Positions 1 to 50,298 of a stretch of 50,298 nucleotides of DNA are shown here, one piece after another. Position 1 is the first letter of the stretch, and each line of letters begins with the position of its first letter. The position numbers were made by a program, and so were the translations under genes. The stretch comes from Myxococcales bacterium (GTDB lineage Bacteria; Myxococcota_A; UBA9042). The notes beneath the pieces are model-generated. The model was not told the DNA's origin. It ran no database searches and saw only the letters and a list, made by a program, of their open reading frames with translations. The stretch covers positions 1 to 50,298 of the forward strand of contig SHZF01000029.1 in NCBI GenBank assembly GCA_009692425.1, given 5' to 3'.

Positions 1-4
1 AATC

Positions 5-565
5 CTACAACGAATTCGCGTACACCCGCCATTGCCCGGCCTCGCGCCGCAAGATGATGGGCGCCGGGTTGTCCCGGTGGCGGCTGTACAGGAACACCTT
101 GACGGTCTTCGAATTCCCGTCGATGGAGGTGGGGTCGCGGCGGGTCACCTTGAGGGTGAACGGCTCCGTCGAGACGATGTAGCTGGCGGCGCGCTGGCGA
201 AAGTACTTCCAAGAATACAGACGCAGGTGCGTCAGGGCGTTGTCGTTGTCGCGGTTCAGTTCGACGTTGAGCTTTTGGTAGCAGTCGAAGCCTGCCGCCT
301 CGTCGGTATAGTCGAGCGCGCACTTGAACGCCGCGCGCACCAGCCAGTCGGGCGTGCCGTTGGGAAAGGCCTTGATCGGGCCGATCCGCGAGACGCCGTC
401 GTCCACCGGCTCGGGCGCGGGTGCGGCGGGCGGCGCGGCGGGGCTCGTGGGGGCAGCTTTCTTCGCCTTGGGCTTGGCGAGTCCGGTGGCGGCAGTTAGG
501 CATGCAGCAGACAGGACAGCCACGGCTACGGCAAAGCGCGACAACGGGAGGCGGGGAGCGGGCAT
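5..565 (-). CDS. Secreted protein of unknown function
   Basis: A 186-residue protein starting at the ATG at 565, chosen because a clear GGAGGA lies 8 bases upstream; a longer upstream ORF would have an Arg/Pro-rich non-signal N-terminus. Residues 1-30 form a Sec signal peptide (RFAVAVAVLSAACLTAATG, then AKP), followed by a Lys/Ala/Pro linker to about residue 55. The folded part (about 60-186) contains FKCALDYTDEAAGFDCYQK with two cysteines and ends in GQWRVYANSL. This ending, with alternating strands before it, looks like an NTF2/cystatin-like fold; that is inference only. The VLSAAC stretch is not a good lipobox, so a soluble periplasmic or exported protein is more likely than a lipoprotein. 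It stands alone, divergent from the acetyltransferase gene. Confidence 0.75.
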   Translation of the reverse strand: MPAPRLPLSRFAVAVAVLSAACLTAATGLAKPKAKKAAPTSPAAPPAAPAPEPVDDGVSRIGPIKAFPNGTPDWLVRAAFKCALDYTDEAAGFDCYQKLNVELNRDNDNALTHLRLYSWKYFRQRAASYIVSTEPFTLKVTRRDPTSIDGNSKTVKVFLYSRHRDNPAPIILRREAGQWRVYANSL

Positions 566-732
566 TGGATTCCTCCGGGCGCGGGCGGGCGGCCGCAGAA
601 TCGGCCGGGTGCGCGGGCGTCGCGTCGATGCTTCGTGCCACAAGCGTCGCAGCCGTGCAACGCTCGCCACGACGCCGCGGTTGGATTATGCTCGCGCGCC
701 GCTGACACCCGTGGGTCGGCTGCAGTCACCAG

Positions 733-1221
733 ATGACCACGCCCGACCTCGTCATCGACCTCGCCCGGCCCGCGGACCGCGATGCCGTCGTGCAACTGTT
801 TGCCGAGGACCTCGCAGACTTGCGCCTGCCCGTCGACGCCGACGGCCTCGTCACCGTGTTCGACGCGCTCGTCGGCGACCCGCGGGCCGTCGTGCTCGTG
901 GTGCGCGAGGGAGCCGATGGGACTGCGGTGGGCGTGCTGGTGGCGAACCGCGTGCCGTCGGTCAAGTTCTCCGGCTGGTCGATGTGGATCGAGGAACTCT
1001 ACGTGGCCCGCGTCGCCCGGCAGCGCGGCATCGGGCGCCGCCTGGTCGTGCGGTTGCTCGAGATCGCTCGCGCCAACGACGTGCGCGGCATCGATCTCGA
1101 GGCTTACCACGGCAACGCACCGGCGGCGCTGCTCTACCGAAACCTCGGCTTTCGGCGACTGGGCCGCGAGCGGTTCTACTACCGTTTCGAGTGGGAGCGG
1201 GACGGCGAGGCGGAGCCGTGA
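733..1221 (+). CDS. GNAT family N-acetyltransferase
   Basis: A 162-residue single-domain GNAT acetyltransferase, which would transfer an acetyl group from acetyl-CoA to an unknown amine. It shows the family layout: N-terminal strand-helix (DLVIDLARPADRDAVVQLF), central strands leading to WIEELYVARVARQRGIGRRL (the acetyl-CoA pyrophosphate loop, R/Q-x-x-G-x-G/A type, near residue 97), and the C-terminal NAPAALLYRNLGFRRLGRE segment typical of RimI-like members. The last bases overlap the GTG of the next gene (GTGA), so the two are probably co-translated. The substrate cannot be told from sequence; pairing with a proteolysis adaptor gene is suggestive but not proof of a shared role. Confidence 0.88.
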   Translation: MTTPDLVIDLARPADRDAVVQLFAEDLADLRLPVDADGLVTVFDALVGDPRAVVLVVREGADGTAVGVLVANRVPSVKFSGWSMWIEELYVARVARQRGIGRRLVVRLLEIARANDVRGIDLEAYHGNAPAALLYRNLGFRRLGRERFYYRFEWERDGEAEP

Positions 1222-1901
1222 GCGCAGGCGGGCGCCCCGACCAGAAGCTTCGATTGTTCGACCTGCTGTTGCAGGATGGCGTCGCGACGTTGCACCTCGA
1301 CGCGCGGCGGCCGGGCGTGATCGTGCCCCCCCACCTGCGCAGCGACGAGTGGCTGGTGCTGAACTACTCGTACCGCTTCCACCTGGCGGATTTCACGTTT
1401 GACGACAAGGGTGTGCGGGCGTCGTTGTCGTTCCAGGGTCAGGCGTTCCCCTGCACCGTCCCATGGCCCGCCGTTTTCGCCATCACAAACAAGGACCGCA
1501 CCGAAGGCCGCCTGTGGCGCGAGGACATGCCGGCGTCGGTGCGCGGGCGGCTTGGGGTCGCCGATGCGGCAGCCAGCGCGGACACGGGCGACGACGACCG
1601 CCGACCCGGTCCTCGCGTGAAGCAAGGGCGCAAGCCGCCAACTCCCCCGGCGTCTGCCACGAAGCGACCTGCGCGCGACCTGCTGGAGGGTGAACCGCGC
1701 GAGGCCCCGCAAGCGGCTGCCGCCCGCCTCGGCCTGCGGGTCCTCGACGGCGGCCAGCCCGGCAATGCCCCGCGCGCACCCCGCACGGCACCAGCGCAAG
1801 AGCCCATGCCGATGCGCGACAGTCCTCCGCACCGCACCGACCCGGCACCCGACGCGCCGCCGCCGCCAAAACCCGGCGGGCACCTGCGCCGCGTCAAGTA
1901 G
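1218..1901 (+). CDS. sspB: SspB-family ClpXP adaptor with ClpX-binding tail
   Basis: 227 residues from a GTG start that overlaps the acetyltransferase stop (GTGA). Residues 10-92 match the SspB substrate-binding core: KLRLFDLLLQDGVATLHLDA, the GVIVPPHLR loop, LVLNYSYRF, a FDDKGVRASLSFQG hairpin and VPWPAVFAI. In characterised SspB proteins this core binds ssrA-tagged or other substrates and delivers them to ClpXP. A long disordered Pro/Arg/Ala-rich linker (about 105-215) follows, and the protein ends GGHLRRVK. That matches the position and pattern of the ClpX-binding (XB) motif at the E. coli SspB C-terminus (LRVVK). The linker is longer than in E. coli (165 residues in total). Core plus XB tail makes the family call firm; the substrates are unknown. 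Confidence 0.88.
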   Translation: MSAGGRPDQKLRLFDLLLQDGVATLHLDARRPGVIVPPHLRSDEWLVLNYSYRFHLADFTFDDKGVRASLSFQGQAFPCTVPWPAVFAITNKDRTEGRLWREDMPASVRGRLGVADAAASADTGDDDRRPGPRVKQGRKPPTPPASATKRPARDLLEGEPREAPQAAAARLGLRVLDGGQPGNAPRAPRTAPAQEPMPMRDSPPHRTDPAPDAPPPPKPGGHLRRVK

Positions 1902-2090
1902 CTGCGTCGGCCCAAATCCACCACCTTGGACCTTCCCGGGACGCCGAGATGGGTCCAGATGCTAGGCGGAGCAAGGGGTTGGGGCGAAGGCGCACGCGGG
2001 TACGTTGAGCACCCACGCCGCTCCGACAACGACGCAGATGGGCCCATATCGGCGGATCCGGGTCGGCCGCCGCTGCCATCGGCTCTGCCA

Positions 2091-3119
2091 TCAGCATTGG
2101 CACGGCAACTGCCAGATCACGAACGCCACCGCCGCCAGCAACCACAGCGCGCCCAAGAAGGACAGCGTAGTGGCCAGTTGCTGGGGACCAAGGAGGTGTC
2201 TGGCTGGCGAGTGATACAGTCTCTGCCGAACGCCGTAGGCCAGCCGAGGTCCAAGCAACGCGCTGGCCAGACGTCGCAATTCGCCCGCGCAGCGCGCTCG
2301 CACCTGGCCGGCTGGCGCCAAGTCGCGCAGGAGCCTGGCACCGCTGGTTCCCCGCACCACGGTATGGCGGGGCAACCGCAGCAGATCGTGGCCCAGGTCC
2401 GCGGTGCCCTTGGCGTTGCCTGTCGCGGTCAGGTACCCCGCGGCGGCGATGGCGCGGCGATGGCGCGGCAGCCCGCCGGCACGCGGTATGCAGAAGTGAT
2501 CGACCGGCGCGCCGACCATCTTCGCAAGTCGGCTTTTTGATTCGCGCAGCTGCCAGTCGACCGCTTCAGCGTCCAGTTCGCGCAGCAGGCAGTGGGTCAT
2601 GGTGTGCGAGCCGATGGTGTGGCCGGCGCGGTGAAGTTCGGCGATCTGGTCGGCACTGAGGAACGAGTCGCGGCCGGCGATCTTCTCGTGAGACTCGGCA
2701 TCCGGCGCGACGGCGATGTAGAAAACAGCCTTTGCGCCATACTGTTGCAGGACGGGCACAGCCAGCTCGAGGGCGCTGGTGTAGCCGTCGTCAAACGTCA
2801 GGATGACGCTGCGGCGGGCCATCGGCTCGCGACCCGATCGTGCCGCCAGCCACGCATCCAGATCGACAATCGGGATGCCGGCGCCGACCAATGCCGCGAT
2901 CTGGCTTCGAAACTCCGCCTGCGTGACTACCCAGCCCTGCTCATCGTCGGCCGGCGCCGCGGAGTTGCCGATGGCGCGGTCGTCGACGACCAATCGGTGG
3001 TAACACAGAATCGCCGTACGCACGCTGGCATGACGCTCCTGTTGCCACCACCAGGCGAGCAGCGCCGCGGCGGCCAGCGGCAATGCCACTAAGGTGAGCC
3101 AGCCCAGCGCCGTTACCAC
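2091..3119 (-). CDS. Membrane-anchored polysaccharide deacetylase (NodB fold)
   Basis: 342 residues, GTG start at 3119. A hydrophobic anchor (about residues 5-24, LTLVALPLAAAALLAW) is followed by a NodB homology domain: AILCYHRLV near residue 37, LTFDDGY near residue 108 (the first Asp is the usual catalytic base, the second binds metal), and SHTMTH near residue 172 (the two metal-binding His). A second hydrophobic segment closes the protein (about 318-338). Family members remove N- or O-acetyl groups from cell-wall or exopolysaccharide. It lies 22 bases downstream of the glycosyltransferase on the same strand, so the two probably form an operon for making or trimming an exopolysaccharide. 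The later RXXXW-type motif is not obvious. Confidence 0.9.
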   Translation of the reverse strand: MVTALGWLTLVALPLAAAALLAWWWQQERHASVRTAILCYHRLVVDDRAIGNSAAPADDEQGWVVTQAEFRSQIAALVGAGIPIVDLDAWLAARSGREPMARRSVILTFDDGYTSALELAVPVLQQYGAKAVFYIAVAPDAESHEKIAGRDSFLSADQIAELHRAGHTIGSHTMTHCLLRELDAEAVDWQLRESKSRLAKMVGAPVDHFCIPRAGGLPRHRRAIAAAGYLTATGNAKGTADLGHDLLRLPRHTVVRGTSGARLLRDLAPAGQVRARCAGELRRLASALLGPRLAYGVRQRLYHSPARHLLGPQQLATTLSFLGALWLLAAVAFVIWQLPCQC

Positions 3120-3141
3120 CCGCTGTCCGTCGCCAAGTCGC

Positions 3142-4269
3142 TTATGGCGTCCATTTGCCCACCGATTGGCCGGCCAACCGCTTGCACAGGGCGATCAGCG
3201 ACGCCGCCATCGCCAAAGCCAGGTAGCTGGCGGCGTGGGAGACCGTGTTGGCCCGGTCCCGCAGGAGCCAAGCGTGCAGCAGCGCCGCAGCCCACGCGGC
3301 CATGGCCACGCGCAGGGTGACCCGCGGCCAGCCCGGCTCACCGACCAGCGCGCCCGCGACCGCGGCCAGCCCTGGGCACCAGATCAGCCAGCGCGGCACT
3401 TTGTGGGCGAGGGTACGCGCCAGGTCTGCACCGTGCCCCGAGCGCAACAGCGTGCGAAGCAACCGTGGCAGCGATGCAAACGCCCGCGTGCAGATGCGTT
3501 CGCGCGCCCGCAGTTCTCCCCGCAGTGTGCTGCGAGTCGCCTCAAACGCCAGCGCGCGGTGCGCCAGAACCGTGCGCTTGTTGTCGGCAGCGGCCATCGC
3601 CGGCACCAGCAGGTCAGCGGTCTCCTCGCCGGCCAGCGGTGACCAGCAGCGCCGCAGCATGGCATGGCAGGCCCCGGAGACCGATGCCTGGTTGGCATGG
3701 TCGTCGGCAGTGCGAATCCAGCGCGCGTAACGGTTGTACAGCACGAAGGCCCTGCCGATTGCCGATTCGGGCCGATCCAGCTCGTAGCGCACGATGCCCG
3801 AGGCCGCGCCGATCGCTGGCTGCCGCAGCGCCGCCATCAACTCCGCGGCGGCGCTCAGGTCCCAGCGGGTCGTGGCATCGGTGAACAACAACACATCTGC
3901 CGGCGTGGCAGCGACCGCGCGATTCGTCGCCTCCGATTTGCCGCAGCGCTGAAGGTCGAGCACCTGGACGCGGTCGCTGCCGAAACTGCGGGCAATCGCC
4001 ACCGTGGCGTCGGTGGAGCCATCGGACGCCACAAGCACCTGTAGTCGCGAGGGTTCCGGCCACTCCTGTGCCAACAGGTTGGCGATGCGGGCGGCGATTG
4101 TCACCGCGGCGTTGTGTGCGACCACCACCACCGTAGCGTGCGATCCGTCGGGCGCGGATCCGTCGGCAACGACCGGTGTCACTGGCAGCCAGCGCGAAAT
4201 CAGCGGGTACCCCAGCGCCCAGAGCGCCCAGAGCAAGCAGACTGCGAGGGCGATGCTGGCCAAATCCAT
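3142..4269 (-). CDS. Membrane family 2 glycosyltransferase
   Basis: 375 residues, ATG at 4269. The layout is that of processive or semi-processive membrane GT2 enzymes: N-terminal membrane segment (about 3-22), cytoplasmic GT-A domain (VVVVAHNAAVTIAARI near residue 47, VASDGSTDAT near 80 for nucleotide-sugar binding, LLFTDATTRWD near 127 as the DXD region, VSGACHAMLRR near 197), then hydrophobic helices from about residue 285 to 365. I do not see a clear QXXRW motif of classical processive synthases, so synthase activity is uncertain. It sits directly upstream of the polysaccharide deacetylase, an arrangement seen in exopolysaccharide loci, and is divergent from the heparinase-like gene. Confidence 0.87.
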   Translation of the reverse strand: MDLASIALAVCLLWALWALGYPLISRWLPVTPVVADGSAPDGSHATVVVVAHNAAVTIAARIANLLAQEWPEPSRLQVLVASDGSTDATVAIARSFGSDRVQVLDLQRCGKSEATNRAVAATPADVLLFTDATTRWDLSAAAELMAALRQPAIGAASGIVRYELDRPESAIGRAFVLYNRYARWIRTADDHANQASVSGACHAMLRRCWSPLAGEETADLLVPAMAAADNKRTVLAHRALAFEATRSTLRGELRARERICTRAFASLPRLLRTLLRSGHGADLARTLAHKVPRWLIWCPGLAAVAGALVGEPGWPRVTLRVAMAAWAAALLHAWLLRDRANTVSHAASYLALAMAASLIALCKRLAGQSVGKWTP

Positions 4270-4520
4270 CGGGCTCTCTCGGAGTCATGTGCGCTGCTGC
4301 CGACAATGGGAGGTGGCTCCACCTGACCGCGCGCCCACGGCTCCGGCAGAAAACCCGGAGCAGGTCACAGGGTCGCCGGCGGGCGGTATCATGGCGAAAT
4401 TCATGCGGGCGCGCAAGCGCAGCGGCGGCCGGCTCCGGTAGCGGCGAGACGCGCACGGTCGGCGCCGAGTACAACTGAATCGCGCGCGCGGAAAGTGCGC
4501 GGGATCTGCACAATGCGCGC

Positions 4521-4661
4521 ATGACCCTGAGCGTGAACGACAGGCTGCCGGAATGCTGCGGGGCAGCGGGACAGCCCTGCGCGGGCGCCTGGCTGCAGGC
4601 CGGTCGTGCGTTCGGTGCGCGGGATGGGTGGCTGGCGAGCTTGGTCATGGAGCCCGTATGA
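4521..4661 (+). CDS. Small ORF translationally coupled to heparinase-like gene
   Basis: A 46-codon ORF (begins MTLSVNDRLPECC, ends WLASLVMEPV) whose stop overlaps the heparinase-like start as ATGA at 4658-4661. Third codon positions are strongly GC-biased, as in neighbouring genes. There is no good ribosome-binding site and I recognise no family; three cysteines (CC plus one) are the only notable residues. The exact ATGA overlap and codon bias are the reasons to list it. It could be a leader peptide that sets translation of the downstream gene rather than a functional protein, or it could be chance. Confidence 0.4.
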   Translation: MTLSVNDRLPECCGAAGQPCAGAWLQAGRAFGARDGWLASLVMEPV

Positions 4662-6472
4662 CTCACGACGCTGCACCCGACGCCGGGTCCAAGACCGCAA
4701 GCGCAGGCGCTGCCCGCTGGTGGCGCACGCTTGCGCCGCTGCACCCGCGCAGCCACGGCGCGCGCCTGTTACACGAGTCGCGCCAGCGCGCCTGGGGGCC
4801 GCTGCTGCCCACGTTGGCTCGGGCATGGGCGCAACGCGGCGGGGACCAGGTCAGCCAGGCCCGTCACGACGCCCTGCTCGCTCTCGGCGAGGCCCTCGAC
4901 GCCGCGCCGGCCCCGCCGACGGCAGAACTGCTGGCTGGCCGGTTGTGGGCGGCAGGGCGCGAGGTCGCGGCGTTCCCGCCAGCCGATTGGGCCCTGCCCG
5001 GCGCGCAGCCGTGGGAGACCTGCGAGGCCCACAGCTTGCATTGGGTCGAGGCGCTCGCGGCCGTCGCGGCCTGGGGTGCCGACCTCGACGCCTCGACCCG
5101 AGCGTGCGCGCTCGCCGAGGCCGCGCTGACCGCGTGGCATCACGCCGCGCTGCGCCTTCCCGGCGCGTGGGAGCCGTGGGTGCGCGCCCGCCGCACGCTG
5201 GCCACGCTGCGCGGCGCCGCCCGCCTCGTCGCCGCCCACGCCCACGCTGGCGACCGCACGCGTGGGCTCGGTCGCGGTTTGCGCGACGCCCTTTTGGCGA
5301 CGGCGGCGGCGGCAGCAGCCGACCTCGAGTGGATGCTCGAGACGCACCTCGACGGCAACCATCTGCTCACCGACCACATTGCGCTCGCGGCGGCAGAAGC
5401 CGTGTTCCGTTCCGGCGACGGGCACCTGCGGGCGGCGGTGGCGGAAGCGGAACGCCAGTTCCCTGGCGACGGCGGCCACGTCGAGGCGACGCCGATGTAC
5501 CACGCCATGCTTCTCGACGACCTCCTGACGCTGCGGGCGCTCCGGCGCGATCACGGTCCCGCCGTGGCGCGACTCCAGGCGGTCTTGGTACGAGCGACCG
5601 CGTGGCTCGCCACGGTACGGCACCCCGATGGCCGACTGCCGTGCTTCGGCGATACCGACCCCGACGCCATGCCCGCCTTCGTGCTCGCGCACGCCGCAGT
5701 GACGCCGACGCGACCGCTGGGGCCCGAGCAGCAGCGCAGCGTATGGGCGGCGCGGCAGGGCCCGCACTTCGCGGTGTGTCACGTCGCACCGGCATTGTGG
5801 GAGCCCCAGCCCGGCCACGCGCACGCCGACCACCTCGATGTCGAGTGGAGTTGGCAGGATCGCCGCATCGTCAGCGGCGCCGGGCTCGCAGGTTACGACG
5901 GCGACCCGCGACGGGCGCTGAACCGCAGTGCGGCGAGCCATTCCGTGGTCGACGTGCCGGGCCGGCCCGCGCTCGAATTGTGGGCGACCTTTCGCGTGGG
6001 CGCCCGCGGGCGGGTGGCGGTCGTCGAACGCGGCCGCAGCGACGGCTGGCAGTGGGTGACGGCGCTGGCGTTCTGGCCCGGTGTGCCCTCGCTCGCTCAC
6101 CTTCGCCTGGTGGCGCTGCACACGTCGGGAGCGCTGGCCGTTGCCGACCGGTTGGATGCGGGCGCGGCTCCCCCCGTTAGCGGGATGGGCCGACTGCGGC
6201 TGGCACCTGGCGTGCGCTGCACCGGCGCCCGCCACCTCGACACGCCGGCGGGGCCGCTGCAGGCCGACGCGACAACCGAACTGGAGGTCGCACCCGGCGT
6301 GCGGTTTCCGCGGCGGGCCGAGACGGAGGCTTCGGTCGAACTGCGCTATCGAGTCGTGTCGTCCGCTCCTGTCTGGGTGGTCCTCGGCGCGCGCGGTATG
6401 CCGACCTTGGCCCACGCACAGGCTGCGCTCGATGGCCCGTGGCAGGGGCTGGTGGCGGGGGCGAGGCGGTAG
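4658..6472 (+). CDS. Heparinase II/III-like polysaccharide lyase
   Basis: 604 residues, starting at the ATG at 4658 (GGAG six bases upstream); this start is preferred to an upstream one at 4553 because it overlaps the stop of a small ORF as ATGA. The first 370 residues are an alpha/alpha toroid-like Ala-rich helical region containing LEWMLETHLDGNHLLTDHIA, a stretch typical of alginate/heparin lyase relatives. The second half carries the heparinase II/III beta-sandwich hallmark GHAHADHLDVEW ... VSGAGLAGYDGD ... NRSAASHSVV. Such proteins cleave uronate-containing glycans by beta-elimination and often sit in bacterial exopolysaccharide loci, as here next to a GT2 and a deacetylase. No signal peptide is evident, so the protein may be cytoplasmic, or the start may be mis-set. 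Confidence 0.87.
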   Translation: MTHDAAPDAGSKTASAGAARWWRTLAPLHPRSHGARLLHESRQRAWGPLLPTLARAWAQRGGDQVSQARHDALLALGEALDAAPAPPTAELLAGRLWAAGREVAAFPPADWALPGAQPWETCEAHSLHWVEALAAVAAWGADLDASTRACALAEAALTAWHHAALRLPGAWEPWVRARRTLATLRGAARLVAAHAHAGDRTRGLGRGLRDALLATAAAAAADLEWMLETHLDGNHLLTDHIALAAAEAVFRSGDGHLRAAVAEAERQFPGDGGHVEATPMYHAMLLDDLLTLRALRRDHGPAVARLQAVLVRATAWLATVRHPDGRLPCFGDTDPDAMPAFVLAHAAVTPTRPLGPEQQRSVWAARQGPHFAVCHVAPALWEPQPGHAHADHLDVEWSWQDRRIVSGAGLAGYDGDPRRALNRSAASHSVVDVPGRPALELWATFRVGARGRVAVVERGRSDGWQWVTALAFWPGVPSLAHLRLVALHTSGALAVADRLDAGAAPPVSGMGRLRLAPGVRCTGARHLDTPAGPLQADATTELEVAPGVRFPRRAETEASVELRYRVVSSAPVWVVLGARGMPTLAHAQAALDGPWQGLVAGARR

Positions 6473-6555
6473 CTCGGATGCAACGCAGCTTGTCGCAGGG
6501 GTGCGCTAGCTGCGGGACGGCGCGGGCCGGTACGCCAAGGCTATGCTTTCAAGAA

Positions 6556-6745
6556 TGAGAAGTTGTCTCAGTTCCGTCCAGACGGCATCGACGTCTGGCG
6601 AGGTTGGCCGCACTACCTCCGGAGCAGTTGCGCGCGGACCAGGATCCACCGGCCAACCTTCCACGGCCGCCGAATTCGGATGCAGTTCTAGGCGACTAGG
6701 TGGTTGGCGGTGAAGGCCATCAAAAGGTACGTCGAACCGCCAACC
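6556..6745. repeat. Cluster of three perfect inverted repeats
   Basis: Three separate stem-loops can be drawn: TGAGA/TCTCA at 6556-6570 (5 bp, 5-base loop); CCAGACG/CGTCTGG at 6578-6598 (7 bp, 7-base loop); and GGTTGGCGGT/ACCGCCAACC at 6702-6745 (10 bp, 24-base loop). None is followed by a T-run, so they are not classical terminators. They could be operators, processing signals or part of a structured RNA. Confidence 0.5.
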
Positions 6746-6801
6746 GACGACGGCAACGACGAAATGCGCCGAAGGCGGCGGATCGGGACGGATCGGTTGG
6801 C

Positions 6802-6830
6802 TGGCGCCCGACGGGAGCCTCCGCTACCCT
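6802..6830 (+). promoter_or_regulatory. Possible promoter of the permease gene
   Basis: TACCCT at 6825-6830 resembles the TA...T minus-10 elements seen elsewhere in this window. A weak minus-35 (TGGCGC, 6802-6807) lies 17 bases upstream. The GTG start follows within 10 bases, which would make the transcript nearly leaderless, or favour the internal ATG at 6873. Confidence 0.3.
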
Positions 6831-6839
6831 CCTGCCGCC

Positions 6840-9506
6840 GTGCGTCGCCCGCCGCGCCGCGAGACCCGCCCGATGTGGACCCTGCTCCGCCCCATCAGCC
6901 TGCGCCGCCTCGCCGAGCACCGTCTGCGCAGCGCCATGACCGCGGTCGGCATCGCGCTCGGTGTGGCCGTCCTCATCGCCGTGTCCACCGTCAATCGCAG
7001 CATCGCGGGCTCGTTTTCGGACACGATCGAGCGCATCAGCGGCAAGGTCCACGTCGAGGTCAAAGGCGGCGACACCGGTCTCGACGAGGCGCTGCTCGAC
7101 AAGGTGCTGGCCGTGCCGGGCGTCCGCTTCGCTACGCCGGTCGTCGAGCGCACGCTGGACCTGGCCGACGAACCCGGCGCGATGGTGGGGCTGCTCGGCG
7201 TCAATTTTACTGAAGACCCCCAAGCACTCAAGCACTTGTACGACCTCGATGCCGCGCACCTGAAGCGCGAGGACGGCAAGGATCAGGGTGCCATCAAGAC
7301 GGATTTCGGCGACGATCCGCTCGCGCTGCTCGACAGCCCGCATCAGTTGGTGGTGACCTCGGCTTTCGCGGAAAAGCACGGCAAGAAGAAGGGTGACCCG
7401 GTCGACCTGATGACCCCGGACGGCCGCCAGACGTTTACGATCCGCTCGATCGTCGAAGCCCAGGGGCCGATGAAGGCGTTCGGCGGCAGCCTCGCGATCC
7501 TTGACTACATGGACGCCCAGGAAGTATTTGGCCTCGGCCACCGTGTGGACCGTTTCGACGTCGCGGTGGCCGACCCGCAGACGCCAGGCCGCATCGATGC
7601 CGTGAGCGCGGCGCTCAAGGCCGCCCTGGGAGGCAAGTACGACGTCGAGCGGCCGGCGCGGCGCCAGGAGCGGCAGGAGCACCTGTTGCGCAGTTTTCGC
7701 CTGGCGCTGGCCATCGGCGCCGGCATCGCTCTCATCGTCGGCATGTTCCTCATTTACCACACGCTGTCGATTTCGGTGGCCCAGCGCCGCCACGAGATCG
7801 GCATCCTGCGGGCGACCGGGGCGACGCGCAGCCAGATCGTGCAGCTTTTCACGTTCGAAGGAGCCCTGTTCGGCCTCGTCGGCAGCCTGTTGGGCGTGGG
7901 TCTGGGAGCGCTGATGGCGCGCGGCATGCTGCGGCAGTCGGCCGCCAGCATCAGCGAAGTGTACGTGCGGGTCCACATCGACGACGTCCACCTCGAGCCG
8001 GGGCTGGTCGGGGCCGGGCTCGCGCTCGGCGTGGTGTGTTCTGCGCTGGCGGCGCTGGTGCCGGCGTGGCGCGCGAGTCGGCTGTCGCCCGTCGAGACCA
8101 TCCGCACGGTTTCGCTGGACTTGCACCCGCCGCCTGGCCTGGCGTGGGGTCTGGGTGAGTGGGCTGGCGTCGCGATCATCGCGGTGTCACCGGCTGTGGC
8201 GCGCCTGCCGACGGTCGACGGTTTCCCCTACTTCGGGCTCGGCGCGATGTTCTGCGTGGTGCTCGGCGCGACCCTGCTGACGCGCTGGTGCGTCGTCGCG
8301 TCGCACAAGGTGCTCGGTCCGCTGGCCACGCGGCTGTTTGGCATCGAGGGGCGGCTCGCCGCCGACAACGTCTCGCGCTCGGCGGGCAAGGGCGCGGTCA
8401 CAGCGGCATCCTTGATGGTGGGCCTGTCGATGGTGACGGGTAGTTCCATCATGGTCCACAGCTTTCTGGCGAGCATGGACACCTGGATTGCCCAGTCGAT
8501 CCCCGCCGACCTGTTCGTGACCGCGGGGGCCAAGCTCGGCGGCATCCAGAACCAGCCCCTGCGCCCCGAGCTGGCCAATGACATCGCGCAACTGCCCGGC
8601 GTGGTCGGCGTGGACCGGATTCGCCTGCGCAACGTCGATTTTCGCCACACGCGCATCCTGCTGCTGAGCCTCGACGTGCGCATCCGCTTCCAGCACCAGA
8701 CCGACTGGCCGATGACGCGCTGGGTCGGTGACCGCAAGACCGTGATCGCGCGCATGCAGCACGGCGAAGGGGTCATCGTCGCCGAGACGCTGTCGCACAA
8801 GTTCGGCCTGCATCCGGGCGACACGCTCGAACTCGCCAGCGCCGACGGCAAGCTGCAACTGCCCATCCTGGCAGCGATCACCGACTATTCGAGCGACCAG
8901 GGCGCCGTGTTCATGGACCGCGCGTTCTACATGCGCCACTGGCATGACGACCTCGTCGATACCTTCGAGCCGTACCTGGTGCCAGGAACCGACGCCAACC
9001 AGGTGCGCAACGAAATCCTGCGGCGCTGGGGTGCGAAGTACCGGCTTTTCGTGCTGACGAACCAGGAGTTTCGCGACGAGATCGGGCGCATGATCGATCG
9101 GCTTTTCTCGGTGACCCGCGCGCTCGAAGGCGTCACGCTGCTCATCAGCCTGCTGTCGGTCGTCAACACGCTGCTGACGGCGCTGCTCGACCGGATGCGC
9201 GAGATCGGCGTGCTGCGCGCGATCGGCTTGCTGCGGGGCCAACTTGCCAAGGTGATCCTCATCGAGTCGCTGTGCCTGGCGCTGGTCGGCTGCGCGCTCG
9301 GCGTCGTCGTCGGCATCGTCAACGGCTGGTACATCGTCACGGTGGTGAATCGGCAGGACACGGGCTGGGTCGTGCCGATGCAGGTGCCCGGAGGCACGGT
9401 GGCCCTGTACGCGCTGGCGTTGGTGGTCATCGGCGTGGTCGCGGCGGCGTACCCGGCGCGGGTGGCGGGGCGGCTCAAGGTGGTCGACGCGCTGGGCTAC
9501 GAGTAG
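6840..9506 (+). CDS. Two-module FtsX/MacB-type ABC transporter permease
   Basis: 888 residues from a GTG at 6840, or 877 from the ATG at 6873; the ATG gives the more typical N-terminus (MWTLLRPISLRRLAEHRLR). It has the duplicated FtsX layout: first membrane helix near residue 33, a large extracytoplasmic MacB-like core domain (to about 280), three helices around 290-410 with the QRRHEIGILRATGATRSQI coupling loop, two central helices, a second membrane-distal domain, and a final three-helix FtsX unit (about 760-880) with the matching RMREIGVLRAIGLLRGQL loop. Such permeases need an ABC ATPase partner (LolD/MacB-like), but none is encoded in this window, so the ATPase must be elsewhere. Likely roles are lipoprotein or lipid extraction or export. 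Confidence 0.9.
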   Translation: MRRPPRRETRPMWTLLRPISLRRLAEHRLRSAMTAVGIALGVAVLIAVSTVNRSIAGSFSDTIERISGKVHVEVKGGDTGLDEALLDKVLAVPGVRFATPVVERTLDLADEPGAMVGLLGVNFTEDPQALKHLYDLDAAHLKREDGKDQGAIKTDFGDDPLALLDSPHQLVVTSAFAEKHGKKKGDPVDLMTPDGRQTFTIRSIVEAQGPMKAFGGSLAILDYMDAQEVFGLGHRVDRFDVAVADPQTPGRIDAVSAALKAALGGKYDVERPARRQERQEHLLRSFRLALAIGAGIALIVGMFLIYHTLSISVAQRRHEIGILRATGATRSQIVQLFTFEGALFGLVGSLLGVGLGALMARGMLRQSAASISEVYVRVHIDDVHLEPGLVGAGLALGVVCSALAALVPAWRASRLSPVETIRTVSLDLHPPPGLAWGLGEWAGVAIIAVSPAVARLPTVDGFPYFGLGAMFCVVLGATLLTRWCVVASHKVLGPLATRLFGIEGRLAADNVSRSAGKGAVTAASLMVGLSMVTGSSIMVHSFLASMDTWIAQSIPADLFVTAGAKLGGIQNQPLRPELANDIAQLPGVVGVDRIRLRNVDFRHTRILLLSLDVRIRFQHQTDWPMTRWVGDRKTVIARMQHGEGVIVAETLSHKFGLHPGDTLELASADGKLQLPILAAITDYSSDQGAVFMDRAFYMRHWHDDLVDTFEPYLVPGTDANQVRNEILRRWGAKYRLFVLTNQEFRDEIGRMIDRLFSVTRALEGVTLLISLLSVVNTLLTALLDRMREIGVLRAIGLLRGQLAKVILIESLCLALVGCALGVVVGIVNGWYIVTVVNRQDTGWVVPMQVPGGTVALYALALVVIGVVAAAYPARVAGRLKVVDALGYE

Positions 9507-9515
9507 GGGCCAGGG

Positions 9516-9543
9516 CTTGGCGGCCATCGCTCCAGACGCCAAG
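9516..9543. terminator. Inverted repeat between convergent genes
   Basis: A perfect 7-bp inverted repeat (CTTGGCG/CGCCAAG, 14-base loop) fills the 51-base gap between the convergent permease and lipB genes. No T-run follows on either strand. The placement suggests a bidirectional stem-loop that ends or stabilises both transcripts. Confidence 0.35.
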
Positions 9544-9557
9544 GCGATGCGTGGCGT

Positions 9558-10193
9558 TCAGGCCCGAGGGCGCCGCCGCAAGCGCCCCACCAACCCCACC
9601 TCCACCTCCGCCGCCACCATCTCCCACGCCGGCCGCGGCAATCCCCGCTCATCGGCCACCTGCCACAAGGACGTCATGCGGACGCCATCCAGCCCGCACG
9701 GCGTGATGGCGGCAAAGCCTTCCAAATGCGGGCACACGTTGAGTGCGAGCCCGTGCAGCGTCCACCCATTGCGCACGCCCACGCCGATGCTCGCGAGCTT
9801 CGTGCGCTCGTCGAGCCAGACGCCTGCGAAGCCGGGCCGCACCACCGTCTCGATGCCACACGCCGCGCACGCCTGCTGGATCGCCGCTTCGAGCAACCGC
9901 GCATAGCCGGGCAGGTCGCCGAGCGGCCCGCGCCCGACCGGACCTTCGAGTTGGGCGAGCTGGACCACGGGATAGACCACGAGTTGGCCCGGCGCGTGGT
10001 AGGTGACCGAGCCGCCGCGGGCGATGTCCCACACTTCGACGGGCACCGGTTCGGCGTGACCGGGCAGGTCGAGCGTGCGCGCATGGACGGACGCCGCACC
10101 GCCCTTGCGTCCCAACGTGATCACGGGCGGGTGTTCGACGAACACGATCACATCGGGTGCCGACTTCGGCCTTTGCGCCAGCGTGTCGAGCAA
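9558..10193 (-). CDS. lipB: Lipoyl(octanoyl) transferase
   Basis: LipB moves octanoyl from acyl carrier protein to lipoyl domains. All family motifs are present: VFVEHPPVITLGRKG, RGGSVTYHAPGQLVVYP, the catalytic lysine in KLASIGVGV, the conserved HGLALNV, and the catalytic cysteine in ITPCGLDGV. The start is uncertain. The TTG at 10193 gives 211 residues but cuts off the family's N-terminal Y-A-x-A-L-A-L segment. In-frame codons reading PYADALA continue upstream to at least 10211, with no ATG, GTG or TTG before the preceding gene's stop. A CTG at 10301, overlapping that stop (CTGA), is a possible non-standard coupled start. lipA is not in the window. It is the last gene of the minus-strand run that begins with the helicase. 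Confidence 0.93.
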   Translation of the reverse strand: MLDTLAQRPKSAPDVIVFVEHPPVITLGRKGGAASVHARTLDLPGHAEPVPVEVWDIARGGSVTYHAPGQLVVYPVVQLAQLEGPVGRGPLGDLPGYARLLEAAIQQACAACGIETVVRPGFAGVWLDERTKLASIGVGVRNGWTLHGLALNVCPHLEGFAAITPCGLDGVRMTSLWQVADERGLPRPAWEMVAAEVEVGLVGRLRRRPRA

Positions 10194-10297
10194 GGCCAGC
10201 GCATCGGCGTACGGGCACAGCCAGCGCTCGCCATGCCGGAGGGTGCCCGGTCGCAGGGTGCCGGGCCGCGGCGGGAACGGGCGGGCGGCGACGAGGT

Positions 10298-11830
10298 TCA
10301 GATGCCGCCACCGCGGCGCAGCGCGTCGAGCGAGGTGTACGGCAACAGGCCCGTGGACGCGAACGCCCGCTTGAGCGGCACGGCGCCGTGGCCACCGGAG
10401 CGTGGGCCACCCACGGGCGCATCGTCGCGCAAGGCAGACGCGTGGTCGGTCAGTTCGAGCACCTGCGGCAAGATGCGGCGACGGGCCGACAGCACCTGGC
10501 GATGCTTGTACTCGGCATAGGACGCGCGCCCCTCAGTGGCCTGCTCGAAGCTCGCGAGGTCCATCACCTGGACTTCATAGGGGAAAAAGAACTGAATTTC
10601 GGGGTCCACGCCGTGCAGCGTCAACGACTCCAGCATCTCGTCGAGCGCGCGGCCGTCCAAGTGCTTGCGTGCTACCGCGTGCGCCGCCACCAGTCGCTCG
10701 TTCAGCGGATTCGGAATGCGGATCATTTGCCGGCAGGTGAATTGGATGGAGCGGTATTTGTCCGACGAATACGGGTTCCAGTCGACCTGCGCGTCGCCGA
10801 GTGGCTTGATGTCGAATGCCGCGATGGCCTGGACCGTCTCTGTCTCGTCCGCCTCACCGTGTTGGAACCGGACGAGGCAATCGCGCACGTGCCCGTCGTA
10901 GGCCTCAAGATCGACGAGCGTGTTGCGCGAACGCGTCGGCTTGATGTTCGGGTACATGATCGTGTGCTCTTCGCGCAGGGCCCGGATCGCGAAGAGAGCG
11001 TCCACGGGGCGCTCGACGATGATGCGCACGCCGATGTGGTCGAACAGGTCGTACGCGACGTTTTCCTGTTTTTGCAGGAGCTTGAGGACGACCGAGCGCA
11101 TCGGCTTGGTCTCCTTGACCTCGAATCGGACCAACGGAACCACGAAGCTCTCGCCGTGCAGCACCTGCGAGCCGTCGTCGAGCGTGCGGACCTGCGCCAC
11201 GAAGCGGTCGAGGATGCGCGCGCGAATCTCGCGGTAGAAGTTGTTCTGGAAGTAGTTGGCCGCGTGCGCGCTCGTGTGCATCACCCGCAGGATCGCGCAC
11301 GCCCACGCTCGGCGCAGGTCGTCGGCGGGCCCGATGGCCGTCACGCCCACAGGCTGCCACGGTCCCGATTCGTGCGCAGTGCCAGAGTCGGCGCCGAAAT
11401 CGCCTGCCGCCATGCGCACGAGGTCGAGGATCGGCAGGACGTCGAATTCGGCCGGCACGTCGAGGCCGGGAATGCCGGGCAGCAACACGCCGCGCAGGAA
11501 GCCGATGGCCTCGGCCCGGATGCGCTCCGCCTCATCTGCGTGGGCAGGGTTCTCGAGGTCGTAGCCGTAGCGCTGCAGGAAGCGGTTGGCCCCTTCGCTC
11601 CCGCGCTGGCCGAGGCGCAAGTGCGAGAGGTCGATGGCGGAGCGGCCACCGATGATGGTGTGCATCGTCTCCCACGAAAACACGAACCGCTGCAGCGGGG
11701 GCGGGAGCGGGCCCGGGCGCGGCGTCGTCAAGCGAGAGCACCTCCGCGTGGCAGTGTCGCAGTGTGCGGGGGCCGCGGCAAGTCGATCCTGCGGAGGGTC
11801 CATGGGCGTGGGTTGCCGCGCGCGCGCCAC
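10298..11830 (-). CDS. RelA/SpoT-like protein of unknown function (TIGR04552-like)
   Basis: Up to 510 residues from the ATG at 11830; the ATG at 11803 or a later start is possible because conserved-looking sequence begins only near FVFSWETMHTII (residue 49). I think it belongs to the uncharacterised TIGR04552 family of myxobacteria, from memory. Its centre follows the pattern of RelA/SpoT (p)ppGpp synthetase domains: KETKPMRSVVLKLLQK (239-254, compare RxKxxxSIxxK), DLFDHIGVRIIV (261-272, compare DLxGIRVVV), KYRSIQFT (358-365, compare GYxSLHT), and YEVQVMD ... SYAEYKHR (418-444, compare VEIQIRT ... YK). The Mg-binding Asp, the stacking Tyr and the Glu of VEIQ have equivalents here. No HD hydrolase, TGS or ACT domain is evident. 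Nucleotide synthesis is inference, not shown. Confidence 0.75.
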   Translation of the reverse strand: MARARQPTPMDPPQDRLAAAPAHCDTATRRCSRLTTPRPGPLPPPLQRFVFSWETMHTIIGGRSAIDLSHLRLGQRGSEGANRFLQRYGYDLENPAHADEAERIRAEAIGFLRGVLLPGIPGLDVPAEFDVLPILDLVRMAAGDFGADSGTAHESGPWQPVGVTAIGPADDLRRAWACAILRVMHTSAHAANYFQNNFYREIRARILDRFVAQVRTLDDGSQVLHGESFVVPLVRFEVKETKPMRSVVLKLLQKQENVAYDLFDHIGVRIIVERPVDALFAIRALREEHTIMYPNIKPTRSRNTLVDLEAYDGHVRDCLVRFQHGEADETETVQAIAAFDIKPLGDAQVDWNPYSSDKYRSIQFTCRQMIRIPNPLNERLVAAHAVARKHLDGRALDEMLESLTLHGVDPEIQFFFPYEVQVMDLASFEQATEGRASYAEYKHRQVLSARRRILPQVLELTDHASALRDDAPVGGPRSGGHGAVPLKRAFASTGLLPYTSLDALRRGGGI

Positions 11831-11848
11831 AGGGTCATCGCGGGTCCG

Positions 11849-12526
11849 CTACGCTTCTGCCGCCGTCGATGCCACGATCCCGGGGTCGGCCCCGAGGCTG
11901 CGGACGGCGTCACGCCAGATTTCGCCGGCGTCCGCACGAAACAGCAGCGCGAGGTCCGGCTCGGCGGGCAGCCAGGTGCCTTCGCGCACTTCGGACTCGA
12001 GTTGGCCCGCCGCCCACGACGCTCGCCCGAGATACAACGCGTAGCGCGACGGCCCCTTGCCGCGAGCGATGTCGCGCAGGATGTCCATCGACGACGACAC
12101 CCGCAGCCCGGGCACGACGTCGGCCTGCGGGTCGTATTCCGGCGTGGTAGGCCCCACTTCGTACAGCACGAGGCCGGCTTGGGGCTGAACCGGTCCACCC
12201 AACCACACACTGCGCCCGTCGGCGAGCGCATGATGGATGCCGGCGAACTCGAGCAGCGCGGCGAGCGTCACCGGCGCCTGGCGGTTGACGACCACGCCGT
12301 AGCTGCCTTCCGGGCCGCTCTCGATGAGGAACACGACGCTGTGGCTGAAATTCGGGTCGTGCAGGCCGGGCACCGCGATCAGGATGCCGGGTGCGAGGCG
12401 CCCCGAAGAGGCCGACGACGATGCGGGTGCGGACGGAGTCACAGGACCTCGCGAGGCGGGCGACGGTGCCTCCCGTCTGCCTCCTCCATCCTCGCGCGCG
12501 CCTGCCGCGCTGGCAACGCGAATCAA
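11849..12526 (-). CDS. YqgE/AlgH (DUF179) family protein
   Basis: 225 residues from a TTG at 12526, 12 bases after the exoribonuclease stop; a GTG at 12442 with GAGG upstream is a good alternative, since everything before residue 43 is low-complexity Gly/Arg/Ser/Ala sequence. The conserved domain begins LAPGILIAVPGLHDPNFSHSVV and continues with GVVVNRQAPVTLAALL, VWLGGPV and ALYLGRASWAAGQLESEV, all standard for YqgE/AlgH. The family's biochemical role is unsettled: AlgH was linked to alginate regulation in Pseudomonas, and YqgE is widespread. It lies inside a tightly packed minus-strand gene run with the exoribonuclease upstream and the RelA/SpoT-like gene 18 bases downstream. Confidence 0.9.
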   Translation of the reverse strand: MIRVASAAGAREDGGGRREAPSPASRGPVTPSAPASSSASSGRLAPGILIAVPGLHDPNFSHSVVFLIESGPEGSYGVVVNRQAPVTLAALLEFAGIHHALADGRSVWLGGPVQPQAGLVLYEVGPTTPEYDPQADVVPGLRVSSSMDILRDIARGKGPSRYALYLGRASWAAGQLESEVREGTWLPAEPDLALLFRADAGEIWRDAVRSLGADPGIVASTAAEA

Positions 12527-12538
12527 CCAAGGTGGCCA

Positions 12539-14557
12539 TCACACGGGGCGCACGACGAGGTGGCCCGTCGCAGGATTCAACTCGTGCACGCGCACGGTCA
12601 CCGCATCGCCCAAGCGCAACGTGTCGTCGTGCACGCTGACTTCGAGACCCAGCGCAGAGACGTAGGCGAGCCGGTGTCCGCGCGCCGGCAAGATGCGCAC
12701 GACATCGGCTTGCAGCCGCGTGCCCACGCCGCGTTCGGCCAGCCACACGAGCTTGAAGCGCCGGTCGCCGTTGCGTTGCGCAGAGCGCCGGGCCTGCTGC
12801 CCCGCCTCGGCCCGCACCACACGCACACCCACCTCAGCAGCGGAATGCGGCAGTGGCAGCCCGCGCAGCGACGCGATGATCTGCCGGTGCGCCAGCAGGT
12901 CGAGGTAGCGTCGCAGCGGCGACGACGCCTGCACATAGGCTTCGACACCGAGCACGCCGTGCGGGGCCGGCTCCAACGCATAGCGCGCCGGGGCCAGCGT
13001 GCGGAATAGGGCATAGGCGTCGGCAGGCGTGGTGTAGACACCGGGCGGCAGCGGCGGGTCGTGGGGGCGGCCTTGCACGCGAAACGGCACCGGTGCGCGG
13101 CGGGCGGCACAGAAGCGGGCGGCGGCGAGGCCGGCCAGCACCATCGCTTCCGTGACGAAGCGGCGGCCCGGGCTCGTCTGGCTGGCCGCACGGATGTCCA
13201 CGCGCTTGCCGCGCGGCGCCCGCACTTCGACGTCGGGCTTGTACAGCAGCCACGCACCGTTGCGGACACGGGCGCGCTCCGACGCGAGCCCGGCTGCACA
13301 CAACCGGTTGGCAACCGAGGCGTCGACCGGCCCATCCGACAGGTCGGGCGCCGTGCGCAGGAGGGCGGCGTCGACGGCGTCGTAGCTCCAGGCAGCCTGC
13401 ACGGCGATTTCGGCCTCCGCGACATCGGTCGCCACGACGTTGCCGTCGGCGTCGAGGTCGATCCGGAACACGAGCGCGGGCCGTGGTGCGCCGGGCACGA
13501 GCGACGCGTGGCCGCGCGCCAGCGGGTCCGGCAGCATCCCGACCACATGGCGGGGGTGATACAGCGTGGCGCCGCGCTCGAGTGCGGAGAGGTCAACCGG
13601 ACCATCGACGGGTGTCCAGCAAGCCGGGCTGGCGATTGCCACCCAGAGCCGCCAGCCATCGCCGGCGGGCTCGATCCACACGGCGTCGTCAACCTCGTGG
13701 GGGTTTGCGCTGTCCACGCTGACAAACGGCAGGTCGAGCCGCGGCAGCCCGCCCGGCGGCAGGTCCGGTCGGGCGGTCGCAGCCGCGGCGTGAACGGCCG
13801 GGGCCAACTCCGCCAACAGCCCGGAGCGCGCAAGGTCGACGTCGTCCCACGCGTCCCACGCGCCCAGTTCGACGAGAAGCGTAGCGGCGTCGCGCCAGGG
13901 CACGGTGCGTTGGCTGCGCGCGGCCCGCAACACGTGATCGACCGCGAGGTCGCCGGGTTCCGGAGACAGCACGCACGCTTCGAGCCGTGTCACTAGGGCG
14001 GCGCGCGCGGCGGGCGACGGCGTACGGCCGGCACGCAGGTCTTCGACGACGCCCAGCCAAGGTGCTGCCGTGCGGGCCGCTTGCAGCGAGACGGCCCGAT
14101 CTTGCTGGTAGCGCGCCCGGTCGGCCCCCCCGCGCCGCCACAGCGAGCCGCCTTCGAGCCAGAACGCGTCGTCGTGCTGGGCGACGGCAATGGCCACTTG
14201 GTCGCGCAGCGTGGGCGTATCGGCGCCCACGACGAGCGCGGCGAGCGCGCCAAGGCTCGCCAGTTCCGTCGGACCCTCGGGTGCTCCCAGCAGCGCCCAG
14301 GCCGTGTCGATGTCGGCAGCGGGCACCGCGGCCAGCGCGCCCATTCGCAGCGCGTCGACTTCGGCGAGATCCGCGGCCGGCGCCGTCAGCCGCAGGGCGA
14401 TGGCGGATCGCTCGACTTTGGTCACCTGAGGCTGGCCCGTATCGTCGCGCCATTGCACGCGGACCGGCAAGCGCGGGCGCTCGCCCACCACGCGGCCGAG
14501 CCGCAGTGCGCCCTGGATGGCGACCAGCACCAGCGGCGCGGCAACGGCGTCAACCAT
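12539..14557 (-). CDS. RNB-domain exoribonuclease (RNase II/R family)
   Basis: 672 residues, starting at the ATG at 14557, which overlaps the helicase stop by 8 bases (ATGGTTGA); an earlier start at 14674 would run deep into the helicase gene. The RNB catalytic centre is around residues 265-290: VSVDSANPHEVDDAVWI, where E. coli RNase II has an Asp quartet D-x5-D-I-D-D. Here the second Asp is Glu, a substitution also seen in plant and organellar RNase II-like enzymes. Downstream come YHPRHVVGMLPDPLA, VTEAMVLAG (helicase-like helix near the active site) and the conserved VQASSPLRRYLDLLAHRQI. A C-terminal S1-like strand set ends the protein. It would degrade RNA 3' to 5' processively. Confidence 0.9.
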   Translation of the reverse strand: MVDAVAAPLVLVAIQGALRLGRVVGERPRLPVRVQWRDDTGQPQVTKVERSAIALRLTAPAADLAEVDALRMGALAAVPAADIDTAWALLGAPEGPTELASLGALAALVVGADTPTLRDQVAIAVAQHDDAFWLEGGSLWRRGGADRARYQQDRAVSLQAARTAAPWLGVVEDLRAGRTPSPAARAALVTRLEACVLSPEPGDLAVDHVLRAARSQRTVPWRDAATLLVELGAWDAWDDVDLARSGLLAELAPAVHAAAATARPDLPPGGLPRLDLPFVSVDSANPHEVDDAVWIEPAGDGWRLWVAIASPACWTPVDGPVDLSALERGATLYHPRHVVGMLPDPLARGHASLVPGAPRPALVFRIDLDADGNVVATDVAEAEIAVQAAWSYDAVDAALLRTAPDLSDGPVDASVANRLCAAGLASERARVRNGAWLLYKPDVEVRAPRGKRVDIRAASQTSPGRRFVTEAMVLAGLAAARFCAARRAPVPFRVQGRPHDPPLPPGVYTTPADAYALFRTLAPARYALEPAPHGVLGVEAYVQASSPLRRYLDLLAHRQIIASLRGLPLPHSAAEVGVRVVRAEAGQQARRSAQRNGDRRFKLVWLAERGVGTRLQADVVRILPARGHRLAYVSALGLEVSVHDDTLRLGDAVTVRVHELNPATGHLVVRPV

Positions 14558-17003
14558 GGCGATCCGGTGTACGGCTCCCTGGGGTTCGGGTCGCCGAAGG
14601 TTGCGCAACCGGGGCCACGCCAATCGCGTTGCACAGGGCGTGTACCAGGCTCGTCCAGCGCCGCACGGGCGCATCGTTGCGCGCGGCCTTCTCGACGGCG
14701 TGTGCCTGACCGACGATGGCGACGAAGCGGCGAGCGCGCGTCATTGCGGTGTACAGCAGGTTGCGCTGCAGCAGCATGTGGTGCTGGCCGTGCAACACGA
14801 GGACCACGGCGGGGTACTCGCTGCCCTGGGCCTTGTGCACCGTGACCGCATACGCCAATTGCAGGTTTTCGACATGGGCGATCGGGTAGTAGACTTCGCG
14901 GTCGCCGAAGCGCACGTGCACGGTGGCTTCGCTGTCGAGCAACCCCTGGGCGTTGGCGGCGCCGTCGGGCGTGCCGCTGGCGAGCCCGACCACCACGCCG
15001 ATGTCGCCGTTGAACACGTCGAGGTCGTAGTCATTTCGAACCTGCAGCACCTTGTCGCCCGCGCGCAGTCCGGCCGCCACCGGGACGCCGTCCGGATTCA
15101 GCGCCGCGCGCAGCGCCTCGTTCAAGCTCTGCGTGCCCAGCGTGCCGCGGTGCATCGGCACGAGCACCTGCACGTCTTCGCGCGGGTCGAACCCAAAGCG
15201 GCGGGGCAGCCGCACCGTAACGATTTCGATGAGCGTCCGCACCACTTCGTCGGCGTCGTCGCGCGGCACGAGGTAGAAATCGCCCGCACCCGGCGCGGCG
15301 TTCAGGGGTGGCTGACCGCGGCGCACGCGGTGGGCGTTGTCGATGAGAATCGAGCCTTCGGCCTGGCGCCAGATGCGGTCTAGGCGCACGGCCGGCACCG
15401 CGCCCGACGTCAACAGGTCGTCGAGCACCGCGCCGGGACCCACCGACGGCAGTTGGTCCGCGTCGCCGACCAGCAGGAGCCGCGCGCCATCTTGCACGGC
15501 CAGGGCCAGCGCGGCGGCGAGCGGCGCTTCGAGCATCGACACCTCGTCGATGACGATCACATCGGCATCGAGCGGGCGTTCGGCGTTGCGGCGGAACAGT
15601 TGGGCTTCCGGGTCGAATTCCAGCAACCGGTGCACGGTCTTTGCCTCGCGCCCCGTTGCCTCGGCCAGCCGCCGCGCCGCCCGGCCGGTGGGCGCCGCCA
15701 GCACGACGCGGGCGTGGTCGGGCTCCAACGCCGCCAGCACGCCGCGCACGATGGTCGTCTTGCCGGTGCCCGGCCCTCCGGTGACGACGAGCAGCCCGCC
15801 TTGCAGCGTCGCAGCCACGGCATCGCGCTGGGTGCCCTCGAGGGCGAACCCGAGCGACTCCTCGGCCAGCGCCAGCCTCACCTCGACGCGCGCTTCGCTG
15901 GGCCGCGTGGTCGCCGCATCGAGCAACTGGGCCACGCGACGGGCCAGGGTCTCTTCGGCGGCGGCCAGGTCGGGCAGCGCCAGCCGGGTCGTCGCCGCGC
16001 CAGTCGGGTCGTCCGCCGGGTCGTCCACTTCGAGCCGTACCAGCCTTCCGCTCGCCAGCGCGGCTTCTATGGCGTCGCCGAGCGTGGCCGGATCGAGGTC
16101 CAGCACACTCGCGGCCCGTTCCCGCACCAATTCAGCCGGCGGCGCGGTGTGGCCGGATTGAGCAAGGTCCTTGGCGGCGTGCAGCAACCCCGCCAGCAGT
16201 CGTGCGGGCGCGTCCGCGGCCGTTCCTAGGCTGCGCGCCACCTGGTCGGCAGTCTTGAAGCCGAACCCGACCACCTCGTCGGCCAGCCGATGCGGGTTCT
16301 CGCGGACCTTGCGTACGGCATCGACGCCCCACTCCTTGAGCACCCGCTGCGCGAGAGCCGGGCCCAGGCCGAGGCCGAGCAGGAACAACAGCGCGTCTTC
16401 CAGCCCACCACGCTGCTGGATGGCATCGACGAGCCGGGCGCGCTTCTTGCGGGACAGCCCAGGCACCTGCGCGAGCACGTCGGGGTCCTCGCGCGCACGT
16501 TGCAGGGCGTCGGTCCCCAGCACTTCGACGACGCGCCCGGCCAGCACCGGCCCGATGCCCTCGATCTTCGCCGCGAGCAGGTACTGGATCACGCCGACGG
16601 CTGTCGCCGGCAGCACCGGCTGGCACGCATCGACGCGAAACTGGCGCCCCCACTTCGGGTCCACCTCGACCCAGCCGTAGACCTGGACGCATTCGCCGGG
16701 CTCGACACCCCACAGCGAACCCTTGATCGTCCACATCTGGCCGTCGGCCTCGTTGCGCAAGGTTGCGATGCCGAAGCCGCGCACGGCGTCGCGGTAGACG
16801 AACCTCTGCAGCACGCCGCGCAGGCCGAGGCGCCCCGCGGTTGGCGCCTGCGATCCTTCGACGGCCGGCGTGAGCGGTGCGGTGGTGGCCTCGGCATCGC
16901 GCTGTTCGGCCCGCGCGAACACCTGCATCAGATCAGGCGACGACCGCGCAACTCTGCCCGCAGGTCCAACGCCGGAACGCCCGGTTTGTGGTGCGCGGGT
17001 CAT
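14550..17003 (-). CDS. recD2: RecD2-like ATP-dependent DNA helicase
   Basis: 817 residues from the ATG at 17003; an in-frame ATG at 16928 is an alternative, and the sequence before residue 60 is poorly conserved. Domain order fits RecD2: N-terminal OB-like strands (GVLQRFVYRDAVRGFGIATL), helix-hairpin-helix repeats (IEGIGPVLAGRVVEVLG and VPGLSRKKRARLVDAIQ), then SF1B helicase: LVVTGGPGTGKTTIV (Walker A), AAPTGRAARRLAE, VIVIDEVSML (Walker B), LVGDADQLPSVGPG (motif III), and C-terminal YAVTVHKAQGSEYPAVVLV (motif V) and LLYTAMTRAR (motif VI). RecD2 proteins are 5'-3' helicases found in bacteria lacking RecBC and are linked to DNA damage tolerance. It heads a compact minus-strand run with the exoribonuclease overlapping it. 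Confidence 0.94.
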   Translation of the reverse strand: MTRAPQTGRSGVGPAGRVARSSPDLMQVFARAEQRDAEATTAPLTPAVEGSQAPTAGRLGLRGVLQRFVYRDAVRGFGIATLRNEADGQMWTIKGSLWGVEPGECVQVYGWVEVDPKWGRQFRVDACQPVLPATAVGVIQYLLAAKIEGIGPVLAGRVVEVLGTDALQRAREDPDVLAQVPGLSRKKRARLVDAIQQRGGLEDALLFLLGLGLGPALAQRVLKEWGVDAVRKVRENPHRLADEVVGFGFKTADQVARSLGTAADAPARLLAGLLHAAKDLAQSGHTAPPAELVRERAASVLDLDPATLGDAIEAALASGRLVRLEVDDPADDPTGAATTRLALPDLAAAEETLARRVAQLLDAATTRPSEARVEVRLALAEESLGFALEGTQRDAVAATLQGGLLVVTGGPGTGKTTIVRGVLAALEPDHARVVLAAPTGRAARRLAEATGREAKTVHRLLEFDPEAQLFRRNAERPLDADVIVIDEVSMLEAPLAAALALAVQDGARLLLVGDADQLPSVGPGAVLDDLLTSGAVPAVRLDRIWRQAEGSILIDNAHRVRRGQPPLNAAPGAGDFYLVPRDDADEVVRTLIEIVTVRLPRRFGFDPREDVQVLVPMHRGTLGTQSLNEALRAALNPDGVPVAAGLRAGDKVLQVRNDYDLDVFNGDIGVVVGLASGTPDGAANAQGLLDSEATVHVRFGDREVYYPIAHVENLQLAYAVTVHKAQGSEYPAVVLVLHGQHHMLLQRNLLYTAMTRARRFVAIVGQAHAVEKAARNDAPVRRWTSLVHALCNAIGVAPVAQPSATRTPGSRTPDRHG

Positions 17004-17044
17004 GCACGCCGCAGCATGGTGCCGCCCTGCGCGTACACGGGCCC

Positions 17045-18103
17045 CTACTCGGCAGGCGGCGTCGCGGTTGGCAACGCGGGCCACTGCAAGGTGACATCGA
17101 CCTTCTGTCCCTTGCGCATCACCGACACGGTGCAGCCGGCGGGTGGGCTCGCCTGGAGCCCGCGGTCGAGTTGGTACGCGGCCGACAGGGGCCTTTCGCC
17201 CAACGAGACGATGATGTCGCCCAGTTCGAGCCCCGGCTGCACCTGCTGGACCAAGAGGCCGGAGTTACGTGCCGCAGCGAAAATCGTCCGCATGTCCAGG
17301 TTCGGCGCAAGACGGTCGAACATGCTCAGCACCGCGGCCTCGCGCACGATGTCCTGGTCCTTCTGGTGCTGCTCGTTCCAACTGGGGCTGTCGGGCAGCG
17401 TCCAGGCCATCACCGCCGGCACGCTGTCGACGATGCCGACTCCGCGGGTCCGGCGGCTGCCGGTGCCGTACAGCGAACTGCCGGAGCCCGCCAGCAGCAA
17501 GACCATGGCCTCGCCGATGATGCGCGTGATGCCCGGTCGCGGGTCGCCGCCCGGTTCGAAACTGGCCGGATCATCGTCAGCCTCGTAGACGAGCCCCGCC
17601 AGCTTGGCGCCGCGCCGGGCGTCGAGCACCGACACATCGACGCGCACCTTGGCCTCGATGCTGCGCTGCCGCCACGTGTTCGGCTTCTTCGGGTCCTTGA
17701 CGCGCGTGTCGACGATGTCGCGCTCGCTGCTGGCGCGGTTCTCGGTCACCAGCACGTGGATGACGAGCCAGTTGCGTACGTCGGCGTGCAGGGCGTCAGT
17801 GCGCGCGAGCAGGTCCGTATCGGTCATCGCGTTCTGCGCCTCGTCGGCGGGCTTGTTCAAGGTGTAGTCATACGGGCCGATCAGCGGCAGGTCCGTGCGC
17901 TGCATGAGCCAGCGCGCCAGATCGTTCGTGCGGGAAACGATATCGAGCGCGCTCGTCCCCGGAATCGCCAGCGCCACGGGCATGAGGATCAGGCCGGGCG
18001 GCCGCAGGCCAGGGTCGAGGCGCGTTTCTTCTTGGGCTTTCGGCCCCGCACTGCCGCAGGCGGTGCCGAACGCGAGCACGGCGAGCAGGGCAAGTCGGGC
18101 CAT
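17045..18103 (-). CDS. Lipoprotein with C-terminal PDZ-like domain
   Basis: 352 residues from the ATG at 18103. The start is chosen because it opens a clean lipoprotein signal (MARLALLAVLAFGTAC, lipid-accepting Cys16). An N-terminal half (about 30-250) shows LILMPVALAIPGTSALDIV, a DIVDTRVKDPKKPNTWRQRS loop and VRVDVSVLDARRGAKLAG strands, but I do not recognise a family. The last 80 residues (LLVQQVQPGLELGDIIVSLG ... GCTVSVMRKGQKVDVTLQW) look like a PDZ domain, as in HtrA or type II secretion GspC proteins, without any protease motif. Probably an outer- or inner-membrane-anchored periplasmic protein. Its gene is divergent from a small lipoprotein gene and 41 bases upstream of recD2 on the same strand. 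Confidence 0.78.
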   Translation of the reverse strand: MARLALLAVLAFGTACGSAGPKAQEETRLDPGLRPPGLILMPVALAIPGTSALDIVSRTNDLARWLMQRTDLPLIGPYDYTLNKPADEAQNAMTDTDLLARTDALHADVRNWLVIHVLVTENRASSERDIVDTRVKDPKKPNTWRQRSIEAKVRVDVSVLDARRGAKLAGLVYEADDDPASFEPGGDPRPGITRIIGEAMVLLLAGSGSSLYGTGSRRTRGVGIVDSVPAVMAWTLPDSPSWNEQHQKDQDIVREAAVLSMFDRLAPNLDMRTIFAAARNSGLLVQQVQPGLELGDIIVSLGERPLSAAYQLDRGLQASPPAGCTVSVMRKGQKVDVTLQWPALPTATPPAE

Positions 18104-18294
18104 GACGTACCAAGTCGGCGGTGCGGCGCCGTGCAGGGCGGGTCGAGGAGTGCTCGAACGCGTGCCCAAGGCCGCGAGGGTCGCACACCGGCGCGGGCGA
18201 TGCAAAGGCGAGCGGGCACGGCATTCGGCCCACGCTTGACGGGCGTTCGTGGCGCTGCGCATCCTTCGGCGCGGCAAGGAACGGTACACTGGCC

Positions 18295-18783
18295 ATGCTC
18301 GACACGCTCCTCCCCCGTTTCACTTCGCGTGACAGCCCGCGCGGCATGACGCTCAGCACGTGGGCGTGGTTGCTGGCCTGGGTGGCCGTGGCGTGCGGCA
18401 GCGAGGCGGTTCCGCTCGGCCCGGTGCCCACACCCACCTGCAAATGCCAGCCGCCGGCCGCTTGCCCCAAGGATGTCTGCGACGTACAGGTCGACATCTC
18501 GACGGCAACGTGCGCCACGGAAGTCGGCAGGGTCGAGGTGATGGTGGGCACGACGCTGGAGCCCGGCACATTTCGCCCGGGAGAGCCGCGGCGCACGTGC
18601 GCCACCATTGCACGTGGCACGCAGGCCCGCGTGGTCGCGCGCGCCGACACGGCCTGGCAGTGGGTCGAGCAGGTCGCCTGCCCACCCGCATCGGCGGCCG
18701 ACACGGTGGGCGTGACCCTGGTCCGCGTGTTCAGTTGCGCCGAAGCGCCGCGCGCCGCCGACGCCCGCACCGGCAAGGACTGA
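18295..18783 (+). CDS. Small Cys-rich lipoprotein
   Basis: 162 residues from the ATG at 18295, or 145 from the ATG at 18346; the latter starts right at a lipoprotein signal (MTLSTWAWLLAWVAVAC) and fits better if TACACT at 18285-18290 is the minus-10 of its promoter. After the lipidated Cys come seven or so further cysteines (TCKCQPPAACPKDVCDV, TATCATEV, RTCATI), suggesting disulfides in the periplasm or on the surface. The remainder reads as beta strands (VEVMVGTTLEPGTF, QARVVARADTAWQWVEQV). No family recognised. The next gene, mutS, starts 32 bases downstream, so the two may share a transcript. Confidence 0.7.
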   Translation: MLDTLLPRFTSRDSPRGMTLSTWAWLLAWVAVACGSEAVPLGPVPTPTCKCQPPAACPKDVCDVQVDISTATCATEVGRVEVMVGTTLEPGTFRPGEPRRTCATIARGTQARVVARADTAWQWVEQVACPPASAADTVGVTLVRVFSCAEAPRAADARTGKD

Positions 18784-18815
18784 CCGCTGACGGCCGCCCG
18801 CCCGACGCGCCCCCG

Positions 18816-21560
18816 ATGGACGCCCCGCACTACCTGACCACCGAAGATGCCGACCTGGAGCGCCTGACGCCGGTGATGCGCCAGGTCATCGACGCCAAGC
18901 ACAAGCACCCAGACGCGCTGGTGCTGTTCCGGCTCGGCGATTTCTATGAACTGTTCTTTGAGGACGCAGTCGAAGGCTCGCGCCTGCTCGACCTGACGCT
19001 GACATCGCGCAATCGCAACGATCCGCGGCCGATCCCGATGTGCGGCTTCCCGTGGCACCAGATGGGCGCGTATGTGCAGAAGCTGGTCGAGGCCGGGCGG
19101 CGCGCCGCGGTCGTCGAACAACTGGAGGACGCGGCGACGGCGAAAGGCCTTGTCGCGCGCGGGGTGACTCACCTCATCACGCCGGGCGTCGTGCTCGATG
19201 CCGGCGCGCTGGACGATCGACGTTCACACCACCTGACGGCGCTGGTGCCGGGGCGGCGCGACGGCCTCGGCATCGCGGTTGCCGACGTTACCACCGGCCA
19301 ATGCGGCACGGCGCTGGTGATGCACCGCGCCGCCCTCGGCGTGCTGCTGACGCGGGTCGAGCCGCGCGAAATCGTGGCGCCTGCCGACGCGGCACCGTGG
19401 CTCGAAGGCGTCGGTGCCGCTGTCGGCGTGCCGATCACCGTGCGCGCCGCACCGGAAGGGGTCGATCTGGTGGCCCAGGCGCTGGGCCTGCTGAAGGCGT
19501 ACCTGCGCGAAGTGCGACCGGCGGCGGCAGATCTGCTGGCCCCGCCGCAGCCGCTCGACGGCATCGCCCACCTCCAGTTGGCACGCGAAGCGGTGCTTCA
19601 TCTCGAACTGCTGGCGACCGCGCGCGGGGGCCGACGTCAGGGTTCGCTGGCGCACGCGGTCGATCGCACGGTGACGGCCGCCGGCGCACGGCAGTTGCGC
19701 ACACTCCTGCTGGCACCGCTCGCCGACCGGCGGGCGATCGAGTTGCGGCATGCTGCGGTCGCCAGCCTCGTCGCCGATCGGCCGACCCGCGACGCCATCC
19801 GCAGCCACATGCGCCACCACGGCGACGTGGCCCGCATCGCGACCCGGGCCTTGGCGGGGCTGTCGCATCCGCGCGAACTGGCGGCGCTGCGCGACACCCT
19901 CGACACGTTGCCGCAACTCGTGCGCCTGACCGCGCTGCTCGAAGAAGGCGTCGCGCTGGCCGGCATCGCCGCGGACCTGGGTGGCACGGAGCCGCTGTGT
20001 GCGGTCCTGCACGCGGCGCTGGCCGAGACTCCGCGCGCGGCGGTCGCTGACGGAGGCGTGATCCGGCTCGGCCACGACGCCCAATTGGACGAGTTGACGG
20101 GGCTCGCCGAATACAGCCAGGGCTGGCTGGCAAGCTTCGAAGCCGCCGAGCGCGAACGCACGGGCCTGCCGACGTTGCGCGTGACGTACAACCGCGTCAC
20201 GGGCTATGGCATCGAGGTCACGCGGGCCAAGGCGGAGCGTGTGCCGCCCCACTACCACCGCAAGCAGACGCTCAAGAACGTCGAGCGCTACATGACCGAC
20301 GAACTCGCCGGCTTCGAGCGCAAGATGGAGAGCGCCGAGGCGCGCCGGCTCGTCCGCGAAACCGAACTGTTCCGGGCCCTCGTCTTGCGTGTCGCCGCCG
20401 ACGCCGCCCGGCTGCGCACGGTGGCATTCGCATTGGCCGAACTGGATGTCCACGCCGGGTTCGCCGAGCACGCCGCCGAGACCCGTTGTGTGCAGCCCCG
20501 CTTCGTCGATGCGCCCATCCTGCAACTGAGTGCCGCGCGCCATCCGGTGGTCGAGGCCCTGGCCGCGCCCGGCAGTTTCGTGCCCAATGATGTCGACCTG
20601 CGCGGCGACCCGGGAGAGGCTCCGGCCCGCGCGCCGCCAACCCTGTTCGAGCGGGAGTCTGAGCGCTACGAACGCACACCAGTCGACGCGGACGGCCTGC
20701 TGCGCTCAGGCGACGTGCCGGCCGCACAGATACTGCTGCTGACCGGGCCGAACATGGCCGGCAAGTCTACCTACATGCGGGCCGCCGCACTGAGCGTCGT
20801 GCTGGCGCAGTCCGGTGGTTTCGTGCCCGCTGATGCGGCCGTGATGGGCGTGTGCGATGCCGTGCTCACGCGCATCGGCGCCGGCGACGACATCACCGAA
20901 GGCGCTTCGACGTTCCTCGTCGAGATGCGCGAGACGGCCGCGATCTTGGAGCGCGCCACCCCGCGCACCCTCGTGCTGCTCGACGAGGTGGGCCGCGGCA
21001 CATCGACGTGGGACGGCCTTGCCATCGCGTGGGCCGTGGTCGAAGCCCTGCACGATCGGCGCGCACTCGTGCTTTTCGCCACCCACTACCACGAATTGAC
21101 CGCGCTCGAGGGCCGGCTCGGGCGCCTGCGCAACGCGCATGTGGCGGTGCGCGAGTGGGGCGACGAGATCGTGTTCGTGCACCGCGTGCAGCCGGGTGCG
21201 ACGAGCCGTTCGCATGGAGTGGCCGTCGGCCGGTTGGCGGGGCTGCCCGACGCCGTGGTGGCGCGCGCCCGCAAGCTGCTCGACCTGTTCGAGCGCTCGA
21301 CGCAGGCCACGCTCGGCGAAGACGGAGAGCGGCGCAGCCGGTTGCGGCGCCAGTTGGGGCTGTTCGATGCCGCGCCGGAGGACCCTGCCAGCAAGCGGCC
21401 GGCCGCGCTCGATCCGGCGGTCGGGCAGTGGCTCGCCGACCTCGCCAGCCTCGATGTTGATGCGCTGACGCCGCGCCAGGCCTTGGAGCGGTTGGGCGCC
21501 GACGTCGAGCGGGCCCGTGCGCTGCGCGATCGGCACCTGCCACCGGGTGATCGGACGTAA
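18816..21560 (+). CDS. mutS: DNA mismatch repair protein MutS
   Basis: 914 residues. The start ATG at 18816 begins MDAPHYLTTEDADLERLTPVMRQ, close to normal MutS spacing. The mismatch-reading F-x-E motif is in LGDFYELFFEDA (residues 41-52), followed by GFPWHQMGAYVQKLVEAG of the connector region, the clamp and lever helices (AEYSQGWLASFEAAERERTG, TGYGIEVTRAKAERVPPHY), and the ABC-type ATPase with LLTGPNMAGKSTYMRA (about 642-657), EGASTFLVEM and LVLLDEVGRGTSTWDG, and ATHYHEL. The C-terminal tail continues past FERSTQATLGEDGE with a short helical region. MutS recognises base mismatches and small loops and recruits MutL; mutL is not in the window. Slightly longer than the usual 850-880 residues. 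Confidence 0.97.
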   Translation: MDAPHYLTTEDADLERLTPVMRQVIDAKHKHPDALVLFRLGDFYELFFEDAVEGSRLLDLTLTSRNRNDPRPIPMCGFPWHQMGAYVQKLVEAGRRAAVVEQLEDAATAKGLVARGVTHLITPGVVLDAGALDDRRSHHLTALVPGRRDGLGIAVADVTTGQCGTALVMHRAALGVLLTRVEPREIVAPADAAPWLEGVGAAVGVPITVRAAPEGVDLVAQALGLLKAYLREVRPAAADLLAPPQPLDGIAHLQLAREAVLHLELLATARGGRRQGSLAHAVDRTVTAAGARQLRTLLLAPLADRRAIELRHAAVASLVADRPTRDAIRSHMRHHGDVARIATRALAGLSHPRELAALRDTLDTLPQLVRLTALLEEGVALAGIAADLGGTEPLCAVLHAALAETPRAAVADGGVIRLGHDAQLDELTGLAEYSQGWLASFEAAERERTGLPTLRVTYNRVTGYGIEVTRAKAERVPPHYHRKQTLKNVERYMTDELAGFERKMESAEARRLVRETELFRALVLRVAADAARLRTVAFALAELDVHAGFAEHAAETRCVQPRFVDAPILQLSAARHPVVEALAAPGSFVPNDVDLRGDPGEAPARAPPTLFERESERYERTPVDADGLLRSGDVPAAQILLLTGPNMAGKSTYMRAAALSVVLAQSGGFVPADAAVMGVCDAVLTRIGAGDDITEGASTFLVEMRETAAILERATPRTLVLLDEVGRGTSTWDGLAIAWAVVEALHDRRALVLFATHYHELTALEGRLGRLRNAHVAVREWGDEIVFVHRVQPGATSRSHGVAVGRLAGLPDAVVARARKLLDLFERSTQATLGEDGERRSRLRRQLGLFDAAPEDPASKRPAALDPAVGQWLADLASLDVDALTPRQALERLGADVERARALRDRHLPPGDRT

Positions 21561-21568
21561 GGCGATCT

Positions 21569-21613
21569 GTCAAGTTTTTCGCACAATCCTGCGACAAAAG
21601 GAAGTTTTTTGAC
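21569..21613 (+). terminator. AT-rich stem-loop downstream of mutS
   Basis: Between mutS and the recombinase lies TTTTTCGCA-caatcc-TGCGAcAAAA (21575-21599, one bulged base), then a T-run at 21605-21610. An outer GTCAA/TTGAC pair (21569-21573 with 21609-21613) encloses it. It fits a mutS terminator. The TTGACG at its end could serve as a minus-35 for the recombinase gene. Confidence 0.4.
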
Positions 21614-21645
21614 GACTCCCAGCGCTGCGGCATGCTCGCTTCGCC

Positions 21646-22578
21646 ATGACGAACGACCCTGCCCTGACGCTGACGTCCCATGTCGAACGCTTCCTGCGGC
21701 ACCTGCGGCTCGAACGCAACGTGTCAGGCAACACGACGATCGCCTACGGCCGCGATCTGCAACGGATGGTGCGCCACATGGGCGCGATCGGCGTCACGAG
21801 GCCGGAGCAACTCGACCGCGAACTCCTGTTCACGTACGTGCTGGCCCTGCGCAAGGCCGGGCTGCAGCCGCGCAGCGTGGCCCGCCATCTCTCGACCCTG
21901 CGCACACTCGGGCACTGGCTGGTGGACCGCGGCGTTCTGACCGAAAATCCGGCGACGCTCCTTGAATCACCTCGGATTCCCCACGACCTGCCCGACGTGC
22001 TGACGCGCGCCGAAGTCGAGCGCCTGCTGAGCGCGCCGGGCACCGGCAACGAGCGGGCCCAGCGCGACACGGCCATGCTCGAACTGTTGTACGCGACGGG
22101 CCTGCGTGTCAGCGAACTCGTCCACCTCGACCTGCAGGATGTCGACTTCGACCGCGGGCTCGTCCGCTGCGTTGGCAAGGGCCGCAAGGAGCGCTTGGTG
22201 CCGATCGGCGAAGTGGCACGCCAACGCCTGCTCGACTACCTCGAAGCGGCGCGGCCGACCTTGGCACGTGCAGGCGGACGGGGCCGGCGCCCGGGCAGCG
22301 GCGCGGCGTTGTTCATCACGAGTCAGTGCAAATCTATGACGCGACAAGGATTCTGGAAACTCGTCAAGCGCTATGCCCTGGTGGCCGGCATCGACAAGTG
22401 CATCTCGCCGCACAAGCTGCGCCATTCGTTCGCGACGCACCTGCTCGCGGGCGGGGCGGACCTGCGTTCGGTGCAGATGCTGCTCGGCCACGCGGACATT
22501 GGAACCACGCAAATCTACACGCATGTCCACCGCGAACGGCTGCGCGAGATCTACGACCGCTTCCATCCGCGGGCATAA
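21646..22578 (+). CDS. Tyrosine site-specific recombinase, XerC/XerD type
   Basis: 310 residues, the usual Xer length. The N-terminal SAM-like domain starts SHVERFLRHLRLERNVSGNTT. The catalytic domain has all active-site positions: Arg in ATGLRVSELVHLDL, Lys in CVGKGRKERLVPI, HKLRHSFATHLLAGGADLR (His-x-x-Arg), the LGHAD His, and the nucleophilic Tyr291 in TTQIYTHV. Xer proteins resolve chromosome dimers at dif together with a partner recombinase and FtsK. Whether this is XerC or XerD is not clear: an RGLLxxENPA-like RGVLTENPATLLESPR segment resembles XerD, but I cannot decide without alignment. No partner gene, integrase-like context or attachment sites were seen, so a housekeeping role is likely. 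Confidence 0.93.
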   Translation: MTNDPALTLTSHVERFLRHLRLERNVSGNTTIAYGRDLQRMVRHMGAIGVTRPEQLDRELLFTYVLALRKAGLQPRSVARHLSTLRTLGHWLVDRGVLTENPATLLESPRIPHDLPDVLTRAEVERLLSAPGTGNERAQRDTAMLELLYATGLRVSELVHLDLQDVDFDRGLVRCVGKGRKERLVPIGEVARQRLLDYLEAARPTLARAGGRGRRPGSGAALFITSQCKSMTRQGFWKLVKRYALVAGIDKCISPHKLRHSFATHLLAGGADLRSVQMLLGHADIGTTQIYTHVHRERLREIYDRFHPRA

Positions 22579-22621
22579 CCTAATGCGGCAGCAACGGTAG
22601 CACCGCGGTGTCCTCCCTCCT

Positions 22622-23842
22622 ATGCTGCCAGTGATGCAGCAGGCGCCACCGACCACGGTCGTGATCCTCGGGCTCTCGGCGACGGGGCTCGCGCTCGCAC
22701 GCGCGCTGGGGCCGGCGCACTGCAAGGGGATCGGCATCGACGCCGACCGCTGGCAGCCCGCACACTGGACGCGTCACCTCGCCCATCCGCGCCACCTGGC
22801 TGCGCGGGCCCTCGACCTGAGCCTCGCCAACGACCTTGTCGCGCTGGCGGCGACGCAGCCCGGCCCATGCGTGGTGTTGGCCGCGAGCGACCCGGCGTGC
22901 AACTTTCTCGCCGACCACCGGGCCGTGCTGTCTCCCTCGCTCGCCCTGTCCGAGGCGTACGTCTCCGCACGCGTACAGCCGCTGCTCGACAAGTCGGCGT
23001 TTGCGCGCGCATGTGCCGTGGCGGGCCTCGACACGCCGCAGACGGTCGATGTGCACGGTCCTGGCGACGTGGTTGCGTTCGGCAACCAGGTGGGGTGGCC
23101 CATACTGCTCAAGCCGCGCGCCAGTTTTGCCTGGCGCCAACGGTTAGGCGGGGCGAAGCTCGTAGCCGTGGCGGGTCCAGGGCAGGTCGCCGCGGCGCTG
23201 GGGAGATTCTCAAATGACTTCAGCGCCATCGTCGCGCAGGCTGAGGTCCCCGGGCGAGAGTCCGACCTGCTCGTCGCCGCTGTCGTGTGTGGGGAACGCG
23301 ACGGTGTGGTGCACGACGTGTTGACCGCCCGCAAGCTGCGGCAGTGGCCGGTGGGCTACGGGTCGGCCAGCGCGGTGCGCATCGACCGGCTGCCCGATGT
23401 CGAGGCCGCCGCGCGTGCCACCGTGCAAGCCCTCGGTCTGCGCGGACTGCACGGGCTCGAATGGAAGCGCGACGCCCGCAGCGGGGCCCTGCGGTTGCTT
23501 GAGGTCAACCCGCGCGCCTGCCTGTGGCTCGACGTCGCCCGACTGGCGGGTGCGGTGCCGGTCGCCATCCACCTGGCCGACTTGACAGGTCAGGCGCTGC
23601 CGCTGGCGCCCGCGGCGCTCGCTGGCACGCTGTGGCGCTATGGGCTGCGCGACACCGTTGCCCTCGTGGCCGCCAGCGCGCGCTCGGTGACGGGACTGCG
23701 CGCCCTGGCGTCGGAACTGACTGGGTCGCGGGCCGCCGGCGACGCGGTGTTTGAATGGGCGGACCCGGCGCCGCTGCTGGCAGCTGTGCTGCACGGCATT
23801 CGTTCACCCGGGCAGCGCGGCACAGGGGAGCCGGCTCCATGA
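22622..23842 (+). CDS. ATP-grasp domain protein
   Basis: 406 residues from the ATG at 22622 (or the ATG at 22634); no strong ribosome-binding site. The N-terminal part is a Rossmann-like pre-ATP-grasp domain (TTVVILGLSATGLALARALG, about 10-130), followed by an ATP-grasp fold: GWPILLKPRASFAWRQRLGG (about 158-178, first ATP-binding Lys), AIVAQAEVPGRESDLLVAAV (about 203-222), and LRLLEVNPRACLWLDVARL (about 292-310, the metal-binding E-x-N). The family joins a carboxylate to an amine via an acyl-phosphate. Similar enzymes occur in peptide- or glycan-modifying clusters, but the substrate is unknown. It is coupled by ATGA overlap to the next gene. Confidence 0.85.
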   Translation: MLPVMQQAPPTTVVILGLSATGLALARALGPAHCKGIGIDADRWQPAHWTRHLAHPRHLAARALDLSLANDLVALAATQPGPCVVLAASDPACNFLADHRAVLSPSLALSEAYVSARVQPLLDKSAFARACAVAGLDTPQTVDVHGPGDVVAFGNQVGWPILLKPRASFAWRQRLGGAKLVAVAGPGQVAAALGRFSNDFSAIVAQAEVPGRESDLLVAAVVCGERDGVVHDVLTARKLRQWPVGYGSASAVRIDRLPDVEAAARATVQALGLRGLHGLEWKRDARSGALRLLEVNPRACLWLDVARLAGAVPVAIHLADLTGQALPLAPAALAGTLWRYGLRDTVALVAASARSVTGLRALASELTGSRAAGDAVFEWADPAPLLAAVLHGIRSPGQRGTGEPAP

Positions 23843-24945
23843 TGGACAGGACGGCTCCCTCTGCGGGCGGCAGCCCCGACCGACCGGACCTGCGACTGTC
23901 CTGGGCGGAATTTGGGCTACTGCGCCTACTGTCACGTCCCGAACTGACGGCCGACGAGGCCGCGACGTTGGGCACCATGCTGCCGCAGTGTCGCGCCGAC
24001 CGCTGGCCGACGCTGCTCGGTCGCGCGGCGGACCACGGTGTCGCGCTGTGGTGGCAGGCGCACCTGGCCGCCGCCGACTTCACGCTGGCGGCGAACGACA
24101 GGCTCGCCCTGCGCCGCCACTGTGACGCCCTGGCGCTGCGGGTGCTCCGCTCCGACATCCTGCACGCCCGCGTCGCCCGCGACCTGGCAACGGGTCGGGA
24201 CGCCGCCTGCGTCCTGATCAAGGGTCGCGCCATCGAGGCGCGGGTGTATCCGGCGGGGGTGCCGCGCCCTGCAGCGGACCTCGACTTGCTGGTGCGGCCC
24301 GGTCAGCGGGCGACGGTCGAAGCGGCCTTGCTCGGTCACGGTTTCCTGCCCGGTCACCTGGCTGCAAGCGGCCACGAACAAGCGTGGTCCGCACCCGACG
24401 GCACCATCGACTTGCATCACACGCTGCTGTGTCCCCTGCGTTTTCCGGCAGCGGTGGGCCCGACGATGGGCGCCATGAGCGACCGGGTGGCGCCGGGTCC
24501 GAGTGGCTGCCTCGAACTCGATCCGCTCGACCAGACCGCCCACCTGATCGTGCACCTCACCTGGGGAGTCGGCGCCGACCTGCGCCACCTCGGCGATCTG
24601 GTCCAATGGGTGCGCCGCGCAGGCGTGCCGCCACAGCCGGCCCTGGCGCGCATTGCGACGTGGGGAGCACGGCGGGCAGGCGCCGCGGCCAGCAGAGCCT
24701 TGCTTGCATTCGCACCGGACCTCGACCGGGCCTGGGGCGCGTTGGACCGGAGCGATGCCCGCGACCATGCCGACGCCCTCCTGCAGTCTGTGCGCCAGCA
24801 TAGAGCACGCGCCACGCGAAAGCCGGGTTGGCCATGGCACGTCTTGTTCGAAACGGCACTGCGCGTCGACGATCCGCTGCGGTTCGGGTTGCGTTGGATG
24901 GCACGGCGCGTGACCAGCGCGTCGGCCCACGCCCGCCCGTTCTAG
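23839..24945 (+). CDS. Nucleotidyltransferase-like protein (PF14907 type)
   Basis: 368 residues; the ATG at 23839 overlaps the previous stop (ATGA), which fixes the start. The core motif VLIKGRAIEARVYPAGVPRPAADLDLLV (about residues 130-157) is the signature of the NTP_transf_5 family, with Lys-Gly-x-Ala, Arg-Pro and the D-x-D metal site. It is followed by a helix and GHGFLPG, then TIDLHHTLLCPLRFP and the helical QTAHLIVHLTWGVGADLRHLGDLVQWV. The family is often found with exopolysaccharide or lasso-peptide genes, but its reaction is not established. Here it pairs with an ATP-grasp enzyme and converges (4-base overlap) on a WecA-like gene. A joint role in glycan or peptide modification is a guess from context. 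Confidence 0.82.
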   Translation: MMDRTAPSAGGSPDRPDLRLSWAEFGLLRLLSRPELTADEAATLGTMLPQCRADRWPTLLGRAADHGVALWWQAHLAAADFTLAANDRLALRRHCDALALRVLRSDILHARVARDLATGRDAACVLIKGRAIEARVYPAGVPRPAADLDLLVRPGQRATVEAALLGHGFLPGHLAASGHEQAWSAPDGTIDLHHTLLCPLRFPAAVGPTMGAMSDRVAPGPSGCLELDPLDQTAHLIVHLTWGVGADLRHLGDLVQWVRRAGVPPQPALARIATWGARRAGAAASRALLAFAPDLDRAWGALDRSDARDHADALLQSVRQHRARATRKPGWPWHVLFETALRVDDPLRFGLRWMARRVTSASAHARPF

Positions 24946-25904
24946 AATGCCCACACGCGCAGCGCCACGACGACGCCCGTCAGCAGGCCGCACACGACGT
25001 ACAGCACGAGCACCGCCTGGCGTTGGCTCAAGCCGAGGTCGAGCAACCGGTGGTGGATGTGGCGCCGGTCCGAATTAAACGGCGAATTCCCGGCCAACGT
25101 GCGGCGCGCAAAAGCCAGGGTCGTGTCGAGGATCGGCACGCCCAACGCCACGATCGGCAGACACACCGCCAGCAGCGTCGTGCGCTTGCCGGTGGACCAA
25201 AGCGCCGCCGCCGCGAACACGTAGCCGATCGTCATCGAGCCGGAGTCGCCCATGAAGATGAGCGCCGGCGAGAAATTGTAGAACAGGAAGCCGACTACAC
25301 TGCCCGTGATAGCCGCCGCGAACAAGCACAGCATCACGTTGCCGTCGAGTTGGCTGGTCAGGAAGAGTGCGGTGCCTGCAAAGAACGCGACACCCGCCGC
25401 AAGGCCGTCGAGGCCGTCAATCAGGTTCATCGCGTTCACGATGGCGGCGACCCACAGGATGGTGACGGGCAAGGAGCCCCAGCCGAGGTCGAACGGCACG
25501 CCGAGCACCGTGAACCCTTCGAACCGCAGCCCGCCTTGCCACAAGACGACGCCGACAAGCGACTGCACGCCGAGCTTGGCCCACGCGCCGCAGCCCCGCA
25601 CGTCGTCGTATACGCCCAGCGCGAGAATGGCGCCGAGGCCGATGAGGAACGCGACGAGGCGGTCGCCGTCCTGCCGGAGTTCGAGCGCGAAGGAATTGGT
25701 GTAGAACAGCAGCGCCAAGATGGGCGCCAGGAATCCCAATGCAATCGCCACGCCACCGGTGCGCGCGATGGCGGTCACGTGCAGCTTGCGTTCGCCGTCG
25801 GGCGGGTCGAACAGGCCCAGGCGCCGCGACAAGTGGAGCACGACGGGCGTGGCGAGCGCCGAAACGCCGATTGCGGTCAAGAATGCAACGAGGTAGGTGC
25901 GCAC
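24942..25904 (-). CDS. WecA/MraY-family polyprenyl-phosphate sugar-1-phosphate transferase
   Basis: 320 residues, GTG start at 25904. An integral membrane protein with about 10 helices. Signature loops are present: PDGERKLHVTAIARTGGVAI near residue 36, GVYDDVRG near 97 (Asp-Asp Mg site), NAMNLIDGLDGLAAG near 157, FMGDSGSM near 215, and the WecA-type cytoplasmic SDRRHIHHRLLDLGL near 277, which separates this group from MraY. The enzyme would move a GlcNAc-1-phosphate-type sugar onto undecaprenyl phosphate, the first step of O-antigen, enterobacterial-common-antigen-like or exopolysaccharide assembly. It stands alone on the minus strand, converging on the ATP-grasp/nucleotidyltransferase pair. 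Confidence 0.93.
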   Translation of the reverse strand: MRTYLVAFLTAIGVSALATPVVLHLSRRLGLFDPPDGERKLHVTAIARTGGVAIALGFLAPILALLFYTNSFALELRQDGDRLVAFLIGLGAILALGVYDDVRGCGAWAKLGVQSLVGVVLWQGGLRFEGFTVLGVPFDLGWGSLPVTILWVAAIVNAMNLIDGLDGLAAGVAFFAGTALFLTSQLDGNVMLCLFAAAITGSVVGFLFYNFSPALIFMGDSGSMTIGYVFAAAALWSTGKRTTLLAVCLPIVALGVPILDTTLAFARRTLAGNSPFNSDRRHIHHRLLDLGLSQRQAVLVLYVVCGLLTGVVVALRVWAF

Positions 25905-26138
25905 GCCCGGACTCCGCCAGCGGTTCGGCCGCGCGCTTCCGTGGGGTTCGCGCGTGCCGCCCAGCCCCTAGGTTGCCAGTGGGGCGGCGCGGGATTTTAG
26001 ATGGACGCGGCCGACAAGTCGAACCGCGGATTCGCAATGCCGAGTGGGGATCTGCGCCGGCCCCGCCGCAACCATGACAAAAGGATCACGGCCGTCGCCG
26101 ACGCGGCACAAGAGAGCCAGCACGACGCCCGACGAGTA

Positions 26139-27863
26139 TCACACTTCGACGAGCGGCGTCAGTGCTTCCCGGTGCGCAGGCGACTGCAACTTCTTGATGG
26201 CGCCCGTCTCGATCTGGCGGATGCGCTCGCGCGTCAGGTTGAACATCTCGCCCACCTGTTCCAGCGTCAGGCCTTCTTCGTGGCCGATGCCGAACCGCAG
26301 CTTGAGCACCGCCTCTTCGCGCGGGTGGAGCCGGGTGAGCGCGCGCCGCATCTGTGCCGCGATATCCTTCTGGATGCAGCAGTCGATGCCCTTGACCGCC
26401 GCGTGGTCCTCTACAAAATCGACCAGTTGCGCGTCATCCTCGCCGACCGGAGCGTCGAGGCTCAGGGGGCTCTTGACCATGCGCAGGATCGTCTCGACCT
26501 GGTCGAGCGGCTGCTCCGTGCGCTCGGCGATCTCGTCGACAGTCGGCTCGCGCCCGAACTCCTGCTCCAGCCGCCCACGTTCGCGCATGATGCGGTTGAG
26601 CGCTTCGATGAGGTGCACCGGAATCCGGATGGTGCGCGCCGAGTCAGCGATCGACCGCGTGATCGACTGTCGAATCCACCAAGTCGCGTACGTCGAGAAC
26701 TTGTAGCCACGCTGCCACTCGAACTTCTCGACGGCCTTGATGAGGCCGATGTTGCCCTCCTGCACAAGGTCGAGCAGGGCCATGCCGCGGTTCAGGTAGC
26801 GCTTGGCGATGCTGACGACGAGGCGCAGGTTGGCCTGAATCATCACGCTGCGGGCCTCGCCGATGTTCTTCTGGGCCTCGCGCACCTTGCGCAGGTCGCG
26901 CTGGGCCTGCTCGGCAGGAAACCCGTACGCTGCAGCCGCCTTGGCCGCCAACTCGGCCGCGTCGCGCAAGGAATGCATCGTTTTGGCCCGGTCCGAGCGG
27001 ATGCGCTTGGGCTCCTTGGGCAAGCCCGTCACTTCCTTGCGTTCGACGCCGGCATCGTGCAGGGCGCGCCGCAGTCGCTGCTCGCTGCGCACGCAGTCCC
27101 GCGCCAGTTCCTGGAAGCGCGCCAAGGCTTCTACGATCAGCTTCTCCCCCGTGCGATCCTCCCAGAACGAGCGGTACTTGGCGCGCATCGCCTGGATCAT
27201 CAGCAGCGGCCGCTCGGCACCAACCTCACCGCACAGGTTGGCGATCTCGCCGTCGAGCGCCAGGACGCGATCGCGGAACCGCTCGGCGCGCGCCAGCGTC
27301 GTGATGCGGGCGTCGCGGTCGCGCCAACTCTCCGCATCGGTCCACTTGCGCAGCAGGTCCTGGTCGGTGGCCATGCCGATCGGCAGTTCGGACAGGTACG
27401 GGCGGCACGCGGGCACCCGGTCGAGGGTCTCGAGAATGTCGGCGGAACTCTCCTCGATCCGGCGGGCCACGTCGGCCTCGCCCTCGCGTGTCAGCAGGGC
27501 CACGCGGCCGATGTGCTGCAGGTACAGCACGGTCGGGTCCACATGGGTTTGTGCGGCCTCCTCCGCCCCACGCCGCTTCATCTTGCGTGCGGCACCGCCC
27601 GGGGCGCCGACGTCGTGGATTCCGGAGTCGTGCGCGCCTGGCTCCGGATCGGCAAGGGCGACGTCGTCGAATGCAAAGTCGTCATCGAGGCAGGGAGGTT
27701 CGGCGAGCGCGGCGCTGTGCATGAAATCCTCGTCCGGTGTTGCGGCTCCGGCGTTGGGAAAAGCTCCGGGCGTCGCATCGACCCCGAAACCGTCGCTGCT
27801 GTCGAAGCGCGGCCCTGCGTCCGTACGGTCTCCCGCCATCTGCTTGCCGAACCTCCGAGCCAT
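26139..27863 (-). CDS. rpoD: Primary sigma-70 factor (RpoD-like)
   Basis: 574 residues from the ATG at 27863 (ATG at 27839 also possible). Residues 1-100 are acidic and unstructured ([30 protein letters not shown]) and do not look like a standard region 1.1. Region 1.2 begins [21 protein letters not shown] (about 108). A non-conserved region of about 190 residues follows. Regions 2.1-2.4 are [17 protein letters not shown] ... [19 protein letters not shown] ... [20 protein letters not shown]; region 3 is [14 protein letters not shown]; and region 4 ends in [25 protein letters not shown]. The intact region 2.3-2.4 and 4.2 sequences indicate recognition of TTGACA/TATAAT-type promoters, as proposed at several sites in this window. 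Usual RpoD neighbours (dnaG, rpsU) are absent. Confidence 0.93.
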
Positions 27864-27942
27864 GCGGCCCGCGGTTGGAAGCCATGCAAAGGACGGACCA
27901 ACTGCTCAACGATTCGCGAGACAGTCTTGATTTCGATTGGTT

Positions 27943-28004
27943 CAGAATTCTGGCGCCCACCGCGTCGCGGCCGAGGCAGGAGGCGACCTGACATGCGTGT
28001 CAGG
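27943..28004. other. Palindrome and stem-loop upstream of rpoD
   Basis: The 204-base gap between the regulator gene and rpoD contains a perfect 10-bp palindrome CAGAATTCTG (27943-27952) and a stem-loop CCTGACA-tgcg-TGTCAGG (27987-28004). Neither is followed by a T-run on the minus strand. They may be an operator and a weak termination or processing element. No convincing rpoD promoter could be chosen by eye. Confidence 0.35.
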
Positions 28005-28067
28005 CTTTATGACGGGAAGTGCGCACGATTGGCTCAACTGCTGGCAGGCCCGCCGCCGGGGCCCACG

Positions 28068-30854
28068 TCACGGCTTGGGTGTGCCGCCCGACTTGCGCGT
28101 GGCCGCCGGCGTGGCCGTGCGGCGCGGGGCCAGCGACGGAATGGCCGTCACGCGGTCGCACTTCTCCATCAACGCGTGCGCTTCGGCGCTGCGGCCGACC
28201 CGGGTCAGGAACGCTGCATGGGCCTGCAGACACGCGACGAGTTCGCACACTTCTCCTGCGGATTCGAGCACTTGGGACGACTTCAAGAATGCGTCGTGGG
28301 CGGCATCGGCGTCGGGCACGTCGGCGTGCACTTCGGCAAGCGTGCGCAGGCTGGCGGCCCGTGTCCGCACCATACCCAACTGCTGCGCTGCGGCGACGGC
28401 ACGCCGCGCCCACTTGAGCGCGCGGTCCTGATCGTTGCGCCGGCGGGCGGCCTGGGCGAGGTTGCGCGCCGCGTCGCTCAAGACCGCGTTGTCGCCGAGC
28501 CGACCCGCCCCCTCGACCGCCTTGTACAGCAACGCCTCGCCTTCATCGATGCGCGAGGCGAGCAGCAGGACTTCGCCCAGGTTGTTCTGCGCCATCGCGA
28601 TCATCCGGCGGTTGCCGATGCGGCGCGCGAGTTCGTGCACTTCTTCCATCGTCGAAACGGCGGCGTCGTGCTGGCCGCCAGCAACCTGGACGCCGCACGT
28701 CGCGTTGAGCGCTTCGAACAGACCGACGAGATTCTTGTTCTCCTTGTGGATTTCTGCGGCCTTTTCCAGCCACTCGGCGGCCTGCTCGAGGTTGCCGAGG
28801 CTCAGCGACACAAGCCCGAGGTTGGCCAAGGTGTGCGCCTGGCCTGCCCGGTCCCCCAGGCGGCCCCGCAATTGGGCGGCACGATCGAGCCACTGCCGCG
28901 CGGGGTCCATGTGGCCGGCGATCCACCATGTGCGGCCCAAATCGTCGCACGTCGCGCCCATGCCGCCCAAGTTGCCGACTGCTTCATGCAGCTTGTAGGC
29001 CGCCATGAAGTGGTCGACGGCGGCCTGCACCTTGCCCTGGCTGCGCAGCAGGCGTCCGATGCGCTGCAGGGCGGCGGCTCCTTTTGAACGCGCGCGAAAC
29101 CGCCAGGCCAGCCCGAGCGCGTCGCGGTAGTGCTGCTCGGCTTCCGCGGCGCGACCGTCGAACTCTGCCAGACGTCCCAACCCCAGCAGGACGGCCGTGT
29201 GCACGTGGGCGTCTTCGGCCGGGATCAGTTCGCGGGCCTGGCGCAACCACACGCCCGCTTGATCGTGGCGAAACTCGTCGAGGGCCCGCTCGCCCGCGCG
29301 CAGGCAGACGTGGCCCGCATGCGTGCGCTCGCCGGCCCGCAACCACAGCGGCGCGAGCACGTCAGAAAGCTCAAACGCGCGCTCGCCCGCCACCATCTGC
29401 AACCACACCGCCGCGCGGTGCGACAGCGCTTGCAACGCCTGCAGATCGTGCTGCTCGAGCAGCGACTCGAGGTCCGACTCCGCAACGAAGCGAAAACACG
29501 TCTCGTGTGGCAGGATCGCGCCGCGTTCCGGAACAATCTGGCCCTTCTCCACGAGGCCCGCACACGCACGGCGCACCCGCTCGGGGGTTTCGTCGCGCCC
29601 GAGATCGGCGACGTTCTTGGCGTCACTGGCAGCGCGCTCGCCGCGCAGCAACGCGACCACGCCACCGAGCCAGAAGCGCTGGCCGAACACCGCGCCGAGG
29701 CTTGCGACCTTCAGTTGGAAATCGTCGAGCCCATCGAGGCGACCGCCGCGCGACGAGCGCAGCCCGCCGCTTGCCGCAAGCTCGCGAATTCGTGCCGGCA
29801 ACACCCGCCAGTTGTCGGCGTCGCGCACGATCGCACCGTGGAGCGCGAGGCTTTCGAGTTCGTCGAGCAGCGTCCCCGGCCGACCGTTGGCGTGCTGCGC
29901 CAGCACCTTCAGCACGGAGTCATCGACGCCGAGCACCCCGTTGAGCGCCCGCCGCGCGATCGCGTCGAGGGCGGCCGGCTTGAGCGGCTGCAACTCCAGT
30001 TTTTCGAGGTCACCGAGCCACGGCCGCCGGTTGACGCCGCGGCGGTCCGACGACAAGACAATGACTGCGGGGAGATCCGCGCCATCGACCACGAGATGCT
30101 GCAGGAACGCGAGGCTCTGCTCGTCGGCGTCGCCTGCGTCGTCGATCGCGATCACGGTGGCGGTATGGGTGAGGTCCTTGCGGATCAGGCTGTCGAGTGC
30201 CTCGCGCGCCCGGCGCTGTTGTTCGGCGCGGTCGTCGAAGTCGATCGAGTGTTCGTTCCAGAAGTGAAAGCCGAGCATCGGCCCGCACGTGCGCGCCACG
30301 TCGGCCCCGGCCGGGTCGCCATAGAAGGACTCGACTGTACGCTCGAAGCGCTCGCCCGCGATCGTGCCACCGAGGTAGTCGGGAATGTCGAAGCGCAACC
30401 GCAGCAGCCGCTCGATCATCGCGTAGGGCCGGTGCATGCCTTGGGCGCTCGTCATGAGCACGCGGGTGCCGGGCCGCTGTTCGCCGATCTGCAGCCGCAG
30501 CGCATCGAGCAAACGCGAACGGCCGCTGCCTGCCTCGCCTTGCACGAGCATCGCCTGCAAGCCACGCGCATCGAGGGCGGCGCGCACGGCACCCACCAGA
30601 CGCTGGGTCTCTTCATCGCGCCCGGTCAGGGCGATCTTGTCGGCCTCGCCGCGCCACGGCAGCACGACACGCTGGGGCACCGCGGCACCGCGCGACATCT
30701 CCGTCGAACCGCTGGATTCGAGCAGGTCCGCGTCGTCGAAAAAGTGGCCGACCACGTCGCGTTGGACGTCGCCCGTCGTGCCCAGCGGAGCCAGGCAGCT
30801 CTCGCAGAACAAGAGGCTCGTGACGTTGTGGTGGCCGCAGCGCTTGCACTGCAT
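28068..30854 (-). CDS. Zinc-ribbon, P-loop ATPase and TPR regulator-like protein
   Basis: 928 residues, starting at the ATG at 30854, directly before a zinc ribbon (MQCKRCGHHN ... FCESC, two Cys pairs). Residues about 75-330 form a MalT/adenylyl-cyclase-associated type ATPase: LTGRDEETQRLVGAV, VQGEAGSGRSRLLDAL (Walker A with Arg in place of the usual Lys) and VIAIDDAGDADEQSLAFLQHL (Walker B). From about 560 to 900 there are roughly ten TPR-like repeats (ALQRIGRLLRSQGKVQAAVD, TLANLGLVSLSLGNLEQAAE, AQNNLGEVLLLASRIDEGEA). No DNA-binding or cyclase domain follows, so the output is unclear; it may act as a signalling scaffold. It is divergent from a lipoprotein gene and lies upstream of rpoD on the same strand. 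Confidence 0.85.
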   Translation of the reverse strand: MQCKRCGHHNVTSLLFCESCLAPLGTTGDVQRDVVGHFFDDADLLESSGSTEMSRGAAVPQRVVLPWRGEADKIALTGRDEETQRLVGAVRAALDARGLQAMLVQGEAGSGRSRLLDALRLQIGEQRPGTRVLMTSAQGMHRPYAMIERLLRLRFDIPDYLGGTIAGERFERTVESFYGDPAGADVARTCGPMLGFHFWNEHSIDFDDRAEQQRRAREALDSLIRKDLTHTATVIAIDDAGDADEQSLAFLQHLVVDGADLPAVIVLSSDRRGVNRRPWLGDLEKLELQPLKPAALDAIARRALNGVLGVDDSVLKVLAQHANGRPGTLLDELESLALHGAIVRDADNWRVLPARIRELAASGGLRSSRGGRLDGLDDFQLKVASLGAVFGQRFWLGGVVALLRGERAASDAKNVADLGRDETPERVRRACAGLVEKGQIVPERGAILPHETCFRFVAESDLESLLEQHDLQALQALSHRAAVWLQMVAGERAFELSDVLAPLWLRAGERTHAGHVCLRAGERALDEFRHDQAGVWLRQARELIPAEDAHVHTAVLLGLGRLAEFDGRAAEAEQHYRDALGLAWRFRARSKGAAALQRIGRLLRSQGKVQAAVDHFMAAYKLHEAVGNLGGMGATCDDLGRTWWIAGHMDPARQWLDRAAQLRGRLGDRAGQAHTLANLGLVSLSLGNLEQAAEWLEKAAEIHKENKNLVGLFEALNATCGVQVAGGQHDAAVSTMEEVHELARRIGNRRMIAMAQNNLGEVLLLASRIDEGEALLYKAVEGAGRLGDNAVLSDAARNLAQAARRRNDQDRALKWARRAVAAAQQLGMVRTRAASLRTLAEVHADVPDADAAHDAFLKSSQVLESAGEVCELVACLQAHAAFLTRVGRSAEAHALMEKCDRVTAIPSLAPRRTATPAATRKSGGTPKP

Positions 30855-30887
30855 CGGTCGGGTGCCCTCGCCCAAAAGGGGGGCGGG

Positions 30888-30916
30888 ATTCTGCGCCAGG
30901 ACGCGAACGGACACAA
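30888..30916 (-). promoter_or_regulatory. Possible promoter of the zinc-ribbon/TPR regulator gene
   Basis: On the minus strand TTGTGT (30916-30911) and CAGAAT (30893-30888) are 17 bases apart. They match consensus at three and four positions. Transcription would start near 30881, about 27 bases before the ATG. Confidence 0.33.
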
Positions 30917-30993
30917 GCGAAAATCGGTGAAGGCGGCGTGGCACGGCGTCCATGGCAAGGTGGAAGGTTTGAATCGAAAGGCGCGGACCGCCG

Positions 30994-31021
30994 TTGACAG
31001 CGCGGCGCGGATGCCTATCCT
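30994..31021 (+). promoter_or_regulatory. Sigma-70-type promoter of lipoprotein gene
   Basis: A perfect TTGACA (30994-30999) is followed 16 bases later by TATCCT (31016-31021). The same TATCCT minus-10 appears upstream of the CBM9-like lipoprotein gene. The transcript would carry a leader of about 230 bases before the ATG at 31257. Confidence 0.55.
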
Positions 31022-31037
31022 ACCCGCGTCGTTGCGC

Positions 31038-31186
31038 CCCGGACCATCCGGGAATTCGACCGCGCAGCAGGGTTTTCCTGTGGGCGACGGCGGGGCGCCG
31101 AACCGGCTGGGACAACGCCGGAACGGCAGGATACGCGACCGACCCTGCCCGCAGCGGTAGCGGACAGGTGACCGAACTCTGTCCGC
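31038..31186 (+). other. Stem-loops in long 5' leader
   Basis: Two perfect stem-loops lie in the proposed leader of the lipoprotein gene: CCCGGA-cca-TCCGGG (31038-31052) and GCGGACAG-(11-base loop)-CTGTCCGC (31160-31186). No known riboswitch class was recognised. They could control stability or translation of the message. Confidence 0.4.
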
Positions 31187-31256
31187 GACAGGCGCGGCAG
31201 GCGACTGACAATGCAAGCGCTCGACATCGATCGGCGCACACTGATCTGGAGGAAAC

Positions 31257-32033
31257 ATGAGCAAGCACAATGGGATTCTGGCGGCATTCGGCGCACTCGC
31301 GCTGATCGCGTCGGGATGTGAGGCGAGCACGGGCGGCACCGATGCAGCGGCGGGCGACGCCACCACCACAACCGATACCGTGCCAAGCACCGATGCGAAG
31401 GTCGCCACGGACGCGGCGGCGGCAACGGACGCAGCCGTGGCCAAGGTCTACAAGTACGTCACCATCGACGGCGCTCCGCTGAAGACCGAGGACTGCACGA
31501 AGACGTCGAGCCCCGGTGCGGACCTCGACGTGGTGGCCCTGTTCCGCGGTGGCAAGCTCCAGGGCGTCGGCAAGGTCGGCTCCGCGTTGCACAAGAAGGG
31601 CACTACGCCGTTGTGCGAGAAGGAGAACAAGCACGCGGAAGCCAAGGACGTCGAAGGCAAGTTGGACACCAAGATGTACACGACCGCAACGCCGGACACG
31701 GGCTACTTCGGCTTGTCGAACGGCTCCGTGCAGGTTCAGATCGGCGCGTGCACCAAGGCAACCGATGACGTCTCGGTGTGCGACGGCGCGGGCGCGTCGG
31801 TCGACATCCTGGTCGGCGATGAACTCGATGTCTACGAAGTCGACGACACCTACAAGAAGGCCGGCAAGGGCCCGCAGTCGGGCATCGCAGACGACAAGTG
31901 CACCTGCCTGGCCGAAGAATACGACGTCTACGTGCACGTCACGGACGGCGGCGTGAGCAAGGACGGCTCCAGCCTGGGCACCTTCAAGGGCTCGGCGACG
32001 GCGTTCCAGTCCAAGGCCATCAAGGTCAAGTAG
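31257..32033 (+). CDS. Lipoprotein, paralogue of the 37345-38049 lipoprotein
   Basis: 258 residues with a strong GGAGGA ribosome-binding site. The lipoprotein signal is GILAAFGALALIASGC (Cys21), followed by a Thr/Asp/Ala linker (about 22-62). The folded domain (65-258) contains YKYVTIDG, SPGADLDVVALFRGGKLQGV, GYFGLSNGSVQVQIGAC, CDGAGASVDILVGDELDVYEV, a C-x-C pair (CTCLAEEYDVYVHV) and LGTFKGSA. The same order of motifs appears in the second lipoprotein of this window, so they are paralogues. The fold is probably an all-beta, disulfide-containing domain exposed to the periplasm or the outside. No known function. It is monocistronic: its own promoter, long leader and a strong terminator bound it. 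High expression is suggested by the strong promoter, ribosome-binding site and terminator. Confidence 0.85.
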   Translation: MSKHNGILAAFGALALIASGCEASTGGTDAAAGDATTTTDTVPSTDAKVATDAAAATDAAVAKVYKYVTIDGAPLKTEDCTKTSSPGADLDVVALFRGGKLQGVGKVGSALHKKGTTPLCEKENKHAEAKDVEGKLDTKMYTTATPDTGYFGLSNGSVQVQIGACTKATDDVSVCDGAGASVDILVGDELDVYEVDDTYKKAGKGPQSGIADDKCTCLAEEYDVYVHVTDGGVSKDGSSLGTFKGSATAFQSKAIKVK

Positions 32034-32069
32034 TCTGGCGCGTCCTGCGGGGCGTGCACTCGAATCGCG

Positions 32070-32110
32070 AACGCGCGGTCCCTGAACGGGGGCCGCGCGT
32101 TTGCGCTTTT
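32070..32110 (+). terminator. Strong intrinsic terminator
   Basis: A 13-bp stem (5' arm 32070-32082, 3' arm 32088-32101, loop TGAAC, one G-T pair) is followed by TGCGCTTTT. It lies 37 bases after the lipoprotein stop and before the toxin-antitoxin promoter. This is the clearest rho-independent terminator in the window. Confidence 0.8.
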
Positions 32111-32130
32111 GGGCGGCCCGGGGATGGCGC

Positions 32131-32160
32131 TTGAATCGGACCAGGAACCTAGTCTACTGT
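32131..32160 (+). promoter_or_regulatory. Possible promoter of the toxin-antitoxin pair
   Basis: TTGAAT (32131-32136) and TACTGT (32155-32160) are 18 bases apart. The antitoxin ATG at 32167 is only six bases beyond, so the message would be leaderless, which fits the lack of a ribosome-binding site. Confidence 0.38.
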
Positions 32161-32166
32161 CCGAAC

Positions 32167-32421
32167 ATGATCCGCCTCAATGTCCAGGACGCCAAGACCC
32201 ACCTGTCGCGCTACCTGGCGCAAGTCGAGGCCGGCGAGGTCGTCGTCTTGTGCCGACGCAACGTGGCCATTGCAGAGATCCGCCGCATCGATCCGGGCCG
32301 CACCGAACCGCGACGGACCGGCGTGATGAGTGAACGGCATCCCGGCTGGCAAGTGCCGGCCAGTTTTGACGATCCTCTGCCAGAATGGCTGCTCGACGCC
32401 TTCGATGGCGGTGGCAGGTGA
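32167..32421 (+). CDS. PhD/YefM-type antitoxin
   Basis: 84 residues from the ATG at 32167. The N-terminus MIRLNVQDAKTHLSRYLAQ, then VEAGEVVVLCRRNVAIAEIRRI, is a textbook Phd/YefM DNA-binding domain (compare EAKTxLSxLLxxVxxGExxxIxRxGxPVAxL). The C-terminal part (GWQVPASFDDPLPEWLLDAF) is acidic and hydrophobic, as expected of the toxin-neutralising tail. Antitoxins of this group dimerise, repress their own promoter and wrap the toxin. The stop overlaps the toxin GTG (GTGA). Confidence 0.9.
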   Translation: MIRLNVQDAKTHLSRYLAQVEAGEVVVLCRRNVAIAEIRRIDPGRTEPRRTGVMSERHPGWQVPASFDDPLPEWLLDAFDGGGR

Positions 32422-32804
32422 GGCTCCTGCTCGATACAAACGTGTTCCTGTGGCTGGGGACCAACGACCCGAGGCTGTCGGCTGCCGCGCGTACCCATGT
32501 CGTTGCGCCGGACAACGAAGTGTGGCTGAGCGCCGCGTCGGCATGGGAAATCGCCATCAAGCACGGCCTCGGCAAGCTGCCGCTGCCCGCACCGGTTGAC
32601 GTATTTGTGCCCGAGGCGCGCACGGCGATGGGGATTCTGGAACTGCCCATCGACGAAGCATCCGCTTTGGCCGTCGCGCGCCTGCCTGCCATTCACCGCG
32701 ACCCGTTCGACCGGTTGCTGGTTGCCCAGGCGATCGTGCACGGGCTCACGCTCGTCACGGCAGATGAGGTGTTGCAGCGCTATCCGACGCGCTGGGTGTG
32801 GTAG
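32418..32804 (+). CDS. PIN-domain toxin (VapC-like)
   Basis: 128 residues starting at the GTG at 32418, which overlaps the antitoxin stop as GTGA; the start places the first catalytic Asp at the usual residue 5-6 (VRLLLDTNVFLWLG). The other acidic residues of the PIN nuclease are in VWLSAASAWEIAIKHGLGKL (Glu), HRDPFDRLLVAQA (Asp) and TLVTADEVLQRYP (Asp). PIN toxins cut RNA, commonly tRNA or rRNA; the target here is unknown. All catalytic positions are present, so the toxin should be active. Such pairs stabilise plasmids or chromosomal islands or respond to stress; no other mobile element is nearby. Confidence 0.92.
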   Translation: MRLLLDTNVFLWLGTNDPRLSAAARTHVVAPDNEVWLSAASAWEIAIKHGLGKLPLPAPVDVFVPEARTAMGILELPIDEASALAVARLPAIHRDPFDRLLVAQAIVHGLTLVTADEVLQRYPTRWVW

Positions 32805-32867
32805 CGGTTCGCCGCAGGGAGCAAGGTGGCGCGGCGCCCCCACGGGGACTTGCTACCCGGGGCATTC

Positions 32868-32895
32868 TGGACACCGCGCGAGGCTGAGCTACCCT
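32868..32895 (+). promoter_or_regulatory. Possible promoter of AMIN-like protein gene
   Basis: TGGACA (32868-32873, five of six to consensus) and TACCCT (32890-32895) are separated by 16 bases, upstream of the start at 32938. TACCCT also appears before the permease gene. Confidence 0.42.
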
Positions 32896-32937
32896 AGTCG
32901 AGGGATGCTGCGCCGAAAACGCGGCACCGAGGTCGTC

Positions 32938-33750
32938 ATGGTCAGTCCGTTCCGCAGCGGAAAGTGGGCAGTCGGCGGGTTGGTGCTGCTGGCGCTGGCG
33001 CGCGCTTCCGCAGCGCAGGCGGCAGCCGGTGGGACTCCGCCCGCGATCGAGGCCCCGGCGACTGGTTCCACGAAGGGAGCGCTGAAGACCTCGCCCCGAC
33101 CCGCGCCATCGGCGGCCGATGCCGGGCACAGCGACGCGAAAGCCGGCAAGGGCACAGGGCAAGATCGCGCAGAAAAGCCCGACAAGACCTCCAAGTCCGA
33201 CGCGCCGCCGCCCGACCTTCCCTTGACGCCGGTCGGTGAAGACGCGCTGCGGCTGGGCCCGTTTGCCGCGCCGCCGCGACCGTTCCCGTTTCCGCTGCTC
33301 GGCGATGACAAGGTTCGAGAGGTCTTCGTAGATCGGGCCGGCAACCTCTACAAGGAGCGCCCGTACGCGGGAGTGATTCCCGACTGGACCAGTGCGGCGC
33401 CACAAAACCAGGGCCAGCGCTGCAAGGTCGAGGTGCAACCGCTGACGTGGGTCGGCTTCCAGAACAGTGCCGACGGCAGCCGCGTGTTCGTCCAGGTCGA
33501 GAAGGATGCGTGCGGCTACGTGTACCGGCCCAACGACGCCCACATCGTGATCGACCTGCCGATGGTCACGGTGCCGAATGCGAACCTGAAGCGCGAAATC
33601 CTGACCGGCGCGTTCCCGACGGCGATCGAGCAGATCAAGACGGAGGAGGTGCCGGGCCGCGGCGCGCGTGTCGTGATCGTGCTCAAGGATCGCCGGCCCT
33701 ACCTGAGCGCGCAGTTGGGCCGCTTCCTGTTCGTCGACGTACCGCGCTAA
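32938..33750 (+). CDS. Secreted protein with AMIN-like domain
   Basis: 270 residues from the ATG at 32938 (GAGG five bases upstream); an in-frame ATG at 32905 has its purine run too close. A signal peptide (KWAVGGLVLLALARASAAQA) is followed by a Pro/Ala/Lys-rich linker (about 35-105). The C-terminal 150 residues form a beta-rich domain: FQNSADGSRVFVQVEKDA, AHIVIDLPMVTVPNANLKR, then ARVVIVLKDRRPYLSAQLG and RFLFVDV. The last two strands match the AMIN pattern (R-V-V-I-x-L ... y ... l-x-I-x-L) of amidase and secretin proteins that bind peptidoglycan or locate to the envelope. There is no amidase or secretin domain attached. The next gene starts 12 bases downstream. Confidence 0.72.
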   Translation: MVSPFRSGKWAVGGLVLLALARASAAQAAAGGTPPAIEAPATGSTKGALKTSPRPAPSAADAGHSDAKAGKGTGQDRAEKPDKTSKSDAPPPDLPLTPVGEDALRLGPFAAPPRPFPFPLLGDDKVREVFVDRAGNLYKERPYAGVIPDWTSAAPQNQGQRCKVEVQPLTWVGFQNSADGSRVFVQVEKDACGYVYRPNDAHIVIDLPMVTVPNANLKREILTGAFPTAIEQIKTEEVPGRGARVVIVLKDRRPYLSAQLGRFLFVDVPR

Positions 33751-33762
33751 GTCTACGCAAAT

Positions 33763-34782
33763 ATGGACGACACCCCTCGCAGCGACACGCCGGGTGGCAG
33801 CGGCCCGCGACCGCCGCGGCCGCTGGCCCCGCGCTATCCGGTGCGGCCGCCGCGCGGTGACGATCGGCTCCGGGTCCCATCCGAGCCGGCCATCGCCCCG
33901 TCTGAGCCCGCCGCGCCGCGTTCGGCCCGGGAAATGGCCCCGCGGTCGCTAGCGGAGCGTTCGGAGCGTGCGAGCCTCGGACGCCGCGTGGTGCTCGAAG
34001 AGGCGCGGGCCCAGCGCGAGCGACCGGCGCCGCCTGAACGCGGGGGTCAGTCCCGGGCTCCGGCGCCGGCGGGTCCGTCGATGGCCGAGCGCGCGTCCGA
34101 AGCCGTGCGGCGCCACCGCGATGTCGAGGCCCCTGCGACCGCCAGCATTGCCGCGACCGACGAGCACCTCGTTGCGTCGTCGGTGGCCGTGGCGCTCGTC
34201 AGCCGCAACCACGCCGGGCAGTTGACCGACGCCTTTGCGACCTGGCGTCGGCGCGTCGATGGCATCGACGTGCGGTGGTTCTTGCTCGACCTCGGTTCGA
34301 CGGATGCGAGCGCAGCGGAGGCCGAGGCGTGCCGGGCGCGGGTGTTGGTGCGCGAAGGCGGCCTGGTCGAGCCCATGGCAGCACTCGACCTGTTGTTGCG
34401 GTCGTGTGACGCCGACCTGGTCGTCGTGGCGGACGCCGGCGCGGTTCCGGGGGTGGCACTCGACGACGCGCTGGCCGCCGCCAAGAGGGGAGTCGCGGCC
34501 GTCGCCCTGCCGGCTGGCGCGCCGACGATCGTGGTGCTGCGACGCCAGGCGTGGCAGGCGCACGCATTCTCGACCGCAGACGGGCTGGCCGCGTGGGCGG
34601 CGGCGGCAGGCAGCGCCGACGGTGCGGCCGGCCCAAGCGGTGCGGGCTTGCAGAGGGTCGGTGTAGGTGGCGTACCCGTCCCAAACGGCTTCGTCGCTCG
34701 CGCGCTCGGCACGGTGGATCGCCGCAAGCGCACGCGGTTGCGCCGGTGGTTGGGGCAGGTCGCGCGACGCCTGCTCCCGTGA
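33763..34782 (+). CDS. Reduced GT-A (family 2-like) glycosyltransferase-like protein
   Basis: 339 residues. The first 130 are Pro/Arg/Ala-rich and disordered. From about 138 the sequence follows a GT2 start: SSVAVALVSRNHAGQLTDAF, then VRWFLLDLGSTDASAAEAE (compare VDDGSTD), VLVREGGLVEPMAALDLLL, and ADLVVVADAGAVPGVALDD in place of the DXD region. The usual acceptor-binding half of a GT2 enzyme is missing, and the canonical D-D-G-S is D-L-G-S. It may have lost activity or act as a binding module. The C-terminus is Arg-rich. It lies 12 bases after the AMIN-like gene and converges on the membrane partner of the ECF sigma factor. Confidence 0.6.
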   Translation: MDDTPRSDTPGGSGPRPPRPLAPRYPVRPPRGDDRLRVPSEPAIAPSEPAAPRSAREMAPRSLAERSERASLGRRVVLEEARAQRERPAPPERGGQSRAPAPAGPSMAERASEAVRRHRDVEAPATASIAATDEHLVASSVAVALVSRNHAGQLTDAFATWRRRVDGIDVRWFLLDLGSTDASAAEAEACRARVLVREGGLVEPMAALDLLLRSCDADLVVVADAGAVPGVALDDALAAAKRGVAAVALPAGAPTIVVLRRQAWQAHAFSTADGLAAWAAAAGSADGAAGPSGAGLQRVGVGGVPVPNGFVARALGTVDRRKRTRLRRWLGQVARRLLP

Positions 34783-34810
34783 ACCCGGTGCGAACTGAGG
34801 ATTTCGGGTA

Positions 34811-36424
34811 CTAGTCGAGGGCGCCCGCAGCCTTGTCTACCGGCATCTGCTCTTTGGGCACCGCACGGGCGGGCTGGACTGGCGGCGTCGAACCCGACGA
34901 CTTGGCGCCCGCCGCCTTCGTTTCGGCGGCCCGGTTGTCAGCGGCCTTGCGGCGCGCGACGTTCTGCGCCTCGAGCCGCAGCGCATCATATGCCCACTTT
35001 TCCGTCTTGACGTCGCCGGCACGGCGGGCGGCGGCGATGAGTTCCTTGAGCAGCTTCAAGCGCTCGTCGCCGTCGGTCTTCGCGGCCTTGGCCTTGAGAT
35101 CGGCGACCGCATCGGCTGCCAGCGTCTGGTTGCGGCGCTCCTCGTCGGCGAACGCGCGGTTGGCACGGTTCGCCGCATTGTCGTAGGCGACCTTGGCAGG
35201 CGGCGCGGGCTTCGCGGACTCCGACGCCGCCAGGGAATGGGCGGCCTGGGGCTCCGGGGCGCCCTTGGGCTCCGGGGGGCGCGCCGCACTGCGCGCCTGG
35301 TACTGGGCCTGGTTCTGCACCTGGTTTTGGGCGGGCTTGTCGTGGGCGAGTTCGTCCGCCGCTGGCGCCAGGTTGGCGAACGCGTCTTTTTTCGAGTCTT
35401 CCGGCTTGCGCGCTGCGGTCGATGGGAACGGCTGCTTGCCCCACGGGGCACCATCGGCCCGGTCGGCGGCAAGTGCCGCACCGGTCGCGGCGACGGGTGC
35501 GGGCGGAGCGGCGGCGACAGCCTGCAACGCCTTGGGAGCGACGTCCTTGGCGACCGTCTTGGAGTTGCCGTTGTCGTACTCGGCGTCGTCGGCAGATCGC
35601 TTCTGGGCGAGCGCAGCCTGCTGCGGGGCGAGCGCAGATTCCTGCTGGGCGAGCGCAGACCGATCTTCTGCCTCGGTTGCCTTGCCCAGCGTCGGAGCCG
35701 GTGCCGGTGCGGCCACGGTGCCAGGCACGTCGATCTGCGCCGTCCTGACGGGGCCGAGCGACGCCGGCTTGGCCTCAATCACGTGGCTCGGCCGGGCGCG
35801 CGCCGGGTCTGCCTGGGCCAGTTCGGGTGCTGGCACGGAAGCAGGGGGCGCCGGCTCGGGCCCACGGGCAACGGGATCGGCAGCACCAGCAACTGGAGCC
35901 GCAGCCGGGGCAATCCGATCGGCGCCAGAAGCGGCTGCGAGCGGGGGCGTCGCCGCAGCAACCGACTGCGGGGCCGACGCCATCGGCTGCAGCGCCGGCA
36001 AGCCCTCACCGACCCGCACGGCCTCGGGGTCGCGCGCCAGCCCGGCGTCTTCGGCACGGCGATCGGGGCGCACGGCCACAGCCACGGCGAACGCCGCCGC
36101 CGTCACCGCAGCCAGGGCAACACCGGGGCGCAGCAACCAGGCCGAGAACCGCTGCAAGGGGCTTGCTGGACGATGCGCCGACGCTGCCTCGATCGCCGCA
36201 GTCAGCACCACGGAGCGGACCGATGGCGCTACTGCGGGCAGCTCCAGCGCCGCCACACGTTGGTGCAAGCGCAGATAGGCCTCCACCTCGGCCTGGACGC
36301 TCGCCTCGAGCGTGCCGTCCGCCGCACCGCCGGCCGCGCGCCGTTCGTACGCGTCGATGACGGCTGCGTCGACGGGGTCGTCGTGCTGGCCGATTCCGTT
36401 GCCGTTGTGCGTGCGCTGTGCCAT
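34811..36424 (-). CDS. Low-complexity single-pass membrane protein, probable anti-sigma partner
   Basis: 537 residues from the ATG at 36424. Residues 1-90 are cytoplasmic and helical (VIDAYERRAAGGAADGTLEA, VQAEVEAYLRLHQRVAALEL), a single membrane helix spans about 95-118 (LLRPGVALAAVTAAAFAVAV), and about 400 residues outside are rich in Ala, Pro, Gln and Lys. They include near-repeats (ALAQQESALAPQQAALAQKR; QNQVQNQAQYQAR), with a helical end region (ERLKLLKELIAAARRAGDVK). The order ECF sigma then short-N-terminus/one-helix protein, 97 bases downstream on the same strand, is the usual sigma/anti-sigma layout. There is no zinc-finger HxxxCxxC motif, so this would be a non-ZAS type. Function is inferred from position and topology only. 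Confidence 0.65.
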   Translation of the reverse strand: MAQRTHNGNGIGQHDDPVDAAVIDAYERRAAGGAADGTLEASVQAEVEAYLRLHQRVAALELPAVAPSVRSVVLTAAIEAASAHRPASPLQRFSAWLLRPGVALAAVTAAAFAVAVAVRPDRRAEDAGLARDPEAVRVGEGLPALQPMASAPQSVAAATPPLAAASGADRIAPAAAPVAGAADPVARGPEPAPPASVPAPELAQADPARARPSHVIEAKPASLGPVRTAQIDVPGTVAAPAPAPTLGKATEAEDRSALAQQESALAPQQAALAQKRSADDAEYDNGNSKTVAKDVAPKALQAVAAAPPAPVAATGAALAADRADGAPWGKQPFPSTAARKPEDSKKDAFANLAPAADELAHDKPAQNQVQNQAQYQARSAARPPEPKGAPEPQAAHSLAASESAKPAPPAKVAYDNAANRANRAFADEERRNQTLAADAVADLKAKAAKTDGDERLKLLKELIAAARRAGDVKTEKWAYDALRLEAQNVARRKAADNRAAETKAAGAKSSGSTPPVQPARAVPKEQMPVDKAAGALD

Positions 36425-36521
36425 CTCCGCAGAATGTCCCGTTGGGGCTCCACGCCCCCGACTACCTTGGCAAGCTAAGCGTCGCGGCCTGCCCCCGCAA
36501 GCCAAACCGCGGCTTCTTGCG

Positions 36522-37121
36522 CTAGACGAAGTCCTTGAGCGCCTCGCGCAGGGACTTCAGGGCATACCTCATTCGGCTTTTCACCGTATTCTCGTTCGTC
36601 TTCGTTGCGTCGGCGATCTCCGCAAAACTCAGGTCCGACAGTTCGCGCAGCACGAAGACCTCGCGCTGCTCGTCGGGCAGTTGCTCGAGCGCGGCGTCGA
36701 ACGCGCCCCGGAACTGCTTGTCCGCGGTGTTGCGGCTCGCGTCCATGCCAGCCGCGTCGCTCGCCACGCGTTCGCCCAGCGTGGGGCCGTCGGCGTCGCC
36801 ACCCAGCGGGGCATCGAGCGAGGGGCCGCGCCGGAACTTGTCGCGCCGCGACGCATCGACGCACAGATTGCGCCCGATCGTGTAGAGCCACGTGCGGAAC
36901 TTGGATTGCCCTTTGAATCCAGACGCATTTCGCACCACCCGCAGGAAGGCGTCCTGCACCACGTCGTCGGGCCGTTGCGCCCCCTGCTGCAGCGCGAACG
37001 CTCGCAGCGGCCGTGCGTGGCGGTCGTAGAGCGTGCCCAGCGCCCTCGCGTCTCCCGCGAGGTAGCGATCCATCAGTTCCTCGTCGCTCGGAGCCTCGCC
37101 GATCAGCGCCAGGAGCCACAT
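36522..37121 (-). CDS. ECF-family RNA polymerase sigma factor
   Basis: 199 residues from the ATG at 37121 (AAGGA nine bases upstream); a much longer upstream reading frame is non-conserved. Region 2 runs DEELMDRYLAGDARALGTLY ... RPDDVVQDAFLRVVRN ... FRTWLYTIGRNLCVDASRR (about 12-90). Region 4 runs LEQLPDEQREVFVLRELSDL, then SFAEIADATKTNENTVKSRM (about 135-190), the helix-turn-helix for the minus-35. This is a group IV sigma factor that directs polymerase to a small regulon. The downstream membrane protein probably holds it inactive until an envelope signal. The divergent lipoprotein gene is an obvious target candidate, although its promoter looks sigma-70-like. Confidence 0.93.
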   Translation of the reverse strand: MWLLALIGEAPSDEELMDRYLAGDARALGTLYDRHARPLRAFALQQGAQRPDDVVQDAFLRVVRNASGFKGQSKFRTWLYTIGRNLCVDASRRDKFRRGPSLDAPLGGDADGPTLGERVASDAAGMDASRNTADKQFRGAFDAALEQLPDEQREVFVLRELSDLSFAEIADATKTNENTVKSRMRYALKSLREALKDFV

Positions 37122-37221
37122 GGGCGCGAGTCCTTCGACGCACGGGTCGCCGGCGCGATCTAGGGCCGGACGGCAGGGGGACGGGCAGGCTCCGCGCGAC
37201 GGCGAGGAGACAAGCGGCGCG

Positions 37222-37250
37222 AGCCTAGCAACGCACGTCGAGGGCGTCGA
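37222..37250 (-). promoter_or_regulatory. Possible promoter of the ECF sigma gene
   Basis: On the minus strand TCGACG (37250-37245) and TAGGCT (37227-37222) are 17 bases apart. They match the sigma-70 consensus at four and three positions. I saw no AAC...CGTC-type ECF autoregulatory promoter. Confidence 0.3.
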
Positions 37251-37258
37251 GATCAGGG

Positions 37259-37278
37259 ACGGTCGCCCACGGTCGCCC
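37259..37278. repeat. Tandem 10-bp direct repeat upstream of lipoprotein promoter
   Basis: ACGGTCGCCC occurs twice head to tail. The pair ends 16 bases before the TTGACG of the lipoprotein promoter, a typical activator-site position. It lies in the divergent region between the ECF sigma and lipoprotein genes. Confidence 0.5.
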
Positions 37279-37294
37279 GCAACCGATGCACGCC

Positions 37295-37324
37295 TTGACG
37301 CGGCGACCCTAGCGTCCCTACCTT
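37295..37324 (+). promoter_or_regulatory. Sigma-70-type promoter of second lipoprotein gene
   Basis: TTGACG (37295-37300) and TACCTT (37319-37324) are 18 bases apart. The stretch GCGTCCCTA-C-CTT just before and over the minus-10 is nearly identical to the promoter at 50189-50217. The TTG start codon at 37345 follows with AAGGGAG between. Confidence 0.5.
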
Positions 37325-37344
37325 GTCGTGCAAGGGAGACCGGA

Positions 37345-38049
37345 TTGAGACGAGGTTTATCACGATGGGGCGTTGCGTTGCTCGCGCAGGCCGCGCTGGC
37401 AGCCGGATGCACGCCGGCGCCGCCCGCCGACGCCACCGGCGATGCCAACTCGTGCGCCGCCGATGCGACCGCTGGGGCCCCCGACGCGGCGCCCTTGCCC
37501 GCCGGCGCATCGACAACGCAGTGGGTGCGGCTCGTGGTCGCGGACCGATCTGCAGAAGCCGACTGCGCCAAGACGGACGCGCCGGGCGTCGAACTCGACG
37601 CGATCGGGCTCTACCGTGGCGGGGTACTGGTCGGAGTGGCGGCTGTCGGCAGCGCCCGCCTCGTCGGTTCGCTCACGCCCACGTGCCCGAACAACGACTT
37701 CGCCAAGGCGGCGGCCATCGAAGGTGGCGTCGATGCCACGGGTTCGCGGGGATTCTTCGCGCTGAACGGCGGCGGCGTGGAGGTGGCCTTCGCCGGGTGC
37801 AGCGCGTGCACCACGCACATCGCCGACTGCGACGGCAAGGGCGCCCCCGTGATGCTCACGACTGGGGATGAACTCGACGTCTACGAGTTGGACCCGTGGT
37901 ACGTCAAGTACGGCCGCGCGACCGCAAAGACCTGCGTGTGTACAGCCGATGCGTTCGAGGTCAGGGTACGCCGTGCAGCCGGCAGCGACTTGGATGCCAA
38001 GGTGTTGGGCACGTTCACGGGGACGACGTCGCGCATCCGGGTGTGGTAG
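37345..38049 (+). CDS. Lipoprotein, paralogue of the 31257-32033 lipoprotein
   Basis: 234 residues from a TTG at 37345, chosen because AAGGGAG lies six bases upstream and the start opens a clean lipoprotein signal (LRRGLSRWGVALLAQAALAA then Gly-Cys). A short Asp/Ala linker follows. The folded domain repeats the motif order of the other lipoprotein: GVELDAIGLYRGGVLVGV, GFFALNGGGVEVAFAGC, CDGKGAPVMLTTGDELDVYE, the C-x-C pair (CVCTADAFEVRV) and LGTFTG. Conserved cysteines suggest the same disulfides. It is divergent from an ECF sigma gene and overlaps the end of the convergent methyltransferase gene by 35 bases. Function unknown; possibly a surface or sensor protein linked to the envelope-stress sigma system. 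Confidence 0.8.
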   Translation: MRRGLSRWGVALLAQAALAAGCTPAPPADATGDANSCAADATAGAPDAAPLPAGASTTQWVRLVVADRSAEADCAKTDAPGVELDAIGLYRGGVLVGVAAVGSARLVGSLTPTCPNNDFAKAAAIEGGVDATGSRGFFALNGGGVEVAFAGCSACTTHIADCDGKGAPVMLTTGDELDVYELDPWYVKYGRATAKTCVCTADAFEVRVRRAAGSDLDAKVLGTFTGTTSRIRVW

Positions 38050-39427
38050 GGGCGCCGACTCCCGGGTGTTCGAGGCGCACTACCACTTCGACGTGTACGG
38101 TCTGCGGCAGGCTGTCGATGCCGACCGCGCTGCGGATCAGGTAGCCCGCGGCGCGCAGCGTGCGCAGGTCGCGGCCCAGCGTGTCCAGCGCGCACGATAC
38201 GTACACGACATGGCGGGGCCGGCACTTCGCAGCCTGTTGGCACAGTTCGGCGGCGCCGGGTCGACCCGGGTCGAGCAACCACAATTCGTCGGCGCCAGGT
38301 GGCTGGGCGAGGCTGGCCGCATCGCCGCAGCGGGCGTCGATCGACGTTCCAAGAGGTGCGGCGGCTGCGACCAGGTGCCGGGAGCGCCGGACGGCTGCCG
38401 CGTCGGCCTCCACCGTGCACAGTTCGGCGACACGGCCGACGAGTACGGCCGTCAGGTTGCCCGAGCCCGCAAAAAACTCCTGGGCGCGTGGCAGCGGACC
38501 GAGTGCGGCGACGGCTTCGACGACGGCGGCTCGGATTGCGACGTTGCCGAGTTCGGTGGCTTGGCTGAACCCGGCGGCATCGACGCGGACGGGCAGTGTC
38601 GGCCCGGCGGGCGCCAGCGGGAGTACCGTCTCACCCAGCGTCACTTCTGCCAGGCCCGCGTGCAGCGACAGCCGGCCGCTGCGGAGCGCGACACCGCGCA
38701 GGCCGAGGCGTGCAGCCAGCGTTGCCGCGAAGCCGGGCGGCAGGGCCGCACCGTGGGCGCGTGGTGCCGCGTCGATTCGAACGACGACCCCTTCGGCTCC
38801 GGCGGTGGCGTGCACTTCGCCGCTATCGACGAAGGCATCCAGTTCCGGCGGCAGGCTCGCAAGCAAGCGGTCGAGTGCGGGCACCAGTACGAGGCACGCC
38901 GTGGTGGCCGCGAGGTGTTCACTGCCGCGCGCCAGGAACCCGGCAGCCAACCTTCCCGCTGTGCGCCGCAGGTGAAAGCGCACGCGCCGCCGGTACCCGA
39001 ACGGCGCCACCGCGATCCGCCAGTCGAGCGCCGGGTCGCCCGGCAAGAGCAGACGCTGGACCCACGCACGCTTCTGGTCCGACTGCACAGCGGCGTCGAT
39101 GTGCTGCAAGTCGCAGCCGCCGCAGCGGGCGAACACCGGGCACGGCGCCGCTACACGAGCTGATGAGGGCTCGAGCAGCGTGATCGCTTCGCCTCGCCGC
39201 GGCCCGCGCCCCGGCGCAAGCAAGCGCACACGCCAGCGCTCCCCCGGCACGCCACCGGAGACCAACACGACTTCGCCCGACGGCAGCCGCCCGAGACCGT
39301 CGCCGCGGCCACCCAGCGCGGTCAGCGTCACGTCGACGTCTGCGGCGGCGTGGTGGCCAACCGGCTGGGGACGCGTGTAGACTTTTCGACCGCCTCGCAC
39401 GCGCCGGGGTCCGAAGGGTGCCGCCAT
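38015..39427 (-). CDS. RlmD/TrmA-family 23S rRNA (uracil-5)-methyltransferase
   Basis: About 470 residues if the ATG at 39427 is used; a GTG at 39331, right at the TRAM domain (VTLTALGGRGDGLGRL), is a good alternative. The TRAM OB-fold is followed by CPVFARCGGCDLQHI, whose three cysteines plus one in ATTACLVLV supply the [4Fe-4S] cluster of RlmD-like enzymes. SAM-binding segments are AQEFFAGSGNLTAVLVG and ELCTVEADAAAVRRSRH. The end of the domain has LLDPGRPGA and HVVYVSCALDTLGRDLRTL, with the catalytic Cys in VSC. The enzyme makes 5-methyluridine in 23S rRNA; which position is unclear. Its 3' end overlaps the convergent lipoprotein gene. Confidence 0.88.
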   Translation of the reverse strand: MAAPFGPRRVRGGRKVYTRPQPVGHHAAADVDVTLTALGGRGDGLGRLPSGEVVLVSGGVPGERWRVRLLAPGRGPRRGEAITLLEPSSARVAAPCPVFARCGGCDLQHIDAAVQSDQKRAWVQRLLLPGDPALDWRIAVAPFGYRRRVRFHLRRTAGRLAAGFLARGSEHLAATTACLVLVPALDRLLASLPPELDAFVDSGEVHATAGAEGVVVRIDAAPRAHGAALPPGFAATLAARLGLRGVALRSGRLSLHAGLAEVTLGETVLPLAPAGPTLPVRVDAAGFSQATELGNVAIRAAVVEAVAALGPLPRAQEFFAGSGNLTAVLVGRVAELCTVEADAAAVRRSRHLVAAAAPLGTSIDARCGDAASLAQPPGADELWLLDPGRPGAAELCQQAAKCRPRHVVYVSCALDTLGRDLRTLRAAGYLIRSAVGIDSLPQTVHVEVVVRLEHPGVGAPTTPGCATSSP

Positions 39428-40577
39428 GACGCCGCCTTGTGCCATTGCTACGCCCTGCCGTCGAGTCCGGCTCGACGCCCCCCGGGCTGCGCTGACGGTC
39501 GCACTTCTCGTGGGCACCGCCTGCTCGAACGCGGCGCCGACCCCCGGTGGCGGCGTGGCGGCCATCCGCTGCCAGACACAGACCGACTGCCCGGGTGCGC
39601 TCGTGTGCGCCAACACATACTGCGTGACGGCGGCCGTCGCGGGCGATGCGGCGCCAGCTACGAGCGACACGGCGACACCCGGCCAGGACGCGGGGACCAC
39701 CGCACCAGCCGATGCGAAACCCGCGGGCAAAGACGGCGACGACAAGGCGGACGCCCCTGGACGCAACCTGGACGTCAGCGTGGCCGACGTGGCACCCCCG
39801 GTCGATGTCGCCTCTGGGCAGGACGTGTCGATCGAGCCGGATCTGCCGCCGTCGGACACCGGTGCCGACGCCGCCCCTCAGCCGATGACGATTCTCGAGG
39901 TCCAGTCTGCGGCGACGAGCCTGACGTGCACGTCGCCGACCACGACCGTGACGACCGCCGCGTCCGTGCAGCTGGAATCGGCGGTGGTCACGGGTGACCC
40001 GTCGAGTCTGAACACGACGCTGTGGACGTTCTTCGTCATGCCGGCGTCCGGCCCGATCGACGGCAAGTATGCGGGACTGCAAGTGGTCGTTCCCGGCTCG
40101 ACGCCACCAGCGGTGAAGGCGGGCCACGTAGTGGCGCTCAAGGGCTCGATCAAGGAGTTCTTCTGCAACACCGAGTTGCAGGTGGCGCTCCCCGATGTCA
40201 TGGTGACCGGCAAGCTCGCCGCGCCGCAGCCCTACATCGTGCCGCCAGCCAAGCTGCGCACCGACGTCGCCGAGCCCTACGAGGGCGTGTTCGTGCGCGT
40301 CGATAACGTCGTCGTGGTGGACCCGAACCCGAAGGGCGACGACGGCAAGCCGCACGGCGAGTTCACGGTCGGTGCGATCCCGGGGCTGATGGACACCTGG
40401 GTGAGCCCGTCGCCCGGCGTGACGTGGACGGCGAAGAATCCGGCGACGGGCGCGATCGAGACGAAATTCTTCAAGGGCCAGAAGCTGATCAGCGTCGCGG
40501 GCCACGCCTGGTACTCGTTCGGCCATTTTGCCGTGCGCGCTCGCACCGACGCCGACGTGGTCAAGGCGTTGGAGTAG
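39426..40577 (+). CDS. Lipoprotein with OB-fold-like C-terminal domain
   Basis: 383 residues from the ATG at 39426, which shares CATG with the opposite methyltransferase start. The signal ends in a lipobox (LTVALLVGTAC, Cys about 33), followed by a small Cys motif (IRCQTQTDCPGALVCANTYC) that resembles the D-C-x-x-x-x-x-C modules of other surface proteins here. A 90-residue Asp/Pro/Ala linker follows. The C-terminal 230 residues show WTFFVMPASGPIDGKYAGLQVV, AGHVVALKGSIKEFFCNTEL, a pattern of extracellular OB-folds attached to bacterial nucleases and phosphatases, but no nuclease domain follows. Probably a surface-exposed binding protein. It converges on mazG with a 17-base overlap. Confidence 0.72.
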   Translation: MTPPCAIATPCRRVRLDAPRAALTVALLVGTACSNAAPTPGGGVAAIRCQTQTDCPGALVCANTYCVTAAVAGDAAPATSDTATPGQDAGTTAPADAKPAGKDGDDKADAPGRNLDVSVADVAPPVDVASGQDVSIEPDLPPSDTGADAAPQPMTILEVQSAATSLTCTSPTTTVTTAASVQLESAVVTGDPSSLNTTLWTFFVMPASGPIDGKYAGLQVVVPGSTPPAVKAGHVVALKGSIKEFFCNTELQVALPDVMVTGKLAAPQPYIVPPAKLRTDVAEPYEGVFVRVDNVVVVDPNPKGDDGKPHGEFTVGAIPGLMDTWVSPSPGVTWTAKNPATGAIETKFFKGQKLISVAGHAWYSFGHFAVRARTDADVVKALE

Positions 40578-41451
40578 GGGCTGCGTCAGGCAGTTCACCT
40601 GCGCGTTCGAGCCGCTTGGCTTCATTCCACCAGCCATCGAGTTCTGCAAGGCTGGCGCGGTGGGCGCGCCCGTACGCGGCATCCGCCTGCTTTTCGACAT
40701 GCGCAAAGCGGGATTGGAAGCGGTCGAGCGTGCGCCGCAGCGCCTGCTCGCCATCGACGCCGAGGTGCCGCGCCAGGTTGGACCACGCAAACAGCACATC
40801 ACCGAATTCGTCCGCGATCCGACCCGGGTCGCCTGCGGCCATCGCCTCATGCAGTTCGGCCGTCTCTTCGTCGATCTTGGCCAGCACGCCGGCGCGGTCC
40901 GGCCAGTCGAAGCCGATGCGCGCGGCCTTTTCGGCAATGCGCTGGGCGCGCAACAGGGCCGGCATCTGGCGCGGTACGCCGTCGAGTGCGCCCTTGCCCT
41001 CGGAGCGCTTCTGCTGCTCCCAGCGGTCGACCACGTCTTGCGGTGAGCCCGTTGCTGCGCCGGCAAACACGTGCGGATGGCGTCGGATCATCTTGTCGGC
41101 GATGCCGCGGGCCACGTCGGCGGCGCCAAACCAGCCCGCTTCTTCGGCGATGCGGCTCTCGAACACCACTTGGAGCAAGACGTCGCCGAGTTCTTCGCGA
41201 AACTGGGCCACGGCCGCGGTCGGCACCTCAGCGGGCGCCTGCGGCAGGTCGGCGGGCAACAGGCGCGCCGCCCCACCCAGCGCGTCGATCGCGTCGAGCA
41301 ATTCGTGGCTTTCTTCAATGAGGAACGCGCGCAGGGACTCAAGCGTCTGCGTCCGGTCCCACGGGCAGCCGCCATCGGGCCCGCGCAGGCACGCCATCAC
41401 GGCGACGAGGCGAGCAAATCCTTCGGACGGCAGCGCGGCCGGATCGGTCAC
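40561..41451 (-). CDS. mazG: Nucleoside triphosphate pyrophosphohydrolase MazG
   Basis: 296 residues from the GTG at 41451, which overlaps the upstream lipoprotein stop (GTGA). Two MazG domains are present: CPWDRTQTLESLRAFLIEES with EESHELLDAID and EELGDVLLQVVF (E-E-x-x-E and E-x-x-D metal sites) in the first, and KIDEETAELHEAMAAGD with DEFGDVLFAW in the second. The family motif GKGALDGVPRQMPALLRAQRI links them. MazG hydrolyses NTPs to NMP and pyrophosphate, clearing aberrant nucleotides and, in E. coli, lowering ppGpp. Standard housekeeping gene; odd only in being coupled to a surface lipoprotein gene. Confidence 0.95.
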   Translation of the reverse strand: MTDPAALPSEGFARLVAVMACLRGPDGGCPWDRTQTLESLRAFLIEESHELLDAIDALGGAARLLPADLPQAPAEVPTAAVAQFREELGDVLLQVVFESRIAEEAGWFGAADVARGIADKMIRRHPHVFAGAATGSPQDVVDRWEQQKRSEGKGALDGVPRQMPALLRAQRIAEKAARIGFDWPDRAGVLAKIDEETAELHEAMAAGDPGRIADEFGDVLFAWSNLARHLGVDGEQALRRTLDRFQSRFAHVEKQADAAYGRAHRASLAELDGWWNEAKRLERAGELPDAAPTPTP

Positions 41452-42779
41452 GGCGCGGGGGCGACAGGACCGGCAAACACGAACGTGGCCGCTCCATCGA
41501 GCTTGTGGAAGTCGCCGCCGACCGGCGCCAGCGCCAACATGTGCGCCAGATCGTGCGTGCCCTTGTCGTCGATGCGGTACACGTTGGCCAGCGTGCGCGT
41601 GCCCGGTTCCGGCGCCGCGTCGAGGCCGAGCCCCTTCCACGGGATGGACGCCTCGACCACATAGCCGCGGTCCGCGCCATCCTTGTTTACGTCGCCGTTG
41701 GTGTGGATCGCGTGCTTGACGCCCGACTCGAACTTGGCCGCCTCGGGCCACTCCGGGCTGCGGTGGCCGGTGAAGCGGGCGTCGAACCGACTGCCGTTCG
41801 GGCTCCACTGCAACTCGACGTATTCGCCACCCTTGCCGGGCAGTTGCAGGAAAAGCTCGACGACGTCGCCCTCCCACAGCGTCGCGTCATTGGCTGTGTG
41901 CGCGTTGCGCAGGTCGGCGTCTTTCGTGGTCACGGCGACGTACAGGTTGTCGGCGTCCCAGGCAAAGCGTGCGGTCGTCGCGATGTCCACGTTGCCGGGC
42001 TGGCCGTCGGGGCGGCGGAAGTCGGCAAAGGCCTCACCCCGCTGCCACACGGCATCGTCGAGCTTGCCATCGATGGTGGGCGCGGAACTCGTCGTCGGCA
42101 CGGTCAGCGTCGGCGGCGCAGTGATCGTCGGAGCCTCGGCAGGTCGTGGCGTGGGGGCTTGCGCTTCGCCGCCGGCCTGCGCCGCCGCGCCGCCAAGGTC
42201 GATGGTCGTCAGCAGGAGGCGCTCGTCGCCCTGCACTTTGCCGTCGGCGCCACCGGTGACCTTGAGCCGGCGGTCCTGGCTCGCCTTGCTCCACGCGCCC
42301 CAGTCGAAGAACCCGACCAGGATTTGCGAACCGCCGTCGGGCCAGTCGCCCGGCACCTGAATGGTGACCGTGTCACGGATGATTTCGCCCTTCTTCCAGT
42401 TCGCGATCGGGTACAGACCGCCGACGCCGTAGTGGTCGAACGGCTGGCGGCGCTTGCCGGGCGCCTCGAGGTGGACAAAGACCTTCCAGTCGCCGTGCAC
42501 GGGCTGGTCGACGCGAAAGTACATGACCAAGTCGAACGTCTCACCCTTCTTCGGCGTGCCCTTGAACTCCCAGCCGACCATCGTGATCTTGTCTTCGAAC
42601 TTGATCTCCACCTTGTTGCCGATCGTGGCCGGCGGCGCGGCCAGCACGTTCTCCGCGATCTGCTGCTCCTGATCCTTGGTGAGCACGATGTTCTGTCCCG
42701 TCGGGCGTCGGCACCCCGGGACGATGGCAAGGGCGGCTGCCAGCGTGAGGCCGGCGACGATGCGAAAGGACGCGATCAT
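41448..42779 (-). CDS. Lipoprotein with CBM9-like carbohydrate-binding domain
   Basis: 443 residues, ATG at 42779 with GGAGGA nine bases upstream. The signal ends GLTLAAALAIVPGC (Cys23). A beta-sandwich around 50-190 (ITMVGWEFKGTPKKGETFDL, WKVFVHLEAPGKRRQPFDHY, WKKGEIIRDTVTIQVPGDW) resembles the extracytoplasmic domain of large membrane glycosyltransferases. After a Pro/Thr linker, residues 245-435 are a CBM9-like domain (APTIDGKLDDAVWQRGEAF, ARFAWDADNLYVAVTTKDAD, WEGDVVELFLQLPG, RGYVVEASIPWKGLG), which in known proteins binds glycan ends. It is probably an outer-membrane, glycan-binding lipoprotein. It heads a two-gene unit with mazG and is divergent from the giant surface protein. Confidence 0.85.
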   Translation of the reverse strand: MIASFRIVAGLTLAAALAIVPGCRRPTGQNIVLTKDQEQQIAENVLAAPPATIGNKVEIKFEDKITMVGWEFKGTPKKGETFDLVMYFRVDQPVHGDWKVFVHLEAPGKRRQPFDHYGVGGLYPIANWKKGEIIRDTVTIQVPGDWPDGGSQILVGFFDWGAWSKASQDRRLKVTGGADGKVQGDERLLLTTIDLGGAAAQAGGEAQAPTPRPAEAPTITAPPTLTVPTTSSAPTIDGKLDDAVWQRGEAFADFRRPDGQPGNVDIATTARFAWDADNLYVAVTTKDADLRNAHTANDATLWEGDVVELFLQLPGKGGEYVELQWSPNGSRFDARFTGHRSPEWPEAAKFESGVKHAIHTNGDVNKDGADRGYVVEASIPWKGLGLDAAPEPGTRTLANVYRIDDKGTHDLAHMLALAPVGGDFHKLDGAATFVFAGPVAPAP

Positions 42780-42840
42780 GATGAGGATTCCTCCGATTCC
42801 GTTCGAGCGCCAAGGGACGCCCGGCGCCGGAAGCGCGCGG

Positions 42841-42870
42841 AGGATAGCTGAGGGCGCAGCGCCGTTGCAA
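42841..42870 (-). promoter_or_regulatory. Promoter of the CBM9-like lipoprotein gene
   Basis: On the minus strand TTGCAA (42870-42865) and TATCCT (42846-42841) are 18 bases apart. The minus-10 is identical to that proposed at 31016-31021. Transcription would start about 55 bases before the ATG. Confidence 0.45.
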
Positions 42871-42891
42871 TCGCTCGGCTGCCGCATCGCT

Positions 42892-42905
42892 GCACGAGCT
42901 CGTGC
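42892..42905. promoter_or_regulatory. Perfect 14-bp palindrome, candidate operator
   Basis: GCACGAGCTCGTGC is a perfect palindrome between the two divergent promoters. It abuts the TTGACC minus-35 of the surface-protein promoter and lies 22 bases upstream of the other minus-35. It is the best operator candidate in the window. Confidence 0.5.
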
Positions 42906-42933
42906 TTGACCGCCCGGCCGGGCTGCGGACAAT
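42906..42933 (+). promoter_or_regulatory. Promoter of the giant surface-protein gene
   Basis: TTGACC (42906-42911) and GACAAT (42928-42933) are 16 bases apart, matching consensus at five and four positions. The ATG at 42941 is seven bases beyond, implying a leaderless message; no ribosome-binding site is seen. Confidence 0.45.
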
Positions 42934-42940
42934 CGTCGCC

Positions 42941-45900
42941 ATGCCGACCGAACCGCTGCTGTCGCCACCGCTTCGCCTGCAGGTTCCGTTGGCGCTCCGC
43001 TGCTGCTTCGCGGTGTGTGCACTGACCGGAGTCGCCGCGTGCCGGGCGCCTGCGATTCCCGCATCGGGCATGTTCGCGACGGACTCGGCAACTGCTCGCG
43101 ACAGCGCCGGCGTTGCAGACGGTGTCGTGGAAGTCGCGGATGCCCCACGTGGCGGTGACGCCGAGTTGCCATGTGGCGCGGCGGGTGACGCGCCAGATGA
43201 CGCGACGGCCGACACAGCGGGCCCCGCCGACGGGGTGCCCGCCGATGGAGCCGACGCGGCCGGCGCGGACGTGGCGGGCACCGAGGAGGCCGACTCCGCC
43301 ACCCGCGCTCCGGGGGACACGGCACCCGACAGCGAAGACGACGCGGCGCCTGCAGTCGACAGCGCCGATACAGACACGCAACTCTTGGACGATGGCGCCG
43401 CGTCGGCAACCGACGGGAGCGGGACGGCGGGAGACGCTGCCGATGCCATGGCCGCGGCCGACGATGGCATGGCCGCGGCCGACGATGGCATGGCCGTGGC
43501 CGACGATGGCATGGCCGCGGCCGACGATGGCATGGCCGTGGCCGTCGATGTCGCCATCGCCTGCACGACCGACTGCGACGACGGCAACGCGTGCACCCAA
43601 GGCGATCAGTGCGCCGACGGCATGTGCATTGGCGGCGGCGCTGTGGCGTGCGACGACGGCCTGGCGTGTACGGACGACGGGTGCAACCCCAAGGTGGGCT
43701 GCACGACCTCGCCCAACAGCGCGCCTTGCAACGACGGCTCGGTGTGCACGACGGTCGACACGTGCGTGGGCGGCAAGTGCGGGGCCGGCAAGCCGATGGC
43801 GTGCGATGACAAGAATCCGTGCACGAGCAACGCATGCAATGCCGGGACGGGCTGCACGTTTCCCGCAGTGCCAAACGCGAACAACCAAGTGTGCGACGAC
43901 GGCAACGGCTGCACGATTGTGAGCGCCTGCGTCAACGGCAAGTGCGTCGGCAAGGACCCATTGGGCATCGGACTCGACTGCAACGACGGCAATCCGTGCA
44001 CGACCGACACGTGCGAATTCATGCAGGGCGGGTGCAAGCACGTGCACGTCGCGCCAGGCACCGCGTGCGGCGGTGGGTCGTGTGCGCAGGTCGTATGGAC
44101 ACCACCGGGCGCCTGCAATCTCGCAGGCCAGTGCGTGGCAGCGCCAGCCAAGTCGTGCAGCGATGCGAGCCCGTGCACTCAGGACGTGTGCAATGCGGCG
44201 CAGGGTTGCCTGTACAAGCCGGCGCTCGAGGGCGCGCTCTGCGACGACGGCAACGGGTGCACAGCCAGCGACACGTGCCAGGGTGGCGCGTGCTCCGGCA
44301 AGGCGGTCGCGTGCAACGACAGCAACTCGTGCACGGTAGATTCGTGTTCTAAAGCAAATGGTTGCGTGGCGCTGCCTCTCGACGCGACGGCGTGCGTGTC
44401 GGGCAAGTGCACGGTCGGCGACCAGTGCAAGGCGGGCGCGTGCGTGGCCGGTACGAAGCCGAAGTTCTGGTCGCTGAACTTCGGGGGGCCGGACGACGAC
44501 AGCCTCGGCGGGCTGGTGGCCCTGCCCGACGGCTCGCTGGCGGCGGCGGGGACGACGTCGTCCTTTGCTGCACTCGGCAAGGGCGGCAAGGACGTCTGGT
44601 TCATCCGCATCGCCCCCGACGGCAGCCTGTTGTGCACCGCAACGTTCGGCGGACCCGGGAACGACGAGGGTCCCGGCGTCGATGGCCTGGCGCAGCTGGC
44701 CGGCGGGCGCTTCATGATCGGTGCCCGCACGAGTTCGGGCACCATCGGCGGTGGCACCGACAACGGCGACGGGTGGGCGTTGTCGGTAGACCCCGACTGC
44801 AAGCTGATCGCCGCACCGCACCACGGCACGGCCGGCATGGACATCTTCTGGGGCGCCGCCGCGCTGGCAGACGGCGGCGCGGCGTTTGTCGGCGAGACGA
44901 CGAACGTGTTGGCCAAGCCATCGGGCCCCGACGCGTGGGTCGTGTGGACCAACCAGGACGGCACCGCGACCGGCGCGTCGGCGGTGTTGGGCGGAGCGCA
45001 GAACGATCGCTTCCACCACTACGCGGCATTGCCCGGCGGGGGCGGCGCCGCGTGCGGCTTCACGGATTCGCTGGGAGCGGGCGAGGCCGACGCCTACGTG
45101 GCGCGCTTCGACGTGGCGCACAACGTGGTGTGGGCCCGCACGCTGGGCGGCTTTGGCGTCGATTCCTGCCGGGCGGTCGCGGGCTTGCCCAACGGCGATC
45201 TGGCGCTGTTCGGCTTCTCCAACACGCCCGGCGTCGGCACGAGCGGCACCTATGACGCATGGTTCGTGCGCCTCGATGGGAGCGGGGCGCCCCAAGCCTA
45301 CCGTTCGTTCGGGTCTGGCATCGGAGACGACTTCGGCCTGGCGCTCGAAGTCTTGCCGAGCGGCCGGATGGTCGTGGCGGGCCAGGTCGCGAGCGCCAAG
45401 GGCAACACCGAGTTCTGGCGCGGCGAGATCGACGCCATGGGCGACCTCGCATGGCAGCGTACGTTCACGGGCCCGGGCACCGTCGGCGTCAACGCCGTGG
45501 CCTTGTTGCCGGACGGCGGACTCGCATTCGCCGGGCTGAGCGGCGCACCGGCACTCGGAGCCGGCAAGGACGATGCGCTCGTGATGCGGACTTCGCCGTG
45601 GGGCCACTACACCTGCGAAGGTGCCGGGCCCTGCGCCACGGTGACGCAGGCAGCGTGCGAGGACGGCATCGCCTGTAGCCTCGACGCCTGCAGCGAGACG
45701 GCAGGCTGCACCCACCTTGACACGACCGCCCCTTGCGCCGATGGCGTGGCGTGCTCGGCGGACGCCGCGTGTGCCAAGGGCTCATGCCAGCCGGGCGCAC
45801 CCGCGCTGCAAACGTTCGTGCTCCCAGGACCCGGCGGCGAGCAGGCGCGCGGCTTGGCGTGGGCGGCCAACGGCGACATCGTCGCGGTGGGCACGACGTT

Positions 45901-47065
45901 CACGCTGGACGCCAAAGCCACCAGCGCCTACGTGGTGCGGGCGCGTGCGACCGGACCGGTGTGGACCAAGCTGATCGACACGGGCGGCACGGAACAACTG
46001 CGCGACGTCATCGCGACCGCTGACGGGGGCTTGCTCGCGGTCGGCTCGCTCCAGCCGGTCGGCGCGACGAGTTCAATGGGGTGGGTCGTGCGCCTGGACG
46101 GCACTGGCGCCGTGCTGGCCACCAACAGCGTCGGCTCTGGCGGATTCGTGTTCACCAGCGTCACCCGGGGCGCGGACGCACACGCCTATGCAGCGTTCCA
46201 CCAACTTGTTGCCGGCAACCAGACGGACTGCGGCGTGCGGCGGGTGGCCGACAACGCGCAGGCGCCGAACTGGGTGGCGATCCCCGACGCGGCGATCACG
46301 GAGTGCTGGGGCATCGCGCCGGGGCCGGGCAACCTCGTCGTGGTAGGCGAAACGCAGGCGAATTTACTGTCGAGCGACAATGGCTACGTGGCCCTGGTCA
46401 GCCTGGCCGGCACGCTCGTCGTTACCAAGGCGATCGGCGGCGTGGCGGACGACGAATTCAGGGCGGTCGCAGCGATCGCTGCGGGTGGCTACGTCGCAGT
46501 CGGCGCGAGCAATGCATTCCCGAAGGGCACGAGCGACTCCAACGGGTGGGTCGTGCGGCTGGCGCCAGACCTTTCGACGCTGTGGGAGCGCCACATGGGC
46601 GGGGCCGGCAACGACTACCTGGTGGCCGTCGAGGAACTCGCCGACGGCAGCTTCCTCGTTGGCGGCAACCGGCGCGCGCTGGCGACGAGCGAGGCCGACG
46701 CCTGGATGGCCCGCCTCGACGCGAACGGCAACCCATCGTGGGACAAGACGTGGGGCTTCGGGCCGAGCCAATTCTGCGGCATCGACGCCATCTTGGCGAC
46801 CGGGACCGGCGTGATCGCGCTCGCCACGTTGGACCCGGTCGGGGCGAGCGTGGCCGACTTTGTCGTGGTCCGACTCGACGCTTGGGGCCACGCCACGTGC
46901 GCCGAGGCCGGCGCGTGCCTGGCAGTGGCAGCGGGCGCGTGCAGCGACGGCAATTCGTGCACGGCCGACAGTTGCGTGGGCGCCGGCAAATGCGCCAACT
47001 TTGCGCTCGCCGACGGCAGCGCGTGCGGCAGTGGCAAGCTTTGCAAGGCCGGCATGTGCCCATGA
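42941..47065 (+). CDS. Giant modular surface lipoprotein (Cys-rich modules and propeller-like repeats)
   Basis: 1374 residues from the ATG at 42941. The signal ends LALRCCFAVCALTGVAAC, a lipobox. Residues about 40-205 are an Asp/Ala spacer that includes a four-copy 7-residue repeat. About ten Cys-rich modules follow (207-506; pattern C-[DN]-D-x-x-x-C-T-x(3-5)-C-x(4)-C, for example CDDGNGCTASDTCQGGAC). Then comes a propeller-like region (507-887) with repeats such as LPDGSLAAAGTTSS and DAWFVRLDGSG, two more Cys modules (891-951), a second propeller-like region (953-1313; VVRLAPDLSTLWERHMGGAG), and a last Cys module ending KLCKAGMCP. This style is common in myxobacterial surface or adhesion proteins, probably calcium-binding and disulfide-rich. 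No enzyme domain was recognised. Confidence 0.88.
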   Translation: MPTEPLLSPPLRLQVPLALRCCFAVCALTGVAACRAPAIPASGMFATDSATARDSAGVADGVVEVADAPRGGDAELPCGAAGDAPDDATADTAGPADGVPADGADAAGADVAGTEEADSATRAPGDTAPDSEDDAAPAVDSADTDTQLLDDGAASATDGSGTAGDAADAMAAADDGMAAADDGMAVADDGMAAADDGMAVAVDVAIACTTDCDDGNACTQGDQCADGMCIGGGAVACDDGLACTDDGCNPKVGCTTSPNSAPCNDGSVCTTVDTCVGGKCGAGKPMACDDKNPCTSNACNAGTGCTFPAVPNANNQVCDDGNGCTIVSACVNGKCVGKDPLGIGLDCNDGNPCTTDTCEFMQGGCKHVHVAPGTACGGGSCAQVVWTPPGACNLAGQCVAAPAKSCSDASPCTQDVCNAAQGCLYKPALEGALCDDGNGCTASDTCQGGACSGKAVACNDSNSCTVDSCSKANGCVALPLDATACVSGKCTVGDQCKAGACVAGTKPKFWSLNFGGPDDDSLGGLVALPDGSLAAAGTTSSFAALGKGGKDVWFIRIAPDGSLLCTATFGGPGNDEGPGVDGLAQLAGGRFMIGARTSSGTIGGGTDNGDGWALSVDPDCKLIAAPHHGTAGMDIFWGAAALADGGAAFVGETTNVLAKPSGPDAWVVWTNQDGTATGASAVLGGAQNDRFHHYAALPGGGGAACGFTDSLGAGEADAYVARFDVAHNVVWARTLGGFGVDSCRAVAGLPNGDLALFGFSNTPGVGTSGTYDAWFVRLDGSGAPQAYRSFGSGIGDDFGLALEVLPSGRMVVAGQVASAKGNTEFWRGEIDAMGDLAWQRTFTGPGTVGVNAVALLPDGGLAFAGLSGAPALGAGKDDALVMRTSPWGHYTCEGAGPCATVTQAACEDGIACSLDACSETAGCTHLDTTAPCADGVACSADAACAKGSCQPGAPALQTFVLPGPGGEQARGLAWAANGDIVAVGTTFTLDAKATSAYVVRARATGPVWTKLIDTGGTEQLRDVIATADGGLLAVGSLQPVGATSSMGWVVRLDGTGAVLATNSVGSGGFVFTSVTRGADAHAYAAFHQLVAGNQTDCGVRRVADNAQAPNWVAIPDAAITECWGIAPGPGNLVVVGETQANLLSSDNGYVALVSLAGTLVVTKAIGGVADDEFRAVAAIAAGGYVAVGASNAFPKGTSDSNGWVVRLAPDLSTLWERHMGGAGNDYLVAVEELADGSFLVGGNRRALATSEADAWMARLDANGNPSWDKTWGFGPSQFCGIDAILATGTGVIALATLDPVGASVADFVVVRLDAWGHATCAEAGACLAVAAGACSDGNSCTADSCVGAGKCANFALADGSACGSGKLCKAGMCP
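43457..43540 (+). repeat. Four tandem copies of a 21-bp unit
   Basis: The unit GCCGACGATGGCATGGCCGYG is repeated four times inside the surface-protein gene. Copies 1 and 3 end GCG and copies 2 and 4 end GTG, so a 42-bp pair was probably duplicated. It encodes A-D-D-G-M-A-[AV]. Near-perfect identity suggests recent slippage. Confidence 0.95.
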
Positions 47066-47112
47066 CGCGCGCCGCGCCGCCGAACGCATGACCTGGCGCG
47101 ACGATTCGGCAC

Positions 47113-47141
47113 TGGCCTTGTGGACGGAATCCGCCTACAAT
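47113..47141 (+). promoter_or_regulatory. Possible promoter of the kinase gene
   Basis: TACAAT (47136-47141) matches the minus-10 consensus at five of six positions. A weak minus-35 (TGGCCT, 47113-47118) lies 17 bases upstream. The TTG start at 47176 follows after a GGGAG. Confidence 0.4.
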
Positions 47142-47175
47142 TGCGCTGCCTCTGCGGGACCGGGAGTGCGGTTGC

Positions 47176-48876
47176 TTGGACCAAGATCCCCACTCCTCCT
47201 TCGCGAGCGGCGCCCTCGTCGCGGAACGCTACCGCATCACCGGCACCGTCGGGCGGGGCGCGATGGGCGCCGTGTATGCCGCCCAGCACGTCGATTCGGG
47301 CCAAAAGGTGGCGCTCAAGTTCATGTCGGCGCCCGAAGCCGAAGGGACCGACGCGGCGCTGCGCTTCATGCAGGAAGCGCGCGTGATGGCCGAACTGCAC
47401 AGCCCGCACACGATCCGGCTCTACGATTTTGGCCGAACGTCGGACGGCGCGATGTTCATGGCGATGGAACTGCTCGTTGGCAAGCCGCTGAACGCACACC
47501 TCAAGGACCTGGCCGAAGCCAGGCGGACGATGGGTCAGGTTGAAGCGGCCGACATCGCCATCCAGGTGTTGCGCAGCCTGGGAGAAGCGCACGCGCGCGG
47601 CCTGGTCCACCGCGACCTGAAGCCGGGGAACATCTTCCTGACCGACGACGGCACGGGCGACGTGCTCGCCAAGGTGCTCGACTTCGGCATCGCGCGGGTG
47701 GCGGATTCGGGGCTCACGCAAGCCGGCCATGTGCTCGGCACGCCGCTGTACATGAGTCCGGAGCAGTGGCGGTCGGACCCGGTCGATGGGCGCGCCGACC
47801 TGTACGCGCTCGGGTGCGTGCTGTTTCATTGTGTGGCGGGGCACGCGCCGTTCGGGTCGAGCGGCAACGTGATGGCATTGATGCTGCAACATTGCGACGC
47901 CGCCCTTCCCGACCCGCGCCCCGACGCGAAGGAGCCGCTGGCCGACGAATTCGTCGCTGTCATGCATCGGGCGATGGAGAAGAAGACGGCGGACCGCTTC
48001 GCGGACGCCCGCGAGATGCGCCTGGCGTTGGAAGCTGCGGTGGGCGGAGCATGGGCCGGAACACCATCGCCGCGGCCCGGTTGGCGGCCCATTTCTTCCG
48101 GCAAAGTCTTGGCGCCCGCCGCAGCATCGGAGGCGCCTGCCGGAGCATCGGAGGCTCCCTCCGGAGATTCGCAGGTGCCTGCTGGAAAACTGGGGGCGCC
48201 GGCCGCACTCGCAGACGTTGTCGGGAACCCGATCGTCGAACCGGCCCGACCGGTCTCCAGCGCGCCGACCGTGGATCAACTGTCCCGCCCGCCGCCGGCC
48301 CGCCGCTTCCGTCCAGCGGTGGCACCCACCACGGCGAAGGCGCCTGTGTCCGACGCGGCGGCACCTGGAGACCTCCTGCCGGCCCCCACGCGGGCGGCGC
48401 GCGCACTGTCCGAGGCTCTGACGCCCGTGCCAGCCGCCTTGCCCCTGCAGCAAGGTCGTGTGCCGACTGGCGTGTGGGTCGGGCTTGCGCTTGTCGCAAC
48501 CATCGCGCTGGGCGGCGGAATCTGGTCGGTGCTGCGCGCCGAGACGCCTCCAAGCGATGCTGCACCGCGTGCACCAGGCGTGGTCGCACCTGCCCTTGCG
48601 GACGCACCAGCGCCAAAGCCCTTCGCTGCGGCGGCGGCGCCCGAATCGACCGCTGCGACACCGACCGCCGTCGCGCCTCCGCCTCCCGCGCCAGACTCGC
48701 CTGCGCCTGTCGCGACTCCTCGTGGCGCGGCTCAGCAACCCGAGTTGCCGGCTGCGGGCTTGCCGAGCGGCCCGAACGACGGCGACACTGCGTCCAAGCC
48801 GAAGCCCGCACCCAAGGCGCGCAACCCGGCGAGCCGCACGAACCGCGATGGGCCAAGACTCAAAATGGTCGACTGA
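47176..48876 (+). CDS. Transmembrane Ser/Thr protein kinase (Hanks type)
   Basis: 566 residues from a TTG at 47176, with GGGAG nine bases upstream. The kinase domain (about 18-290) is complete: GRGAMGAVYAAQ glycine loop, VALKF with the ATP-binding Lys48, LVHRDLKPGNIFL with catalytic Asp147, DFGIARV with metal-binding Asp169, GTPLYMSPEQW (activation-loop Thr and SPE for APE). A Pro/Ala-rich region follows, with an imperfect repeat (ASEAPAGASEAPSGDSQVPA, about 317-336), one membrane helix (about 434-456, WVGLALVATIALGGGIWSVL) and a Pro/Ala/Lys-rich tail outside. No PASTA or other sensor domain. The next gene overlaps its end by 29 bases, so its TPR product is a likely partner or substrate. Confidence 0.95.
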   Translation: MDQDPHSSFASGALVAERYRITGTVGRGAMGAVYAAQHVDSGQKVALKFMSAPEAEGTDAALRFMQEARVMAELHSPHTIRLYDFGRTSDGAMFMAMELLVGKPLNAHLKDLAEARRTMGQVEAADIAIQVLRSLGEAHARGLVHRDLKPGNIFLTDDGTGDVLAKVLDFGIARVADSGLTQAGHVLGTPLYMSPEQWRSDPVDGRADLYALGCVLFHCVAGHAPFGSSGNVMALMLQHCDAALPDPRPDAKEPLADEFVAVMHRAMEKKTADRFADAREMRLALEAAVGGAWAGTPSPRPGWRPISSGKVLAPAAASEAPAGASEAPSGDSQVPAGKLGAPAALADVVGNPIVEPARPVSSAPTVDQLSRPPPARRFRPAVAPTTAKAPVSDAAAPGDLLPAPTRAARALSEALTPVPAALPLQQGRVPTGVWVGLALVATIALGGGIWSVLRAETPPSDAAPRAPGVVAPALADAPAPKPFAAAAAPESTAATPTAVAPPPPAPDSPAPVATPRGAAQQPELPAAGLPSGPNDGDTASKPKPAPKARNPASRTNRDGPRLKMVD

Positions 48877-49837
48877 ACGACACTGCGTCGCCGGCTGCGC
48901 GCTGGCCTGGTGTGTCGGGCTGGTGGCAGCGCCCCCGGTGTCCGCAGCGCCACCCAATGCCAGGCTCGGCGATGCCCTGGTCACCGCCGCCCAGCGCGAA
49001 TTCGACGGCGGCCACTTTGAGCGGGCGGCGGAACTCTTCCTCGACATTTGGCGCGACGACGACCGCGCGACGGTGGCGCTGTACAACGCGGCGAGGTCGT
49101 TCCACCTGGCGGGCAGTCTGGAGCGCGCCGAAGGCGTGTACCGGGAATTCCTGGTGCGCGCCAAGCTGGACGCCGCGACGGAAGCCAAGGTGCGCAACCA
49201 CATGGCCGACATCGACCGCCGCCGCGCCCAGGCCCGCGCCGCCGAGGCCGGTCGGGCGGAAGAGGCCGGCCGCTACCTCGTGGCCGCACAATTGTGGGCG
49301 GAAGCCGGGGCATTGCAGCCCGACAATCCCGGATTCACGCTGAAAGAGGGACGCGCGCAGCACCTCGCCGGTAACGCCGCCGCCGCACGCGAGCGCTACC
49401 GCCGCTTCTTGGCCGCCGCAGCCGCGGACGACCCGAACCGCTCCGTTGCCGCGCAATGGCAGGCCGCGCTCAACGCAGGCCCGGAGACTGCGGCGCCGAC
49501 GACGGGACGGTCGTGGGCGGGCTGGTCGTGTGTTGTGCTGGGCGCGGGCGCGTCGGGCGCGGGGCTGTGGTTCGTCGCGAGCGCCTCAACCGCGACGGGC
49601 GAACTCGAGCGCAAACTGGCGGTCACCGACGCCTCCGGGAAGATCACCGGCATCGCCGAGACCGACGCGCGTGCGGAAGCGGCCCGGATCGATCGCCAGT
49701 TCGTGGTCGGCTGGTCCAGCGTCGGCGTCGGTGTTGCCGCCGGTGCGGTGGGAGCTTGGTTGCTTGCGACACGGTCAGCGGGCGCTGCAACCGTGACCGT
49801 CGGGCCCCACGAAATGAGGATTGCCGTCCGCTTTTGA
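48848..49837 (+). CDS. TPR-containing membrane protein coupled to kinase
   Basis: 329 residues from the ATG at 48848, inside the kinase gene's last codons. A signal-like segment (VAGCALAWCVGLVAAPPVSA, about 14-33) is followed by TPR-like helical pairs: LVTAAQREFDGGHFERAAEL, ALYNAARSFHLAGSLERAEG, RYLVAAQLWAEAGALQPDNP, GRAQHLAGNAAAARERYRRF (about 43-200). Two hydrophobic helices (about 226-246 and 283-304) end the protein, with a short ADARAEAARIDRQF linker between. This architecture of signal, TPR and two late helices next to a Ser/Thr kinase is frequent in myxobacterial genomes. It probably sits in the envelope and assembles protein complexes; function unproven. Confidence 0.85.
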   Translation: MGQDSKWSTERHCVAGCALAWCVGLVAAPPVSAAPPNARLGDALVTAAQREFDGGHFERAAELFLDIWRDDDRATVALYNAARSFHLAGSLERAEGVYREFLVRAKLDAATEAKVRNHMADIDRRRAQARAAEAGRAEEAGRYLVAAQLWAEAGALQPDNPGFTLKEGRAQHLAGNAAAARERYRRFLAAAAADDPNRSVAAQWQAALNAGPETAAPTTGRSWAGWSCVVLGAGASGAGLWFVASASTATGELERKLAVTDASGKITGIAETDARAEAARIDRQFVVGWSSVGVGVAAGAVGAWLLATRSAGAATVTVGPHEMRIAVRF

Positions 49838-49938
49838 GAGCGGTGTGGTCCGGGGCGCCGCGCGCGGGAGCAAACGCGGGACAGACTGAAAGCCTGAAAC
49901 CCTGATTGATCGCCAAAGAAACTGAAATTACCCCGTTT

Positions 49939-49960
49939 CCATTGAACTTAAATGGTTTTG
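49939..49960 (+). terminator. Weak stem-loop with T-run after the TPR gene
   Basis: CCATT-gaactta-AATGG (49939-49955) is followed by TTTTG. The stem is only 5 bp, but it is about 100 bases after the stop codon and in an AT-rich patch, so a terminator for the kinase/TPR unit is plausible. Confidence 0.35.
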
Positions 49961-50188
49961 TGATCGCGCAGCAAGAGCGAGGAGGCGCATTCGGGAATGA
50001 CGTCGGACCTCGTCGGCGGGCCCACCTGCACGCTCCCTGCGCCCGACCCCGCCAAAGCTGTGCGGCTCGCGTCCCAGAGTCGGTCTGCAACCGGCGCACC
50101 GCCCGGACCCGGCCGCAAATGGGCCTCTCGGGACGATGGTCGCGCGCGGCGTTGAGATGGGGTGGTGGATTTGGGGGCAAGAGCACCC

Positions 50189-50217
50189 TTGACAGCGCGC
50201 CCTTGCGTCCCTAGCTT
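50189..50217 (+). promoter_or_regulatory. Sigma-70-type promoter facing out of the window
   Basis: A perfect TTGACA (50189-50194), 17-base spacer and TAGCTT (50212-50217). The spacer end and minus-10 (GCGTCCCTAGCTT) match the lipoprotein promoter at 37295-37324 except for one base. A TGCAC/GTGCA stem-loop follows near 50257. Confidence 0.6.
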
Positions 50218-50298
50218 ATTCGCCCCTCGCTCCACCTCTTGCGGCGTTGGGTTGAACTGCACTGCGGTGCAATCGGGGCCCCTGCCCCACAGGAATTG

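Follow-up and report, generated by a model that had tools for sequence, protein, structure and literature searches.

On the minus strand of contig SHZF01000029.1 from a Myxococcales bacterium, within the 50,298-nucleotide stretch analysed here (the window), lies a gene in which an initial annotation had noticed a RelA/SpoT-like catalytic pattern. The question raised by this locus is whether its product belongs with the RelA/SpoT synthetases and, if so, whether it is an active enzyme and on what acceptor it works. The open reading frame has 510 codons, from a GTG at 11830 to a stop at 10298. The conserved part of the encoded protein, called the window protein below, begins near residue 40, and this GTG may be upstream of the real start. 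Relatives of about 65-70% identity are present in other myxobacterial MAGs, and pairs of close relatives give dN/dS values of about 0.05-0.11, the mark of purifying selection. The frame is a real gene; the long plus-strand frame that overlaps it (10157-13009) is most probably a shadow frame of GC-rich DNA.

The window protein is a full member of two NCBIfam families, TIGR04562 (308.4 bits against a cut-off of 140, E 7e-92) and TIGR04552 (296 bits against a cut-off of 125). At 510 residues it differs from the profiles, which are about 355 positions long, by additional N- and C-terminal stretches. The NCBIfam descriptions of both carry neither a function nor a RelA/SpoT label. No account of the family was found in the literature, the sole mention being of an indel in Bdellovibrio sp. 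NC01, where a member is named (PMC9888234). A RelA/SpoT-type assignment for these previously function-less families is what is newly added here. The features of the locus are collected in Table 1.

Table 1. Features of the locus, in window coordinates
Feature	Position	Strand	Basis or remark
lipB (octanoyltransferase)	9558..10193	-	directly downstream of the target gene
TIGR04562/TIGR04552-family gene, 510 aa	10298..11830	-	TIGR04562 308 bits, cut-off 140
RelA/SpoT-like SYNTH domain, residues 236-452	10475..11125	-	Pfam, PDB-profile, hhalign and fold searches
syn4/5-like block E419-x-Q421-x2-D424 ... G434..Y441-K..Q445..R452, putative metal Glu	10475..10579	-	D424 replaces the IRT segment
G-loop-like block N352-x6-Y359-R-S-I-Q363	10736..10777	-	family alignment
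Region 273-351, about 50 residues longer than in RelSeq through an insertion, with invariant N303	10778..11014	-	spacing and alignment
syn2-like block DLFD264HIGVR269, putative metal Asp and adenine-stacking Arg	11015..11050	-	D264 and R269 in 68/68
syn1-like block K239..K242-x3-S246-x3-K250-x3-K254, putative ATP phosphate clamp	11069..11116	-	roles from PMC5794853
N-terminal half, mostly helical, residues 56-235	11126..11665	-	predicted model and fold searches
C178-x6-H185-x3-H189, residues 178-189, in one long helix	11264..11299	-	predicted helix 168-213
YqgE/AlgH (DUF179) protein	11849..12526	-	18 nt upstream of the target gene
RNB-domain exoribonuclease-like protein	12539..14674	-	profile matches
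RecD2-family helicase	14550..17084	-	profile match

Among 24,736 Pfam families the best match of the window protein was RelA_SpoT (21.4 bits, E 3.2e-4, residues 241-292), which lies below the PF04607 gathering score of 27 and so does not confer Pfam membership. RelA_SpoT was also the common Pfam match of 31 of the 33 members in a 33-member alignment. Three relatives of the second subfamily described below, type 2, scored above the cut-off (L016, L010 and L027, at 29.2, 28.2 and 28.4) over profile positions 4-112 of 113, and two of them passed it in an independent genome scan as well. When the family profile was run against solved structures, RelSeq (1vj7) ranked first (5.5e-4) with both motif blocks aligned, and was followed by SAS and Rel chains, RelP included. 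Alignment of the family with Myxococcota Rel by hhalign gave E 4.1e-5 and put the K, D, R, Y, E and Q positions and the YK segments in register. The fold was examined on an AlphaFold2 model of the window protein built from 14 sequences (mean pLDDT 69.5). The best 21 Foldseek rows for this model against the PDB were all RSH or SAS, at E values of only 9e-3 or worse, and VIA-align placed 19 RSH/SAS entries first (Z 6.0-7.2), the first unrelated entry scoring 4.8; on the predicted model, then, the protein has the SYNTH fold. Single-sequence searches of the PDB returned no match with the window protein as query and chance matches only with a type-2 member.

Taken singly these lines of evidence are moderate, and combined they leave little doubt. 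Because the Pfam, PDB-profile, hhalign and fold searches converge on one superfamily, we accept the homology, and the family is almost certainly a divergent branch of the RelA/SpoT SYNTH superfamily. The resemblance pointed out in the initial annotation is borne out by these searches and by the retained positions as going beyond chance, and the fold comparison that it had proposed returned the RelA/SAS synthetase domain as the best match with both Foldseek and VIA-align.

Residue conservation was counted over 68 family sequences, 67 of them distinct. In RelP, R78 and R112 are assigned to adenine, K80, K88, R91 and S84 to the phosphates, D107 and E174 to magnesium, and Y151 to the G-loop (PMC5794853); the RelSeq counterparts are R241/R269, D264, Y308 and E323 (PMC7983052). 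K242, K250, D264, R269, E419 and Q421 of the window protein are invariant in all 68 sequences and S246 is present in 67. The family thereby retains the equivalents of the RelP phosphate contacts Lys80, Ser84 and Lys88 (K242, S246 and K250), of the metal-binding Asp and Glu (D264 and E419, for D107/E174 of RelP and D264/E323 of RelSeq) and of one member of the adenine-stacking Arg pair (R269, for R112). The G-loop position Y359 is Tyr in 61 sequences and Phe in 7. This retention is seen across two types whose mean identity to each other is 24%. Fourteen of 316 columns are invariant, and 6 of the 11 canonical ATP, Mg and G-loop positions fall among them (p ~1e-6), a value that measures retention and not homology, the canonical positions having been mapped by homology. 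The motifs quoted earlier at residues 239-254, 261-272, 358-365 and 418-444 are all where they were said to be, and the Asp, Tyr and Glu proposed for a conservation check are conserved as counted above. Of the two aspartates then singled out, D264 is the metal Asp and D261 is not conserved. The first block had been described as RxKxxxSIxxK-like; it actually reads K-x2-K-x3-S-x3-K-x3-K, without the Arg of RxK.

This missing Arg corresponds to R78 of RelP and R241 of RelSeq, and type 2 carries an Arg one residue further on. Because an adenine-stacking residue is not at its usual place, ATP binding may be altered. The claim that the motifs keep the order and roughly the spacing of (p)ppGpp synthetases holds for the S-to-D interval, which is canonical (18 residues vs 17), and fails for the two that follow. 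From D to Y there are 95 residues in the window protein and 72-100 in the family members measured, compared with 44 in RelSeq/RelP; from Y to E there are 60, and 26-60 in the members measured, compared with 15/23. These longer spacings amount to two insertions. The first inserted region carries N303, which is invariant, and Asn352 lies seven residues before the G-loop Tyr; neither has a role assigned to it.

Guanosine enzymes carry SxH as their syn3 signature, and (p)ppApp enzymes carry GxN (PMC12226406). In the family, type 1 has SxQ (SIQ) at this place and type 2 has (V/M/I)x(N/H); SxH occurs in 1 of 67 sequences. The Gln in place of His after S-I, noted earlier as a single change, is thus a hallmark of type 1; type 2 mostly has His or Asn there, Asn in about half. 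At syn4 the 'IR' of the guanosine type appears in none of the listed patterns and gives way to two hydrophobic residues followed by an invariant Asp, D424 (VMD in the window protein). The Arg of the syn4 'IRT' is invariant in Myxococcota Rel and lost in all family members. The Apk-type set of signatures (syn2 RYT, syn3 GxN, syn4 YH) was not found, the family's own syn2 being GVR/RFR. By their syn3 and syn4 sequences, therefore, the family members match neither the guanosine-type nor the adenosine-type signatures. The donor half of the site thus appears preserved and the acceptor half rebuilt. What this says about the acceptor is weak, because swaps of the syn signatures do not swap nucleotide specificity (PMC12226406).

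The N-terminal half is predicted to be mostly helical, with pLDDT of about 85-93 at residues 90-140 in the full model and a mean of 74.7 when modelled alone. Searches of solved structures by Foldseek and VIA-align with residues 56-240 alone found no recognisable relative; RbcX (best Z 5.0) and HIV capsid (about 3) came up and were dismissed as chance helical matches. To that extent the earlier description of a fusion to a novel N-terminal half holds. An HD hydrolase domain had no Pfam match in the window protein, and no RSH relative came up when the N-terminal model was searched by itself. Within this half, C178 is present in 67 of 67 sequences, H185 in 66 and H189 in 65; they lie on one face of the predicted helix and could form a metal or cofactor site.

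Scores above cut-off were found in 166 of 282 Myxococcota genomes for TIGR04562 and in 167 of 282 for TIGR04552, largely at the same loci. About 60% of the sampled Myxococcota genomes are thus carriers, nearly always with a single copy, and none of 14 control genomes has the family. The tree divides into two fully supported clades, type 1 (TIGR04562-like, with the window protein) and type 2 (TIGR04552-like); three genomes (G142, G161 and G216) hold one copy of each. A scan of a viral-contig set with the family profile returned no relative and plasmid searches found none. The one match among phage records, a type-1 member on MW495066.1 (273,876 bp, titled 'Microcystis phage MaAM05, complete genome'), was rejected as phage-borne, the record carrying rpsA, rplU, secE, nusG, trpS, glyS, secDF and tRNA-Trp and being therefore a bacterial chromosome fragment. 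This member (L117:5872-7089, L118) has a canonical YRSLH G-loop. Additionally, a record titled Klebsiella pneumoniae (L043, CAMDBH010000001.1) contains a recD2-RNB-target-lipB run at about 65% identity that falls inside the myxobacterial clade, and is probably a mislabelled MAG. Because it occurs as a single chromosomal copy, the gene would seem to have a resident physiological role and not that of a mobile toxin. The window's genome also encodes one canonical long RSH, in a 777-aa frame. Further weak RelA_SpoT matches (22-23 bits) in two genomes of the same family-level lineage lie on contigs other than that of the TIGR04562 gene (G020:C144:295087-295458 and G004:C14:192838-193209), and are possibly another undescribed SYNTH-like protein.

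The initial annotation had also placed the gene in an operon-like run with an exoribonuclease and lipB. Within the window's family-level lineage lipB does lie immediately 3' of the gene at every one of the 16 loci, and in most of them the two overlap by 4 nt, but it was not seen there in the loci examined outside this lineage, where the gene is flanked by lon, by DUF507-yicC-gmk (identified by eye from their sequences) or by others. Linkage to lipB, the exoribonuclease or gmk was consequently dropped as a clue to function, each link being confined to one lineage. The 711-aa RNB protein matched exoribonuclease models well below their cut-offs (best 154 bits vs 368.6), and reads as a divergent RNase II/R-like protein conserved beside the target in the window's lineage.

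Set beside known systems, the window protein shares with the RelP/RelQ type of SAS the predicted SYNTH fold (best Z 7.2, with RelQ), the K/S/K clamp, the metal Asp and Glu, the adenine Arg R269, the G-loop Tyr and the lack of a detected HD hydrolase domain. It is unlike them in having no R78 equivalent at the usual place, in the changes of SxH to SxQ and of IRT to VMD, in its two insertions and in carrying a distinct helical half, some 180 residues long, at its N-terminus. Among the long RSH enzymes (Rel/RelA/SpoT), RelSeq 1vj7 is its closest PDB sequence match, with the D264..R269, E-x-Q ... G-x-A-x-H/Y ... YK segments aligned, yet no HD, TGS or ACT domain was detected and the acceptor-side signatures are changed. 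The (p)ppApp synthetases of the Apk/Tas1 type belong to the same superfamily, and the type-2 Asn at the third syn3 position is GxN-like; unlike them, the family has xxR and not RYT at syn2, no Gly at the first syn3 position, no YH at syn4, and is not toxin-linked. Of the RSH subgroups described in PMC3153485, which include bdRel and divRel, bdRel is listed as beta/delta-proteobacterial only.

On balance we read the window protein as a divergent RelA/SpoT-superfamily synthetase, an ATP-dependent 3'-pyrophosphokinase whose acceptor is probably other than plain GDP/GTP. That the family is an active pyrophosphokinase appears likely, because the ATP and Mg residues are near-invariant even though types 1 and 2 have diverged so far; this agrees with the first of the two options offered earlier, a divergent enzyme or an inactive relative. 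The second option, a SYNTH relative without catalysis, still able to bind ATP or an alarmone and serving as sensor or scaffold, would suit the displaced R78/R241 equivalent and the divergent acceptor-side residues, but both metal ligands and the clamp lysines are invariant across 67 sequences and 24% cross-type identity, which would be unexpected after catalytic loss, and we hold it to be improbable. An acceptor other than GDP/GTP is suggested because the pocket on that side is unlike the one in guanosine-specific enzymes, and taken by itself this part is close to an even call.

An ordinary, drifted (p)ppGpp synthetase, making ppGpp/pppGpp from ATP and GDP/GTP as RelP/RelQ do and with a regulatory N-terminal half, is the rival that deserves most attention, although we consider it unlikely. 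It is consistent with the keeping of Y359, D264, E419 and R269, with the YRSLH relative on MW495066.1 and the many type-2 members that keep His after the loop, and with the long RSH of the same genome, a family usually supplying hydrolysis. SxH is nevertheless missing in nearly all members, the IRT Arg is lost in all, and two insertions enlarge the acceptor side. Much less probable is a toxin of the toxSAS type (FaRel2, CapRel, PhRel2), pyrophosphorylating the 3'-CCA end of tRNA within a toxin-antitoxin or defence module. These enzymes share the fold family and do apply it to tRNA (PMC11559606), but neighbours in 33 loci included no recurring small or antitoxin-like partner gene, being instead lipB, algH, RNB, recD2, lon or gmk; PADLOC gave no match save a weak one (0.018) for one outlier; no member was found on plasmids or in viral contigs; and the predicted model scores lower with FaRel2 (Z 3.3) than with RelQ. 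Least probable of all is a convergent motif look-alike unrelated to RelA/SpoT, for which the empty single-sequence PDB search could be cited and which the Pfam, PDB-profile, hhalign and fold searches already contradict.

In the pyrophosphokinase that we favour, K242, S246 and K250 would clamp the phosphates of ATP, D264 and E419 would hold Mg2+, and R269 would stack on the adenine. The beta,gamma-pyrophosphate would then be transferred to a 3'-hydroxyl on an acceptor that stacks against Y359, in a pocket altered at syn3 and syn4, by the enlarged loop before the Tyr and by D424 in place of IRT. Candidates for this acceptor are another nucleotide or the end of an RNA, and the helical N-terminal half with C178/H185/H189 may regulate the enzyme or present its substrate. 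We would put forward only tentatively, as possible but rather doubtful, the more specific version of a Myxococcota-resident pyrophosphokinase whose product, a modified nucleotide or RNA, is neither (p)ppGpp nor (p)ppApp, and whose activity is governed by a new helical domain, possibly a metal binder via Cys178/His185/His189.

Fruiting-body development in myxobacteria starts in response to the starvation signal (p)ppGpp. If our reading is true, most sampled Myxococcota genomes, about 60%, hold a second, overlooked SYNTH-type enzyme, old enough to have separated into two subfamilies that share 24% identity, and nucleotide signalling or RNA control in this phylum would gain a branch so far uncharted. 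The 'TIGR04552 family protein' would become a testable enzyme with its catalytic residues named.
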